From NCBI GenBank assembly GCA_963920765.1, contig OY987243.1:18595419-18659418 (forward strand): DNA of 64,000 bases. The letters run 5' to 3'. The notes below the pieces were generated by a model. That model was not told the origin of the DNA. It searched no databases and saw only the letters and a list, made by a program, of their open reading frames with translations. Origin of the DNA: Ulota crispa. Taxonomy: Eukaryota; Streptophyta; Bryopsida; Orthotrichales; Orthotrichaceae. Made by a program: the position numbers and the translations under genes. Shown here one piece after another: positions 1 through 64,000 of the stretch. How positions within the stretch are numbered: the stretch's first letter is position 1; each line of letters begins with the position of its first letter.

Positions 1-295
1 CAATAAGAGACACGCAAGTCTGAACTCAATGAGAGCGAGGTCATAAGTTGCATTTGCTTGCAACACCAAAAACAGACTAGCAAGTGCAACTCTAGAGCTT
101 GCATGAATGCCAAAGGTGACAGTCTCTGCATAGGATCACAAAAGTCTCACAGATCAGTTTCTGAATTCAGCCAACATCGAACTACTAGTACAAAACTATT
201 GATTCTGTTATACAATCTAGGCTGTTCGTTAGGGGTCACAAGAAAGGGAAAGACACACTGATTTGCAGTGCTGTGTAGAGTCTCCGGTGGCAAAG
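1..295. other. Upstream flank of the esterase gene, no gene seen
   Basis: This stretch precedes the first supported start codon at 296. It has only short open frames without recognisable protein features. It probably holds promoter or 5' leader of the gene that follows, but no TATA box or other site is clear. Confidence 0.4.
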
Positions 296-2251
296 ATGAA
301 GACGAAGCCGCTCGACAAGGGAGTACTGGAGGGAGTGGCTTACAAAGTGGGCTTTGTCGTCATCATTCTCTTCCTGGGCTACAAAATGGCCGCCGCGTGC
401 AGCCGAACCGTGCTTCTGCAAGACTACATGGCCAGTTTGCAACCTGGCTTCGTGGTCCCTCCACCAGCATCCGCTGAGTCTTCATCAAACGTAAGAGCTA
501 ATGATCTCATACGCAGATTTGAGCCTGGATGCATTGCAAGCTGCATCTGTAAGGCTGAATCAGGTCCAGCAATGCCGATACCGATCTCACACATACTTTT
601 GGATAAGGGAGCGATCCTTCCAGTGAGTTCTGCAATGATCTCTCCATGAAAGCACATGCTTGAAATGACGGAGAGAGTGTAACATACCTTGCTTGAATTG
701 CAGGAAAACAGTGCTGTGAAGAAGATCAGGATTGACACTTGGCCACTGCTGTACCCGACGTTCGCAAACGAGAGTGTGAGCTTGCTGCAGCAAGTAGCTG
801 AAAATCACACTCTGCCGTGTTACCAGCAGCCAACGTTCACTGCAGAGGTCTTTGGCTTACCGAAGCCGGAGAATGGGAACCCGATACAGCTTGAAACAGG
901 CAAAATCCATGAGCTTCTGATAGTCTCGTATGAAGCAAGTGGTCGGAGACGATGTGCAGGAGGGGACTTCTTCGAGACGGACCTCACCGGCGTGAACTGG
1001 AAGGCGCGGCCGCCCGTTCTCGACCACCAGGATGGCAGCTATGGCGTGCAATTGATGCTGGACTCACGGTTCGCAGGAACTTTTCTGTTCAAAGTGGTGC
1101 TCTTGTTTGCAAATTTCCATGCCTTTGATGCCTTCAACTGCACCGCCTGGTCGCGCCTGGAAGACGTCCTCACTGTAGAGATTGAGTTTAGGGTTCCAGA
1201 CACGGGAGAAGAGTTTGTACCTGCGTTGCCGAGATGCAGCAATGGCGATTTCGGATTGAAAGCGTGGAGTGGGAGGTGGAATCGCCATACCTGGAACGAG
1301 ACGTGCGACATTCGCGACGACGGGAGGTTCGTGTGCATCGATCCGGATGAAGCATGCGAGCCGGGTTGGTGCGAGGGGAACGTGGGTCTGTTGGAGAGCA
1401 ACGGGTGGGCGTACTCCGCGCATTGCAAGTTCAAGATCTTCACAACCGACGAGGCGTGGGAGTGTTTGAACAACCGGTGGCTGTTCTTCTGGGGCGACTC
1501 CAACAACGAAGACACCGTGCGGAACTTGCTCAACTTCGTTTTAGGCTTTCCTCTCTATGATGTCAATCACATGCGCCGGTGGTTCAATGGCACGTACTCG
1601 CGTCCCGGAAGCGCAAACCAGTCCGTCACCATCACGAAGATCTTCAATGGCCATGGGGAGGAGTTGGGTAATCTGGCGGGGCTGTCGAGCTTGCAAACGG
1701 AAGCCTACCGGGAGCTTTTGATCTCCTTCTGGAACGAGTCCAGGTTCCCGGACACCATGGTGATGAACTCCGGCCTCCACGACGCGCATTTCTATCACCA
1801 CGCGCGGGACTTCGCTGACGCAGTGGATTACGCCATTCACTTCTGGAACTCCCTTTGGAGGCAAACCAACCCCGCCGTGGTGTATCGAACCACGATCACG
1901 GGCGCCGGGTACGCCAAGGGCGAGACGGGCCATGCGCGCGACGGCCTTCCTAACCCTCACAAAATGGAAACGTACAACAGGATTTTCGTGGAGAAGCTGC
2001 AGGCGAAGGTAATCGTCAAGAGCTTGAAAGTGGTGGACGCGTTCGACTTGACGTTTCCATGGCATTACGACTTGAATCACACTGATGGCGTGCATTACGG
2101 CCGGGAGCCTTTGAAGGCGCCGTGGCCGTGGCGCCCCGCGAAAGAAGCGTGGCGTAGCCCTCAAATCGGGCACCAGTACTTCGTGGATCTCATGCTTGTG
2201 CACATCCTCCTCAACGCCGTCTGCCCCCTCTCTCAAACCCCAAACCCCTGA
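296..2251 (+). CDS. Membrane-anchored filamin-like + SGNH/PC-esterase (NXPE-like) protein
   Basis: Two exons, 296-490 and 704-2251, joined in phase across a GT-AG intron, give 580 residues. The start is the ATG at 296; the open frame reaches a little further upstream only through a non-ATG codon. Residues about 18-34 (VGFVVIILFLGYKMAA) form one hydrophobic segment near the N-terminus, so a type II membrane or Golgi protein is likely. Residues about 120-240 look like an immunoglobulin-like filamin/ABP280 repeat (GGDFFE, then a DG-Y-V strand pattern). The C-terminal half carries SGNH hydrolase landmarks: FFWGDSN with the nucleophile near Ser331, a block NSGLHD at 420-425, and TDGVHY with Asp526 and His529 as the D-x-x-H pair. 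This order is that of NXPE/PC-esterase proteins, which are thought to act on acyl or sugar esters in the secretory pathway. The substrate is unknown. The family call is from motifs only. Confidence 0.8.
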
Positions 2252-2330
2252 ATCCCAAAACCCCTGAATCCCAAAACCCCTGAATCCCAAAACCCCTGAA
2301 TCCCAAAACCCCTGAGTCTCAAAATCCCCG
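2235..2330. repeat. 16-bp tandem repeat over the esterase stop codon
   Basis: About five to six copies of a 16-bp unit (AATCCCAAAACCCCTG) start at 2251, 2267, 2283, 2299 and, degenerate, 2315. The TGA stop of the esterase gene at 2249-2251 lies in the first degenerate copy, so the array forms the start of the 3' UTR. The unit resembles the TTTAGGG-like motifs near other genes here but is not a plain telomere repeat. Confidence 0.85.
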
Positions 2331-2711
2331 ACAAAGTCCGCAAGGTGCCAGACACGCAGTTTTTACAAAAAAAAAATCAATACAAATCAATAGTAACATG
2401 CGCACCACATTCTGCTCAGCGTCGTTTGAGCAGTTGAAATGTAACGATAAATCATATGAATCGGAAGAAAGGTCAAATTCAGTCCATCTGAGTATCTCCG
2501 CCATGAATGCTGAATAATCACTACATACTGGTACTGTACATATATCAATAGTATGGTCGGTAAGTTACGCCAAATTCTTTCTCTACGTTGTTGAGTACAA
2601 CTGAATCGGGATGACAAAGCATATTGAAAAGTTGAAATCTAGTTCATCCAGGTGTCTGGCTCCGTCATGAATGGTTTCTGGAACACTGGGGCCAGCCTTA
2701 TCCAGTTCTCC

Positions 2712-2732
2712 AGGGTTTAGGGTTTAGGGTTT
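2712..2732 (+). promoter_or_regulatory. Telo-box-like (TTTAGGG)n motif upstream of PTAC2
   Basis: Three head-to-tail TTTAGGG-type units occur about 430 bp before the PTAC2 start, with another TTTAGGG near 2802. Short telomere-like motifs (telo boxes) are common in 5' regions of plant housekeeping genes. The rest of 2331-3163 shows no gene and probably is the 3' flank of the esterase gene plus the PTAC2 promoter and 5' UTR. Confidence 0.5.
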
Positions 2733-3163
2733 CGGATTTTGCCTGTGACTTGGGTTCACTCGGATTTGTCGATTTCTTGTCATAGGATTGATTTTTGTAG
2801 ATTTAGGGTTGTTTCTGACGGTCTACGAAGATCTTCTGCTTGGAATTTGAGCAATTAAGCTGGTTGCATCGTGGGTAGGGTTTTAGGAATTTTTTTGACG
2901 TCGTGGAGCCTACGAGAGGCTGTGAATGCAAGTTGGATTCGTTTGAATGGAATCTGAACAGTCGAAGCGGTTGCGTTGCGGACTTTTGTGAGTTTTTGCG
3001 ACTTTGTGGAGACTACGAGACGTTGTGTGTGTGGTGTGTGTAATTGAGGTATGGTGTGAGGGAGGGCAGTGTTTCGCGTGGGAATGATGAGACGGTGTAG
3101 GAGAGAGTGACGTTGATTCCGGTTGGGTTCAATTGTTCTGAGGGAGAGTCGGAAACAATTGCA

Positions 3164-6100
3164 ATGGCAATGGCAGCGAACCGTTGCATTGCGGGATACG
3201 TAGTGAGCGACGCAGCGCAAACCTCGTCGGCGCAAGCACTCTCGCGGCGATGTGGGAAGCTCTCGAGCTCTCTGCTTTCAGGGCGCACTCGGTGGACGCG
3301 CAGGGAATCAGCCAAGTTCGTAATCGAGGTCGCGCAGGCTTCCTCCTCAAGCAACACTCGGAGGTCGCTCAGTCGCCAAGCGCAACAGGTGGCCGTGGTG
3401 GCCGCCCTGGAGAATCCGGACATGGTGAAGGGCAAGTACAGCTACGACGTGGAGAACGCCTTCAACAAGCTCACCTCGCTCGGACCGCGCGGCAGCATTG
3501 CCCGAACCATGGAAGGGTTTAAGAACAAGCTCACCATGCACGAGTTTTCTCTCATCTTCAGTGAATTCGCACAGCGCAGCGACTGGCAGAAAGCGTTGCG
3601 GCTGTTCAAGTACATGCAGCGACACCAATGGTGCAAACCCAACGAGCACGTCTACACAATCATGATCGGTACAATCCAGGCACCACTCCATTTCAAAGCT
3701 CTTTTTTTCTTCTGAAAACAGCAAAGTTGCGTTGCACGGCTTTTTTTTTCTGATTTTTGGTATTATACTGTAAACAGGAATCATGGGACGGGAAGGAATG
3801 CTGGACAAGGCCTCCGAGCTTTTCGAAGACATGCCACTGAACGATGTAGAATGGAATGTATACTCGTTCACTGCTTTGATAAATGCATATGGGCGCAACG
3901 GGCAACACGAAGCATCACTTCATCTGTTGAACCGGATGAAACGGGAGAAAGTGACTCCGAACTTAATAACGTACAACACCGTGATCAATGCTTGTGCAAA
4001 AGGGGGTCTGGAGTGGGAGGGCCTTCTCGGACTGTTTGCACAGATGCGGCACGAGGGCATTCAACCTGACATTATCACCTACAACACGCTCCTCAGCGCC
4101 TGCAGCAGGTCGGTGATTCTCAACGTACCATGTCCAGAATTCAGGGCTCAGCATGTCAAACACCTTGGACTTTGCAGAGTAGTCTAAAACTGAGCAGTCT
4201 ATTCTGTGTGTTTCATGGAAGAATTTTGTGTAAGTGGTATTTTGATGAAACCAGATGGTTTCGGGAACTTTGTAAAGCAGTCTAATTGGACTGAAAATAT
4301 TGGTTTTTTAGATTCTAGACTTGGAAATGCTACGCCTAATGTGGTGCTGAGGAATTCGTTTTTATGTACGTTTGGCAGCCGGGCGCTTGTGGAGGAGGCT
4401 GGCATGATATTTCGGACAATGAACGAGGCAGGTGTAGTGCCGGACACCGTCACGTACAACGCTCTAGTGGATACATATGGGCAGGCAGGCCAGCATGAAG
4501 GCGCTGCGGAGTTGTTTCGAGAGATGGAGAAGGCCGGCAATGCCCCTGATGTCGTGGCCTACAACATTTTGATTGACGCGTATGGAAGAGCTGGCATGTA
4601 TCGTGCAGCTGCCAAAGTGTTCAAGCAAATGCAAGAGGCTGGATGCACACCGAACGTGGTCACGTTTAGCTCTCTCCTAGAGGCATATGGCAAGCATGGC
4701 TGTTACGACGAAGTGCGAGTTCTGTTTACGGATATGAAAGCCAGGGGCACTGAGCCTGATATCACCACCTACAACACTCTCATTCAAGTGTTTGGGGAAG
4801 GAGGCTTTTTTCAAGAATCTATCAACCTTTTCTGGGACTTGCTTGTACGCCCTCTTCCTTCATCTTTTTCTAGTTACGATGCTTATTACCTGGCCTTGTT
4901 GTACAGGATATTGGATTCTTCATTGAAAAATCATGGCCTGTGTGCGTTGCGGACGTTAGAGCTCATCCGAAGACCTTGTTATTGATATTTGTATCTTGCA
5001 GGATGGTGAGCTGGAGCCAGACATGTCAACGTACGCAGGCCTACTTTACTCCTGTGGCAAAGGGGGCCTTCACAAGGCGGCTACAAAAATTCACCGTCAC
5101 ATGCTTCAAAGCAATGTCACGCCCACTTCAGATGGTTTCACTGGTAAGTAATAGGATTAAACCTAAACTTCGCAGCATCTAGTATTAAAGCAGACATCAA
5201 AATTTAGGGTTTAGGGTCTGACCAATGTGCGTTGGTGTGTTGTGTCTGAGCAGGTCTGATTGCAGCTTACGGAAATGCTGCTCTTTATTCCGAAACCACA
5301 AACGCTTTCAACAGCTTGAGGGAGAGTGGATGCGAACCTGACCAGGATACTTACAACGCCTTGATTGGGGCTTACGCAGGTCCCAACCCTTTTAATATTT
5401 TTTAGAAATGCCCAAACATCCCATATTGTCGACTCGCAGCTCTCGACGGTAGTGAAGCTAGGGTTTAGGGTTTATCACAGGGCTCAACTCTTTTCGTTTT
5501 TTTGCTTACATGAAGTCTTGGGAGCAGGCAAAAGTATCTATTTTCGTAGTTTTCATCTGTCGGTAATTAAGTTGAGTTGTGGTGGCTCATGTTCTTTTCA
5601 CTGTCGGTGCAGGTGGTGGCTTATACAGTGAAGCGGGAAGTGCGTATTTAAACATGAGCGATGTCGGTATTCCAGCGGATGTATCCACGTACAACTCCCT
5701 CATTGAAGCATTCGGTCGAGGAGGTCTTTTCGACGACGCCATCGAAGTGAGTCGAGACATGGAGGAGGCTCGGTGCCCTCCCAACAGACACACCTACGAA
5801 GCCTTGATGGGCGTCTATTGCACGGCAGGGCTGTTTGATGAAGCCAAAGCTCAATTCCTGGATCTCAAAGTTGGCAGTGGATTGCCCAGCGTTGATGCCT
5901 ACTGCCTCATGCTCTCTGTCTGTGCTCGCCGGAACAGGTATCTCCTTCGTTCCCATTAAAAAATAAATAAATAAAAACTTAAGCGTTAAACTCCAAAAGC
6001 ATTGGTCGTAAAGGGGTTTTTTCATTCTCTACTTTAGTTAGAACTGGCTGGATATGGAAAGTGTAGTAACGTGGAATTTGCTTGTTTGCTTGTCAGGTGG

Positions 6101-7475
6101 GAAAATGCAAGCAAGGTTTTGGAGGAAATGCTGACACCAAACATGCCGAGTATATATGGAGTGGTAGGAGGTATTTTTAAGGGTGAAATGGACCATGGTA
6201 CCAACTGGCAAAGGGTGGAGTATGCTTTGGATGGCCTTAAAGTCGATGGGGTGGGTAGCAACTTGACGTTCTATAATGCTTTGTTGGAAGCACTTTGGTG
6301 CTTAGGACAACGGCAGAGAGCTTGCCGAGTCTTTGCTGAAGCACGACAACGCGGAGTGTTTGCCGAAGCCTTCTCCCGCTCGGACTTGATGTGGTCCATT
6401 GATGTTCACAGGTCATTTTAAAACTTTCTGCCTTTGCTTCTCTTTCTAAAGCCATGTTTTTTCCTGCTTTTTGACTCGTTTCTGTTCGTTTGGATATTGG
6501 TACTTTTTATCTGACACGATACTTAAAATGGTATATTCTAAAATAAAATAAACATCTTTCTTGAAGCTTTGTAGTGATTTGTTTGAACTTGGATTCATAC
6601 GGAAGTGGTCACTTTTTCTCACTAATGTATGAAAATTATTGCTAAACTACTGCTTTTGTGTCTGACCAGAATGTCAGTGGGGGCTGCAATGACTACACTT
6701 ATTGTCTGGCTGCTCGACTTAGAAGCTGAATTCAAGAAAGAGGCAGCGTTTCCTCCTCTTCTGAGTATCGTTACAAAGTAAATTTTCGCAACCTTTTGTT
6801 TTACTTCTTTTCTCTTTTCTCTTTTCTCTTTTCTCATGTTTTTCTTACAAAGCATAAACAGAAAGTCGTCTTAAAAGCAAATACTCGACTACAGTAGCTT
6901 TCAAAAATCATTCAGAAACGTTGTTTAAGATTTCCTCTTCCTATCAGTAAATTTTGTCACCTCTCTAAAATCTAATAAAACGCTTTTCTTCCAACCTCTA
7001 AAAAACATGGCAATGGGATCTTTTGAGGTTCATTGCACAGGAGTAATAGTCCGTTCCGTTCAACTGGTTTCTATTCTTTCATCATGCAGTCACTTTGTAG
7101 CAGAGTTCAGAACAAAAAAAAACCTTAATCTTGGCATTTTGTAAAATTCCGGTTAATGTAGGAGAACTGATTTATATTTCGGGGGGTTTGTGCAGATGGG
7201 GTGACAAGGATGCAATCAGGAATGTGAAGAGTCTTCCTGTTGCGAAAGCAGTGCTGGGGTCCCTCACAGACATAAATGCGCCCTTTGAGTTTGCCAAGTG
7301 GAATGAAGGGCGGATCATTACGTGGACACCTGCACTGCAGGGCTGGATTGCTGGAGTGCAACTGGAGAAGCACTTCCCTCTTTCCAATGAGCCCTTGTCT
7401 ACCGTCCTCTCCCGCAAGACGGAGAGCAAGTCCTACACCGGAAGAAAAGGTCGAAACGTCTCTACAACTTTGTAA
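3164..7475 (+). CDS. PTAC2: PTAC2, plastid transcriptionally active chromosome PPR protein
   Basis: Nine exons: 3164-3668, 3778-4108, 4379-4844, 5002-5143, 5254-5379, 5613-5937, 6097-6411, 6670-6777, 7196-7475. All introns are GT-AG, the phases agree, and the sum is 2598 nt, 865 residues; Arabidopsis PTAC2 is recalled as about 862. The start is the first ATG of the frame (a second follows two codons on). Residues 1 to about 85 are rich in Ser, Ala and Arg, as in a chloroplast transit peptide. The conserved body begins at about residue 88 (GKYSYDVENAFNKL) and contains about thirteen 35-residue PPR motifs, for example TYNTVINACAKGGLEWEG. The last exons correspond to the C-terminal part of this PPR-SMR group protein (FYNALLEALW, WSIDVHRMS). 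In plants PTAC2 is part of the plastid-encoded RNA polymerase complex and is needed for plastid transcription. Introns near 5200 and 5460 also carry TTTAGGG-like motifs. Confidence 0.93.
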
Positions 7476-7510
7476 AACCCCAAAACCCTAAAACCCTGAA
7501 CCCTAATCCC
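7476..7510. repeat. Telomere-like AAACCC-rich run after PTAC2
   Basis: Directly after the stop codon lies a run of AAACCC, AAACCCTA and AACCCTAA units. It is the reverse complement of the TTTAGGG-type motif found before the gene, and belongs to the 3' UTR if transcribed. Confidence 0.6.
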
Positions 7511-10500
7511 TTCATTTCCACTGACATTAATACTGAAGTTGCTTAGTTTTGAAAGCTTAGAAATGAATTAAGATAGTGAGACTGCTGATTAGAGAGAAAC
7601 AACGTGGTAATGTGGAAGAGGATCCTAGTTTAAATAATTTGATTAGTGTTACTGATGGTAAATGTACCTCAGCTTTAGATTACAGCTAAGGTTTGGATCA
7701 ATCCGGTGCTCTTACCTAGATCCTTATTATTTAGCTGCTATGAATCTGACCCAATGACATATTTACTAGGAGGGATAGATTTGGAGGAATTTTATTTATT
7801 TAGTATGAACCCTTTCTTAGTGGTTCAGAATTATGGTGTAGGATTTCAGCTGGGGGGTTTGCCCTCAAGAGGGTTCTCAACCCTGCTTTTTAATATTTGA
7901 ATCGCATTGGCTGGAGACGTTGCTCGTGAGCTTTTTCTGATAATTGCTTTGATAGTGGTCGCTGTTGACGTGAATTGAATGAAATTAGAAGCTACTGGAG
8001 GTTTATCTGTTACTGCTTATAACTCTGTTAGTTGTGAATGTGCGGCAATAAATTCTGTTTTTTTTTAATATTATTTAGGTGAATTGTGAGAAAATGTTAT
8101 TTCAAAAGCTGTAGGTGGTCAAAGAGTGAATTTGTAAGTTTTTTTCTTTTTTATTAATTTGTGCGTGGCTCTGATGTCGTAGGATTGAACATTTTGCAAG
8201 GAGTGTTGATTTACTTTTGAGAAACCCCGGAAGGGCAAAATAGAACGAGGTTTGCCTAAGACTGACCCGGAGGTCGCTTATATTAATGGATTTTTAAAGT
8301 GCATCTATAATTCCAGAGGATTGTATCATTCATGGATTTGCAGGACACCGGGGGGCAAGTGCTCACTCCTCCTTGAAGGCATTCTCTAAATTAATCTTGA
8401 CATTGGGATCCCTGGGGAATTGGTTTAGTGCTCTTCAAGTTGCATGGCCGGTGTGAATATTTGCAGTCCATGCTGCAACACTCTGTCAAGGTTCGGCTTT
8501 AAATTGAGCTCTGCACCTTGGGCTTGGATTGGCAAAGAGTTCATATCCGGACTCTAGTTAATTGTGTTTAAAGTTGTAGGCTCTAGATTGAGCCACTCCT
8601 TCACAGTAACCTTCATCACTGCTAGTTTTCTAAGCTTGTATGTGCTTGCATTGCCATCAGCATGACCACTTAACTCGCAACCGCCTAAACTTGTTGCATG
8701 GAATGATATTAAGTGAGTTTATTGTAACCTCTCAGATTGTGTGGACCAAATGGCTTTGAGCTTGTCGTTTGTCCAATTTTCAAGTTGGAGCACGTCCAGA
8801 ACTGGTACTGCTAGGGTTGGTGTTAGAGTCTTTGTTGCAGAGAGAGATTGATTTGTCCTTGTCATTTTCTTTAACCCCTAAATGTCGGCATGGACGAAAA
8901 ACGTCCGTTGCCTCCGAAAAAAAAAGTCTGTATCCCAAAAAAAGATTGATTTTGATCTGATTTTTTTTAGAAGTGATCATAAAAGCGTAGTGCATCATGG
9001 AAGGCAAAAAATTACCTCTTGAGATACATTCATTTTATTTTGTAACTCAAACTGTGATACATGGTGTTAGCTCTCGAGTTGCCCTTCTTGCAATTTTCAT
9101 GAGAGCACCATGCACTGTTTCCAACTTTTTGAAGCAATTCTACTGGTGCCCATGTGCAAAACATTGTAGAATGCTACAGACAGGACAAGCCATGGTGATC
9201 CATCCGTCCTTTAAAGGTTAAACAGAATTAGCCAAAATTGTGATGTGGTGCATCTCTTGTGCTAGATACAGTAAATTCAAAAGGGTCGTGTTGAAAGTAT
9301 CTTGTAGCTCATTCTTTTTGAAGGTTGAATTTTAATGAGTTTGAAATATTGGTCGATTTGCATGAATTGTTGCACACAAATTTGTGTTCTTTTTAGAATT
9401 TTCAAATTGGACAAATGGGTAAGAAGAGTGAATTGGTGGTATCCTTTGCTTCCATTGCCTCTTTGCTACGATTAGGGTGCAAAGGGGATTGATTTTGTTG
9501 GCCTCCTCATTTGTTGTTGGTGTAGACTCTACTCTCATGTTCCTATGAAAACTTTACAAGAGTGAGATATTGTGCTAGTACAATGTCAACTTTTGCTTGG
9601 TGTTTCCTTTGTTTATTTGGTTGTGTAAGAGGCATTGTAGCAAAATTTAATTTTGAGACAAAGAGAAATGAATGTTAAATTTAAAGTTATTTTTTTCATG
9701 CTTTTTTGTTGATGAATTTTCAAAGTTTTTGTAATAGACACTTATTTGTGGCTCTAGGTCTCTCGTAAACCGTTTCCCTCCAACTTGTGAAGAAATAGGT
9801 GAAATTGAGGAGTATGATTGGCTCTTGTAATAGAATACACCTTTTTTCTATGACTTGACGGGGTCCATTCAAAGACCACTTCATACCCATTCATGATCGA
9901 CCTCACTTTCTGTGAGAGGGTTGCAATTAGAGCATGTTACCTTACACTTGTAATATCCAGCCCTAATAATTTCAATTCTTTTTTTTTAATCTTTACTTGC
10001 CAAAGACGTGGGTTGTAGGTTGAACTTTTTGCAACCTATCTTGAATTTTAGTAGTGGGTAGGTTGCAATTCTCATTTAGTTTAGTATTTTGTCTACAAGT
10101 TTTTTCTTGCCTAAGAACTATTAGCTACATGCATGGCAACTTATTAGGTTATAAATGGCAATATTCATATATTCTTTAGTTCTGTGAATTGGTAATGTCT
10201 AACATCAATCTTCAATAATTGTTTTATTTTGTTTAATTATAATGCTAAACTTGGACATTTGCAAGTGTACTGGCAAGAAGCTACTAAAGGACTATTTAGT
10301 ACATTTGTACAAGCGTCAAACCTTGCCATGCAAAGGGAGGGCAAGTGAATAAATAGCACATTTACACGAGACAGAAAATTCACGTGGGGAAAGTCCCGAT
10401 GTTTCCTACTTAGAAGCAATAACCAAAACACTATATTACCAGTTACAAATGATATGCAAATATTACAAACTTAAACGTAGTGTCGGCGGTGAACATATAA

Positions 10501-10985
10501 TTCATAAAGCAGCATGTGTGCAGTAACACCTAGTGTACAGTTATCTAATATATTCAGTACCGCCAAAAGAATTTTTTTTTATGAAAAAAATCTATGCCTG
10601 CAATTACTGTAAGTTTAGTAGGAACCTCCAACATAAAGAAGCTAAAGAAAAACCTAAACAAATCCGCGTGTAGGGCAAAAATGTGTTGCCCTGAGCTCCA
10701 AGCACACAAGCTCCTCTCTCTGCTAACAATTTATGAACCCGTTCCAAAATGGGCAACACTCAATCCTCTTTAATCTGGAAACCTCGGGTCCCAGCTTTTC
10801 CACTTCACCCACCTTGGGTCCCAGCTTTTCACTGCAAAAGTTGAGTGCATGACAAGTGTGCTACAGTGGATACCGTAGTAGGTGCGCAAGAATGCTCAAT
10901 CTCAGAGGTCATAATAAAAGAGGTTTGAGAGAACTAACTTCACCACGGATGTTTCTAAAATATTTTCATACGTGGCATGGCAAGA
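7511..10985. other. Intergenic stretch between PTAC2 and MRD1
   Basis: No gene is supported here. The open frames are short and without known motifs. Except for the TTAA-flanked element at 8875-9217 I could not classify the repeats. Near 10769-10830 the string GGGTCCCAGCTTTTC occurs twice about 31 bp apart, close to the presumed MRD1 3' UTR end. Confidence 0.5.
8875..9217. mobile_element. TTAA-flanked short inverted-repeat element, piggyBac-like MITE
   Basis: The element is bounded by TTAA at 8871-8874 and 9218-9221. Its ends read CCCCTAAATGTCGG on the left and, on the reverse strand, CCTTTAAAGGACGG on the right, so they are imperfect inverted repeats starting with CC. TTAA target duplication with CCC-type ends is the hallmark of piggyBac transposons. 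No transposase is present. The call rests on ends only. Confidence 0.45.
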
Positions 10986-13900
10986 CTAATCTGCAAAGTG
11001 ACCGAAAGACAGTCGAGAATCGTCCATGTCTGCCTGTTTTCTCCTCTTTGTTGGTGGTCCACCACCGTTAGCTTCCGAAAACTGCGAAGCTGTTCGAGCT
11101 CGAAGTTCTTCCAGACTTTCACCTTCTTTTGCCCTCTCCAGTACCTAAGTAGAAAAAGAAAAAGATTAAAATGCATGGTTTCACATGTAAAGCCTGCTCG
11201 TGTTTGAAGCATAAGGCAGTGGCCTAATATCCAAAATGCCTCAGAGGGACCAAACTCAGGTCTTACGAGACCTCGTTTTGTTATTAGAAACAATGTCTTT
11301 GATTTATATACCAATTAGCACACACTCATCAACATCGACAGGCTTATTCGCCCACATATGAATTTACGTAACAATGGCTAGAACGTCCTACCACTTAGCC
11401 CTAAATGCCCAAAAGTGGCTGCTTTCCACATCAACAAGAGTTGAATTAAACCATTTAGAAAGCTTCAAGGAAGGTATCCAACTGTTCAAAGAAAGAAGAA
11501 ATCCTACCTTACGTTGTTGAATGATAGAATATGAACTGAAAATTGCTATGTTCAACTATTAGCCTCTACAGTGTACCTTCTACTGTTTTGCTTAGGCGCT
11601 AAGGGGCTAATTTAAACTTTAGAACAAGGATGAGTAAGAGGAAGGAAGATGGAGTACCATGTGCCGCCCATACAAATGGGTGCTCTGAAGAGCTTCAAAA
11701 GCGTTTTGGGCTTCCTTTTTGGTCAAAAACTCCACAAATGCAAAGCCCCGATGATGGCCATCAAATTTCTTTGGCAACCTTATGCTCTTGATCTGCTCCA
11801 CGTATAAACACAAATTTCTTAGGAAAAATTAAGTCCAACAACAGACACTAGAAATGTCATGCTTGGCAAAATCTCCACAAAGATTGTCATTTGGTCCAAG
11901 TAAACTGATCTATGTTGATTCCACACAAGACTTCCTTAAACGATTCTTGACCACAAACCTGCTAAATTAAACTGCTGGAACCAACAATTCTACGAGGATG
12001 TCGAAACACGGGAATAAAACACAAGAAAACCCGACCAAAAGTTCCAATCCTGAATTTGAGAAGATTCAACGCTTAGAGCTTCATGCAAGATAAAACAAAC
12101 CAAAAAAAACAAGATGCACAAAGTAAGCATGCCCCCACCAACCTGGCCAAAGGGATTAAATATTTGTTGCAGGTCTTTCCTCGTTGCCTCAAAAGCCACA
12201 TTTCTGACGATAATCTTAGTCGAGCTTTCCTTGCTTTCGGTTTTGCCCTTTATTGCAGACACCTTTGAGTCGCTTCCGCCAGCCTTTTTAGCATTGTGGC
12301 TTAGCTGGAGAACCAAGGCATGTCCTTCCAGTACTGTACCCTGCATACATAACGAGTAGAATCCTTATAAGAATGAACTGCAGAAAGTTAGAAAAGACAC
12401 TGATCCCAAACAGTCAAAATATATACTCTCAAAAATTTGGTAGTAAGTTACTTGACTTTATTAAAATGGATCCTGGATATTTTCTGAAGGCATTTATAGT
12501 ACGAAATTACAGGACATATTACAAGCATGCTCATGATGATTTAAGCGTCATGACCTTTTGATGAGGAACTTGCAATACTGCGTACATTGAACCTTACGCG
12601 CATCAATATTCAAATAGAAGAGGACATTTGGTCGGGTATTTGTGGTTCAAAGAGGCTCCCAGTTTTGCTGGTTACTGAGCAGACCATGAAAAATTACTCA
12701 AGCTACCATCGAAATGAAAAAGCACAAAAACATCCAAAATCAAGCCAAAATGATGGGTGTAGGACTAGCACCTGTAGATTCTGGCAGACCAATTTTGCAG
12801 TATCCACGCTGTCAAACTCAACAAAACCAAAGCCCATCGACAATGGCTTCCCTGATTTTGATTGTTTCTTCTTGATCTGCATGCAAAAACCCTCAGCTAT
12901 CGTCAATAACGGCACACGTCTCGCACGGGGGTAAACCACTGATTATGACGGTATCAAGAGCGAACCATCTCTTCAAAGTAGGCTGGCTGGAGAAACCACT
13001 AACAATCCTAAACAAAAGCCATATATTCTTGTTTTTTAAAGTAATACAAAGAAAGAGCAAACGAGCAATACATAATTAAAATCAGAAGACTAACCGTGAT
13101 GCTTCGGACAGCTCCCTGGGTGAGCTTCTGCTGAAAATGCTGCTTCAAAGAGACTTCAGTAGTTGAGAAATTTAAATTCTTGACGAAAACAGATCGAGCC
13201 TGCTCAACATCAGCATCTTCAGTAAGAGCTGCTACTTGTGTCTCTACAACTGCTCGCTGCAATTGTTTATCCCCAATGGCCCCTTCTGTCTTCTCTGCAA
13301 CCCTTGATTTTCTTACTCCAGTCAGCAAGTTTGCAGGTGCCCACTCCAGGTACAACGGCACATGCCTGGACATCGCGGCTGTTAGATTATCCTCTTTGCT
13401 CAGGGGCTTATGAAACTGAACACCAATTACTGCCTGATAGTGAAAGGAGCCAAAGCAAATAAAACTTGCAAGTCAAAAAAGACTTCTGAATATCAAGAAA
13501 AGGTAGCATGCATCAGTATCTTACTTGAATCGCTTGTAGGCCAAACCCTTGAATGCACGACGTGCCTCAGCAGCTTCCAAGTACTCTACCTGTTCCAAGC
13601 GTGGCACAGACCTGGTCAGCGATTCTCATCCTAATTCATGGATGTAAATAGGCTACAAGCCATCAAAGAGATAAATTTTCAATTACATTCTACAAGGTCC
13701 CAGATAGGGAAAGAGGATGAAGCAAAAGCGTGACTTACCAGAGCAAGTGTCTTTGTTGAGGGAAGGATCACTCTCGCAATACTACCAAATGCCCCAAACA
13801 TGGAAACCAACTCCGCTTCAGATGTTGAAAATGGCAGATTCTTCACTAGCATTACAGTTGAACTCCGGCTCACTTTCACCTCCTTTCCAGATGCTACCTC

Positions 13901-16900
13901 TTCCAGGACCTCAATGTTTACACCCTCATCATTGAGTGCTCGTTTTGTCTCGGCTATAATGTGAGTTTCTCCTAACGCCATTCGAACTGCTAAGTCGTCG
14001 GCGTTAGGATCTAGAAATTCGCTTTTAGTCATATTGTATTGCCGAGCAACATTCTCAGCTACCTGCACAATAAAGATAGCACATGAGTGAAAAACTAATG
14101 GCATCTACAGAGAGACTTAAAGCTGAGTGAAGCAAACTACATACGGCAATAAAAGAAACTCATGGAGCAAGGTGATGCCGAACGAACATGATACAATCTG
14201 AAATAACATCATGAAGTTGCTGAGTATGCCCTACACAAAACTTACTGTGTCCGGGCGCATATAGAGAGGATTCCACGCTTTTGTATTTCCACTGGCCTCT
14301 GAAGCTTTTCTTTGCGATTCCCTTTCTTCCTTGAACTTTGTAGACCCAGGTCCCATGCTAGGGGTCCTACTTCCACACACGTAATATCAAACATTCAAAT
14401 ACTGCATAAGCATCGCTGAAAGTCCTTGGGATACAGCAAGTGATATCCCTCAAGTGGAAATCAAGTTATAAGAATGATTAAGCGTCTTCCCAAAATTCAG
14501 AGAAAGTAGACCTAGAGTATTCATTGAAAACACAAGACCCGGCCCAAATAGACAAATATAATATCTAATCAATGAGATTTCTCCAGGTAACAATGCAGGA
14601 AGTGCTCAAACTACCTTGCACATCTATATAGATCCTAAGCTCAATAGCTCAAAAACTTAATCCTTTGTAAATCGTACACTACAAGCAAATGCGCTCCAAA
14701 AGAAAGAAAGGAATGAATCTACCCACTTTTCGGTCTCTGGAGGAGGAGGTGGTCGCCTGGCGGGCAGGATGTGAAGCAGCCGTCCTTGAAAGCTAGATTT
14801 GTCCAGCTGCTCCATTGCTCTAAAATCCGAATGAAAAAGATATATAAATTTGTGATTTTCCTTGTAAATCCCTAAAAATGTAGAATAACCATCTCTCAAG
14901 GTAACTCTAAAACACGTTTAGTCAAACTCCATGTTACGCAATTGAAACATGTATCTAAAGAGCTTGAACACCATAACACAAAGGCCAACAACGAACAATA
15001 TAGTCATTATAGAATCACATAGGGAAGTAATACATGCAATTCGTTACCTTACAGCACATTCCGGAATCAAATAAAGAATGAAAGCAATTGCTATTGAACG
15101 CTTGGATAATTTATCCACTACTAAGTGCACTTCCGAAAGCTCCCCAAATTTGCCGAAAAGCTCAGCTAATTCTTCTTCACTGAGACAAAAATCGTACATA
15201 TTATAAATCAGTACAAAGAAGCAGATGCTACAGTCCATAATTCCATCTCAAACTCTTCAAAATAAAGCCGGTATAAGAACAACCATGAAAATGGTCCAAA
15301 TGTAAACTTGAACTGGCTTTGCAACAAAAAACCTGACGGATACCCTCATTGGAACTCAGTCAACATCAGTAAGGAAGTGCTCAAGCCCTTTCGCCGTGAG
15401 AAAGAACAAGACGAACGAGGCAGTGAAATTTGCTTTGCACTTAACTACCAAAGTAAAATGGATTCACCGTTTAAAAGCGACAAATTCTGTCACGTGTAAT
15501 TCAGATAGAGGCAAATCCTGTATTACCAAAACTAGTAAAGAACATTTCGTATGTTGACCAAACAATAAAGCAAATTAGACAAAAGGAAGTCCTCATATGA
15601 CCTGCTCAAAACTGTTGAAAAAATACATGAGGCCACATTTTGGACTCTTGGTCCTTTAGGGTTTAGATAACTCACGTTGCTGTATATGGAAGATTACGAA
15701 CAAAGAGTCGACCAGTTTCAGAAACGCTTTCTTGCTCTTCTGCCAGAACCGGCACCGCCGTTCCCTGACCCTCATCAGCTTTCTCGCTTTCATCCGAGCC
15801 GTTTCTTTCATCGTCCTCATCAGTCTCAGCAATTGCAACGTTATGAGACGCGTCCTTCATTACCTCATCCTCCACACTACCATCATCTGTCTCTTCCTCC
15901 TCCTCCTCCTCACCATCTTCCTCATCATCACTCTTGTCTCCGTCTTCGTCTTCGTCCTCTTCTTTGTCAACAACCTCGTCTTCTGCAACATCTAACTTCA
16001 CATCCTGGTGCTCATCTCCATCATCCTCATCTTCTTCTTCTTCATCATCTTCGTCATCTTCATCACTCCATGCCCCACTTTTTGTACGGCTTTTCAAATA
16101 ATCCAAGTCTGTCAAGGTGTCATCTTGTAAGACTGGATCCTCTGTGACAAGATTTTCATCAGCGTCGTCTGCTTCTAAACTCTCAGCAGCGTCTAACCCA
16201 GGGGCCTCTTCATACAACTCATCATCAGTTTCACCGTCGGAGTCACTCCCTTCGAACCGAACATGCATTTGTGTCAATTTCTCTCCACCTTTACCCTTGT
16301 TGATCGGCACTCGTCTTGAAAAAGTTTCCACCGTCTTCACCTCTACACTAGCTTTACTCTTTGCATTGTCCCCTTTTTTTTGCTTTCGCTGTTTTGGTAC
16401 TGCATCGGATCCAATTGTAGTATCATTCGCCCACAGTTTTGATTTGCTCCGAGGTTGCATTACTTCTAAAAACTCTTTCAGTTGAGGATCTGTTTCAAGC
16501 AAACTATCGATTTTATTGCTTCTGGGATCCTGCTTTTCGTTAAAGCTTCCCGTGTCTTTCGAAGAAGTCGTCGGATCCTCGTCATCGTCTTTTAGCTTAA
16601 ATTTGGAGCTGCCTTCCGAATGTCTACTCCATGGCCTCGGCAGATTCGGGTCCCCAATCGATTGTGCCATCTGCCAAATCATATGAATAATTCATCAAGA
16701 ACAAGTTGGCAAAACAGCAAAAAAATGGAATGAAGTATTGGAACTCACACGCAAAGCACACTATCTATTAGCAAAATTCTACAGTAGCATTGGAAATCTT
16801 CAGAACAAAGAATTTCAGTTCAAAACACCCGTTCAGTTTGCACTATCACACTCTCCAATATCACACGAGGTTGGAATATAGAGGTGATAATATGGATGAG

Positions 16901-17618
16901 ACGTGTGAAAAGGGTTAAACTTTTTAAGAAGTTAGGGTTTCAAGGCGAAGGATTCGCACTTTCTCTTGGTGGCGTCACACAATATTCTCACGGAAATTGG
17001 TTTATGCAATCAAAGAAGTTCAAGTGTAAACCCTAAACCTGAAAAGAATCCCCGCCAAGCAATCACAATTCAACAGAGCAATTCACAAACCTCGCAGGTC
17101 AATCTGCTGGTGTCAAAAAAGGATCGGTGGAAGTACTTCGCAGCATCCTTGGCTTCCTCCTCCGTACGGAATCCAATAAAACCGAATTGCCGAGTTCTTC
17201 CATCCCTACAATTCACCAAACCCGATTGAAAAAACTCAGTTTCTGTAGACCAAACGATGACGAAGCACAATGAAGCAAAAAGAGTGAGCGAGTCATGAAA
17301 CAAGCAGAGCTCTTCCGTAACTCACCTGGTTCTGATGATTTTGGCATCGGTGACCTCTCCTTTCGCTGCAAAATGCTCCCGAAGCCGCTCCTCCGTCACG
17401 TACCGGGGCAAATTTTTCACACAAATTCGAGACGACCTGCAAGGAGGTCAATTTTCTTAGCTGCCACAAAAAAGAAACATTTCGAACTACTGACAAAGCT
17501 CTCACAACATTCCAAATCAAGTGTAAAGAAAAATCTCCAGAACGGCAGCTTTGTCGTCAAAATGTTCAACGGATCGTTCAAATTCTTTGAAAATCCTTTC
17601 CTCGCAACCAGCTCACAT
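10986..17618 (-). CDS. MRD1: MRD1/RBM19 pre-rRNA processing protein with five RRM domains
   Basis: Fourteen exons on the minus strand: 17618-17617, 17436-17326, 17205-17091, 16670-15676, 15179-15048, 14819-14727, 14366-14246, 14062-13739, 13589-13525, 13365-13095, 12876-12772, 12340-12143, 11792-11658, 11144-10986. The sum is 2826 nt, 941 residues. RRM1 ([20 protein letters not shown]) is at the N-terminus; a Glu/Asp-rich linker fills about residues 270-340; RRM2 starts near 397 ([12 protein letters not shown]), RRM3 near 595 ([10 protein letters not shown]), RRM4 near 711 ([13 protein letters not shown]), RRM5 near 819 ([16 protein letters not shown]). MRD1 acts in the nucleolus in the U3/90S pre-ribosome and is needed for 18S rRNA maturation. 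The start codon is split: AT ends exon 1 and G opens exon 2. The acceptor of exon 7 is uncertain (14366, or a few bases on at 14357), which changes three residues. Confidence 0.92.
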
Positions 17619-17690
17619 TGTTTTTGCTGCGCTCCAACAGAACGCAATCTCCAGACGACACAAAAACACTCAGAAATCGTGCCACTCCTC

Positions 17691-17724
17691 CTAAACCCTT
17701 AAACCCTGAGCCCTAACCCTAAAT
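17691..17724 (-). promoter_or_regulatory. Telo-box-like repeats upstream of MRD1
   Basis: On the minus strand this reads as TTTAGGG, GGGTTTAAGGG and related units, about 75-105 bp before the first base of the MRD1 start codon. It is a likely 5' UTR or proximal promoter motif, as telo boxes commonly accompany genes for ribosome biogenesis in plants. Confidence 0.5.
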
Positions 17725-17906
17725 AGCAATTAGACCTGAGTATACTGTTCGAAGAGACCAGGACACGAACAAGACCCTGTTCTGCTTTTGACACAGGCGG
17801 CGTCAATCGATGCTGAAACGTCGCCTAAACCCCAAAAAAAAAACGAACATTAAGAAAAGGAGATGAACTGAAAAGAAAAAGATAAGACAAAGAAGAAGAA
17901 GTACGG

Positions 17907-18116
17907 TGCATGACACTTATAACCAACAATTCCCAATTCAAGTGGTTAGTTTAAGGTTTTGTCAAAAAAAAAGTTATTAAAAATTTGAGTACATTAAGAT
18001 GAAGTTTAAGGTTTGTCCCGTTTGGTGGTGGAATTGCTTTTGAACTAATAAGTACATGTGTTGTGCTTTTGTATTTCTTATTTGGTCAATAGTTGTTGGT
18101 TATAAGTGTCATGCAC
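17907..18116 (+). mobile_element. 210-bp MITE, copy 1 of an inverted pair
   Basis: The ends are inverted repeats of about 24 bp (GTGCATGACACTTATAACCA at the left; its complement at the right). TA lies close to both borders, so a Tc1/mariner-type target duplication is possible but not proven. No coding capacity. Confidence 0.7.
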
Positions 18117-18262
18117 TATAGGAGACAAAAAATAAAACAAAGAAAAAGAATTGTGAATGTTTTCTAACTCAATACTAAGTGATACAAAATTGTGAGTAAA
18201 AACATTAATAAAAAATCTCTCATTATATGTAGGATTAAGTTAAATGTAGTCTTCTATATATA

Positions 18263-18472
18263 TTGCATGACATACATAACCAACAACTATTAGCCAAACA
18301 AGAAACACAAAAGCACAACACATGTACCCAGTAGCTCAGAAGCAATTCCACCACCAAACTGGACAAACCTTAAGCTTCATCTTGGTGGATTTGGTTTTTT
18401 GATAACTTTTTTTTTGACAAAGCCTTAGGCTAACCACTTGAATTGGGAGTTGTTGGTTATAAGTGTCATGCA
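18263..18472 (-). mobile_element. 210-bp MITE, copy 2, opposite orientation to copy 1
   Basis: Read on the reverse strand this copy follows copy 1 (17907-18116) along its whole length with, by eye, about 85-90 percent identity. The two copies stand head to head with about 150 bp between them. Confidence 0.75.
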
Positions 18473-18526
18473 TAGTACATTAAAGAATCTGTTTGGTTGA
18501 GAGTTTTTGTGAAGCCATTCATTTTG

Positions 18527-19330
18527 AAGCCCCTTTTGTACTAGAGTGAGAAGCCATGGAGAGGAAAATTTTGGCCAATGAAAACTACAAAAATTGAGAA
18601 GGCTAACAAATGTCACTCTATAGTGAAATTTTAATTCCAAGGGACAAGTAGAAGAGAAAATGAGGTGGACAACACTTTTGTCATGTGTGGCAATGAAAAA
18701 GCACAAGTTTTGGGCTCCCAAAATTACAATTAAGCACACCTAAAGAGGCGGGTTTGATTGAACTTCTAAAGGACTAAAATCCTTGTAGCCAATGTAAAAA
18801 TAATAATAATAATAATAATAATACGAGAATTGATATGTGTACCACACCCTTTCAATTACTGTACCACACCCTCAGAGTAAATTTTAGATTTCTACCATCA
18901 TAAAGTTGAATTTGAGAATTTGGAATTCAGATTTGGACTTGGAGACCATGATTTAGTCTAGAACCATAAAAAAAAGTTGCAATTCAACAACACCCAATGA
19001 AAAAGTTTAGCTAGGGAGAAAAATATTACTTTTACTTTTGTCTATAAAAAAGATTAGCTTTTTCATTAGGTGCTGTTGAATTGCAACTTTTTTGTGGATT
19101 CTAGACTAAATCATGGTCTCTAAGTCCAACTCTAAATTCCAAATTCTCAAATTCAGCTTTATGACGGTAGAAATCTAAAATTTACTCTGAGGGTGTGGTA
19201 CAATAATTGAAAGGGTGTGGTACACATATCAATTCCCTAATAATAATAATAATAATCTAAAATAATAATAATAATTTGTGTCCTCTTCTCACTTTACACT
19301 ACAACCAAAAGCCTCTACCTCCAAAGGCTT
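18527..19330 (+). repeat. Dispersed repeat R1, copy A, split by a nested foldback element
   Basis: 18527-18824 and about 19240-19330 match, as reverse complement, the segment 33162-33610. Shared landmarks are GCCCCTTTTGTACTA, TTGGCCAATGAAA, AAATGTCACT and CCTCTACCTCCAAAGGC. The match is interrupted by the inverted repeat at 18825-19237, which sits in a TAA microsatellite within R1. The ends of R1 look like imperfect inverted repeats (AGKCCCCTTT), so a DNA transposon relic is likely. Confidence 0.65.
18825..19237. mobile_element. Foldback (hairpin) MITE of about 413 bp
   Basis: Two arms of nearly 200 bp are inverted copies of each other; the left begins GAATTGATATGTGTACCACA and the right ends with its complement, with a loop near 19010-19050. 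It is inserted in a (TAA)n tract, so a target duplication of about 8-9 bp fits but cannot be distinguished from the microsatellite. Confidence 0.75.
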
Positions 19331-19392
19331 TACTTTGAATCAAGTAGATGGCATTTGTGAGTTAATTAGTCACTTGTGGTTTAAATTTTTAA

Positions 19393-20311
19393 CCCCTGAA
19401 GGACCATGGCCTTTATTTTGTCAAAAGACACTCAAAACTGCCACCTCTATGGCAAAGAGTAAAAAGTTTGAAAATTAGTCTTTTAGCATATCTAACTGTA
19501 GGATCTTGTACTAAATTACTATAAGAATGTATCATACAAGACTCAAGAACTTTGACCATACATGTTGAAGATATTTGCATTTAAAAAGTAAAAACATATT
19601 TTTTTGCACCTTGCATGACTAGATTTTTTAACTTTGAACTTTTTTAATTTCAAATTTTTGCACCACAGAGTTTGGAATTCTATTTTTGCATGGTGGGAAG
19701 TTGAGTTGGTAATCTTGGGAAACATAATAACAAAAAATAATTAATTTTCATTCTTTAAAAAAAACATTAGACAGAAGAAGGTATGAGATTGAACAAAAGC
19801 TTAAATTGCTAATAACCCTGCAATGGAATTGAAATGCAATGATCCCAAAGGTGAGATTGTTCTAGAAAGCAAACTTCACCTTCTCCAACAATTTTTTTTT
19901 GAGAAATGTTAAAATTGCATTCAAAAATGAAGTTTGTAAGTTATTTTTTCAAAAAGATGCTTGAACTACCCAAAAAACAAGATTGTCCATAACTTTCTCC
20001 TAACTAGTCCAAATGGAATGAATCAAAGCTCCAAATGTAGACAAAGATACAATCTATGAGAAACAAAAATTAAATTTTTTTTTCAAGTTTTTATAAGTTT
20101 TTTTGTGCTACCTGGAATCTCCAAATTTGTTCATATTTGGGTATAATTTTTGCTCCCTGGCATCAATTGGAATAAAAATTAGATGTCCACACGGTTCTTT
20201 GAATTGCCCGTCTTCAGTAAAAGTTTCAAAAAATCATGCAAAGTAGTTTGGCCATAGGTACATGCCCAAAATCCCATTTGTCCGTTGAACAGACAGTTGG
20301 TCCTTTAGAGG
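19393..20311. mobile_element. TTAA-flanked piggyBac-like element, about 919 bp
   Basis: TTAA stands at 19389-19392 and 20312-20315. The ends are CCCCTGAAGGACCA on the left and, on the reverse strand, CCTCTAAAGGACCA on the right. The interior is AT-rich and has no recognisable transposase. The end sequence and TTAA sites are shared with other elements in this window. Confidence 0.5.
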
Positions 20312-20315
20312 TTAA

Positions 20316-22139
20316 ATTGACCACATTTTGTGATAAAGATTGCTACAACAAAATTTGCTTATTACAAGGATGTTCCTATTGCTTTTGTTGGTACAACAGG
20401 TACCTAAACTTGCACATATATAATATTATTCAACAAATCAAGACATTCATTAATAGTATATGACATGATGCAAAATATTGTGGACATGCTACTCTACATA
20501 TTAACAAATAGAGATTAGCAAACTACATATGTTTCAATTGTTGTACGTATCAAAATCATCTTATATGGGCTTGTACATGGGTGGATAATGTTGTATAGGG
20601 TAGTTGCAAGAAATACTTTGCTGTTTTGTCTCAAACAGCCTTAAAACCGGTAGTACTTGGTAGTACTATGAGCTTTTGAAATAATTTTTTTTAAATAAAA
20701 TAAAATATGGACAATTTGTAGAGCACTCAAAATAGCAGACTCATGAAAATTCAGATCTAGAAAAAATTCATTCTAAAAGTTATGCACACAAATAGAAGGC
20801 CAGAAATTACCAACAAAAAGACAATTTCTTTTTTGTTTTTTAGAAAATAGTAAAAAAATTCAAAAATTCAAAAAAAATGGCTATTTTTTACCTCTTTGAG
20901 TAGCTTCACTTGATGCAAGTGGTTTTTGTAGGAAGTTTTTTTTATTTCACCAATCATTCGAGAAAGGGTGCCCACTTTGAGGGTGTGTGCACAACATGGA
21001 ATTTAGAATTTTATGAAACCCTTCTATAAGTCCATGTAATGATTTATGATGAACAACTTCCTTAATTTGTGGCATGAGATTTGCTTTTTTGGATCCAAAA
21101 TAGTACTAAAAACAACCAAAATGGCCAAGGTAGACACCTATTTGCGGGCTATTCAAAAATAGTTAAATAATTTTAAAAAAATTGAAAAGATTGTAGAAGG
21201 TTTATAACTATGACATGTACCTTCCTCTAAAATTTCAACTCAAAAGAATTTGTTGCGCAAAAGTTACAAGCCAAAAAGCACCTGCACAAGATGAAGATGA
21301 CAAAAAATAGTACAAGTGTTTTTTGCAATCACCCTATATTAGCTCTTATTTATATAAATAAATAATATGATACATCCAAACAGTGTGTTATATAGCACTT
21401 TTGGCTTTTTTTTCTTCTTAAAACTTACTATTTTATATCAAAATGAATATTTCTGTTAATTTAGCAAATTAAACAATGGATATTCTCAAGCCTAGTTTCT
21501 ATATTACTTTAAAACTTCAAGATCCCCAAACTTAAAAAAATACTCCATATTTTATGAGTAAATTTTTGTTGCAATTTGAGGTTGAAAACTATATTTGCAT
21601 TTTTCAATACAAATTGATGCAAGATTTTGCTTCACGCCAAGAGATTCTACCTAATAATGTACATCTATCGCATGGGTATTGATAATTACAAGTTAATACA
21701 AATATAGTCAATGTTGGTGGGATTAATGGTATCCATGAATATGATTGTTCATATTGGAATTTCCAAAATAAAGGATTTGGGGTCATGAAAAGGTCATGAG
21801 TACATCAAATTCACATGGTTTGCTCAATAACCAAATCTTAATAAGCTTGTTGCTTAAATATTCAATGAAAGTTTAAACAAAAATAGAGAGAGCAACTCTA
21901 CATAAAATCTAGTGTATATAAAAAAATCTTGAAAACTCTTATAAAAACTTTCAACAAAGTGAAAAACACTTTTTAGTTCAAAATTAAAATGTACAGTCGA
22001 GTACCGGGTATTTATAAATTACTAGTTTGAGCCCGTTATCCTGATGGAGACATCTCCATCATGTAGATACTCATTATTTATTTATGTTTGTATTGATTTC
22101 AATAAATCAACAGTTGTGACAAAAATGGTGGTCGGGTGC
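20316..22139. other. AT-rich gene-free stretch
   Basis: No gene, RNA gene or structured repeat could be supported. Open frames are short and interrupted. Confidence 0.5.
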
Positions 22140-22345
22140 TGAAGACCACGGTTTGGTGATAGCGCAGTGGCCAAAGATTTCAGTGCGTTGCACCGTCTTG
22201 TTACATGCACAGCTCAAGGGGGTAGGTAGCGGGTTGACTAGGCCAATTTTCTGCCTCACTAGTTGCCAAGCCGTGAGCCGCCATCACCGCTCGACGAGTC
22301 TCATGAAATTGAAACCCGGACCGGCGGGCGGTTAAAAATGATCGC
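22140..22345 (+). other. GC-rich island with tRNA-like promoter boxes, possible SINE-like relic
   Basis: About 200 bp stand out as GC-rich within AT-rich DNA. TAGCGCAGTGG near 22158 fits a pol III A box, and TTGAAACCCGG near 22310 fits a B box lacking one base. The spacing of about 150 bp is too long for an ordinary tRNA or SINE head, and no tRNA cloverleaf can be drawn. A SINE relic with an insertion is one reading; chance is another. Confidence 0.2.
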
Positions 22346-22719
22346 TTCTCCAACCAACCAAATTCATAACTTGGCGACTGAAGACAGGTGTCTAACGCTA
22401 TTATATGTTTGCAAGGATACGTGGTCATTTTACGATGGTGTTTATTTTATAGTATAATCATTTTCATATGTTTATTTAGGTGTTTTAGAATGCTCATATA
22501 TTTTGCCTTTGTTTGAATAAAAATATTAAGGGTTTAAAAGTCAATGGGAAAATGTGAAAGGAAAAAAGGTTTGATATCTATAGTAGGGTTAGGATAGAGA
22601 GAGGCGTGAGCTGATGTGCTCCACCTCCTATCTTAGATAGGGTCGAAATTATGGAGAGAAGATTCATTAGTTGTTGGAAGTTAGTATATGAGTGTTGATG
22701 GGAAGAAGGAAAAAATTCC

Positions 22720-23600
22720 GAAACTTTGATGTAAGAGAATTTTCTGTGTATATATGATTTTGAATTGAAATTTGATGAGGTTTTTCCTTATGTGATTATC
22801 TTTCTAAAATTAATTTGCAAGTTTGGTTTGGAGTTGTAATGCAAAAGTTATGAGTGTTTAAATTTTGGAGTATAAAAGCCAAACTATGAAAAAAGGCTGA
22901 GACTTTGACAAGCCATAGCTTATAATCTATGTATCATTTTGCAACAAAATTTAAAAAAAATGTTTATTTTAATTTTGACTTTTTAAAAAGTCCTTAAACT
23001 TGAGATTTGAAGCTTGGAGGAGAAAGTTATGGAAGTGTGAAGCATGGAGGTGGTTGCTCATTTTTTATGAAAAGGCCGAAACTTTAAAGAGTTACAACTT
23101 TTGGACGGTATGAAAATTTCTTTTCAAAATTTTAGGAGCAATAGTTTGTTGTCATAGTTTTTTAAATTGTCTTTAATCATTCCATTTGAAGTCTTATTGA
23201 AGAAGTTATAGTTTGTAGAAGTTGAGATTTTAGGTGCTCTCTAAAAAATTGAGACCCACACTTTGATTGACTGGAACTTACGGACAGAGTTTTTTTTTTA
23301 AATGAAAATTTTATAGGTTGTAGCCAGTGGTATCATCTTTTCAAATTGATATCACGTTATTATAGATGATGTGTATAACAAAAGTTATAAAAGTTTATAG
23401 AGGCAGTGTTTAATTTGCAATGAGGAAGAAGAACCTCTACTTTGAACCTGTATAACTTTTGGACCGTAACTTAAATTGAGTTAAAATTTAAAAGAATATT
23501 TAAAAGATTAGAAGAACTTTTCAAATTGCTATTACACTTAGCATTTGGATCTTTGAACCATCTAGAGCACTAGATAGAAGATTGCAACTTTTCTAAAACT
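22720..23600. repeat. Degenerate tandem array with a period near 182 bp
   Basis: A landmark AAACTTTGA-like string occurs near 22721, 22893, 23077, 23259 and 23439, that is every 172-184 bp. A second landmark, AAGTTATRG, recurs near 22848, 23025, 23207 and 23376 with the same spacing. Each unit also has AAAATTT after the first landmark. The units are strongly diverged. No gene is seen here or in 23600-24188. Confidence 0.6.
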
Positions 23601-24188
23601 TGTTATTTGTGGTTTTTCTCATTGTTTTTATTAAAACATGAAGACTTGAAGATATGGAGACTTGAAGATCTAAAAATATGAAGATTTCAAAAGGAGTATT
23701 TTGGGTTTATTTTTTATGTATGTGTCAGATGTGACTTTGTTATTCCTAGCCAATTTTGGAGGCTCGTTTGTCAATTCATTTTTATTTTGTTTTATAAACC
23801 TTGTTGCGGATAGTTTGGGTTAAACCAAACATAACTTCATTTATTGTCGTGGTGACAAAGTGGGATTGATCACCCACATGGTCAAGATTTGTTCTGTTAT
23901 CACGATCTCAAGTTTAGGCCAACAGATCGTGAATTTGAATTTAGGATCCAGTCATACGAACAATAGCTCGTGTTTGCTATCCTGATCTACCCGTCCCGTA
24001 TCCAGTGGGCTTTTATCCCTACCTTGTCTCTTATACCCATAGAGCCAGCCACAAGATAGGCCAACGGAAGACTAAAGACTGAAGATCTGAAAAGTGAAAA
24101 TCAAGACCGAAGACAATTTTAGTTAGCAACGCACGAATCGCAGCGAGACACCCTGCATGTTTCCAAAGCGCTCTTCTCAGTTCGACAC

Positions 24189-24934
24189 CGCAAGCTTTTT
24201 GATTAAAATATGGTGCATAATGGGTCCATTTTGGTAGAAGAAAACATCATTGCATCGTTATGCAATGTAAAACAAGTATACCAAATTTTAGTTCCTAAAA
24301 ACCAAAACTCCATTTTTGGTGAATTGTTTTGTAAGAAATTCATGGTTTTACATGATATTTTATTGAAAAATATTGGTGATGAATTTTTAAGAAATAATTC
24401 CATGGATATGTAGAAAATATCCATATGCACATCCTCCATGTTAAAATAACCCTTTTGAGTAACAAAGACAAAAGATTCAATGAAACTTGTGATAAGCCCA
24501 AATTTTGTTGTTTGACTCAAATATTGTAACTAAGTTTGTGTCTCTAGACATCATATTTTGTTTATTTGATGAAAAGCTAGTTAGAAAACAAAAATACATA
24601 TTTTACAAAATTTAAGCCTATCACAAGTTTCATTGAATTTTTTGTTGGTAAAGTTTTTGTTACTTAAAGGAGGTTATTTTAGCATGGAAGATGTGCATAT
24701 GGATGTTTCCTACATATCCATGGAATCAAATTTCAAAAACTCATCACCAATATTTTTCAATAAAATATCATGTAAAACCATGAATTCATTACAAAACAAT
24801 TCACCAAAAATGGAGTTTTGGTTTTTAGAAACTAAAATTTGGTATACTTGCTTTACATTGCATAACAATGCAATGATGTTTTCTCCTACCAAAACAGACC
24901 CATTATACTCCATGTTTTAACCAAAAAGCTCACA
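24189..24934. mobile_element. Foldback element of about 745 bp
   Basis: Two arms of about 300 bp (24189-24500 and 24600-24934) are inverted copies with high identity; the left begins AAGCTTTTTGATTAAAATA. The loop near 24500-24600 is unique. The open frames in both arms are mirror images of one another and are a product of the inverted repeat, not a gene. No target duplication is obvious. Confidence 0.75.
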
Positions 24935-26306
24935 GGCTCAAACTAACAATTCGTAAGTACCAGGTACCGGACTGTACAAAGCTTTCAAAATTATCACTAT
25001 TTGAAGGGTGCAAGAAGATAGCAAAGATAGCAAAAACAAGACAAAAAAAAACAAAGGAAAGGTAGAAAGTGAAGTACAAAAAAAGACATATTTTTAAAAT
25101 GGCCCATGTTCTTTTTATTGTGACTAAGAGCATCTCCACCGAGGGGCATCTCTATCTGTATCCAGATGATTTTCATACAGGTATAAAAAAAAACCCCCCA
25201 CTAGTAACTTGTATCAGAACTTTTTTCCAAAATTTGAATGATGCAGGACCTCAATTTGCTATCCGCGAGGTCATATACGGGACTAGGTTTCAATAAACCC
25301 TATAAGCAATTTTTCAAAGAAGTGCCAAGTTTCTTACCTTGATTCACTGGTGGCCCACTTGCAATGGCCTATGTGCAATCATTTCCCCTTGTCCATCCTA
25401 GCCTAGGCACCCCTAGTTTAAAATCCTTTAGTCCATCATATCATAATTAAACTTAGTTCATGTGTATCTAAATTTAATTAGCAAGAGTGATTAGTTCATG
25501 TTGAGTTCAAGTTCTTAATTAATGAGCATAAGAAATGAGCATCATTAAGAGTTTAAGTTACCATTTTTTAAATAGTAGAATTAAGTTGTTCCACACTAAT
25601 TTCTTGATAGTTGACACTTTATAAATATCTTCTGTTGTTATTCAAGTACAAATTACTTTTAAATTTGTTGTACTAATTGGGAGTCATAAAGTGCTGTTTG
25701 CAAAAATGGAAATATATATAAAAACATGTGATGAATTTTATGTCTTAAATAAATAAAGTAACTTTCTTAGAATAAAACACTCTAATTGTTAAGGCAAATT
25801 AATGTGAATAAGTAGCATACGTTACATGTTTTTTACTCCTCAAATATTAAGAAAACACACTAAAATAATCACACTAATTTGGAAGTGAATTCCTATGGTA
25901 ATAATTTAATAAATTTGCACTAAATTAAAAAAAAACATGGAGAAAAAATTAGGAGATAATCAAGAACATATTTGTTTTGTTATAAGAAAAAAAACTCTAG
26001 ACTTTGTATACATAAATGAATTTGCCAACAAAATTGCCCAATAAATATAATGAAATGAAAATACATGTCACACTTTTCTTCATCATGTTCAATAAAGTTT
26101 GTTACTATTTTTTGAATTTTGCAAATAAAAAATCATCACATATAAAAAATATTCACTAGCAATTGCAATCAACTACTTCTATAGATTGAATTTAAAACTT
26201 GGAAAATTAAACTCGTATTGAGTAACTCAAAATCATGAATTAAGTATTTATGTCACTCATGTATTGTTGTACACTAATAATTTGATGGAGAAGGTTCACC
26301 AAATAA

Positions 26307-27295
26307 TTATAGTGCATTAAGACTTTGGTTCTCAAGAGGTGGACTACCTTTGCTCTCTTCAATTTCAACTAAAATAGCAGCATTTGAAGATGGAATGGAA
26401 GTTGGTACTGAAGCATTTAGATCAATAGACATAAGAGGTAATGGCAGCCTAGTTGGAGATACTGATCTAATATTCATTGTACGCACTACTAATGTTGGGC
26501 GTTGCAATTTTGATGATGCATGTCGTTTCAACTTGCTATTTGGATGTCCCATAAGAGAGCTTGTTTTTCATACCGGTGATTAAAATGAGCTATCCATTGT
26601 GGGTCATCACGTGATAATTTGCAAAATAATTTGTCAAATGCAATTTCTTCCACTACTTTCGTCCTAGCGTCTATACATTTTGACAAATTTGCAATGGTTG
26701 TAACATTACAACTTATGTTTGCAGCTACTAAAGCCTGAGATTGCAATGATGTCTTGGTTGATTTTGATCCAAGTGGCCTTTGATTTAAAATAATTAAATC
26801 ATCAAGTACTACGTTTGGAGTTTCTTCAATATTTACTTGAACGTTGATTGATTCTTTTCCCTTACCTTTATTCCCTAAGCTTTCCCCTATTATTGGTCTT
26901 TGGCACCCTTCAAGTGCCCATTCTGGTGCATCTTTTACTATTTTTCAATAATGTTCATATTTAAATGCAGCTCCTTTTGGATCATCACTTACATACATAG
27001 CTAATGCCAATTCATATTCATCATCAGCATTCGTATGATTTTTTCAATATTTTTTCACTTCATTTAAACACCCCATAAACTTCTTTGTATCATGCTTGAT
27101 TTCAGACCACTTGTTTTGCAAAGATTTTTTGGTTTGCTTTGGGGTACGATCAAGGTTGAATTGATCTTCAATCTTTGACTAAAATTGGTCACAAGTTTGA
27201 TTAGTGGCTCTCACCGGATCCTGGGAAACTGCAAAAAAACATTGAGCAAGTCTGCTATCATCTTCACTTGAATAATTTGCTTGATTTTTCTTCAT
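26307..27295 (-). pseudogene. PIF/Harbinger ORF1 (Myb/SANT-like, NAM-associated) relic
   Basis: Read on the minus strand from the ATG at 27295 the frame shows the trihelix/Myb-like signature of plant PIF ORF1 proteins: NYSSEDDSRLAQCF, then DRTPKQTKKSLQNKWSEIKH, then KFMGCLNEV, and later QRPLGSKSTK, the basic stretch typical of these proteins. Three in-frame stop codons interrupt it in the N-terminal half. ORF1 proteins of this family help the transposase bind DNA. It cannot make a full product. Confidence 0.75.
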
Positions 27296-29800
27296 TGGAA
27301 TAAGCATTGGAATAGCCAAACAGTAGACATGATTACAAAAAGATATTGAATTGGATTGAAATAAGAATGAGTAAAATATAAAATATATTGATAAGATTTT
27401 AGAACATATAAACATACTGTACATTTCAATGTATTTTGTAATTACTCATATATGAAGTGATTTTTTAAAGTAAAAGGAATCAAAGTCAAATAAATAAAAT
27501 CAAAAAATACAACAAAAGAAAGTATAAATAAATAAAAGTAAAAAAATAAAAGTAATTTGCCCCCCTAATTTAAAATTTTCACAAGCATTATTGGAATTGA
27601 ATCTTTCTCTGTGATTCCAAACTAAATCAAAATCTCTAAATCCATATGTGAACTCCACATGTGGATGGTTCTATCCATCATTTGCTTTTACACACTCCAT
27701 TGACTCTAGAATGTCTCTTGCCCAACCAATGCAAAACAAGACAATACTCATTGGGCTAAATGCTATCACTCTCTAGAAATTGTAATATATTGATGGAGTT
27801 AATTTTGTACATAGAGATTCTAATCTTAAGTTGTTGTGTTTGATATTCCCATGTATGGCTATATTTAGGGCAAATTTTAATCTATTTATTTCAAAAAAAG
27901 TATTGAAAACATCCCTATATTTTGCATTACACAACTAATGCTCCAACATTTTGAAAGTATTGAAGATATTTTCAGATGAATACTTTGATGTATACACAAA
28001 AAATGCTCTTTGCTTTGGAATAACTCCTTTGTATGGTAATGTGTGCCTTATAGCATCATCCACCTTGTAGGTCACTTTTGCCTCCTAAATGTCTTTCAAC
28101 AAAGAAAGAGTATTCAAATCTTAAACCAAAGTGGTTGAAACTAGATAATTAAATTTTTGGGATAAAACATATTTGTAATTTCTAGATTGTATTGGCAAAA
28201 TGATATTATGAAGTTAACTCCACATAATTGGAGATAACAAAAACTTCAAAAAGAAAAAAGGAAAAGAAAAACCAAAATAATTGGATGGACATGATTGGAA
28301 TTTGTTTTCTTTCTTGGTTTTTATTTTATTTGTTGCATACAAAAATTAATGAATGGCAAAGGTTTTTCAAAGTATCAAACTATATTAGTTGGTTCATGTG
28401 ATTAAACAATACAACAAGATATTATATCAAATATAAGCATGTAAGCATGGTCATGAACCAAGTGCATGGATATGTGCCACAGTGCATGATTAAATCAATT
28501 TGGTGCTTTAAATAAGTGATAAACATTGTTCCCAAAATTGGCTAAATTTAGCTAGATTTTTACAATATAAATTGTGCGCTACACGCATACAAGAAAAAAA
28601 CTAAAAAAAATAGAGATTTGAGCAAGAAATCATACCTACAAAATATTAAATCACGACTTGCTATTTTTTCCTACTCCGCAACTAGCATCCATCCCCTCTG
28701 TCAGCTTTTGGGATGTCACTCATTAGCTATCTTGAGCATACACTTATAGCTGCACCGGCAATGTTTTCACCATCTAAATTGCAATCTCTGATTTCCTCTT
28801 GCATAGAAATAACAAGTTGAGGTCTCTGGCTAAGGTTAGTGGAGTGGTTAGTTGAATTAGTGGAAATTAATTAGGTTCAGTGGTTCACTGGTTGAGGTGT
28901 TGATTTTTGTTGCAAACTTGCAATGGTGTAATGCCACTTGCGTACTTGTTGTTATGCACCAATTGTGCAGCCCACTGCTCAATTGCTAGTTAATATGCAG
29001 TTTAGGTTCAATTGCACAAAAAGCACATTTGTGAGGTTAAATTGCAGCACATGGTAAACATGCTATGCAATTCTAAAGTTGAACCTTAACTTCAATGGCC
29101 TCTACTATATTTTACTTGAACTTGCTGGGAAAGTTGAAGCTTAGAGTTTAATGCAAGTGCAACTGTGATTTTTCATTACCTATGTCAATTCTAACTCATA
29201 CTAGTGGGGTTTGTTTTTGTTATTGTGCAAATCAATAATACTACAAAAAGGGCAATCTTGTTAATGCAAGATGGGCTCAATTTCAAAATTAGTGAAATTG
29301 TTTGTGACAATGTTTGTTTTTGAGCATTTGAAATTTTACACCACAATCGCCAACATTTTACATTTTCCAAGATTGGTTAGCCAAAGCAACAAATTGATTA
29401 ACTAAAAGTAGCTATTACTAAACTCCACAATTTTCTTCAAGTTCGGGAATCATACTCTACTTCTAGAAAAAAATTACCCAAAATTCTACATTTTTTCCCC
29501 TAAGTTATCTGTTGTGCTCTAACCATTTTCTTTCCATATCACAATAATAGCTCCTTTCTTCCCACCGTTTTAGCCATTTGGCTAAAACCCCAAAACCAAT
29601 TTTGGGAACCTTGGTGATAAACCTACCATATTATTTCACATGGATAAAGTACTACACTCTCAAATTAAAAATGTAGAATGTTTTAGAATGTCAAGAGCTA
29701 AATCATTCAATCAACATATTTGAAAAGGAAGAAGAAATTGACATTCAATAGCAAGCAAAACAAAAAAATTGTGAATAAAAAATATTGTCAATGATGTCAC

Positions 29801-29805
<5 letters not shown>

Positions 29806-29841
<36 letters not shown>
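29806..29841. repeat. (TA)n-(TG)n microsatellite
   Basis: About 28 bp of alternating TA followed by TGTGTGTG. It lies inside the PIF/Harbinger element about 130 bp before the plastid insert. Confidence 0.9.
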
Positions 29842-29842
<1 letters not shown>

Positions 29843-29977
29843 TACAAAGTCAATCATCAATGCAAGCGTAACCCTTGAATTGTTTTTGTACTTCAACGTT
29901 CCTACATTTTGCTCTATTTAGGATCTTGTATAATGTAAACATATCTAGTCATTAACCAATCCAACAAGGATGAGTTT

Positions 29978-30426
29978 TCGCTAATTCAATAGCTTTTTTC
30001 ATAGTTTTTTTAAAAGCATCTGAACCTTCTAAATGTAAAACAATATATTCAGCAAGAATGTTAGGTTTTTCATATGGCTTTGTTATTTTTATTAAAGTCA
30101 TTTGGAATTTTTTGATCTCCGGGAATTAACATACTTTGTACATCTTAATTGTTCAATACCACAAGTACAACTTTTTATCAATAATGCAAGAAATACAATT
30201 AGTATTTCTACTTGAATCAAAACTTTTTTTTCTTTTTATTTCAATATGTGCAATTCCTCCATTATTCAAAGAATTTCTTATATACTTTATATATAATTTT
30301 CATTATAAGAGCATATTTTTTGATCTTCTTGCAAAAGTTTAGAGTATGTTTTTGGTTTTGCAAACCAATAAGGATGATGGCTTTGATTTACACCAAGACA
30401 AAAACCAAGTAGATTTTTTTTCCCAC
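29978..30426 (-). pseudogene. rps3: Plastid rps3 relic in nuclear DNA
   Basis: From 30426 downward the frame reads [20 protein letters not shown] followed by [11 protein letters not shown], which matches the start of plastid ribosomal protein S3 ([23 protein letters not shown] in plants). A second frame gives VLIQVEILIVFLALLI and GIEQLR, and a third gives KPYEKPNILAEYIVLHLEG and AFKKTMKKAIELAKT. The initiator is GTG in place of ATG. At least two frame changes and several stops break it. The C-terminal third is missing. Confidence 0.88.
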
Positions 30427-30485
30427 TCTTTTTTTCCTTTCTAAATGATATTAGTTTTTAAATGATGTTAGCATTAGCTTTTTTA

Positions 30486-30690
30486 CTAATTTTTTATTTT
30501 TACAACAAGAGTTATATAACAAATAGGTTTTTGAACAGGATATCCTTGTCCTTGAGCTCTAGGTTGAAATCTTTTTAAAACAACTCCTTAATTTACTTGT
30601 GCTTCACTTACAATTACATTAGCTTTATCAAATTTTAAGGCATATGATAAGTCAAGTGCTTTAGATTTAGTCAGATATCAAACATAGGTC
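30486..30690 (-). pseudogene. rpl22: Plastid rpl22 relic (3' part) in nuclear DNA
   Basis: The minus-strand frame reads FDKANVIVSEAQVN, a stop, then [17 protein letters not shown] and [11 protein letters not shown] before the terminal stop at 30486-30488. This fits the C-terminal half of plastid ribosomal protein L22 (KAEVN.G..LKRF.PRARGR and CHITIV). The upstream half is absent or unrecognisable. Confidence 0.85.
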
Positions 30691-30955
30691 CAATCAGATG
30701 GAAGTAATAAAGAAAAGAAAAAGAAATGATAGTAAATGATAATGAAATAATAAAGAAAAAGTAGAAGAAATAAAAGTAAAACAATTGAAAATAAAAGATA
30801 AAAAAAATATAAAGAGAAATAAAAGAAATAAAAGTAAAAGATAAAATAATAATAGGAAAAAATAAAAGATAATGATATAATAGAGAAAAATAAAAGATAA
30901 TGAAGCAATAGAGAAAAGTAGATGAAATAAAAGCAAAAGACGTAAAAAATTATTA
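30690..30955. repeat. Purine-rich low-complexity tract
   Basis: About 265 bp made almost only of A and G plus some T, with repeated AAATAAAAGA and AGAAATAAAAG words. The long hydrophobic minus-strand frames here are a product of this composition. It borders the plastid insert. Confidence 0.8.
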
Positions 30956-31100
30956 TATATTTCACATTTGAATAATACTAAGATGTATTATATATTAGTG
31001 ATGTAGTAAAGGATTTCTTTATTTTTCATTGTTGCCATTTCAGAGGAAAATAATTATTTTTGAAGTGGATTTTTGAACTAAGCTTTGCAATGGGAGAGCG

Positions 31101-32364
31101 ATGGGAAGAATATTGGATGATTGGGGAAAATTAGAAGACTTACTAGTTGAAAAAGTTGAATTGCAACAACAACTATTGCAATGTCTTCCACAAGTGCAAA
31201 TCAAAAAGCATGGTGGTTCAATACCACAAAGAACATGCAATTTAAATCAAGATTGGAGGCAATGGTACAATCAAAGAGTGAGAGATTATTTTGCAGCAAA
31301 TCCCTTGTTTCCTGAAATACATTTTTGAAGGAGATATTGAATGTCAAGGGACTTGTGTTTGAAGATAGTTAAAGATGTTGAGATGCATGACAATTGTTTT
31401 TGACAAAAACCAAATGCAACTTGTAAATTAGGTATTTCAAGCATCCAAAAGTGTATTGCAGCTATAAAGCAATTGGCATATGGATTTGTTGCAGACGCTT
31501 GTGATGAATATGTAAGATTGTCGGAAACTATAGCAAGTGAATCATTAAAAAGATTGTACGTGCAATATGACAAGTTTATGAAAAAAAAATTTACATAATC
31601 CAACTCGTGAAGACATATTAAAGCAAATGGAAGTAAATAAAGAAAGAGGTTGGCCATGTATGTTTTGGTCACTTGATTGTATGCATTTGCAATGGAAGAA
31701 TTGTCTGACAGCATGGCAAGGTCAATTCATTGACAAAGACGGTAATTACTCAATCATTTTAGAAGCTATATGTGACCAATCATTATGGATTTGGCATGTT
31801 TTTTTTGGTATGTCTGGAACCAACATTGACATAAATGTTTTGGATAGTAGCCCAATTTTACATAACTATCTCAAAAATCAAGCTCATGATCTCGAGTTTG
31901 AGGTAAATAGCAATGAGTATAAAAGATATTATCTGTTAACAAATTCAGTTTATCCACCGTAGAGCATTTTTGTATAAACAATCCATGGAGCTCAAGAGCA
32001 GAAGAAGCTACATTTTGCAAAAATTAAAGAGGGTACAAAAAAAGACATTGAATAATGTTTTGGCGTTTTGCAAATAAAATGGGGTATTATACAACAATTA
32101 AACAGGCAACGGAAATTGGAAATAATTGAAAACATAGTAATGGCATGCATAATTTTGCATAACCTTATTATTGAGAATGAAAGAGATGATGCACTTCCTC
32201 CTATTAATTATGAGACAAGTGACGCATTACCAATAGATTGTGCTTTAACATTTGAAAAATACCGTGAAGGTTCAAGGCTAGTGAGAAATGACTCACGTTT
32301 TTTAAACCTTCCAAATGATTTTATTGAGCATCATTGGGCAAGGATTGGAAGAATGAGTATATAA
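31101..32364 (+). pseudogene. PIF/Harbinger (HARBI1-like) DDE transposase relic
   Basis: The central frame 31627-31962 has the DDE_Tnp_4 core: FWSLDCMHLQWKNCLTAWQG with the first Asp, then LEAICDQSLWIWHVFFGMSG and DINVLDSSP with the second. Upstream parts in other frames give DWRQWYNQRVRDYFAANPLF, CLKIVKDVEMHDN and SIQKCIAAIKQLAYGFVAD, and downstream 32068-32364 gives ACIILHNLIIENERDD and the usual C-terminus. The segment around the third acidic residue (near 32040) is disrupted. Several stops and frame changes make it non-functional. HARBI1-type transposases cut and paste PIF/Harbinger DNA. Confidence 0.88.
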
Positions 32365-33161
32365 GGTGAAGGAAAACAAGTTAACATCATTATAATATAC
32401 ATCATATGTAGCTATAATATAATTTATGTTAGTATTTTAATTTCTATACAAATAGTAGAGTGCTTATAGATTGAATTTTAATTTAAGGTAAACTTTCAAA
32501 ATTCATGAAATAATTCATTGCTCAACTTTTGAATAAATTATGACATGGACTTATTCTTTTTTGATAATTGATAAATATATGCAAGTGAACTTATGGACTA
32601 CATTAACTTAAACTAGTGCTCTTTCAATTTATAAATTTAATATTACTCTTTTATTTTATTTTTATTTTTTTGGTCTATATCTACTAATTCATTTTCTAAA
32701 TCCTTTTAAGAATTGTCACAATTATTAAATCACTTCATTGTCAATTAATAGTTAGATGCTTCAACTAAAATTTGTTCCATTTTGTTGATTAGCATTGGTA
32801 GATAAACTAATAACTTAATAAATGACTTAGTAACCTAATTAATAAATTAGTAACTTGTTTAATAATCTAACTACAGTTGGATTAGTGACTAAATACATGA
32901 GGCATGAATAAATGATTTGACACATGAGTCGAGTTAACATTAGTGAAATGCACATTATTTCAAACCAGAGACACACCAACTAGAACCATTGACATATCAA
33001 TAACCAACAAGGGGGTTGTATTACTACAAGAATTCAAATCTCAATAAAAAGTCTACGAATGGGAAAAAACTGGTGGGCTTCTTCGTCCCTATCCCCACCT
33101 TTCTTGCACCTTCATCCATTTAGGGATGAAGATAGGGAAACCCCTTGTGGAGATGCTCTAG

Positions 33162-33610
33162 AGTCCCCTTTACAATAGAGGTGAGAAGTTGTGCAGAAAA
33201 TCCTTCATGGGCCATGGCATGCCTTTGAAAGGCCGGCCTTTGGAGGTAGAGGCTTCTTGTTGTAATGTAAAGTGAGAAGAGGCAACAATTTATTTTACTT
33301 TGTTTTCATTATTATTGTTAATTTTTTCTAAAAAACATATGTTTTTGGTTGCGAGGATTATGGTCCCACAAAATTCTAGTCAGGCTCACCACTTTAGGTG
33401 TACTTAATTATAATTTTGGGGAACCACAAACTTGTGTATTTTCATTGCCACATAAGAAAAAAGTGTTGTCCATCTCATTTTTTCTTCTTTTTGTCCCTTG
33501 GAAAAAAATCCCATTGTAAAGTGACATTTGTTAGCCTTCTCAATTTTTGTAGGTTTCATTGGCCAAAAATTTCCTATCCATGGCTTTTCACTATAGTACA
33601 AAAGGGGCCT
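33162..33610 (-). repeat. Dispersed repeat R1, copy B
   Basis: This segment is the reverse complement of 18527-19330 without the nested foldback found there. Its ends (AGTCCCCTTTACAATAG; on the reverse strand AGGCCCCTTTTGTACTATAG) are imperfect inverted repeats. It begins at the very edge of the PIF/Harbinger element, which may have altered that element's right target copy. Confidence 0.65.
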
Positions 33611-33714
33611 AATATGCATGTATATGGTTGTTTAAATGATAGATGAACTTACACCATTAGTGTGAATTCCATAATTTCTCAACATCCTTTGTAAAATTGC
33701 ACACATTGATTTAC

Positions 33715-34772
33715 CCCCTAAATACCCAAGGGGATAAGGCAAAACATAAATACGTTACAAAATGATACTTTTGTAACTTTGATGAAGTTTGCTTCAAGAG
33801 AGAAAATAAGAATCAGGATGTTTAGAATTATCCATACAGTCAATTATTCAAAAAAGGTTTTTGACTCTTATTTGATGAATCTAGAAGCATTTACCAATTA
33901 GTATTTATCAAAGTTACAAATTTGATTCATAGAATTTAAAATTTGGCATGATTAATTAAAAATAGGCATTATATTCTATTTTTCAAAAATGCTTTCTTTT
34001 TGAAGGAGAGAACATTATTAGTTTCCTGAAATAGTAAATTTCATGACATCAACAAATGTTGAAATGTTTGTCTTTGGAAGATTCTCCTTGGTGGAGATGA
34101 ACTTGGATTGGCATGATTCAAATTGGATTGGAAAGTAAACTTGCCTTCCTATTCGAAAATATTTTTTATTTTGTTATTAATTTTTGCATCTTGAGCAACT
34201 TGCATAAAAAGGGTAGCAACCAAAAAATAATCAATTGAGCGCTTAGCCCCTGAACGCCAAATCAACCAAGGTATGCTTGCTACCCTTTTTTGCGAGCTAC
34301 CCGAGATGAAATAAAACATCTATATACATTTATATAGGAATGGAAGTTTACTTTCCAACCTGATTTGAATGATGCCAATCCAAGTTCATCTCCACCAAGG
34401 AGAATCTTCCAAAGACAAACATCTTAACATATGCTAGTGTTGTGAAATTTACTATTTTGGGAAACTAATGATGTTCTCTCCTTCAAAAAGAAACCTTTAA
34501 AAAAAATAGAATATAATGTTTATTTTTAACCAATCATACCAAAATTTAAATTCTATGAATAAAATTTGTAACTTTGATGAATATTAATTGGTAAATGCTT
34601 CTAAATTTGTCAAATAAGAGTCAAAAACCTTTTTTGAATGTTTGATTGAATGGATAATTTCTAAACATTATGATTTTTGTTTTCTCTCTTGAAGCAAATT
34701 TCATCAAAATTATAAAAGGATCATTTTATAGCGCATCTATAATTTGCCCTTACCCCTTGGACATTTAGAGGG
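33715..34772. mobile_element. Long foldback element with piggyBac-like ends, about 1.06 kb
   Basis: Arms of about 430 bp are inverted copies (33715-34145 and 34340-34772) around a loop of about 190 bp. The ends read CCCCTAAATACCCAAGGGG and, on the reverse strand, CCCTCTAAATGTCCAAGGGG. The right flank is TTAA (34773-34776); the left is TTAC, one change from TTAA. Another arm of the same family lies at 63440-64000. Confidence 0.7.
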
Positions 34773-34776
34773 TTAA

Positions 34777-35835
34777 ATTGCACTATTTACAAATTTGTGT
34801 ATTTACATGATTTCTAATAGCTATAAATTTTTGAAACTAAAATGTGGTATTAGTTAAAGAATATTCATACTTTACATCTAAATGGAATGGATGTTAATCC
34901 ATAGAGCCAGAGGAGGCAAAAAATTGCCTTTATAGATTTGAAATGAAATTTAGGATATGTTACCAATTTTGGATCATGGGTTGACCAATTACAAACATGT
35001 AGAGAATGAAGTCTATCTTCATGCGCACTTGTTTGATCAAAATTCAGAATTACAAGCTCTTGTAGAGAGAGTAATTCATTAGAAGAGGTATCAAGAAACT
35101 TGACTGTTCAGTACAAATCACTCACCAACACACCAACAAGAGGATGACATCACTTGACGTTTTTAATAACCGGGTAAATAGTGCCGCAACAGCAGCCAAC
35201 CCGATTATTCTTTGGTTTTGTACCCCCAATCCGAGCTCTTTAGTCCTTACAGGGTTGCACAATAAAAATCACTTATACAATGTCACACTTCTTTTTAAAA
35301 AACACATGGTCATAGATCAATATTATTCAAGGAACTTGTCTAGTTGGATTTTCTAACCATGCAATTCTCAATTTTCTAAAAATGATTAAAATTTCATGAT
35401 CTTTTCCACAATTTCTGCACCCTAACCACCCATGCCTTTCCTTCACCAAATACAACAGATGGTAGAACTTTTTTCCAAATTCCCAAGTTCAAGCCTTTCA
35501 ACATATCACATGTAAGAAAAGTCCACAATTTTAAAACTTGATTCTATAGCAATTGCTCATATTAGTCATTCATACAACCTGTATGTTCCAAACTTAATCC
35601 AGTGCACCAAATTTCACTTCACTGATGCAACACATATCATAAGTAGATTGGTCCAAAAAATTTATGTGCTCATCTTCCAATTCCGCAGTTTACATCAATA
35701 TGGATAAATTTTGCTTTTTACATTTAACTTTAGTACTAAAAAGCCTAAAGCAATTTGCTTTTCCAAAAGAATAACTAGCTTGGAGAATAGGGGTTAATAG
35801 CATATGTTCCGAATACTCATAAGCTTACAAAATCC

Positions 35836-35866
<31 letters not shown>

Positions 35867-36437
35867 AGACACACACGCAGTGTACATACATATAGATTGG
35901 ATAGTTTTCTGCACAACTTAATTCAAATTTTCATTTGCATTTCCAATAACATTTAACCTTGCGTGAGAATTATTGGTATCACTCTTCTTCTTATCTTTTG
36001 AAATGGAATATTTTGAGATAGAAAACTTTCCTTCTTGTTCTTCTTGTTTTCATAGAAATTACCAGTTTGGATTTCTCTATTTTATTTTTTGGTCTAGGGA
36101 GCGGAATGCTACCTCCAAGTCTCTGAAAACTCTGAATGTGGTTCAAGAATGCATATGAATAGTACTTTTGGATAATGATAATGTGTAGGGTAAGCGTCTT
36201 TTGGAAGGAGATTTTGACAATGAAGCCATTGGGAACAAGGGCTAACATTGCTTGAATTTTTATTTGAAATCATGCTTAGCAATGTTTGGAGTTACATTAC
36301 AAAAAGTAACACCACTCTGCAATGTTAGAAGTGGTGTTACAAAGTAATACCACTTTGTGATTTTTATAGTTATTTTCACAAGTATAATGGTAACTCAAAA
36401 TGCAAAGGATTTTTTCCAAGAGACTTTTACGTCCAAA
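34777..36437. other. AT-rich gene-free stretch with a TA microsatellite
   Basis: No gene is seen. An alternating TA tract with TATG variants runs at 35835-35868. Nothing else could be classified. Confidence 0.5.
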
Positions 36438-36439
36438 TA

Positions 36440-36626
36440 CAGTAGTACTTGGTTAAGATGAACATGTGTAAGAAAAATGTTTGGATAAGATCACTATCCC
36501 TGACATGGAAGTAGCCCAACACGTTCACTATTGGGAACTGCAAGGGGTATTTGGTTACAATGAATGCTCTCTTAAGATGAAATGAATATCATGTCCAAAT
36601 ACCTTCATCTTAGCTAGGCACTACTG
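36440..36626. mobile_element. 187-bp MITE with TA flanks
   Basis: The ends are CAGTAGTACTTGGTTAAGAT on the left and, on the reverse strand, CAGTAGTGCCTAGCTAAGAT. TA stands at 36438-36439 and 36627-36628. TA target duplication points to the Tc1/mariner superfamily. Confidence 0.65.
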
Positions 36627-36746
36627 TAACAAGCCCCCCATTCATACCCATTAGGGGGTTTCAAACATCAACTTTTTTTGGTGACTCACGTCGTGATTCA
36701 CCTTTGTGAATTCATTAGTGAATCTTGACGTGACTCACCTTTGGAC

Positions 36747-36779
36747 TTCACTCCTAACGTGATGCACGTGAGGAGTGAA
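36747..36779. other. Near-perfect palindrome with ACGTG cores
   Basis: Arms TTCACTCCT and AGGAGTGAA flank an inner ACGTG/CACGTG pair. The preceding 80 bp hold further GTGACTCAC, TGACGTGACTCAC and GTGATTCAC words, so the whole 36690-36780 block is rich in ACGT-core and GTGA-type words. No gene is near. A hairpin or protein-binding cluster is possible; a MITE end is another reading. Confidence 0.4.
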
Positions 36780-37471
36780 CTTCAGAAACTCACTATTGTG
36801 TCTTCTCAAGGCTCATGCACTTGCGTCCTCAAACCCTGAAATTTTTTTGCAGAAATTTCCGCAAACTTACAGGTGTCTCAAATTTTGAGCGTGCGAGGGA
36901 ATGAAAACATTTCACTAGCAAGCAGAGATCTTGTGAGATGAGAAGTTTGAAGGCAAGATTTTATGCCCCCTATTCCTACCATATTGCGAGGCCCCAAATC
37001 TGTTAAATTTGCCGCCACTTTAGAGCATCTACTGTTTCCTAATTCACCCAAGCCTGCCAGCCCGCCAGCCGTGATTCCAAACGTGATTTGCATAATTAGC
37101 TCACAACTTACTGGTTGCTGAAAACACTGCAGAATGTGCTGAAACTTCTACTTGGACCACCTCATTTTTCACATCAACTAGAGCAGTAAATTTTACTGAC
37201 AGCAAACAGCTGTTGCGAAATCCGCCACTGCAGGTAAATAGTAAATTTGCCTCCAAATCCTAGAGCGGTACGCATGCTCATCAAGTTAGTAGTTTACCAA
37301 CTCTGTTTTGCATATTTTGGAGTATTTACAACATCAACTGAAGTTAAAGTACTTACATAAATCCACAAACAAAACTAATGCTTCCTATGACGTAAGTTAA
37401 GGCCCAGCCAAGCTTGATTGGGGGCTCCTCCCATTGTGGGGCCCAGCAGTATCTCCATATATTGATTAAGG

Positions 37472-37906
37472 CAGGCCTCTTTAATTTACATTTTCTAAAA
37501 ATAAATGCATAAATTAACAAATTAACCCTTCACAATGTGCACAAATTAAGTTCATCGATTTCTTATAAAAAAAAAATTTGCACTTGTCATATGCCACATG
37601 GCACTCATTGTGCAACTTTTGTAGCGGCAAGGCCACCATGTTCCTTAGCATGGCCAAAATTGAATCTCACTTCTCTACTCTTAAACTCTCAAAAGGTGAG
37701 CATTGTAAATTGTTAACTAACCTCTCACTTGAGAGGGTGTCAAAATGTAAGCAATTTCATGCTTTGTCACATTCAATATGATATCAAATATGCAAATATA
37801 AAAAATAAGTTTGTTAATTTATGACAATACACAAATTAACTTTCATGATGTGCATAAATTAAGCTAATTTTTTAATTTATGAAAAAACGTAAATTAAAGA
37901 GGCCTA
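37472..37906. mobile_element. hAT-type MITE with 8-bp target duplication
   Basis: The ends are CAGGCCTCTTTAATTTAC on the left and, on the reverse strand, TAGGCCTCTTTAATTTAC. The 8-bp target copy GATTAAGG is present on both sides (37464-37471 and 37907-37914). An 8-bp duplication with CAGG-type ends is typical of hAT. No coding capacity. Confidence 0.75.
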
Positions 37907-37912
37907 GATTAA

Positions 37913-38451
37913 GGGCCGCTTCACACTATGGCCGACCAAGTCGAGAGGCCATTGGATTGAGTGGCCAAAGAATTGGGTTGGAAATAGGCAATAACATATT
38001 GTTTTTGACACCTTTGGTTGCCCTTAGAGTGAAGCCTCCAAAGGCCAAGCCCCAAAGGTCAAACTCAAGGCAATGAACTTTCATGGCCTCTCAACTTGAA
38101 AGGCCATAGTGGGAAGCCTCCAAAGGCCAAACCCAAAGTCCAAAATCATAACATTTATTAAACTTTCCAAATCTAACGGCCAAGAACTTGTTAGCTTTTT
38201 ATTATTTTATGAAAAAAAATTGACAGCCTATCAATCATAGTTTGGGTCTTCATTTTTGCTTGACCCAAACTTTTCTTGAGAAACCGTTACTTTAAATGAT
38301 AAAGTGTTACCATGTAGGCATTTGGAGAATGACGGCTTTGAAAATTTAACCTCTAGTGTGAAGGGTCCAGAGGCCAAACTCTTAGTTTCTTGCAATCCAA
38401 TTTGTGGAAACCTACTGCCTCTCGACCTTTGGCCATAATGTGAAGTCGCCC
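37913..38451. mobile_element. Tourist-like (PIF/Harbinger) MITE with TAA target copies
   Basis: The ends are GGGCCGCTTCACACTATGGC on the left and, on the reverse strand, GGGCGACTTCACATTATGGC; the similarity runs on for about 40 bp (GTCGAGAGGC in both). TAA stands at 37910-37912 and 38452-38454. The interior repeats the word CCAAAGGCCAA several times. The left end lies inside the target copy of the neighbouring hAT element. Confidence 0.75.
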
Positions 38452-39004
38452 TAAGAATTAAAATTGGAACATCCTTTGGTCACCATAAAAGTTGAATTTC
38501 CTGAGCTAGTGCATTCATGCAACTCTGAGCAAATTCCTTGCTTCCTCAATATTAATTGGATTCTTCTTGCTAACTATGCAAGAAGTTTGCAGCCTCAACA
38601 GTTAGCTTAGGAGTCAATTTCTGGACTTTTCATCCATGGCCTCCAGCCAAGGCTTAAGTTGCTATCGGGGAAGGCAGATCACCGCCACCGTTGGCAAAGA
38701 GTGGCTTTATGAACAAACCGTCTACACTAAATAATGCATTCTGCCCCAAACTAAATTTTTGTCATTCTACACTACATAAATACTTACCGGTACTACATAA
38801 TTTTCATCAATAATCACTGCAATAGTTTGTTTTAAACGGCTTGACAAACAACATCTAAGTTGCAAATATATATATAGTGGCATCCAGGTTGTAAACAATG
38901 TGAATTTCTAGTATCTAAACAATTACATGTGTTTTCAAGTGGTCAAGCAATGATTCATGAGGTAACTTTTCAAGGTAAGGCAACTTAATTGATGAGGCAA
39001 CCTA

Positions 39005-39116
39005 AACGCACTATTTAGTGTAAATTTAACTCATTAACCCCTAAATACCCTAGAGGACACTTTTGCACTATTTAGTGTAATTTTACTCATTAACCCTTGA
39101 ATGACCTAGAGGACCA
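39005..39116. repeat. 56-bp tandem duplication with TTAACCCNTRAAT words
   Basis: Two adjacent copies of about 56 bp share GCACTATTTAGTGTAA and CTCATTAACCC, and both end in CCTAGAGGAC. Each holds a TTAACCCC/TTAACCCT word like the ends of the TTAA-flanked elements in this window. Confidence 0.75.
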
Positions 39117-39892
39117 AAAGTGTCCTCTCAAGATTTTAGAGGCTTTTTGAGGCATCAGGTTTATTTTTTTGATCTTGCTATAAACTACAATTATGAAGGT
39201 ATTCAAGTGATTCATGCAAGTGGAGTAATGGTGAGGCAAGCTAAATATTGTACAAGTGCCTCAAGAACCTCGATTGGGTGAAATACCATACGGGGCATGG
39301 TGGCAAGCAATGTCTTACATGCTACAATCGGGCAATACCCCTTGCAAGCTTCCTTGAGTGTGCTTTGTGGTAGTGGGAAATTTGCCAGCAAGGGTTCAAG
39401 CATGTTTTAGACTGTTGTTGTGGCAACCGTCACTGGTTGTGTTGGTCATTGTTTTTTGTGCAATCATAGTTTGAAACCCTAAAACTTAACATAAAAAGAA
39501 GTACAATCTTCAATAACTTTGCAAGGGTGTGCATTCACATCTAATCTTGCTACTCACCAAACTCAAGGTGAATCAAGGGCTTGTAGAATTTTGTAAAAAT
39601 CATCAAATAGCAACCACCTACCAAAAAATGAGATTTTGCCATCACATGTTGTTTGATCAAATGTTATAATCTCCCATCTCCTATGGTCAATTGATTTGCT
39701 AGCTGTTTTCTAAGTAGATGTTCTACGATTTTGAAAAGTCACTTTTTGTGAATCATCCAATTGACTGAGATAAATTGAGATACAATGCATCAAAATTGTA
39801 GGTCTCCCAAAACCTTGATTTTGGTGAAAATGGCCAAGGAGCTCAGGGGTTAAGTTTTCATGAAGGTATATGGAAGAAGGGCAGTAATATCG

Positions 39893-39910
39893 TTTTTTTT
39901 TTTTTTTTTT
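39893..39910. repeat. Poly(T) run of 18
   Basis: An uninterrupted run of 18 T. It could be a poly(A) tail of a retroposed sequence on the minus strand, but no source was recognised. The surrounding 38455-40100 has no gene. Confidence 0.8.
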
Positions 39911-40104
39911 GTGAAACCACTTGCATACCCTTTTAGGAATGGAGAGTTTTGGGAGGGATGCTAGTGCATTGGCTAAATTTTTGACATGGTGGCCTCAAGA
40001 GGCCCAAAAAAAACTGGGTTGTATGGAGGAAGTGCCACACATTGGTCCTCCCCAAAATTTATTTGCCACATAGTAAACACACAAAAACACAATGAAAAGA
40101 TTAA

Positions 40105-41061
40105 CCCCTAAGCACCCAACCCATATTCATCAAAATCTAGACCCACTCACACACAATCCAACCAAATTGTCATCACAAACAAGATCCACAAAATCTAACC
40201 ATATTGAATGGTAGGTGAGACAAGCTCCAAAGTATAGGGAAAATTACAAATGATTTGACCGTACCAGTATTGTAGCAGCACCCATAACCGTCAAATTAAG
40301 GGTTTTGAACATGATGATTATTAATAAACATCTAGCAAATTATAGGATCATATTAGCAAGAGGAAAATGATGAGTTTGCACTTTCAAATGTATTGTTTGG
40401 ATATTGTGAGAATAAGTTGTGAATTTTTAAAGAACCGACAACAATTGCACCTAATACCAACACTAAGGTTTCATGTTCACATGTTGTACATTCTTGTAAT
40501 TAAATCTATTAACTTCCACAAATTTTCAAGATTTTAGAGGTGATGGTTATGGGTATAGTGATGGTTATGGGTGTTGCTACCTTAGAAAGATTACTGTAGG
40601 TTGGTAGCAGATTCAGCATAAAATAATTCCCTAAAATTTTGCCTAATTATTTTATAAATTATTCTCCAAAAGTGCACAATATCAAACAAATCAAAAAATT
40701 GAAATTACAAATACTATAAAAGTCATTAAGCTTACTAATAATGGAAAGTCAAGGTTGATTCCAAGAGGGCTCAATTTACTACAAATTTTATACCAATGGC
40801 TAATTTTAGAAAGTGGAAGATGCTTAGAAAAAGGCTTAATTCTACTAAAAAAATTGGTTGAATGCCAAATAGTAACAACATTTTTTGAAAGTGCTTAATC
40901 TTGTTTAATTATGAAATCAAATACCTAATTGGATTTTTCTCAAAGAATAATTAATTCGGCAAAGACCTACCAAATGTGCTCCAAACCTACAATATAACAA
41001 GTCAAACAAGAACTTTTTCATTTCTGAACGCCCCATTTTGAGGTCCTGGGGCGCTCACGGG
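40105..41061. mobile_element. TTAA-flanked piggyBac-like element, about 957 bp, with a nested MITE
   Basis: TTAA stands at 40101-40104 and 41062-41065. The ends are CCCCTAAGCACCCA on the left and, on the reverse strand, CCCGTGAGCGCCCCA. A TA-flanked MITE (40270-40582) lies inside. No transposase is seen. Confidence 0.5.
40270..40582. mobile_element. TA-flanked MITE, family with CACCCATAA ends, copy 1
   Basis: The right end on the reverse strand reads AGGTAGCAACACCCATAACC and the left TTGTAGCAGCACCCATAACC. TA stands at 40268-40269 and 40583-40584. The interior matches 60607-60930 almost throughout (GGGTTTTGAACATGATGA, AATAAGTTGTGAATTTTTAA). Confidence 0.72.
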
Positions 41062-41320
41062 TTAAAAGCACAGAATACACAGAAACAAGATAAAACGCAA
41101 AAAACAAGATAGAACACAATAAAACAAGATAAAACATAATAAAACACAAATGACACTGAAGAACACGAGACGGAAAGAAATCAACAATGGATGAACACCA
41201 GGTGGAAGCTATGGAGCCACCACCTGCACAAACTTCGAGCACCCCGGAGCAAATCCTCCCCAAATGTACGCTCCACGAACATGCCAGCGCCTCCAGTCGC
41301 TGCCTGTGCAAGATCCGAGC

Positions 41321-41329
41321 TATAAAAAG
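41321..41329 (+). promoter_or_regulatory. TATA box (TATAAAAAG) upstream of the TPX2-family gene
   Basis: A textbook TATAAAAAG lies in a GC-rich segment (41180-41640) that starts abruptly after AT-rich DNA. Transcription would start near 41350, leaving a leader of about 0.8 kb before the ATG at 42177, which may contain an intron (a GTGAGC donor candidate follows 41611). Confidence 0.55.
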
Positions 41330-42058
41330 GTGGCCATTCAACGGCCCATCAGGCGCACTAGCAGCCGAGGAGCGCCACCAGGGCAATGCCGATCCCGCCG
41401 GAGACACCCCGAATCCACACTCCACACTCGAGAGAGAGAGCGACGCTGAGAGCAGAGCACATCACAAGCTCAAGTTAATACTGTACTGTAGTAATGACGA
41501 GGCGGCTCCAGTGGTGCCAACGTGGGTGAGGCAAGGCGCCTCCCAAAACAGCCGCCTTCCCTGGCTCACAATTCGCCTTGTTTTCGGCGGAGCATCTCAT
41601 CAGGCTCAGTGGTGAGCTCCCTAATCATGGCTACAATGATCCTTCACTTCCTTCGTCTCCATCTCCTCTAGCCCTGCGGCATTGCCATGTCCGGATGTCC
41701 CTGCTTGTTTGCGTGCTTTCTCACCCTCGGCTCTGACTTTGTCTGTGGTTCCGATTCCATTGCGGTGAGGACTCGGAGCACTTGCTAAGAGTATGTTACA
41801 TCTTTACTTCGAGTTTCAACTGTGGTTTCTCCGCCTTGAGGATTTCGAGTATTGTTAACTCTTTTTGGCTATTGCATACTTGATGGAGAGCTGGGGATTG
41901 AGGATCACATTGAAGTAGTGAGCGCTAGATTCGAGTTTGTAGGAGCGGATGCTGGCTATTTGGATGATCCTCTTCTGATCGATCCGATTGCTGAAGAACA
42001 TCGAGTGGCAATGGAGTCGTAATAGATGATTACATGTTACGTGACTGACTTGGTGTTT

Positions 42059-42075
42059 GGGGGGGGGGGGGGGGG
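42059..42075 (+). repeat. Poly(G) run of 17 in the 5' leader
   Basis: Seventeen consecutive G followed by CGGG, about 100 bp before the start codon of the TPX2-family gene. Such a run can form a G-quadruplex and is prone to length errors in sequencing. Confidence 0.85.
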
Positions 42076-42176
42076 CGGGATGTATAGCAGAATCTCACTA
42101 TGATACCCTGTCGATGGAGAGTTGCTGATGTGCGGGGGAGTTGGAGGGGAAGCATTGAATTAAGTGTTCGGTGGGA

Positions 42177-44400
42177 ATGATGGGGCAAGCGGACTATTCG
42201 AATGACCGCAACCTGAAACCGCAGCAATTCAACGATGGCTTGTCCGAGTTTGCATTCGCAGCCGACACAGCAATGTCGACGACGGAGAGGGTAGAGAATG
42301 GTGACGTCACCGACCCGCTCCGAGCTCACGTCGACGAGTCGCCGAAGAAGATGCCACCAGCAAGCCCCGAGAACGGAGGGCGAGTGATCACAGCGCGTGT
42401 CTCAGAACCCGAGCCCGAGATTCGCAAGCACGTCGTGGCAGAGTCGGAGTCCAAGATTCCGAGCCCGGTACTTCTAGCGCCATCCGCGCCGCAGCGAAAG
42501 GTGCTCACTTCCAATCCTTCGTTTAAGAGTCTAGTGACGCTTCTCGGGGAGCCCGTCAGGAGTTCCGCGAGCGTGGAACTCAGAGATTCGAATGGGGAGG
42601 CCACAAACGATCAGAATGCGGAGGTTACGAGGCTCCAGTCCGGGGATTTAACGGCGAGGGAGAAGCTGTTGCTTGCCACACCGTCTGGTAAAAGATTGAG
42701 TGGCATTCTTTCTCGAGTCAGTGCTAAAATCGCAGCCCAAGCTGTTGCCGACCCTGTTGCAACAAAGACTCCGGAACGTGTGAGTAGTGCTGTCAACGCG
42801 AACGTGCTCGTGGAAAAATTCTCATCCGGAGCGCGTGCCGTGTCGCCACATCTGGGCTCTAGAAACCTCACTAGCCCACGACCTGCAATGGCGGATCGCT
42901 CGAGGTCACCAATTCCTCGCCAATTGCAAGAGTCGCATCCGATCACGCCCGGGGCAATCTCGAACCCGCGACGTGGAGTTGCAGTGCAACGATCCGTGTC
43001 ACCCGTGCTGCCGCGGTCATGGAAGGATTCCGTCTTCGGCGACATGCCCAAGGACCGTCGACCCAGTTTCTCTAAATCAGGTCAGTGTCCGGGCAGGGCT
43101 AAATTCTCTGTTTTGCTAAATTCTCTGTTTTGATTGAGTGAGTGAATGGAGCGCTAAGGAGATGAATCACATGGTCATTCAGAAGTGAATGCTGAGATCC
43201 ACACCCAGCTCACTAATGATATGTTTCGGGCTGTTTCTAGTGATTATCTTCGAAAGAAATGTTTTTGTTGAATATTCCCTCTGTCCAAAAAATTACCTTA
43301 CGAAGGATTGACTGTGTTTTCAGTCTTTGTGCTAGTGACACATGCATTCTAGAATCAATATACTATCTACCAAATGTATGCAAAATTTCCAGTTGTGATG
43401 TTGCTTTTTGGGCACCCAAATTCCATGCAAAAAGTATCATATATATATATATGCATGTTGTCAACTCCTCATTATTGATAGTTAAAAGCTCCTTTTACTA
43501 ATTTCAAATGTTGAGAAAGCATTTTTCATGTTCAATGATCCCATAGAGGCAAGTTAAGCAATTAACGAGCATTCCTTTCCTAGCAAGCCTTGCCCATATG
43601 AAGTACCATTGCTGCTACTAATCTTTATAGTGGTACAAGAAAAGTATCTGATTTGGACGTTTTTAGGGGGATAGAGGGAGTATCAAGTAGTTCAGCGATT
43701 TAGCTGGAGTGTCGGTAGAAAATCGGTAACGAATGGCACTAACTTGTGGGGATGCTCGTGTCCTTTTCAATCAGGTCCCACGACAACACCGCCGCCACGG
43801 TTTTTGACGTCCACTCAAGCAGCGGCATCGAAAGCCGTCGCGAATCCAGGCTCGAAGTCGTTGCAGTTCACGACGGCGTTCGGAATTACGACCCCGTTGA
43901 GGGCGACCACGTCTACCACGGCGACGAGGACCCCCGCAGCGACGACGGTGACGAAGCCCACGCACGCGGTAACGAAACCGGCGGGGTTCAACTTCCGGAC
44001 GGACGAGCGGGCGGAGCGACGCAGGGATTTCTACTCCAAACAGGAGGAGCGATACAAGGTAAAGGAGACGGAGAGGAGACGCGCGGAGCTAAAAGCACTA
44101 GAGGAGAAGGAATCTCAGTTGCGGGAGCTCAGGAAAAGCTTGACGTACAAAGCGAATCCCGTGCCGCGGTTTTACCAGGAGCCCGCGCCCGCGCCGGCCG
44201 AGCTTCGCAAGAGCATTCCCACCCGAGCGAAGTCGCCCAACTTTACCACGCTGCTGCGACGGCGGGACAGCTGTCCTGCCAGTACCATTCTCGGCGAGCT
44301 CGACCGCGCGAGTCCGCTACGGAGCAGTCGGCCTTTGGTGCGGTGCGAGAGCGCCAAGGCGCCCGTGCCGAAGCCCAAGCAACCCTTTCGTCCCGTCTAA
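42177..44400 (+). CDS. WVD2-like / TPX2-domain microtubule-associated protein
   Basis: Two exons, 42177-43080 and 43775-44400, join in phase (GT-AG intron) to 1530 nt, 509 residues. The start is the first of two adjacent ATG codons. The N-terminal 370 residues are low-complexity, rich in Ser, Pro, Ala and Arg. The C-terminal TPX2 domain starts near residue 373 (FNFRTDERAERRRDFY) and runs through EELKALEEKE-like coiled sequence, LRKSLTYKANPVPRFYQE and TRAKSPNFTTLLRR to about 465. This is the layout of plant WVD2-like (WDL) proteins, which bind and bundle cortical microtubules. The intron carries a Stowaway-like MITE. A 221-residue frame overlapping exon 2 is a shadow. Paralogue assignment within the WDL family is open. 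Confidence 0.88.
43275..43680. mobile_element. Stowaway-like MITE in the TPX2-family intron
   Basis: The ends read TTCCCTCTGTCC on the left and, on the reverse strand, CTCCCTCTATCCCCCTAAAA. TA flanks both sides (43273-43274, 43681-43682). The classical Stowaway end of flowering plants is CTCCCTCYGTYCC with a TA target. It occupies most of the 694-bp intron. Confidence 0.75.
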
Positions 44401-45448
44401 GCAGGATCTGATCTCAAAGCGTGTCTGTCGACATTCCCGGACGAACTGAACCTGGTTGCACCCTTGCCATTGCCTAGCGATCTACGCCACCCAATTGTAG
44501 ATCAGGAGCATTCTGACGTTTATGCTGCATTCGGACTGCCAGGATCAGATCATGAAGATTTATGGCAAAGACCGACCACACGGTACTTGCGTCTCTACCA
44601 TTGACCCAAGTGATCTATCTTTACACCAAGGTGCCTCTCATCATCAGAAACCTTTCAAAAACGACCAGCACATGCACCAACCATCGTTCACCGACGTTTT
44701 GTTCTTTCTTGCCAAAGCCTGAGGATCGATGATCAGGCCCGAAACATAAACATCTTCTTATGTACTGTAAAGTAGTGCGGTCGGTCTGCCTCATTGTGGA
44801 TTTTGTGTTGAAAACTGGTGCTTTTTCTGTCGCACGGGAGTGGAGCTCTGAGACGAACCTGCGAAGGAATGGAGTTGAGGGATGTATCGTCACCACGGCG
44901 GAGCTCTTTGCTTTCATTTTCTCAGGCCATTTCAGTGGCTTACAGGAATCCAATGATTTTTGAGATTTTGGTTCATGATATCCTGGTGCGAAGCTCTGGC
45001 CACTTGTAGATTGCACCACTTACAGGAAGTGAACATTTTCTTTCTTGTACCGCTGTCTCTCCCATAAGTCTTACGTAAAAGCGATCTTAATCTTTTTTAT
45101 TAATGCTCTCATTCTCTATACCAGTTAATGAGGAATTGTTTGGTTGGTTGGTTGGGTTCCTTTTTTATGAGGCCTTCAGATTGGACTTGGAATGTTCATT
45201 GTGATTGCGTAGCGCTGTGATAACTTGATGTAAATCGTGTTCCATGAATCCAATACTCAATTGAAATCGTAATTGACGCATGCATCTATTTACTTTTCCC
45301 TGAGACATACTTTTGAGTTCGCGAAAAATTTGTCACGAATTTATGGTTGTCACTCGCTGTAGCTTGGTGTTAAAGGTGGGGTAGGGCAACTTGCAAACGA
45401 CAAATTTTTTGTTAGAGGCTGTTGTTTGTAAGAATGCAGCCAGTGGCG
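44401..45448. other. 3' flank of the TPX2-family gene, no further gene
   Basis: Probably 3' UTR up to about 45100, then intergenic DNA. Open frames here are short and not conserved in any way I recognise. Confidence 0.5.
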
Positions 45449-45985
45449 GCACCTGTCTAAGGGCATCATCAATCCAGCACTGGGTATTTGGCGGGGCCTG
45501 GGACTGCAAAAACACTGCTATTTTTGACTAGTGTATAATTAGAAAATGAGATTACTATCATTGGAAGCGTATACAAAAACTTGTCAAACAAATAAAATGA
45601 CATATGGTATTAGAGATTGGACAAACAAACTAACGCCCATTGAAAAATAGTTAAAGGACAAACAATACGACACACCATGCCTAATAAAAAAAATTAAATA
45701 GTGACATTCCAAATTTTGAGAAATTTTGAGAATTTGGAGTGTCACTATCTAATTATTCTTTATTAGGTATGGTTTGCCGTGTTGTTTGTCCTTTAACTAT
45801 TTTTTCAATGGATGTTAGTTTGTTTGTCCAATGTCATTTTATTTGTTTGATGAGTTTTTGTATACGCTTCCAATGATAGTAATCTCATTTTCTAATTATA
45901 CACTAGTCAAAAATAGCAGTGTTCTTGCAGTCCCAGGCCCCGCCAAATACCCAGTGCTGGATTGATGATGCCCTTAGACAGGTGC
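45449..45985. mobile_element. Foldback element of about 537 bp
   Basis: Arms of about 265 bp are close inverted copies; the left starts GCACCTGTCTAAGGGCATCA and the right ends in the complement. The inner TAAGGGCATCATCAATCC resembles the TAA-flanked PIF-type end at 57332, so it may derive from such an element. The loop is near 45715. Confidence 0.75.
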
Positions 45986-47895
45986 ACGTTGGCAATCATC
46001 ACTCTTTGTTTCCGTTGGTTGTCATTTCTCCGTTTTTGTACTCTTTGGGCACATACGAGATCGGTTCACGGTCAAACTCTGAAGATGGTAAGCTTTAACT
46101 TATCCGAAAAAAAACATGACTGCTACGTTACAGATTTCTTAAGTTTTGCTGTGTGAAGACTTGATGTATAGAACTAGTGTGTGTTAAAATCAATGTGACG
46201 ATATCAAGTACCTAAGAATGTGAACCGTTATTACAAAATGTGATTCAAATACATGATTTCATCTTCGGAAGTGGTAGCAAATGAGTAATTGTGAGGACAG
46301 AACGTACCACGTGTGCAAAACCATGTTCGTAGAGTTGTACAAGTACTCAAAGATTCCCTCTTAGAAAGTTAACATTTGATGAGAGGACTATGCCTATCCA
46401 TTGCCATCCACTGCCCAGTTTGTTTGTCGGTAGTTGATGTTACTAAAGAAAATTTCCTTGAGATAAAGCGTTGCGTATGAGCATGGACATTTATCTACAA
46501 TACTAATTATTTGAGTAATCTTCCTAAGCACTAAATTAGTTCTCGTGTTCACTATAAATCCTAAATTTAATTGGTCAACTCAACGTTATATAGCAGTGAT
46601 AGTACGGTGTTTGAATCGCACATGGAATAAATATGACTTGTCTCACATGCTTGATAACTGCTCCAATTCACCTGCTTTTTACACTCTGATTATCAAACAT
46701 TTTGCATCTTTTTTCTATTCAAGGCAACCTCTTCCCCTACGAGAGAGTTAATCAACAATCCATGCTTTGTAGGGAGAGTGCATTCGAATCCCTTCCCATG
46801 AATTGAATCATTTAGCAGGGGCTCCAGCCTACACCCGAGTAATTCAATTGGCATGCACAAGAGTTTCCGAAATTCCACTGACATGGTCTGTACAGTACTG
46901 TAAACAGTACATTTCTAAAATAAGAAGTTTGACATCATCAATTTCTGTAGCAAAGCCATTACTCTTGGATCATACCTTCATATTGCGATTTCGTAGTACT
47001 GCCTTGTACAGGAAGGGCACCAAGAGCGACGGTAACAATATCGGTCAACTTACGTAACAAGGCGAAAACAAAACTGAGCAAGAACAGCTAAGAGTCAGAA
47101 AAACGACAAAGTGTCCCGAGTAGTGCAAATTACAGGACTTGAGTAATCCCGATTGCGTCCCCATACGAAAGCATAAATTAATCCATATACTGTAAATGGA
47201 AACCTGGTCTGCGTCCAACGCAAAAAAAGTTAGAAACCTTCCATCGCGCAGATTTTGGGAGGGACGGTTAAGCAATATCAGCCGTTTCGGACGATCGGGG
47301 CTGACGCCCACAGTCACGTCAAACGACCGCAAGCAGGTGCAACAGAGGAAGGTATCCCCGTGTTAGAAACCAAAAGTCCACACCGACAGCTAAATGCAGG
47401 CCGTAAGGAATATAGGTTAAAACTCGACAATCTAACACAATCGGACACTTCACTCCAGTACTTCGAGATGTGACGTGCCCCAGCCAATAACACTGTCATA
47501 AGGTGGGAAGCGCAGACAGAGGGCAAAAACGACGGCACGACCATCAAACATCGCAGGCTCAAACTATCAACAAGCTACTGTATATGTCCATAAATATATA
47601 AACAAAGGCAAGTGCAACAACAAGCAGAACGATTTAAGACAATGCCGATTGATCACGCTCGACACCCTGCCTCCAGGGTCTCAAAGAAATGCTTCATCAA
47701 TTAACCGCGCTGCAGCTTTCTGCACAATCAAATGGTCTTCCCCGACCCCTTCCAGCATTCTCGTCCCCGCTCAACATCGCCACTTCCTTCGTCCTTGTTA
47801 CCGGACCGCTACCTTCACACACCTACACCTACAAGTACTCCCATCCACCATTTTCGAACCCCGTAACACCAGCCATCCGCCACAGCCCCTCCCTG
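45986..47895. other. Intergenic stretch between TPX2-family gene and SAC3A
   Basis: No gene or structured repeat is seen. The last 250 bp before 47896 are probably 3' UTR of the SAC3-domain gene on the minus strand. Confidence 0.5.
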
Positions 47896-50800
47896 CTACG
47901 ACCGCGAAAAAAAGTCGTTCAGCGCCAGATTCGCGTCTCCGTGCCCCACCACGTCCTCCGGTTCCGGCATGAACAGGCTCGTCGAGCTCCCCTTCGCCTC
48001 CACCACCCACTCCTTCGAGCTGCTGTCCACCTGCACCTGCGCGCCGTGCCCCCTCAGCCACTCCTCGCACTCCTCCGCCCCATCCCCCGCCTCTTCCGCT
48101 TCCCCCTCCCACCTCCCCTCCGCCCCGAACCCCAACACCCGAGCCATCCAAGCCACCGGAATCGTCGGCCGGTACGACCGCGTCATGCACTTCACCGCCT
48201 CGAACCGCATCTTCTCCACGTGCATCTCCATCAGGCACGGGCTCAGCACCGGCGCCCTCCTGTACAGCCGGAAGAACGCCGTGTAGTTCCCCATCGCCAC
48301 CGCGTGCCGCACTGCCAGCGCGTGCTGCACCACCGAGTCCCTCCTCCCCTCCCCCGTCACCCGAGCCATCGCCGACGCCACGTCCCTGCTGTTCCCGCGG
48401 TTGAACAGCACGTACAGCAGGCTGTACGCCGCGAACTCGTTCCTGCACCCCCGCACCCCCTCCGCGTACAGCCCCTTCAGCTGCGTCTGGCACTGGTTGT
48501 ACTCCGGCAGGTCCCCCGCCTCCAGCGCCATCCGCCCGTGCGTCTCGTACACCTCCGCCGTGAACTCGTCCCGGATCCGCTGCACCGTCAGGTCCTGCCG
48601 TATCGACTTCAGCTGCTCGCACCTGAACAGGTAGCTCTTCGTCGTGCTCTTCACCATCTCCAGCGCTCGCCGAAGCACCTCCACAGGCCGCACCGTCCCC
48701 GGGTCCGGCGCCGATGTCAGCCGCAGGTACCGCTTCTCCACCTCCTGACACGTCCCCCGCACCGTCAGCGAGTCCCAGTCGATGTCCTCCACCGCCCGCC
48801 CGTTCTGCCCCTCCCCCGAACTCAGAGCCAGCTGCAGCGCCGTCGCCCTCCGCGCACTCGCGCTTCCCGCCCCCGCCCCCGCCCCCGCCCCCCTCCCCCG
48901 TCCCGACCCCTTCCCTCCCCTCCCCGCATGCTCCTTCCCTCGGTCGAACCGCCTGAACCGGTTCTGCCGCCTTTCCTTCTCCTCCGCCGTGTCCACCGTC
49001 GACACCGACCCCAGCACCACTCCCTGACCCTGCTCCCCCTCGCTCTCGCTCGACGGATTCGCGTCGCCCCACCGCAGATTCAGCCCCACTTTCCGAAGCC
49101 TCTTCAGCCCACGCTTCGACACGCCCTTCGCCTCCGCGCTCCCTGCGATGCTCGTCGTCGCGCCCGCCGACTTGCCCCACCCCTCCTCCCGCCTCTCCCA
49201 TTTGCTCTGAAAATGCACGCCGTTCTTCTCCTTCGCCGCCTCCTGACCGCCCTCTCTCGCGCTGCCGTACCCTCCATGGCTCCGTCCCGCCCTCTCCTCC
49301 GATCCTTCCGCCGCCGGAGCCTCCCACCGGCTCTTCGCCCGCCGCGCCGGGCTCCATTCCGCCCTGCCCGAGCTGCTCTGCTGCTGCGACGTCTCCTTCT
49401 TCGCCGCCGACCCCACACCCGACGCCGGAGGCACTGCGAATAGTGCCTCCGTGTCCCAGTCCTTCGTGAACAGCGTCCCGTCCTTCGAAGCCATCGTGAT
49501 CATGTCCTTCATTATCCCCTGGCACACCGCCTTTTGCGACTCGTCCTTGCATCGCGACAGAGCCCTCTCCACGTACGCCCGCAACGACGCCGGAAACATC
49601 CCCGGCTGCAGCGTCGCATCCGCCACGGCATCCGCACCCGCGCTCGAGTACGCCGCCTTCTTCGCACCCACGCTCACGTACGCCGGTTTCACCGTCTCCC
49701 TGCCCGCACCCACGCCACCAACGTTTCCGGCGATCCGTGGATTTGTCGCGATGTGCATCTTCGCTCCTTTGCTCTGCGCTTGCTGCTGCTGCTGCTGCTG
49801 CTGCTGTAGCAAGCTGTGCCCGCCTTGATTCTTCTCAAACTCCACCGTCTGTTGCTCATGCTGACCTGCACCTGGCCTCGCCTGTGTTGGCAACGGTGGG
49901 AAGTAAACCTGGCTGGAATAAATGCTCTCCATGCCCCCGCCGTTCCATGCCGCGCCTGCACTCTCCGCTTCCGTGCTCGAAGGCATCTGCGAGCCTTGCG
50001 ACTCACCGTATCCTTGTTGCAACGCTGCGGCGGCTGCCCAACCAGCTCCAGGTGCTGCCGTGCCAGGAGGAGCAGGCTGCTGACCACTGGGACCGCCCAC
50101 CACGCTCGCGTATGTCGCCGCTGCCGCCTGCCCTGCTGCTGCTGCCGCCGCCACCTGGGCACCGCCATCGCTCTCCCCGTTTCCAGCTTGTGCAGCAGCT
50201 TCCAAACTGGCGTAGTACTCCGCCCACTGCTGCGAGTAATCTTGTGCTGCATACTGCGTGTTCTCTTCTGCCTTCGCATCCACGGCGCCATATGCCGCGT
50301 TCGCGTACCCTCCATAGCTGTACTTCCCCTGGTTCGGATCGCTCCAAGCGCTCTGGGTCTGATCCACATCGCCTGGATGTCGGTACCCAGCGGACTGGTA
50401 CCCGTTGGGATCGTAGTACGTGCCGCTGGTCCCGTAAGATCCTGCATCCGCATGGGTGCCGGGCTGTGTATACTGAGGAGGGGCCGCGTATGGAGCGCCG
50501 GCGCTGCTATACATTGTCGCATTCTGACCATACGAGTTCTCTCCCTGCTTCTGGTACCCCTCATATCCCTGATACCCGTAAGCATTCTGCTCGCCCATGT
50601 AATTGTACCCCGCGTACCCCTGCGCGTAAGACCCCTGCGCCCCATTCGCAGCCGCCACATTGCTGTACCCGTTGCCCAACTGCAACTCGCCTACCCCGTA
50701 ACCCGCATACTCCTGCCCCTGCTGTTGCGCGTAATTGCTGTACCCCGCGTATGCATCACCGCCGCCGTTCGCTGCTCCTTGATCACCTCCCGCCCACGCC

Positions 50801-51090
50801 GCGGTCGTCGCCAGTCCCGGTGGCAAGGGGGCTTGCGGGGGCGGCATCGCGGGCAGCGGAGGAGCTGCCATCCCGTCTTGCCCGCCCTGCCGCCTGTCCT
50901 CCGCCTGCTGCTCCGGGTAGTACCCGTACCATTGTTGCTGTTGCTGCTGCTGCTGGGACGCCGGATCGTAGGCTTGGCTACCCCAAGCGCTTCCAAGATC
51001 GGAATACGCCACCACATTGTTATCCCGCGAGGATGGGACGCCATACACACCGTGCCTCCGGTTGTCATACTCGTCGCCCACCCCTGCCAT
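47896..51090 (-). CDS. SAC3A: SAC3/GANP/THP3-domain protein (SAC3A / LENG8-like)
   Basis: One uninterrupted frame of 1064 residues, GC-rich against its AT-rich surroundings. The N-terminal half is a prion-like, low-complexity region rich in Gln, Tyr, Gly and Ala, with a polyQ run near residues 45-53 (SQQQQQQQQWYGYYPEQ) and a second near 427-435. The middle is basic and Arg/Glu-rich. The C-terminal SAC3/GANP domain begins at about residue 780 (EKRYLRLTSAPDPGTVRPVE), with LRRALEMVK, YLFRCEQLKSIRQDLTVQRI, TAEVYETHGRMALEAGDLPE and EMHVEKMRFEAVKCM, ending near 1000. This matches Arabidopsis SAC3A and animal LENG8 rather than the mRNA-export core SAC3B. Such proteins act in nuclear mRNA processing and export with PCI-domain partners. 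Large antisense frames exist but follow from the codon bias. The lack of introns in the coding region is unlike other genes here. Confidence 0.88.
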   Translation of the reverse strand: MAGVGDEYDNRRHGVYGVPSSRDNNVVAYSDLGSAWGSQAYDPASQQQQQQQQWYGYYPEQQAEDRRQGGQDGMAAPPLPAMPPPQAPLPPGLATTAAWAGGDQGAANGGGDAYAGYSNYAQQQGQEYAGYGVGELQLGNGYSNVAAANGAQGSYAQGYAGYNYMGEQNAYGYQGYEGYQKQGENSYGQNATMYSSAGAPYAAPPQYTQPGTHADAGSYGTSGTYYDPNGYQSAGYRHPGDVDQTQSAWSDPNQGKYSYGGYANAAYGAVDAKAEENTQYAAQDYSQQWAEYYASLEAAAQAGNGESDGGAQVAAAAAAGQAAAATYASVVGGPSGQQPAPPGTAAPGAGWAAAAALQQGYGESQGSQMPSSTEAESAGAAWNGGGMESIYSSQVYFPPLPTQARPGAGQHEQQTVEFEKNQGGHSLLQQQQQQQQQAQSKGAKMHIATNPRIAGNVGGVGAGRETVKPAYVSVGAKKAAYSSAGADAVADATLQPGMFPASLRAYVERALSRCKDESQKAVCQGIMKDMITMASKDGTLFTKDWDTEALFAVPPASGVGSAAKKETSQQQSSSGRAEWSPARRAKSRWEAPAAEGSEERAGRSHGGYGSAREGGQEAAKEKNGVHFQSKWERREEGWGKSAGATTSIAGSAEAKGVSKRGLKRLRKVGLNLRWGDANPSSESEGEQGQGVVLGSVSTVDTAEEKERRQNRFRRFDRGKEHAGRGGKGSGRGRGAGAGAGAGSASARRATALQLALSSGEGQNGRAVEDIDWDSLTVRGTCQEVEKRYLRLTSAPDPGTVRPVEVLRRALEMVKSTTKSYLFRCEQLKSIRQDLTVQRIRDEFTAEVYETHGRMALEAGDLPEYNQCQTQLKGLYAEGVRGCRNEFAAYSLLYVLFNRGNSRDVASAMARVTGEGRRDSVVQHALAVRHAVAMGNYTAFFRLYRRAPVLSPCLMEMHVEKMRFEAVKCMTRSYRPTIPVAWMARVLGFGAEGRWEGEAEEAGDGAEECEEWLRGHGAQVQVDSSSKEWVVEAKGSSTSLFMPEPEDVVGHGDANLALNDFFSRS

Positions 51091-52075
51091 TAATGAATAG
51101 GGTTCAACTCAATACCGCCTCAACCCGTGGTGACCTGCTTTTGCCCATCCTCGGCCTCGCCCGAGTCTGGCAAACTTGCAGACCCGCACCGAAACAGAAG
51201 CCTCAGCACCTAAACCAACACTCGCTGCCGGTCTCAATTCCAACAATTGATCAAATTTTGCCTCCTCTGAATTAGGTTACAAAATCATCGAGAGACGCAG
51301 TACCTAATCACTAGCGCGGGCTATCCACCCCGTTTCCGTTCCTCGCCTGTACGCTCACTCGTCACCCTCCTCTCCCCTGCCACAGAAACCTCTTCCGTGG
51401 GCCGCCTCCAAGAGCGGCCGGGCCACAAGGCAGCTCACCACGAGGTCTTTCAAATCTTTCAATCATATCACCGCGTGGCCACACCGAATCAGATTCTGGC
51501 TGCTACAAAAACAATTACCCGCTTACACACGATCCACTGGAATAAGTCGACACAAACCAATACCTGCCTCAAAGATGCTCTCCAAGGTCGTATCCATCAC
51601 TTTAAGTCCCAGATAAGTTCTACATTGGAAACATCTGAACCATGGCCGAAAATCTTCGTCATACCAACCTCGACCTCAAAGTAAGGATATGAATCGTTGA
51701 TCGCATTGATTCATGCAATCGTTTCATATTACGAATTCAACTCGCCAACACCAAATCACTCCTTTTAACCTAATCAAGCGACAAAATGCCTTTCAACCGC
51801 ACTCTCTCCGTTGCTACAACTTCTTCATGTCTATTTCGATGAGACCGACTCCTGGAAGAGCTGAGCCTCTTCGGATTTCTCCCGCATTCCAAGAATTCAC
51901 AGTTGTCGCCAGAGTGCAGATAGAAAAAATCAATTGGCAACGAAAGAAAAAACAGGAAACCTAGGAAAAAGCAGCACAATAAGAACACTCACCGCTAGTG
52001 AAAGAGAAACGCGGGGAAGAGCGGCACCATGGATGCTACAGCCGCAGCAGCAAGGCGGAGTTGAAACCCTAACAC
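51091..52075 (-). promoter_or_regulatory. SAC3A 5' leader and promoter, telo-box at 52064-52072
   Basis: On the minus strand TTAGGGTTT (52064-52072) lies near the presumed transcription start. A good donor GTGAGT is seen at 51987-51992 (minus strand), so a 5' UTR intron of several hundred bases ending before 51090 is likely; candidate acceptors lie near 51180. Open frames in this stretch show no protein signature. Confidence 0.4.
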
Positions 52076-52231
52076 GCGCACACGGGAGGAAGTCCATACG
52101 AGAGCCAAAGTGGTCCGCTTCGAAGCAGACTCCAAGCTGGGTCGGGGTTTGTCGTCTCCGCGAAGCCTGGCGCACAGGCATCGGTGCCAACGTTCCCTGG
52201 TGGCTCTTTTCTTTGTTTCATTCTTTCTACT

Positions 52232-52355
52232 TTTTCATTTTTTTAAAGCTTTTGAGTGTGGTTTTTACTTTATTTACATTTCAAATATTTTAGTTTTCAT
52301 TTTTTTAAAGCTTTTGAGTGTGGTTTTTACTTTATTTACATTTCAAATATTTTAG
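52232..52355. repeat. 62-bp perfect tandem duplication
   Basis: Two adjacent, essentially identical 62-bp units (52232-52293 and 52294-52355), each with AAAGCTTTTGAGTGTGG and TTTCAAATATTTTAG. The identity implies a recent duplication. Confidence 0.9.
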
Positions 52356-52363
52356 GTTGAGTA

Positions 52364-52767
52364 AGGTAACCGCACCCATACCCAAGCGTTTAAGGGTTTA
52401 GGGTACTTCAAGGTTTAGGAAAATTTAGGAATTTTTTTGTAGTGTTAGTCTTTCAACAAGCTATCATGGAGCGTAATTTTTGTGGAAAAAAGTATTGTTG
52501 ATTATTATATTAGAGGGCAAAGTTACAGCTCATAGGGTCCCTAATAGCAACTTTAAACTACCCTTGAAATTGTTTTGATGTGTTCCTATACATGTGCTTG
52601 ACAATCCCATTCCTGACCGTCTCACAGCAACTTAGCAACTTACATGTGGCAAGATTTGCTTGTGCAAGTGGCATTCACTGCTCCACTATGGATTCAAGAG
52701 TGTGTGGAGAACACCCTAAAAGTAAAGTGTGGAAATGGGGATTGCGCATGTATGGGTGTGGTTACCT
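52364..52767. mobile_element. TA-flanked MITE, AGGTANNNNCACCCATA ends, 404 bp
   Basis: The ends read AGGTAACCGCACCCATACC on the left and, on the reverse strand, AGGTAACCACACCCATAC. TA flanks both sides (52362-52363, 52768-52769). The ends resemble the 40270 and 60607 elements, but the interior does not. It contains GGGTTTAGGGT near 52395. Confidence 0.65.
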
Positions 52768-53074
52768 TACACAAGCATTTATATTGGTTGAATAGTTTGA
52801 ATAGTTTGAAAGCCCCTTCGCATTAATTTGGTTGGTTTTATGATAATTAGTGCAAAAATATGACATCCTTGAAGTCTTTGTTTTTTAATATGGTTTTGGA
52901 CATTCTTTGGTTACATCTTAAGTAGCAATTTGGTGGTAAAGCCTATGCAATGCAACACCCTTCATGCGCATTTGGCTTGAGCTACATATAAGCAAAATTT
53001 CCTTGAAATTTTGGCCTCTTGAATCTCATAATTTGAAACAATAATATATATGTCAATCCTCAAATTGTAGAATC

Positions 53075-53566
53075 ATTTGAGAATATTTGAGCTCAAGAGA
53101 AGGCCCCTCTAGGAAGTGGTTGGAGGGGTCAATAGTATTTAAATATATTGTCCTTTTTCATATCATACACAACTAATCCCCTATATCTGCTTGCAACTTG
53201 TAGTTTGTAAGGACAATAAGAAAGAGGGATAGGAGCGGGTGGGTTCCAATCATGCTTGAGAAAATTGGCCATATTGTACCCAATTGAGCTTACCATGCTT
53301 ACCATTTAAGTGTATTAATAATAAACAATGATTTCTTTAATTAGATATGACCAAAATGGTACACACTAGAGGTCCTTGCATTTGTCATTGTCATGCTATA
53401 ATGATTTTTTCCATCATCAAATCCTTTTGTCATGTACCATGGTACATTTGAGTATTTCACACAACGTAGAGACCCTTGAATAGGTACGGTACCTATGCTT
53501 ACCTAAACAAATATGGTAGTGTGTCAAGATTGGGAGGCCTTCTCTTGAGCTCAAATATTCTCTAAT
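53075..53566. mobile_element. Inverted-repeat element of about 490 bp
   Basis: The ends ATTTGAGAATATTTGAGCTC on the left and, on the reverse strand, ATTAGAGAATATTTGAGCTC on the right match over about 31 bp (on to AAGAGAAGGCC). No clear target duplication and no coding capacity. Confidence 0.6.
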
Positions 53567-54182
53567 GTTAACTTAAATTTATGAAACGTTGTCACTATTG
53601 TAATTTGCAAATTCACATGTTTCTTGAATTAGTGCTGATTTAGTGTTATTAGCATGAGACATAGTATTTTAAACAACATGTGTAACTTCATAAGTAATTT
53701 GATTGCCTAATATGTACTCTTTTCAATGCCATAAACGTTTTATTAGAAGTCCCATATAATTAAGACATGACATGTAAATTAACCTTTGACTTTAGACATG
53801 TGTTTGGTAGGATTTTTATTCCTAACTTCATGGGCATATAGTAAATTCAATGGATTTAACTTTCCAAGTGATTATTTTGGGATCAGGGTAGTACAAGAAG
53901 ATTATGCTTCCAATTTCCATTTCTTGTTTGAAGACTTTTAGAAGAGTATCTCACTTGTTTACGTTAGTGCAATAAAAAAAAATGTAAGGTAAAATTCTAA
54001 CATTAATTTTATTAATATTTAAGGCGTTAAATCATGTAGTAATGATGCAATATAAAAAATAGATTTTCATGTGTTAAAAATGCTTCAGATTCTTTTATTG
54101 TATGTGCTTCAAGTGTGCTGCTTAAAAAATATTACAAATCTTATTTTGGTATGACAGTATTATATATGTTTATATATGTTTA

Positions 54183-54574
54183 GGGAATTATTACCGCGAC
54201 ACCCTAAATTGCTAATGGGACACCTCATATGAGCATGAAATTTGATAATTTAGAGTTTTTTTAATTTATTCAAGTGGTCTATCATTCATTCAACCATGTA
54301 CAATATTACCACCTTCTTGCAAGAAAACATGACAAACACAATTTTTTGCTAAACTATTATTGCACCAATACTATTTTTTGATGTATTTTTGCTTTAAGCA
54401 ACTCAAAATTCTTATATTTTTAGTTTCAAATTTAAGCACACCTTTTTTTTAGTATAGCTTTAAAAGGTAAAACAATTTGTTTGATCCAAATTAAAAAAAT
54501 AGTATTAAAAATCACATTTCATGCTCACATGGGGTGTCTCGTTAGCAATTTAAGGTGTTGCAGTAGTAATTCCC
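54183..54574. mobile_element. MITE with about 60-bp inverted ends and 8-bp target duplication
   Basis: The left end GGGAATTATTACCGCGACAC and the right end in reverse GGGAATTACTACTGCAACAC stay similar for about 60 bp. TATGTTTA is present on both sides (54175-54182, 54575-54582). The GGG ends and long inverted repeats suit a Mutator-like MITE; the 8-bp copy also suits hAT. Confidence 0.7.
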
Positions 54575-54582
54575 TATGTTTA

Positions 54583-57328
54583 TTGCATTGCTTTAATCCT
54601 AAAGACATTTGGCTATGTTTCACCAAAAAGCACTCAAAATGAGTTGTTTTGTTAGCAAAGGCAAAAAAAAGTTGAAAATTAAACATTGGTGCAATTTTTT
54701 GAAGAACCGCATATATAGTAGACTACTTTATTATGTTGCAATAAATCAATGAAATGTATTTACTGCTCAAATTGTGAGATTATAAGGTTTGAAGTGAAAA
54801 ATGGTTTTTTTTAAAGACATTCATATTTGAGGCAACTCTAATTTAGGGAGGCTTTTGCACCAATTGATATACTATTCTGATTGTACCTTTTCAAATTGAC
54901 TTTAGTAAAAGAGCTAGTCATATGCCTAAAACTTTTCATAACATTTTGAATTGGAAAACATATACTAAAAAATAGAATACAAAACTAGTTTCAAGGAAAT
55001 TCTCATTCAAAGTTGTTTTTCAACAATTTTTAACTTCCACATCCAATAATCTTTTCAAAATGTGAATAGTGGAGTTTTAGATTTTAGCTAGCTTTAGAGG
55101 AGGGGGAAAAAAGGAAATCACTCAAGAATTGTGGCTTTAACTAACTTGATCAACATAGGAATACTTTCAACAAAGGTGAAGTAAAGGGAGTAAGCAAAAA
55201 AAGTTGCCTTCATGGAATGAGGTTGGGTCAGATTTGACAAGGAAATATCTCTACCCCTCAACCTTTGGGGCAAGATCCCAAAATTTCAACTGGATTGTAA
55301 ATAATTGTGCTTGTCTTGCCCAACAAGTAAGCAAAACTACATATCCCATCAACCCTTTTCTTTGACTAATTGAAATGGTTTGAGAATTGTTGCATTAGAA
55401 AGCTTCTCCTTAAACATACATCCTCTAATTTTTTTGTAAAAATATATATTTTATTCCATAAGTATTAACTTGTCCAAAATTGCTATGTTACCAAAAAAAA
55501 ATGTTGTTTTATCCTTTAGGGGTAAAGTAGTTTTTACAACAATAGTAGAAACGAGTCTTCCTGAGTTTTTGGACTATAGCCACTTTTATTGCACCAATTT
55601 AAAAAGAATTCGGACGCTGTATCAAGTCTCAAATCCCATTAATTTATCAAAATCTTATTGATTGCGGGAAGGAAGATTGGCCCATGAAAGTTAAAGCTCC
55701 ATGTTATGTCTCAAGTCTCTAGTCTTGATTTATTTCTTACTTTGTTTAGAGATGCCTACATGGAAGCACTTCATAAAAGCTTTGTTAGTAGTAGAATGGA
55801 ATTTCGCTCTCCAAGTATTTGATTTAGCAAAAGCATAAACCAAAGTTGAAAACAAAGTTCTCGTTAGCTTATTTGCATTAAAAAAATTAACGTACTTGGG
55901 GGCACATGAGTGTCAAAGGTGGTTCACATTATGTCCTATGTTTCACTTAAGTGCTACCTCAATGCTAAATTCTAGCTTTGTTTAGAGACCACCGAACCAT
56001 TTTTTTGGTTTGGGAGAGTAATTTTTGGTCTATACAGTAAAATTGCTCAACAATTTGGAAAATGATCTTGAAGAACGCTCGTGATCACAAGAATTTTGCA
56101 TCCAATCCAAAAAACAACAATGGAATCAAATATGTGAGTTGATAAATAATGGTGTTTATACATCATGGCCTCAAAATATGTATCCATATTTGGGCAAAGA
56201 TGGATTAAAGCAACAACTCAATACATCAAACATCCTAGAAGAATGCCACATTTCAATTGTGCAATCTTTAAAAAATTCAAATTGCTTAAGGAATAAGCTT
56301 GTATTGTTTCTCTATACTGTAGAAGTACAATTTTAGTATTTGAGAGTCCATTGAAATGATGCTATCATTTCATTTAAAAAAAAATCATCCTACATTCAAG
56401 GCCAATTCTTGATTGCTTTCACCAATCGGATTTTCCATAATAATTATCAAATTTCTTATAGAACCGTTCTAGGGTAGTAAAGAAAGTGGGATTTTTGAGC
56501 ATTTTTGTTCACTTAGCTACACCTTGTGATTGCTATTTTTGTCTATTTTGATTGAAACTAGTCTTATTGGAAAAGTGGGAAACTGTGCTTTTTACAAATT
56601 TAAGGTTTTTCTTAATCAAAACTTGCATGAAGCGTTGTAATTCAAAACCACACAAGCATGAAAAACTATAAATTTTCCTTGTATAGCTCACTCAATCATT
56701 ATAATATTTCACCTCCAACAATAGATCTAACTAAAATTTTGATACATTACTACAAACAAAGTGCCCTTCACATTTGTACTGTTGGCTTATTCAAATTGGA
56801 TTCATATTTGATTCAAATGCACATCTAATTTAATTTTATTGCCCTTGTTTCAAATGGATTTGGAGAAAATGTGTGTGGCCTTTAAAGGGTTAATTTCACC
56901 TCTTTTACAGTTTGGATGAGTTTATCTTGCCACCACATTCGTCTCACATTTTACACTTCAATCTAACATATCAAACCAGCAATTGTGTTTGCAGCAAAGT
57001 ATTTATTTTCACTAACAAACTAGCTTTTGTCCCTAAAATAACTTGCGACCAGTACAGAATTTGGGAAGAAAGCTTCACCAAGCAAAATCCAATATTTCCC
57101 ATTTCCTCGTTGTTTTAAATTAAATTGCACCAACATTTCCTAAATTTATTCAATAACGTACTAGAATTAGAAAAATTTGAAAAAATTGGCCAATTTATTA
57201 GCAAGTAGTTTCAAACTCAATTGATTTCTTTTGCAATTTCAATAAACTAACAATATACTCGAAGCTGATTCTTTGCAAACATTGGTCAAGCATATCTTGA
57301 TGGATGTTCAAGATTGTCAAATTGCGCG
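54583..57328. other. AT-rich gene-free stretch
   Basis: No gene, RNA gene or complete element is supported. Single words like the TTAA-flanked element ends occur near 55517 (CCTTTAGGGGTAAA) and 56881 (TTTAAAGGGTTAA) but I could not pair them. Confidence 0.5.
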
Positions 57329-57331
57329 TAA

Positions 57332-58458
57332 GAGCATCATCAACGCAGGATGGTGAATGGGATTCTAATGGCACTTTTGGTAGTGGAGGCTACTTTTTTG
57401 GGAGTATAACGTACTTTTAGGGCTTCAATGGTACCATGGCAACTTGAAATCAAGACAAGGGCCTGTCAAAAAAATTGCACATTAAATATGCTTGTTCCTA
57501 ATGCCCTCAAATCCTTCTGTCTAGATTATAGGAACTACTCAAACACCTAGTTTTACAAACCACGTACTCACAAGAGGGAAGGATTTTCTTTAGAGGAGGA
57601 GCGTGAAATAGTGACAAGAGTGGTGCAAAATTGACCTACAATTGACTTACAATTGACCCTTGAAATTAATTGGACAAGGGAAGATGTAGGAGTAACTTGT
57701 TTGCTGACCCCATAATGATGGGCTAGGGTGGACTAACCCCTTCATTGCCCTTTGCTTGGACGCATGGGGTCAGAAGTTCGGTTATTTGATTTTTGAGTTT
57801 GTGGGACCAATGTGACAAAATTTTGTTTTTTCATATTTCAAAAATTGTGAAGGTTTGGAAATTTATCATCAAGAGGTTGGATTTAAAAATTTTGAATTCC
57901 CATTTGAATTCAAAATCTCTGATTTAGTCAAGAATTGTGGAGGAAGATACAATTGAACAATGTCAAAATGAGAAACACATTATTACTTTTACACTTGCTT
58001 GTAAAACCACAAAACTTTTTTCCCAAAGTTTGAAAACATGGATGTGCAATAGACAAAACTCCAAGGCCTCATCTATTTAGGCAAGGGGCCAATGGGGCAA
58101 TAAGGGAGTTAGTGCACAATGAACAATATTTTGATCTTGCAAGTGCCATGCGTCCTATTTTATGGTGTGGGACCAAGGATGAAAAAACTCCGCTTCTGCA
58201 CACTTCAGTTTTTTTGAGATTTCCAAATTTTACCATTTGAAGATTTAGTTTAAAAATTTTGAATTCAAATTTGAATCTAGAAACCCTACTTTACTCAAAA
58301 TACCTTGAAGGGGATTATAATTGAATATTAAAAAGTCAAGTGACAAATTATTACCATTACCCCTGCTTGGAAATTAACTTGCCGTACTAAACAGGGCGCA
58401 TGGCTTGTAGGACCAAAATATGGTCATCCGTTAGTTCACCTTGGCTCTGATGATGCCC
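57332..58458. mobile_element. Non-autonomous PIF/Harbinger-type element, 1.13 kb
   Basis: The ends read GAGCATCATCAACGC on the left and, on the reverse strand, GGGCATCATCAGAGC. TAA stands at 57329-57331 and 58459-58461. The interior has no transposase. Its ends resemble the foldback at 45449-45985. Confidence 0.55.
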
Positions 58459-58947
58459 TAAGTTGATGTGGACAATCTATCGAGGGTAATAAGATAGGAG
58501 GTTTTTAAAGCATGTAGGCTCGGGGATTTCTCCAATTTTTAGTAAATTATGTGAGATAAAAAATAGGGTTAATTTTATTCATTTGAGATAAATTTTATAT
58601 CTTTTTTAGATTTAACATAGTATTGGAAAAGTATGTCTTGCTCCATTATATGTAAAATAAGGTGGTGTATAATTCTCCATTTTAGAATACTATAGAAAAA
58701 AAAAGGTGGGATTTAAAAAATTATCCTAAAAGAGTTTAGTAGGATGAGTGTAGCGTTTTATGGGTTCATGAGCAATATAGATGAAAAATGGTTTTTTCTG
58801 TTCAGATTTTGGGTTGCAATGGTTTAGGGTTTAGCAATAGGTTATAGGGTAATTGAAGAAGGGTCAAGCGTGCTAGCAAAAGTTGGCATTGTTGTGGAAT
58901 CTCAAGAGTAGGGTTTGTGTTGGCAAGCACATTGGATTCTTTACACG

Positions 58948-59103
58948 ATGGCTTCTTTACACGCTCTTATGCTAAGCTTATGGTTGCTCTTGCTGGCACT
59001 TAGGATTCTCAAATTTGGGATTGCTTTCTTGCTGTTTGCAAATTTTATCTCTTTGGATTATCTAAGTGCGTTGAAAGTGGCAACGAGGATACTATGCAAT
59101 TGA
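58948..59103 (+). CDS. Possible small hydrophobic peptide, hypothetical
   Basis: A 51-codon frame starting MASLHALMLSLWLLLLALRI has a strong signal-peptide or membrane-anchor profile and a second hydrophobic stretch (FGIAFLLFANFISL). A TTTAGGG-like motif lies about 120 bp upstream (58825) and the DNA around it (58790-59480) is less AT-rich than its surroundings. It may be a small secreted or membrane peptide, a first exon, or chance. I recognise no family. Confidence 0.2.
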   Translation: MASLHALMLSLWLLLLALRILKFGIAFLLFANFISLDYLSALKVATRILCN

Positions 59104-60604
59104 AACTTTTCATCCTCCTTACAAAATTTTCCTCACAACATTGTATTTGCAAGCAGAGGAGTGTGAGCTTAGTGGGGTTTGCGTTCAGGGTTGGATTTGT
59201 TTTCTTTATTGGCGCATTTAGGGTTGGATTTCTTATCTTCTTCTGCCAACGACGGTGGTGGACATCAGCGGGTACAATTAGTTCTTTTTGTAGTTCTTGA
59301 CAATAAGAGCTCAGGTTCATGCTCAAACTTACCTGCTGTCCTCTGTCCAATTCTTTCCTCTTTTCTTCTCCATTTTAGGGTTCAATGCTTCAAAGCTCAT
59401 CGTTTGCCATTTCGTGAGTATGCATGTGGTTGAGGGTAATCTAAAGTTTTAGGGTTAGGTATAGGAAGGCTGCTTCATAAGTATGGTTTGAGGGACTTGC
59501 TGTGTGTTAAATTCTTATGCTATTTTCTTGCAAGCCAAAGTCTTCTATGAACCCATTGTATACACATAATTTTTTCTTATGATACTTTTACGTTTATAAA
59601 AAAAATAGGGTCTAAAAAATTAGGTCATTTAACCATTTAGAAATAAGCATAGGGTACCCTTAGATACACTAAAGTAGCTTTCTATCTAAAGAAAGGGAGG
59701 AAATGTTTATTTGAAAGAATCTAAATACCCCCAATTATATACCCCATTATTGCAGGTGGTATCCAATCGTAAAGGGGTGTGACCCGCCCGAGCATGTAGG
59801 CTCTAACATGGTGCACCTCTTAAAATGTATTCTCTTTGTACATGTTGTTTTTCATAGCCCTTCAACAATGTACAAGTCGTGTACATTTGAGGAGGTGCAC
59901 CATTTTATAGCCCTATGGCCTGTCCACTTCAAAATTTCATAATCAATTCTACAAAGTTTCAAAAAATATGAAATAACTTGAGTTAGATGCCAGTTCCTCT
60001 TGTCTTTCAAGGAAAACTTATTGAAAAATATTTCAAGAAGTTTCACCTCCCCAAAATTTAGTTTCAGCCCTTAGATGGTCCATTCATGAGCCTCCTACCA
60101 TACCTTCACTTTCTAGGGTATTGCAGGTGCAAGGTAAGGTTTTTTTTTTTTAGCAAATTTTCTCCTAATCTTACTTCATTTTGCCTCTCGTGATCAATAT
60201 ACTAAAAAGTTTGTGTGGAAAAGTGGATGAAATTGCCACATTCCTCCTTACTCAAACGGTCAAACCCCTTGTTTGCCACATTTTGGATGAAAGTAACTAA
60301 TATTCTTGGATGAATGTGTGCAAATCGTTCATTCATTCTATTTTTAGGCAATTTTTCCTTACCTGCATGCATTCTGGTGTGCCAGTACCCTGACAAAAAC
60401 AAAAAAACAAAACCCTGGTGCTAGGGCAGGTCTGGGGCTTATCCTGCATTGACTACGTCACGTACTCATAAAGCTCAGGCAGACATAATAGTCCAGCAGT
60501 CTGCCCATATAGTTTGCTAACTTTTCTTACAGTTTTCATCATGGGCATTGGTGTTCGTATCATGTATCTAGTCAAAACTTATGTCCAGATCCATTGATAA
60601 GGCC
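59104..60604. other. Gene-free stretch
   Basis: No gene is supported; a few AGGGTT words occur at 59180-59460. Nothing else could be classified. Confidence 0.45.
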
Positions 60605-60606
60605 TA

Positions 60607-60930
60607 AGGTAGGAGCACCCATAAACGTCAATCTAACGTCAATCTAAGGGTTTTGAACATGATGACTATTAATAAATATTTAGTAAATTATAGGATCTGG
60701 TTAGGAACAGAAAAAAATAAGTATGTATTTTTGAATGTATTATTTGGATACTGTAATAATAAGTTGTGAATTTTTAAAGAGCAAATTGCCATTGCTCTCA
60801 TAATCAATACTAAGGTTTCATGTTCACATGTTGTACATCTTTGTAATTACATCTATTCATTTCTACAGATTTTCCAAAATTTTAGAAGTGATGGTTATGG
60901 GGGCACTTACACTTATGGGTGTTCCTACCT
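60607..60930. mobile_element. TA-flanked MITE, family with CACCCATAA ends, copy 2
   Basis: The ends are AGGTAGGAGCACCCATAA on the left and, in reverse, AGGTAGGAACACCCATAA. TA flanks at 60605-60606 and 60931-60932. The interior follows 40270-40582 (GGGTTTTGAACATGATGA, ATAAGTTGTGAATTTTTAAA), by eye about 80 percent identical. Confidence 0.75.
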
Positions 60931-60932
60931 TA

Positions 60933-61253
60933 AAGCATCTCTGACCAACCTCAAAAACTACATCATTTGGAAACATAGTGCTTCTAATGTTGATCACTTG
61001 TTTTGGTCATCCACCCAATTAGGTAAAGTAATGTTCAAACAATAACAAGTCTCTTTGTTTGCAAGAAAATAGATTGTCCATCATTGATTATTCAACCTAG
61101 AAAAAATTTAGAATTTGAAAGAACTCTTACGCACAAAGAAATTGTATAGTTTGTTGTCTTAGGAAGAATATTTTGGTAATCCATACATTAATTGATCCCT
61201 TTTCATCCAAAGGTCTTCCTAACCATTTGTTTTCTGTACGAGTAAAGATGCTC
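60933..61253. mobile_element. Tourist-like MITE directly abutting the TA-flanked MITE
   Basis: The left end AAGCATCTCTGACC and the right end in reverse GAGCATCTTTACTC are short inverted repeats of the GAGCATCT type seen at the large PIF/Harbinger element. TTA is present at 60930-60932 and 61254-61256. The short match makes this tentative. Confidence 0.4.
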
Positions 61254-61256
61254 TTA

Positions 61257-62973
61257 GTCCACAATTCTTGTGACACTAGAAGGAAAGATTTTGGAGAGAC
61301 CGTTTTTGTTGTATTGACATAGTTAAGAGAATCAAGATTGTGGCGTTCAACTACATAACGCTTCAAAATCTAAAGTTCAGTGTGACAGAGCCATTATAAA
61401 TAAGGACTTTTACAAGTTAACATTGCAAACCTTCTCTTGAAATGTGCCAACATTGTGAACTACTGTTTTCTCAAAAAGCCGAAATTACAATAGGGGGGAT
61501 ATTCGCCTCAACTAGGTGGAGGTCATGAGTAAATCAACTGAGAAATATCCACTCCACCTGCATCTATGGCAAAAACTGTAGATTTGAGATGGCATTATTC
61601 TAAGGAACTTCACCTCTAACTCCTAGGTCCTGTTTCCGTTTCAAATAGTTGCTCTTTCCTAATATTGGGGATTCTCAATGGTGCAAATGCCTGAGAAATA
61701 TTTGTACCTTTCAATTTGTCGCATTTACTAGGAAAAAGTGGCTAGGCATTGAGATTTTGCCCGACAAGAACCAGAGTTGGAATTCAATGCGTGCCTACAA
61801 ACTTGAAGTCTGAATTGGTTCTAACGTTCTAACTCCTCAAGACTTCAAAAATGTTGTGATAAATTAAGGGAAAATCTGATGGATGCACCTAAAATTTGCA
61901 ATATTTGTACAAATGCCCTTGGTTCTTCAGATATTACACATATATCCTTTGACATCTCAAAGGAGCATTTCAAGATAGTTTAGCAAGTATTTTTTCAAAT
62001 CTTTTGTTCCATCTTTGTATGTCCTTATGCTTTAAACACATTTTTGAGTTTTTTCTATGATATGTATTCATTAAGACATTCATTGTAAAATTTAGAAACC
62101 ATGATTTTGAAAAACAAGATAACGGCATGTCAAGAATATTTGTGCAATTTCCTGAAAAAAACCACGGGCATTTGAACAAATTCTGTAAATTTCAGGGGCA
62201 TCCATCAAATTTTCCCATGAATTAAAGCCACAAACCGGACTAGTTGTCGCAAGTTTAGAGATGTTAGCAGTACACTTTGAAGAGCTATCAATATTTAAGG
62301 CTCGATTTTAGGACACTTCCAGTAATAGGACTACAGTCACTACACTGGTCCTTAGCGACTTGAATTTGTCAATTTAGACTAAAGGGAGTACAACAAAATG
62401 GGGCTCTATTTAGACCTACCCTGTCCTAAAGTAAGTTAAAGAGCTTTCATGAGTACGTGAGAGCTACAGTTTTTTGAACTTCTAGTAAAACTTTGCTGGT
62501 CTTTCTTGCGAGTAATACCATTTCAATGCTATGATGCAGAGACAGTGATTTTTATACAGTACAAGTTGGGGTTCTTGTTTCACACAATCACGGTTGTCAC
62601 ATGGACCGCCCGTCCGTTTGCACATCAGTCCGAAGTGCCTGATTGAGCTCTTGTCCCTTTGGTGTAGTTAACTATGAGTTGAATTTAAAAAGTGTAAAAA
62701 AACCTTACTTCATACATGCTAATACATGCTAGTGACACTCATTGTTGCCAACATGAAGTCTAAATGGGGATCTAAATCCATATCATACAATAAAAATGAA
62801 AAATAGTAATTTGATTCTTTCTTTTTTAAGTCAATTTTTTTAAAAATGCCCTAAAAAGTAAGAGAGGACAGACACATATGTTCATGTTGTCTATTTTGTG
62901 AGTCCCTTGTGTTGTCTGACAGCCAAATCTCCTCCAAAGTAACAACCATGCACACAATTCATCTACCCATTAT
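61257..62973. other. AT-rich gene-free stretch
   Basis: No gene, RNA gene or complete repeat element is supported. Confidence 0.5.
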
Positions 62974-62977
62974 TAAC

Positions 62978-63224
62978 CCTAAGCGCCCATCCCAAATTCA
63001 AAGCGTGTTGGGCCTCATTGCAATTAATTTAGAACCGCAAATTCAAAAACAACATCTAGAAGAGTTATGTGTTGATGTTGCACAAGACTTAGCCACTTGG
63101 GATCCGTAGATGTATGAAAAATTTGATAAGTTTTCATCGCATGGATCAAAAACTTATAGTGGTCAAAGGCAACAAGCTGTTGAGTATGGAGAGGCTAGAT
63201 TTGGGACGCTGGGGCGCCCAAGGA
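62978..63224. mobile_element. Possible TTAA-flanked piggyBac-like element, 247 bp
   Basis: TTAA stands at 62974-62977 and 63225-63228. The left end reads CCCTAAGCGCCCATCCC and the right end in reverse TCCTTGGGCGCCCCAGC, a weak match. Short open frames inside have no known motif. Confidence 0.35.
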
Positions 63225-63252
63225 TTAAGGACATCCTTCCATGTAAGGGGGG

Positions 63253-63366
63253 GTGGCTAATGGATTTATTTATAATCCACGGGCAATCAGTCAAATGGAA
63301 TTCCCGAAAAATTGGAACCCCCATCCGACCAATTGGCAATGGACTATAAATAAATCCACCGGCCAC
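63253..63366. repeat. Hairpin of about 114 bp
   Basis: Arms of about 50 bp share GTGG..GGATTTATTTATARTCCA in inverted orientation and continue with CAAT and GG words. The loop is near 63310. Confidence 0.6.
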
Positions 63367-63439
63367 CATGGTTGTTACATTGGGCCGCTTGTTTGCCTGC
63401 TTGCATGCTTGTACGCCCAAAGTGTCCGATTGAGGTCAT

Positions 63440-64000
63440 GGTCTGTCTGGTGAAGTCAACTCATAAATCCCTAAGCGCTCAATCAACCATTTTCTGGTCG
63501 CTGCCTGTTTTTTTCGGGTTGCCTGAGACAAAAAAAACTTTTTTCAAAAAAAAAAATATATTTTTTTAATAGAAAATCAAGTCTACTTTCCAACTTAACT
63601 TGAATTATATCAATATAAGTGAAACTCCTCCAAGGAGAATTTTTCAAAGACAAACACTTCAATATTTGCTAGTGTTGTAGAATTTACTATTTCAGAAAAC
63701 TAATGATTTTCCTCCTTTCAAAAGATAGCATTTTTGAAGTTTAAGATAGAATGTCTATTTTTAACCAATCATACCAAATTTTGAAATCTATGAGTAAAAT
63801 TTGTGATTTTGGTGAATATTAAATGGTAAATGCTTTTGAATTCATTAAATAAGAGTACAAATTTTTTTTTTGAATGTTTGACCATTGGGATAATTGCTAA
63901 ACATCATGACTCTTATTTTCTTTTTTGAAACAAACTTCACTAAAGTTACAAGAGTATTTTTTTTGAATGCATTTATGTTTTGCCCTTACCCCCTTGAGCA
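63440..64000. mobile_element. Arm of the long foldback family, cut by the window end
   Basis: 63580-64000 matches the right arm of the 33715-34772 element along its length (CTACTTTCCAACTT, CTCCAAGGAGAAT, TTTTTAACCAATCATACCAA, GCCCTTACCCCCTTG). 63462-63480 also matches its loop (AAGCGCTCAATCAACC in both, read inverted). The expected TTAA would fall just outside the window. No left arm is seen. Confidence 0.65.

Follow-up and report, generated by a model that had tools for sequence, protein, structure and literature searches.

Nuclear fragments of plastid DNA (NUPTs) are described, in the part of PMC6215612 drawn on here, as complex or mosaic insertions made by end joining, with microhomologies of 1-7 bp. 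The available text of PMC12572781 suggests that copy-and-paste transposition may disperse NUPTs near retrotransposons; the suggestion comes from spatial association, and for DNA transposons 3 species showed a positive association and 22 a negative one. Pack-TYPE transposons (PMC8903248, main text in part) are non-autonomous elements that carry captured coding DNA of their host within terminal inverted repeats (TIRs) and have no transposase gene of their own. No mention of plastid, chloroplast, organell- or mitochondri- occurs in the available main text of that paper, and neither these terms nor Harbinger occur in PMC13317346. Within the accessible texts of open PubMed Central, a collection with most subscription papers outside it, we found no report of a TIR transposon whose copies carry plastid DNA.

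The locus described here lies in the moss Ulota crispa, in a window of 64,000 nucleotides (contig OY987243.1, positions 18,595,419 to 18,659,418) that forms part of the 36.98-Mb contig C2 of a 275-Mb genome in 157 contigs; other contigs are likewise given by number. Like the NUPTs of PMC6215612, so far as that text was available, it is a decayed nuclear plastid fragment joined to other fragments, with a TTTT resembling their microhomologies at one join; unlike them, it sits inside a TIR transposon and its block has been duplicated as part of that transposon. The host shares with plant PIF/Harbinger elements a Plant_tran transposase, a divergent second ORF, TIRs and, in imperfect form, a short A/T-rich target duplication; what sets it apart is the captured DNA, in part plastid, that lies between its two genes. 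It resembles the Pack-TYPE elements, as the available text presents them, in being a TIR element with fragments of host DNA, yet it retains a broken transposase gene, which places it outside that class, its cargo includes organelle DNA and no gene use is indicated. Spread of a NUPT by a transposable element is also what the accessible portion of PMC12572781 proposes; here, by contrast, it is one traced case involving a DNA transposon, with two copies and shared borders. The finding thus joins two known phenomena in an unusual way, in a single traced case. That the element carried plastid DNA is the best supported option, and we put at roughly 0.8 the probability that break repair placed a composite filler containing plastid DNA between the element's genes and that the element then transposed with this filler.

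The host element and its genes

The original prediction had set an old plastid rpl22-rps3 fragment between the two genes of a PIF/Harbinger transposon of about 8 kb. Such a host is indeed present, with TIRs and a Plant_tran transposase, and spans 8,031 bp (25128-33158):

25125..25127, no strand: left target-site duplication, TAA, read from the sequence; its partner at 33159-33161 is TAG, two of three bases alike
25128..25170, plus strand: left terminal inverted repeat, beginning GAGCATCTCCACC; its first 12 bases equal the right end, the match is imperfect further in and the inner limit approximate
26280..27320, minus strand: decayed second ORF, divergent partner of the transposase, from its frames; the limits are those of the translated stretch
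27440..27556, plus strand: A-rich tract between the genes, to the left of the composite insert, with limits set by eye from the insert-free tract of the C2:34.78 Mb copy
31088..32364, plus strand: decayed PIF/Harbinger transposase, from its frames and PF04827 (Plant_tran) on two open pieces
33116..33158, minus strand: right terminal inverted repeat, from comparison with the left end, inner limit approximate
33159..33161, no strand: right target-site duplication, TAG, read from the sequence

The ends at 25128 and 33158 form terminal inverted repeats of the PIF/Harbinger kind: GAGCATCTCC occurs exactly at 25128 on the plus strand and at 33149-33158 on the minus strand, with TAA and TAG as the outside flanks. 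The target duplications, judged against the 3-bp TWA form, are of 3 bp and imperfect both here (TAA/TAG) and in a second carrier on C1 (TAA/TTA). The transposase is recognized by Pfam PF04827 at E values of 4.6e-40 (31582-31962) and 4.3e-09 (32056-32364), both above the cut-off, while PF13359 falls below its cut-off. The divergent ORF gave no Pfam match in the one piece compared (26528-26944); PIF elements usually have their Myb/SANT-like gene in this position. Since the window and C1 transposases have stops at the same two places, the last movement of the carrier may have needed a transposase supplied from elsewhere.

The composite block around the plastid piece

From left to right, the block consists of an arm of a MITE-like element, a nuclear segment that we call X, the plastid piece and a stretch of about 55 bp that only the two carriers have:

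27547..27660, plus strand: single arm of a dispersed MITE-like element whose two arms are inverted, truncated where it joins X (loci L060 and L061)
27649..29978, plus strand: X, a nuclear segment resembling one place on C8, split in the window by a hAT-like element (sequence comparison)
28524..29613, no strand: nested hAT-like non-autonomous element with ends CATTGTTCCCAAAATTGG and CCAATTTTGGGAACCTTG and a perfect 8-bp duplication, GTGATAAA, at 28516-28523 and 29614-29621
29975..30638, minus strand: plastid-derived insert (NUPT) with the 5' part of rps3, the spacer and the 3' part of rpl22, from BLAST to the plastome contig and comparison of borders and frames
30639..30700, no strand: about 55-60 bp between the plastid piece and the A-rich tract, matching only the C1 copy

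A search of the genome's contigs matched 29975-30638 to C157:82078-82748 at 88% identity over 674 columns (E 3.2e-242). C157 (112.5 kb) is taken as the plastome, or a part of it, because it carries plastid genes in their usual order: its open frames, named from their translations, run rpl2 (part), rps19, rpl22, rps3, rpl16, rpl14, rps8, infA and rps11. Among frames of at least 75 aa, no rpoA was read between petD and rps11 (C157:77000-86900, L037); plastid rpoA is often absent in mosses. The peptide words of L22 and S3 first noticed in the window are present on its minus strand, and this 88% match to C157 confirms their plastid origin. The piece is thus a NUPT that comes from the species' own plastome and lies on the nuclear contig C2 within a transposon. 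Its span had been given as 29970-30690, which contains the plastid part and overruns it on the right, where the last 55 bp or so match only the second copy of the element.

The notion that plastid DNA had been inserted needs amending in one respect: the plastid piece is real, but it came with the MITE-like arm and the C8-like segment. The arm has dozens of matches among the best 40 of 93 candidates. The counterpart of X on C8 lies at 16507261-16508156 and 16515083-16516179 and ends at the plastid border, beyond which C8 has a different sequence. Both the C8 sequence and the plastome have TTTT at the join of X with the plastid piece, a possible 4-bp microhomology. That X is a gene fragment was considered and provisionally set aside; frames of 35-66 aa between stops overlap its C8 copy. 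X has been kept unevenly: the C8 stretch at L031 4165-4519 is found in the C1 copy and lost from the window, and the C1 copy shows no match either to the part of X at 27794-28522 or to the nested hAT-like element.

The most likely course is that a break or an excision gap in the A-rich intergenic tract was repaired with filler made up of the plastid fragment, the MITE-like arm and a piece of nuclear DNA. A variant with the same later history, compatible with this reading and deserving some weight though it is the less probable course, has the NUPT already lying beside X-like sequence, so that X and NUPT were captured in one step. X directly adjoins the plastid piece and is similar to a single nuclear locus on C8, as this variant would have it; that locus, however, has no plastid match and differs exactly from the border on.

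Distribution of the element and of the plastid insert

With all first-look candidates scored, there were 19 matches to the transposase and five to the divergent ORF, four of the five with most of the query. Both genes occur together at four places: the window, C1:7.887-7.893 Mb, C2:12.23 Mb and C2:34.78 Mb. For the plastid piece, searched together with short flanks, all 15 candidates were scored and gave 16 matches, in the window, on C1 and at 14 others, with none at the C2:12.23 Mb and C2:34.78 Mb copies. Two of the four two-gene copies, the window and C1:7.885-7.896 Mb, therefore carry the plastid insert, which is not widely spread. The C2:34.78 Mb copy shows the insert-free site: its homologies to window 27551 and 30862 meet in one A-rich tract. 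In the C2:12.23 Mb copy, about 1.8 kb of different sequence separates the two genes.

Ten loci (L029-L038) account for the 14 other matches, which comprise C157, NUPT pieces on C2, C3, C8, C9 and C10, and, also on C8, a match of 79 bp that spans the left flank and takes in almost no plastid sequence. Beside the NUPT pieces at these loci, only short matches to the element (59-84 bp) were found, on C3, and the stretch matched there is scattered through the genome; the C10 NUPT has beside it a repeat from outside the element. On C3 (C3:32.176 Mb, L029 4691-5312) this plastid region is represented by another NUPT, distinct and recent, in which 602 consecutive alignment columns agree fully with the plastome contig. 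At C2:30.587-30.596 Mb (L030), a stretch of 9 kb contains several further NUPT pieces from the region, small and rearranged.

The second carrier and how it arose

The question posed at the outset, whether another copy of the transposon holds the insert with the same borders, is answered positively by C1:7.885-7.896 Mb. The left plastid border, ..GATGAGTTTT|CG.., and the right one, ..TTAT|CAAA.., are identical in the two copies, which also share the two genes, the MITE-like arm, parts of X and the 55-bp piece. The idea of an element moving plastid DNA is borne out to the extent of these two carriers, and the other two of the four two-gene copies are without it. By BLAST, the window aligns with the C1 copy at 81-83% over 25798-27762, 29656-29816 and 29846-33026, and at 72% over 25124-25802. 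The C1 copy adjoins another element of the family and contains insertions of 929 bp and about 1.5 kb.

The divergence between the two copies is 8-12% in the transposase, 13-21% in the insert and the surrounding intergenic DNA, 21-23% at the right end and 30-34% in the first 500 bp. Taken per 250 bp, the insert (14-20%) has diverged no less than the neighboring non-coding DNA of the element (13-21%), so a short conversion tract did not bring it in afterwards. Among the best 40 of 50 candidates, the left end of the C1 copy is 81-86% identical to stretches on C9, C1:12.02 Mb, C7 and C5, as against 73% to the window copy; among the best 40 of 296, the closest relative of the window's left end by identity is C4:8.61 Mb (82-84%), and in both cases closer relatives may exist beyond these. 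Because the first 500 bp or so are strongly diverged and the C1 left end has closer kin elsewhere, one of the left ends was acquired by exchange within the family, or is evolving in an unusual way, or a long conversion tract made one of the copies. We had suspected that the C1 left end was swapped by recombination at the nested 929-bp repeat; a 1.2-kb stretch on C9 has the same end with the same nested insertion, at 88%, and from this comparison the odd left end may be that of the window copy. On C9 a right element end follows about 3.2 kb away, and this unit with both ends indicates that the C1-type lineage moved.

These data bear on a reading in which the insert arose in one element and was copied by gene conversion into a second that already existed, the carrier itself never having transposed. 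A conversion tract that stopped short of the left end would leave just such a stretch of about 500 bp far more diverged than the remainder. It would, however, have to run for about 7.4 kb between contigs C1 and C2, almost to the right TIR; the divergence of the insert does not drop below that of its flanks, and the C1-type left end with its 929-bp insertion occurs on C9 within a unit that has both element ends, so the lineage was mobile. We consider this conversion improbable.

The flanks argue that the element was the unit duplicated. When the 3 kb adjoining either end of the window element were compared sensitively with 19 kb around the C1 copy, no collinear homology was found beyond the element ends; the sole match, of 43 bp, falls inside the C1 element. 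With no collinear flanks in common, it follows that the element was duplicated with the insert inside it. An ordinary segmental duplication that chanced to include the element with its NUPT would also give the same internal borders in two copies, and BLAST with the whole window does return matches outside the element, such as 284 bp on the same strand at 38742-39025 (71%). These are, however, scattered at unequal distances, partly inverted or repeated, and none adjoins either end; a flank yielding only 43 bp beside an interior 81-83% alike makes such a duplication very improbable.

With transposition of the carrier as the preferred reading, the order of events can be followed in the changes of the plastid piece. 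With the plastome as reference, over 648 gap-free sites, the window has 73 changes and the C1 copy 91, and the two differ from each other at 112. Identical changes in both number 25, as against 46 in the window only and 64 in C1 only, and two sites have changed differently in each; random placement gave a mean of 6.8 shared changes and a maximum of 16 in 5,000 trials. Of the shared changes, 23 are at coding sites (20 missense, 2 stop and 1 silent), a predominance of missense and stop changes that places their origin outside a functioning plastome, free of plastid coding constraint. Since 25 derived changes are common to both, the fragment had decayed in the nucleus, by about one third of its total change, before the copies separated. 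The decay first read from the many stops of the insert is borne out. Third codon positions of rps3 are not the most changed in the insert. Only one of the 10 plastome CpG sites in this stretch is still CG in both carriers, a loss that would be expected of methylated nuclear DNA. No function is indicated for the plastid piece. Two independent plastid insertions into two elements, which NUPTs of the same region elsewhere, including the one on C3, might bring to mind, can be dismissed in view of both borders, X, the 55-bp piece and these 25 changes common to the two copies.

By this order, the fragment would have joined the element, decayed in the nucleus and then been duplicated inside the element to or from another contig, probably by cut-and-paste transposition, as the element ends suggest; both copies would have decayed since. 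The low divergence of the transposases (10.4%) had suggested selection, and with it autonomy after the capture, but the codon positions do not differ and give no evidence that the carrier lineage stayed functional. After the split, no selection is seen in the transposase (75 of 781 at positions 1+2 versus 42 of 392 at position 3; Fisher p 0.54) or in the partner ORF (89 of 683 versus 47 of 342; p 0.77). Weighing against transposition of the filled element are the number of carriers, only two, the imperfect target duplications and the strongly diverged first 500 bp.

Transposon spread of NUPTs has elsewhere, in the literature as available here, been inferred from co-location, and here one NUPT is followed through an insert-free element, composite insertion, nuclear decay and duplication inside the element. 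Other genomes can be examined by a simple test, namely the same NUPT borders inside TIR-bounded copies. Movement of elements could inflate counts of NUPTs that are taken as separate arrivals. More speculatively, and in our estimate rather unlikely, excision gaps or breaks in an active TIR transposon might be repaired with organelle DNA, the transposon serving first as an entry point and later as a vehicle between chromosomes.

Other arrangements of the element family

At the C1 locus (L027), two elements of the family, 453-3345 and 3349 onward, are arranged tail to head and separated by TAA alone; at its two outer ends the pair has 26 identical bases, with TTA flanking both. The 929-bp insertion is a dispersed repeat, located at the same place in the C1 element (L027 4017-4945) and on C9 (L063). 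It also lies beside the divergent ORF at C2:12.23 Mb (L058) and, in a search with the C1 copy, was found to flank the C3 NUPT (L029) on either side, some kb away. At C4:23.856 Mb (L062 826-1735), pieces of the C1 element occur in permuted order, L027 positions 5131-5761 followed by 4832-5125 (94% and 96%), and overlap by 6 bp where they meet; this looks like a reinserted circle of about 930 bp or a template switch. Just outside the window element, 24191-24930 is a near-palindrome of about 740 bp with mirrored open frames at 24203-24529 (minus strand) and 24585-24920 (plus strand), and a related copy is found on C10 (L032).
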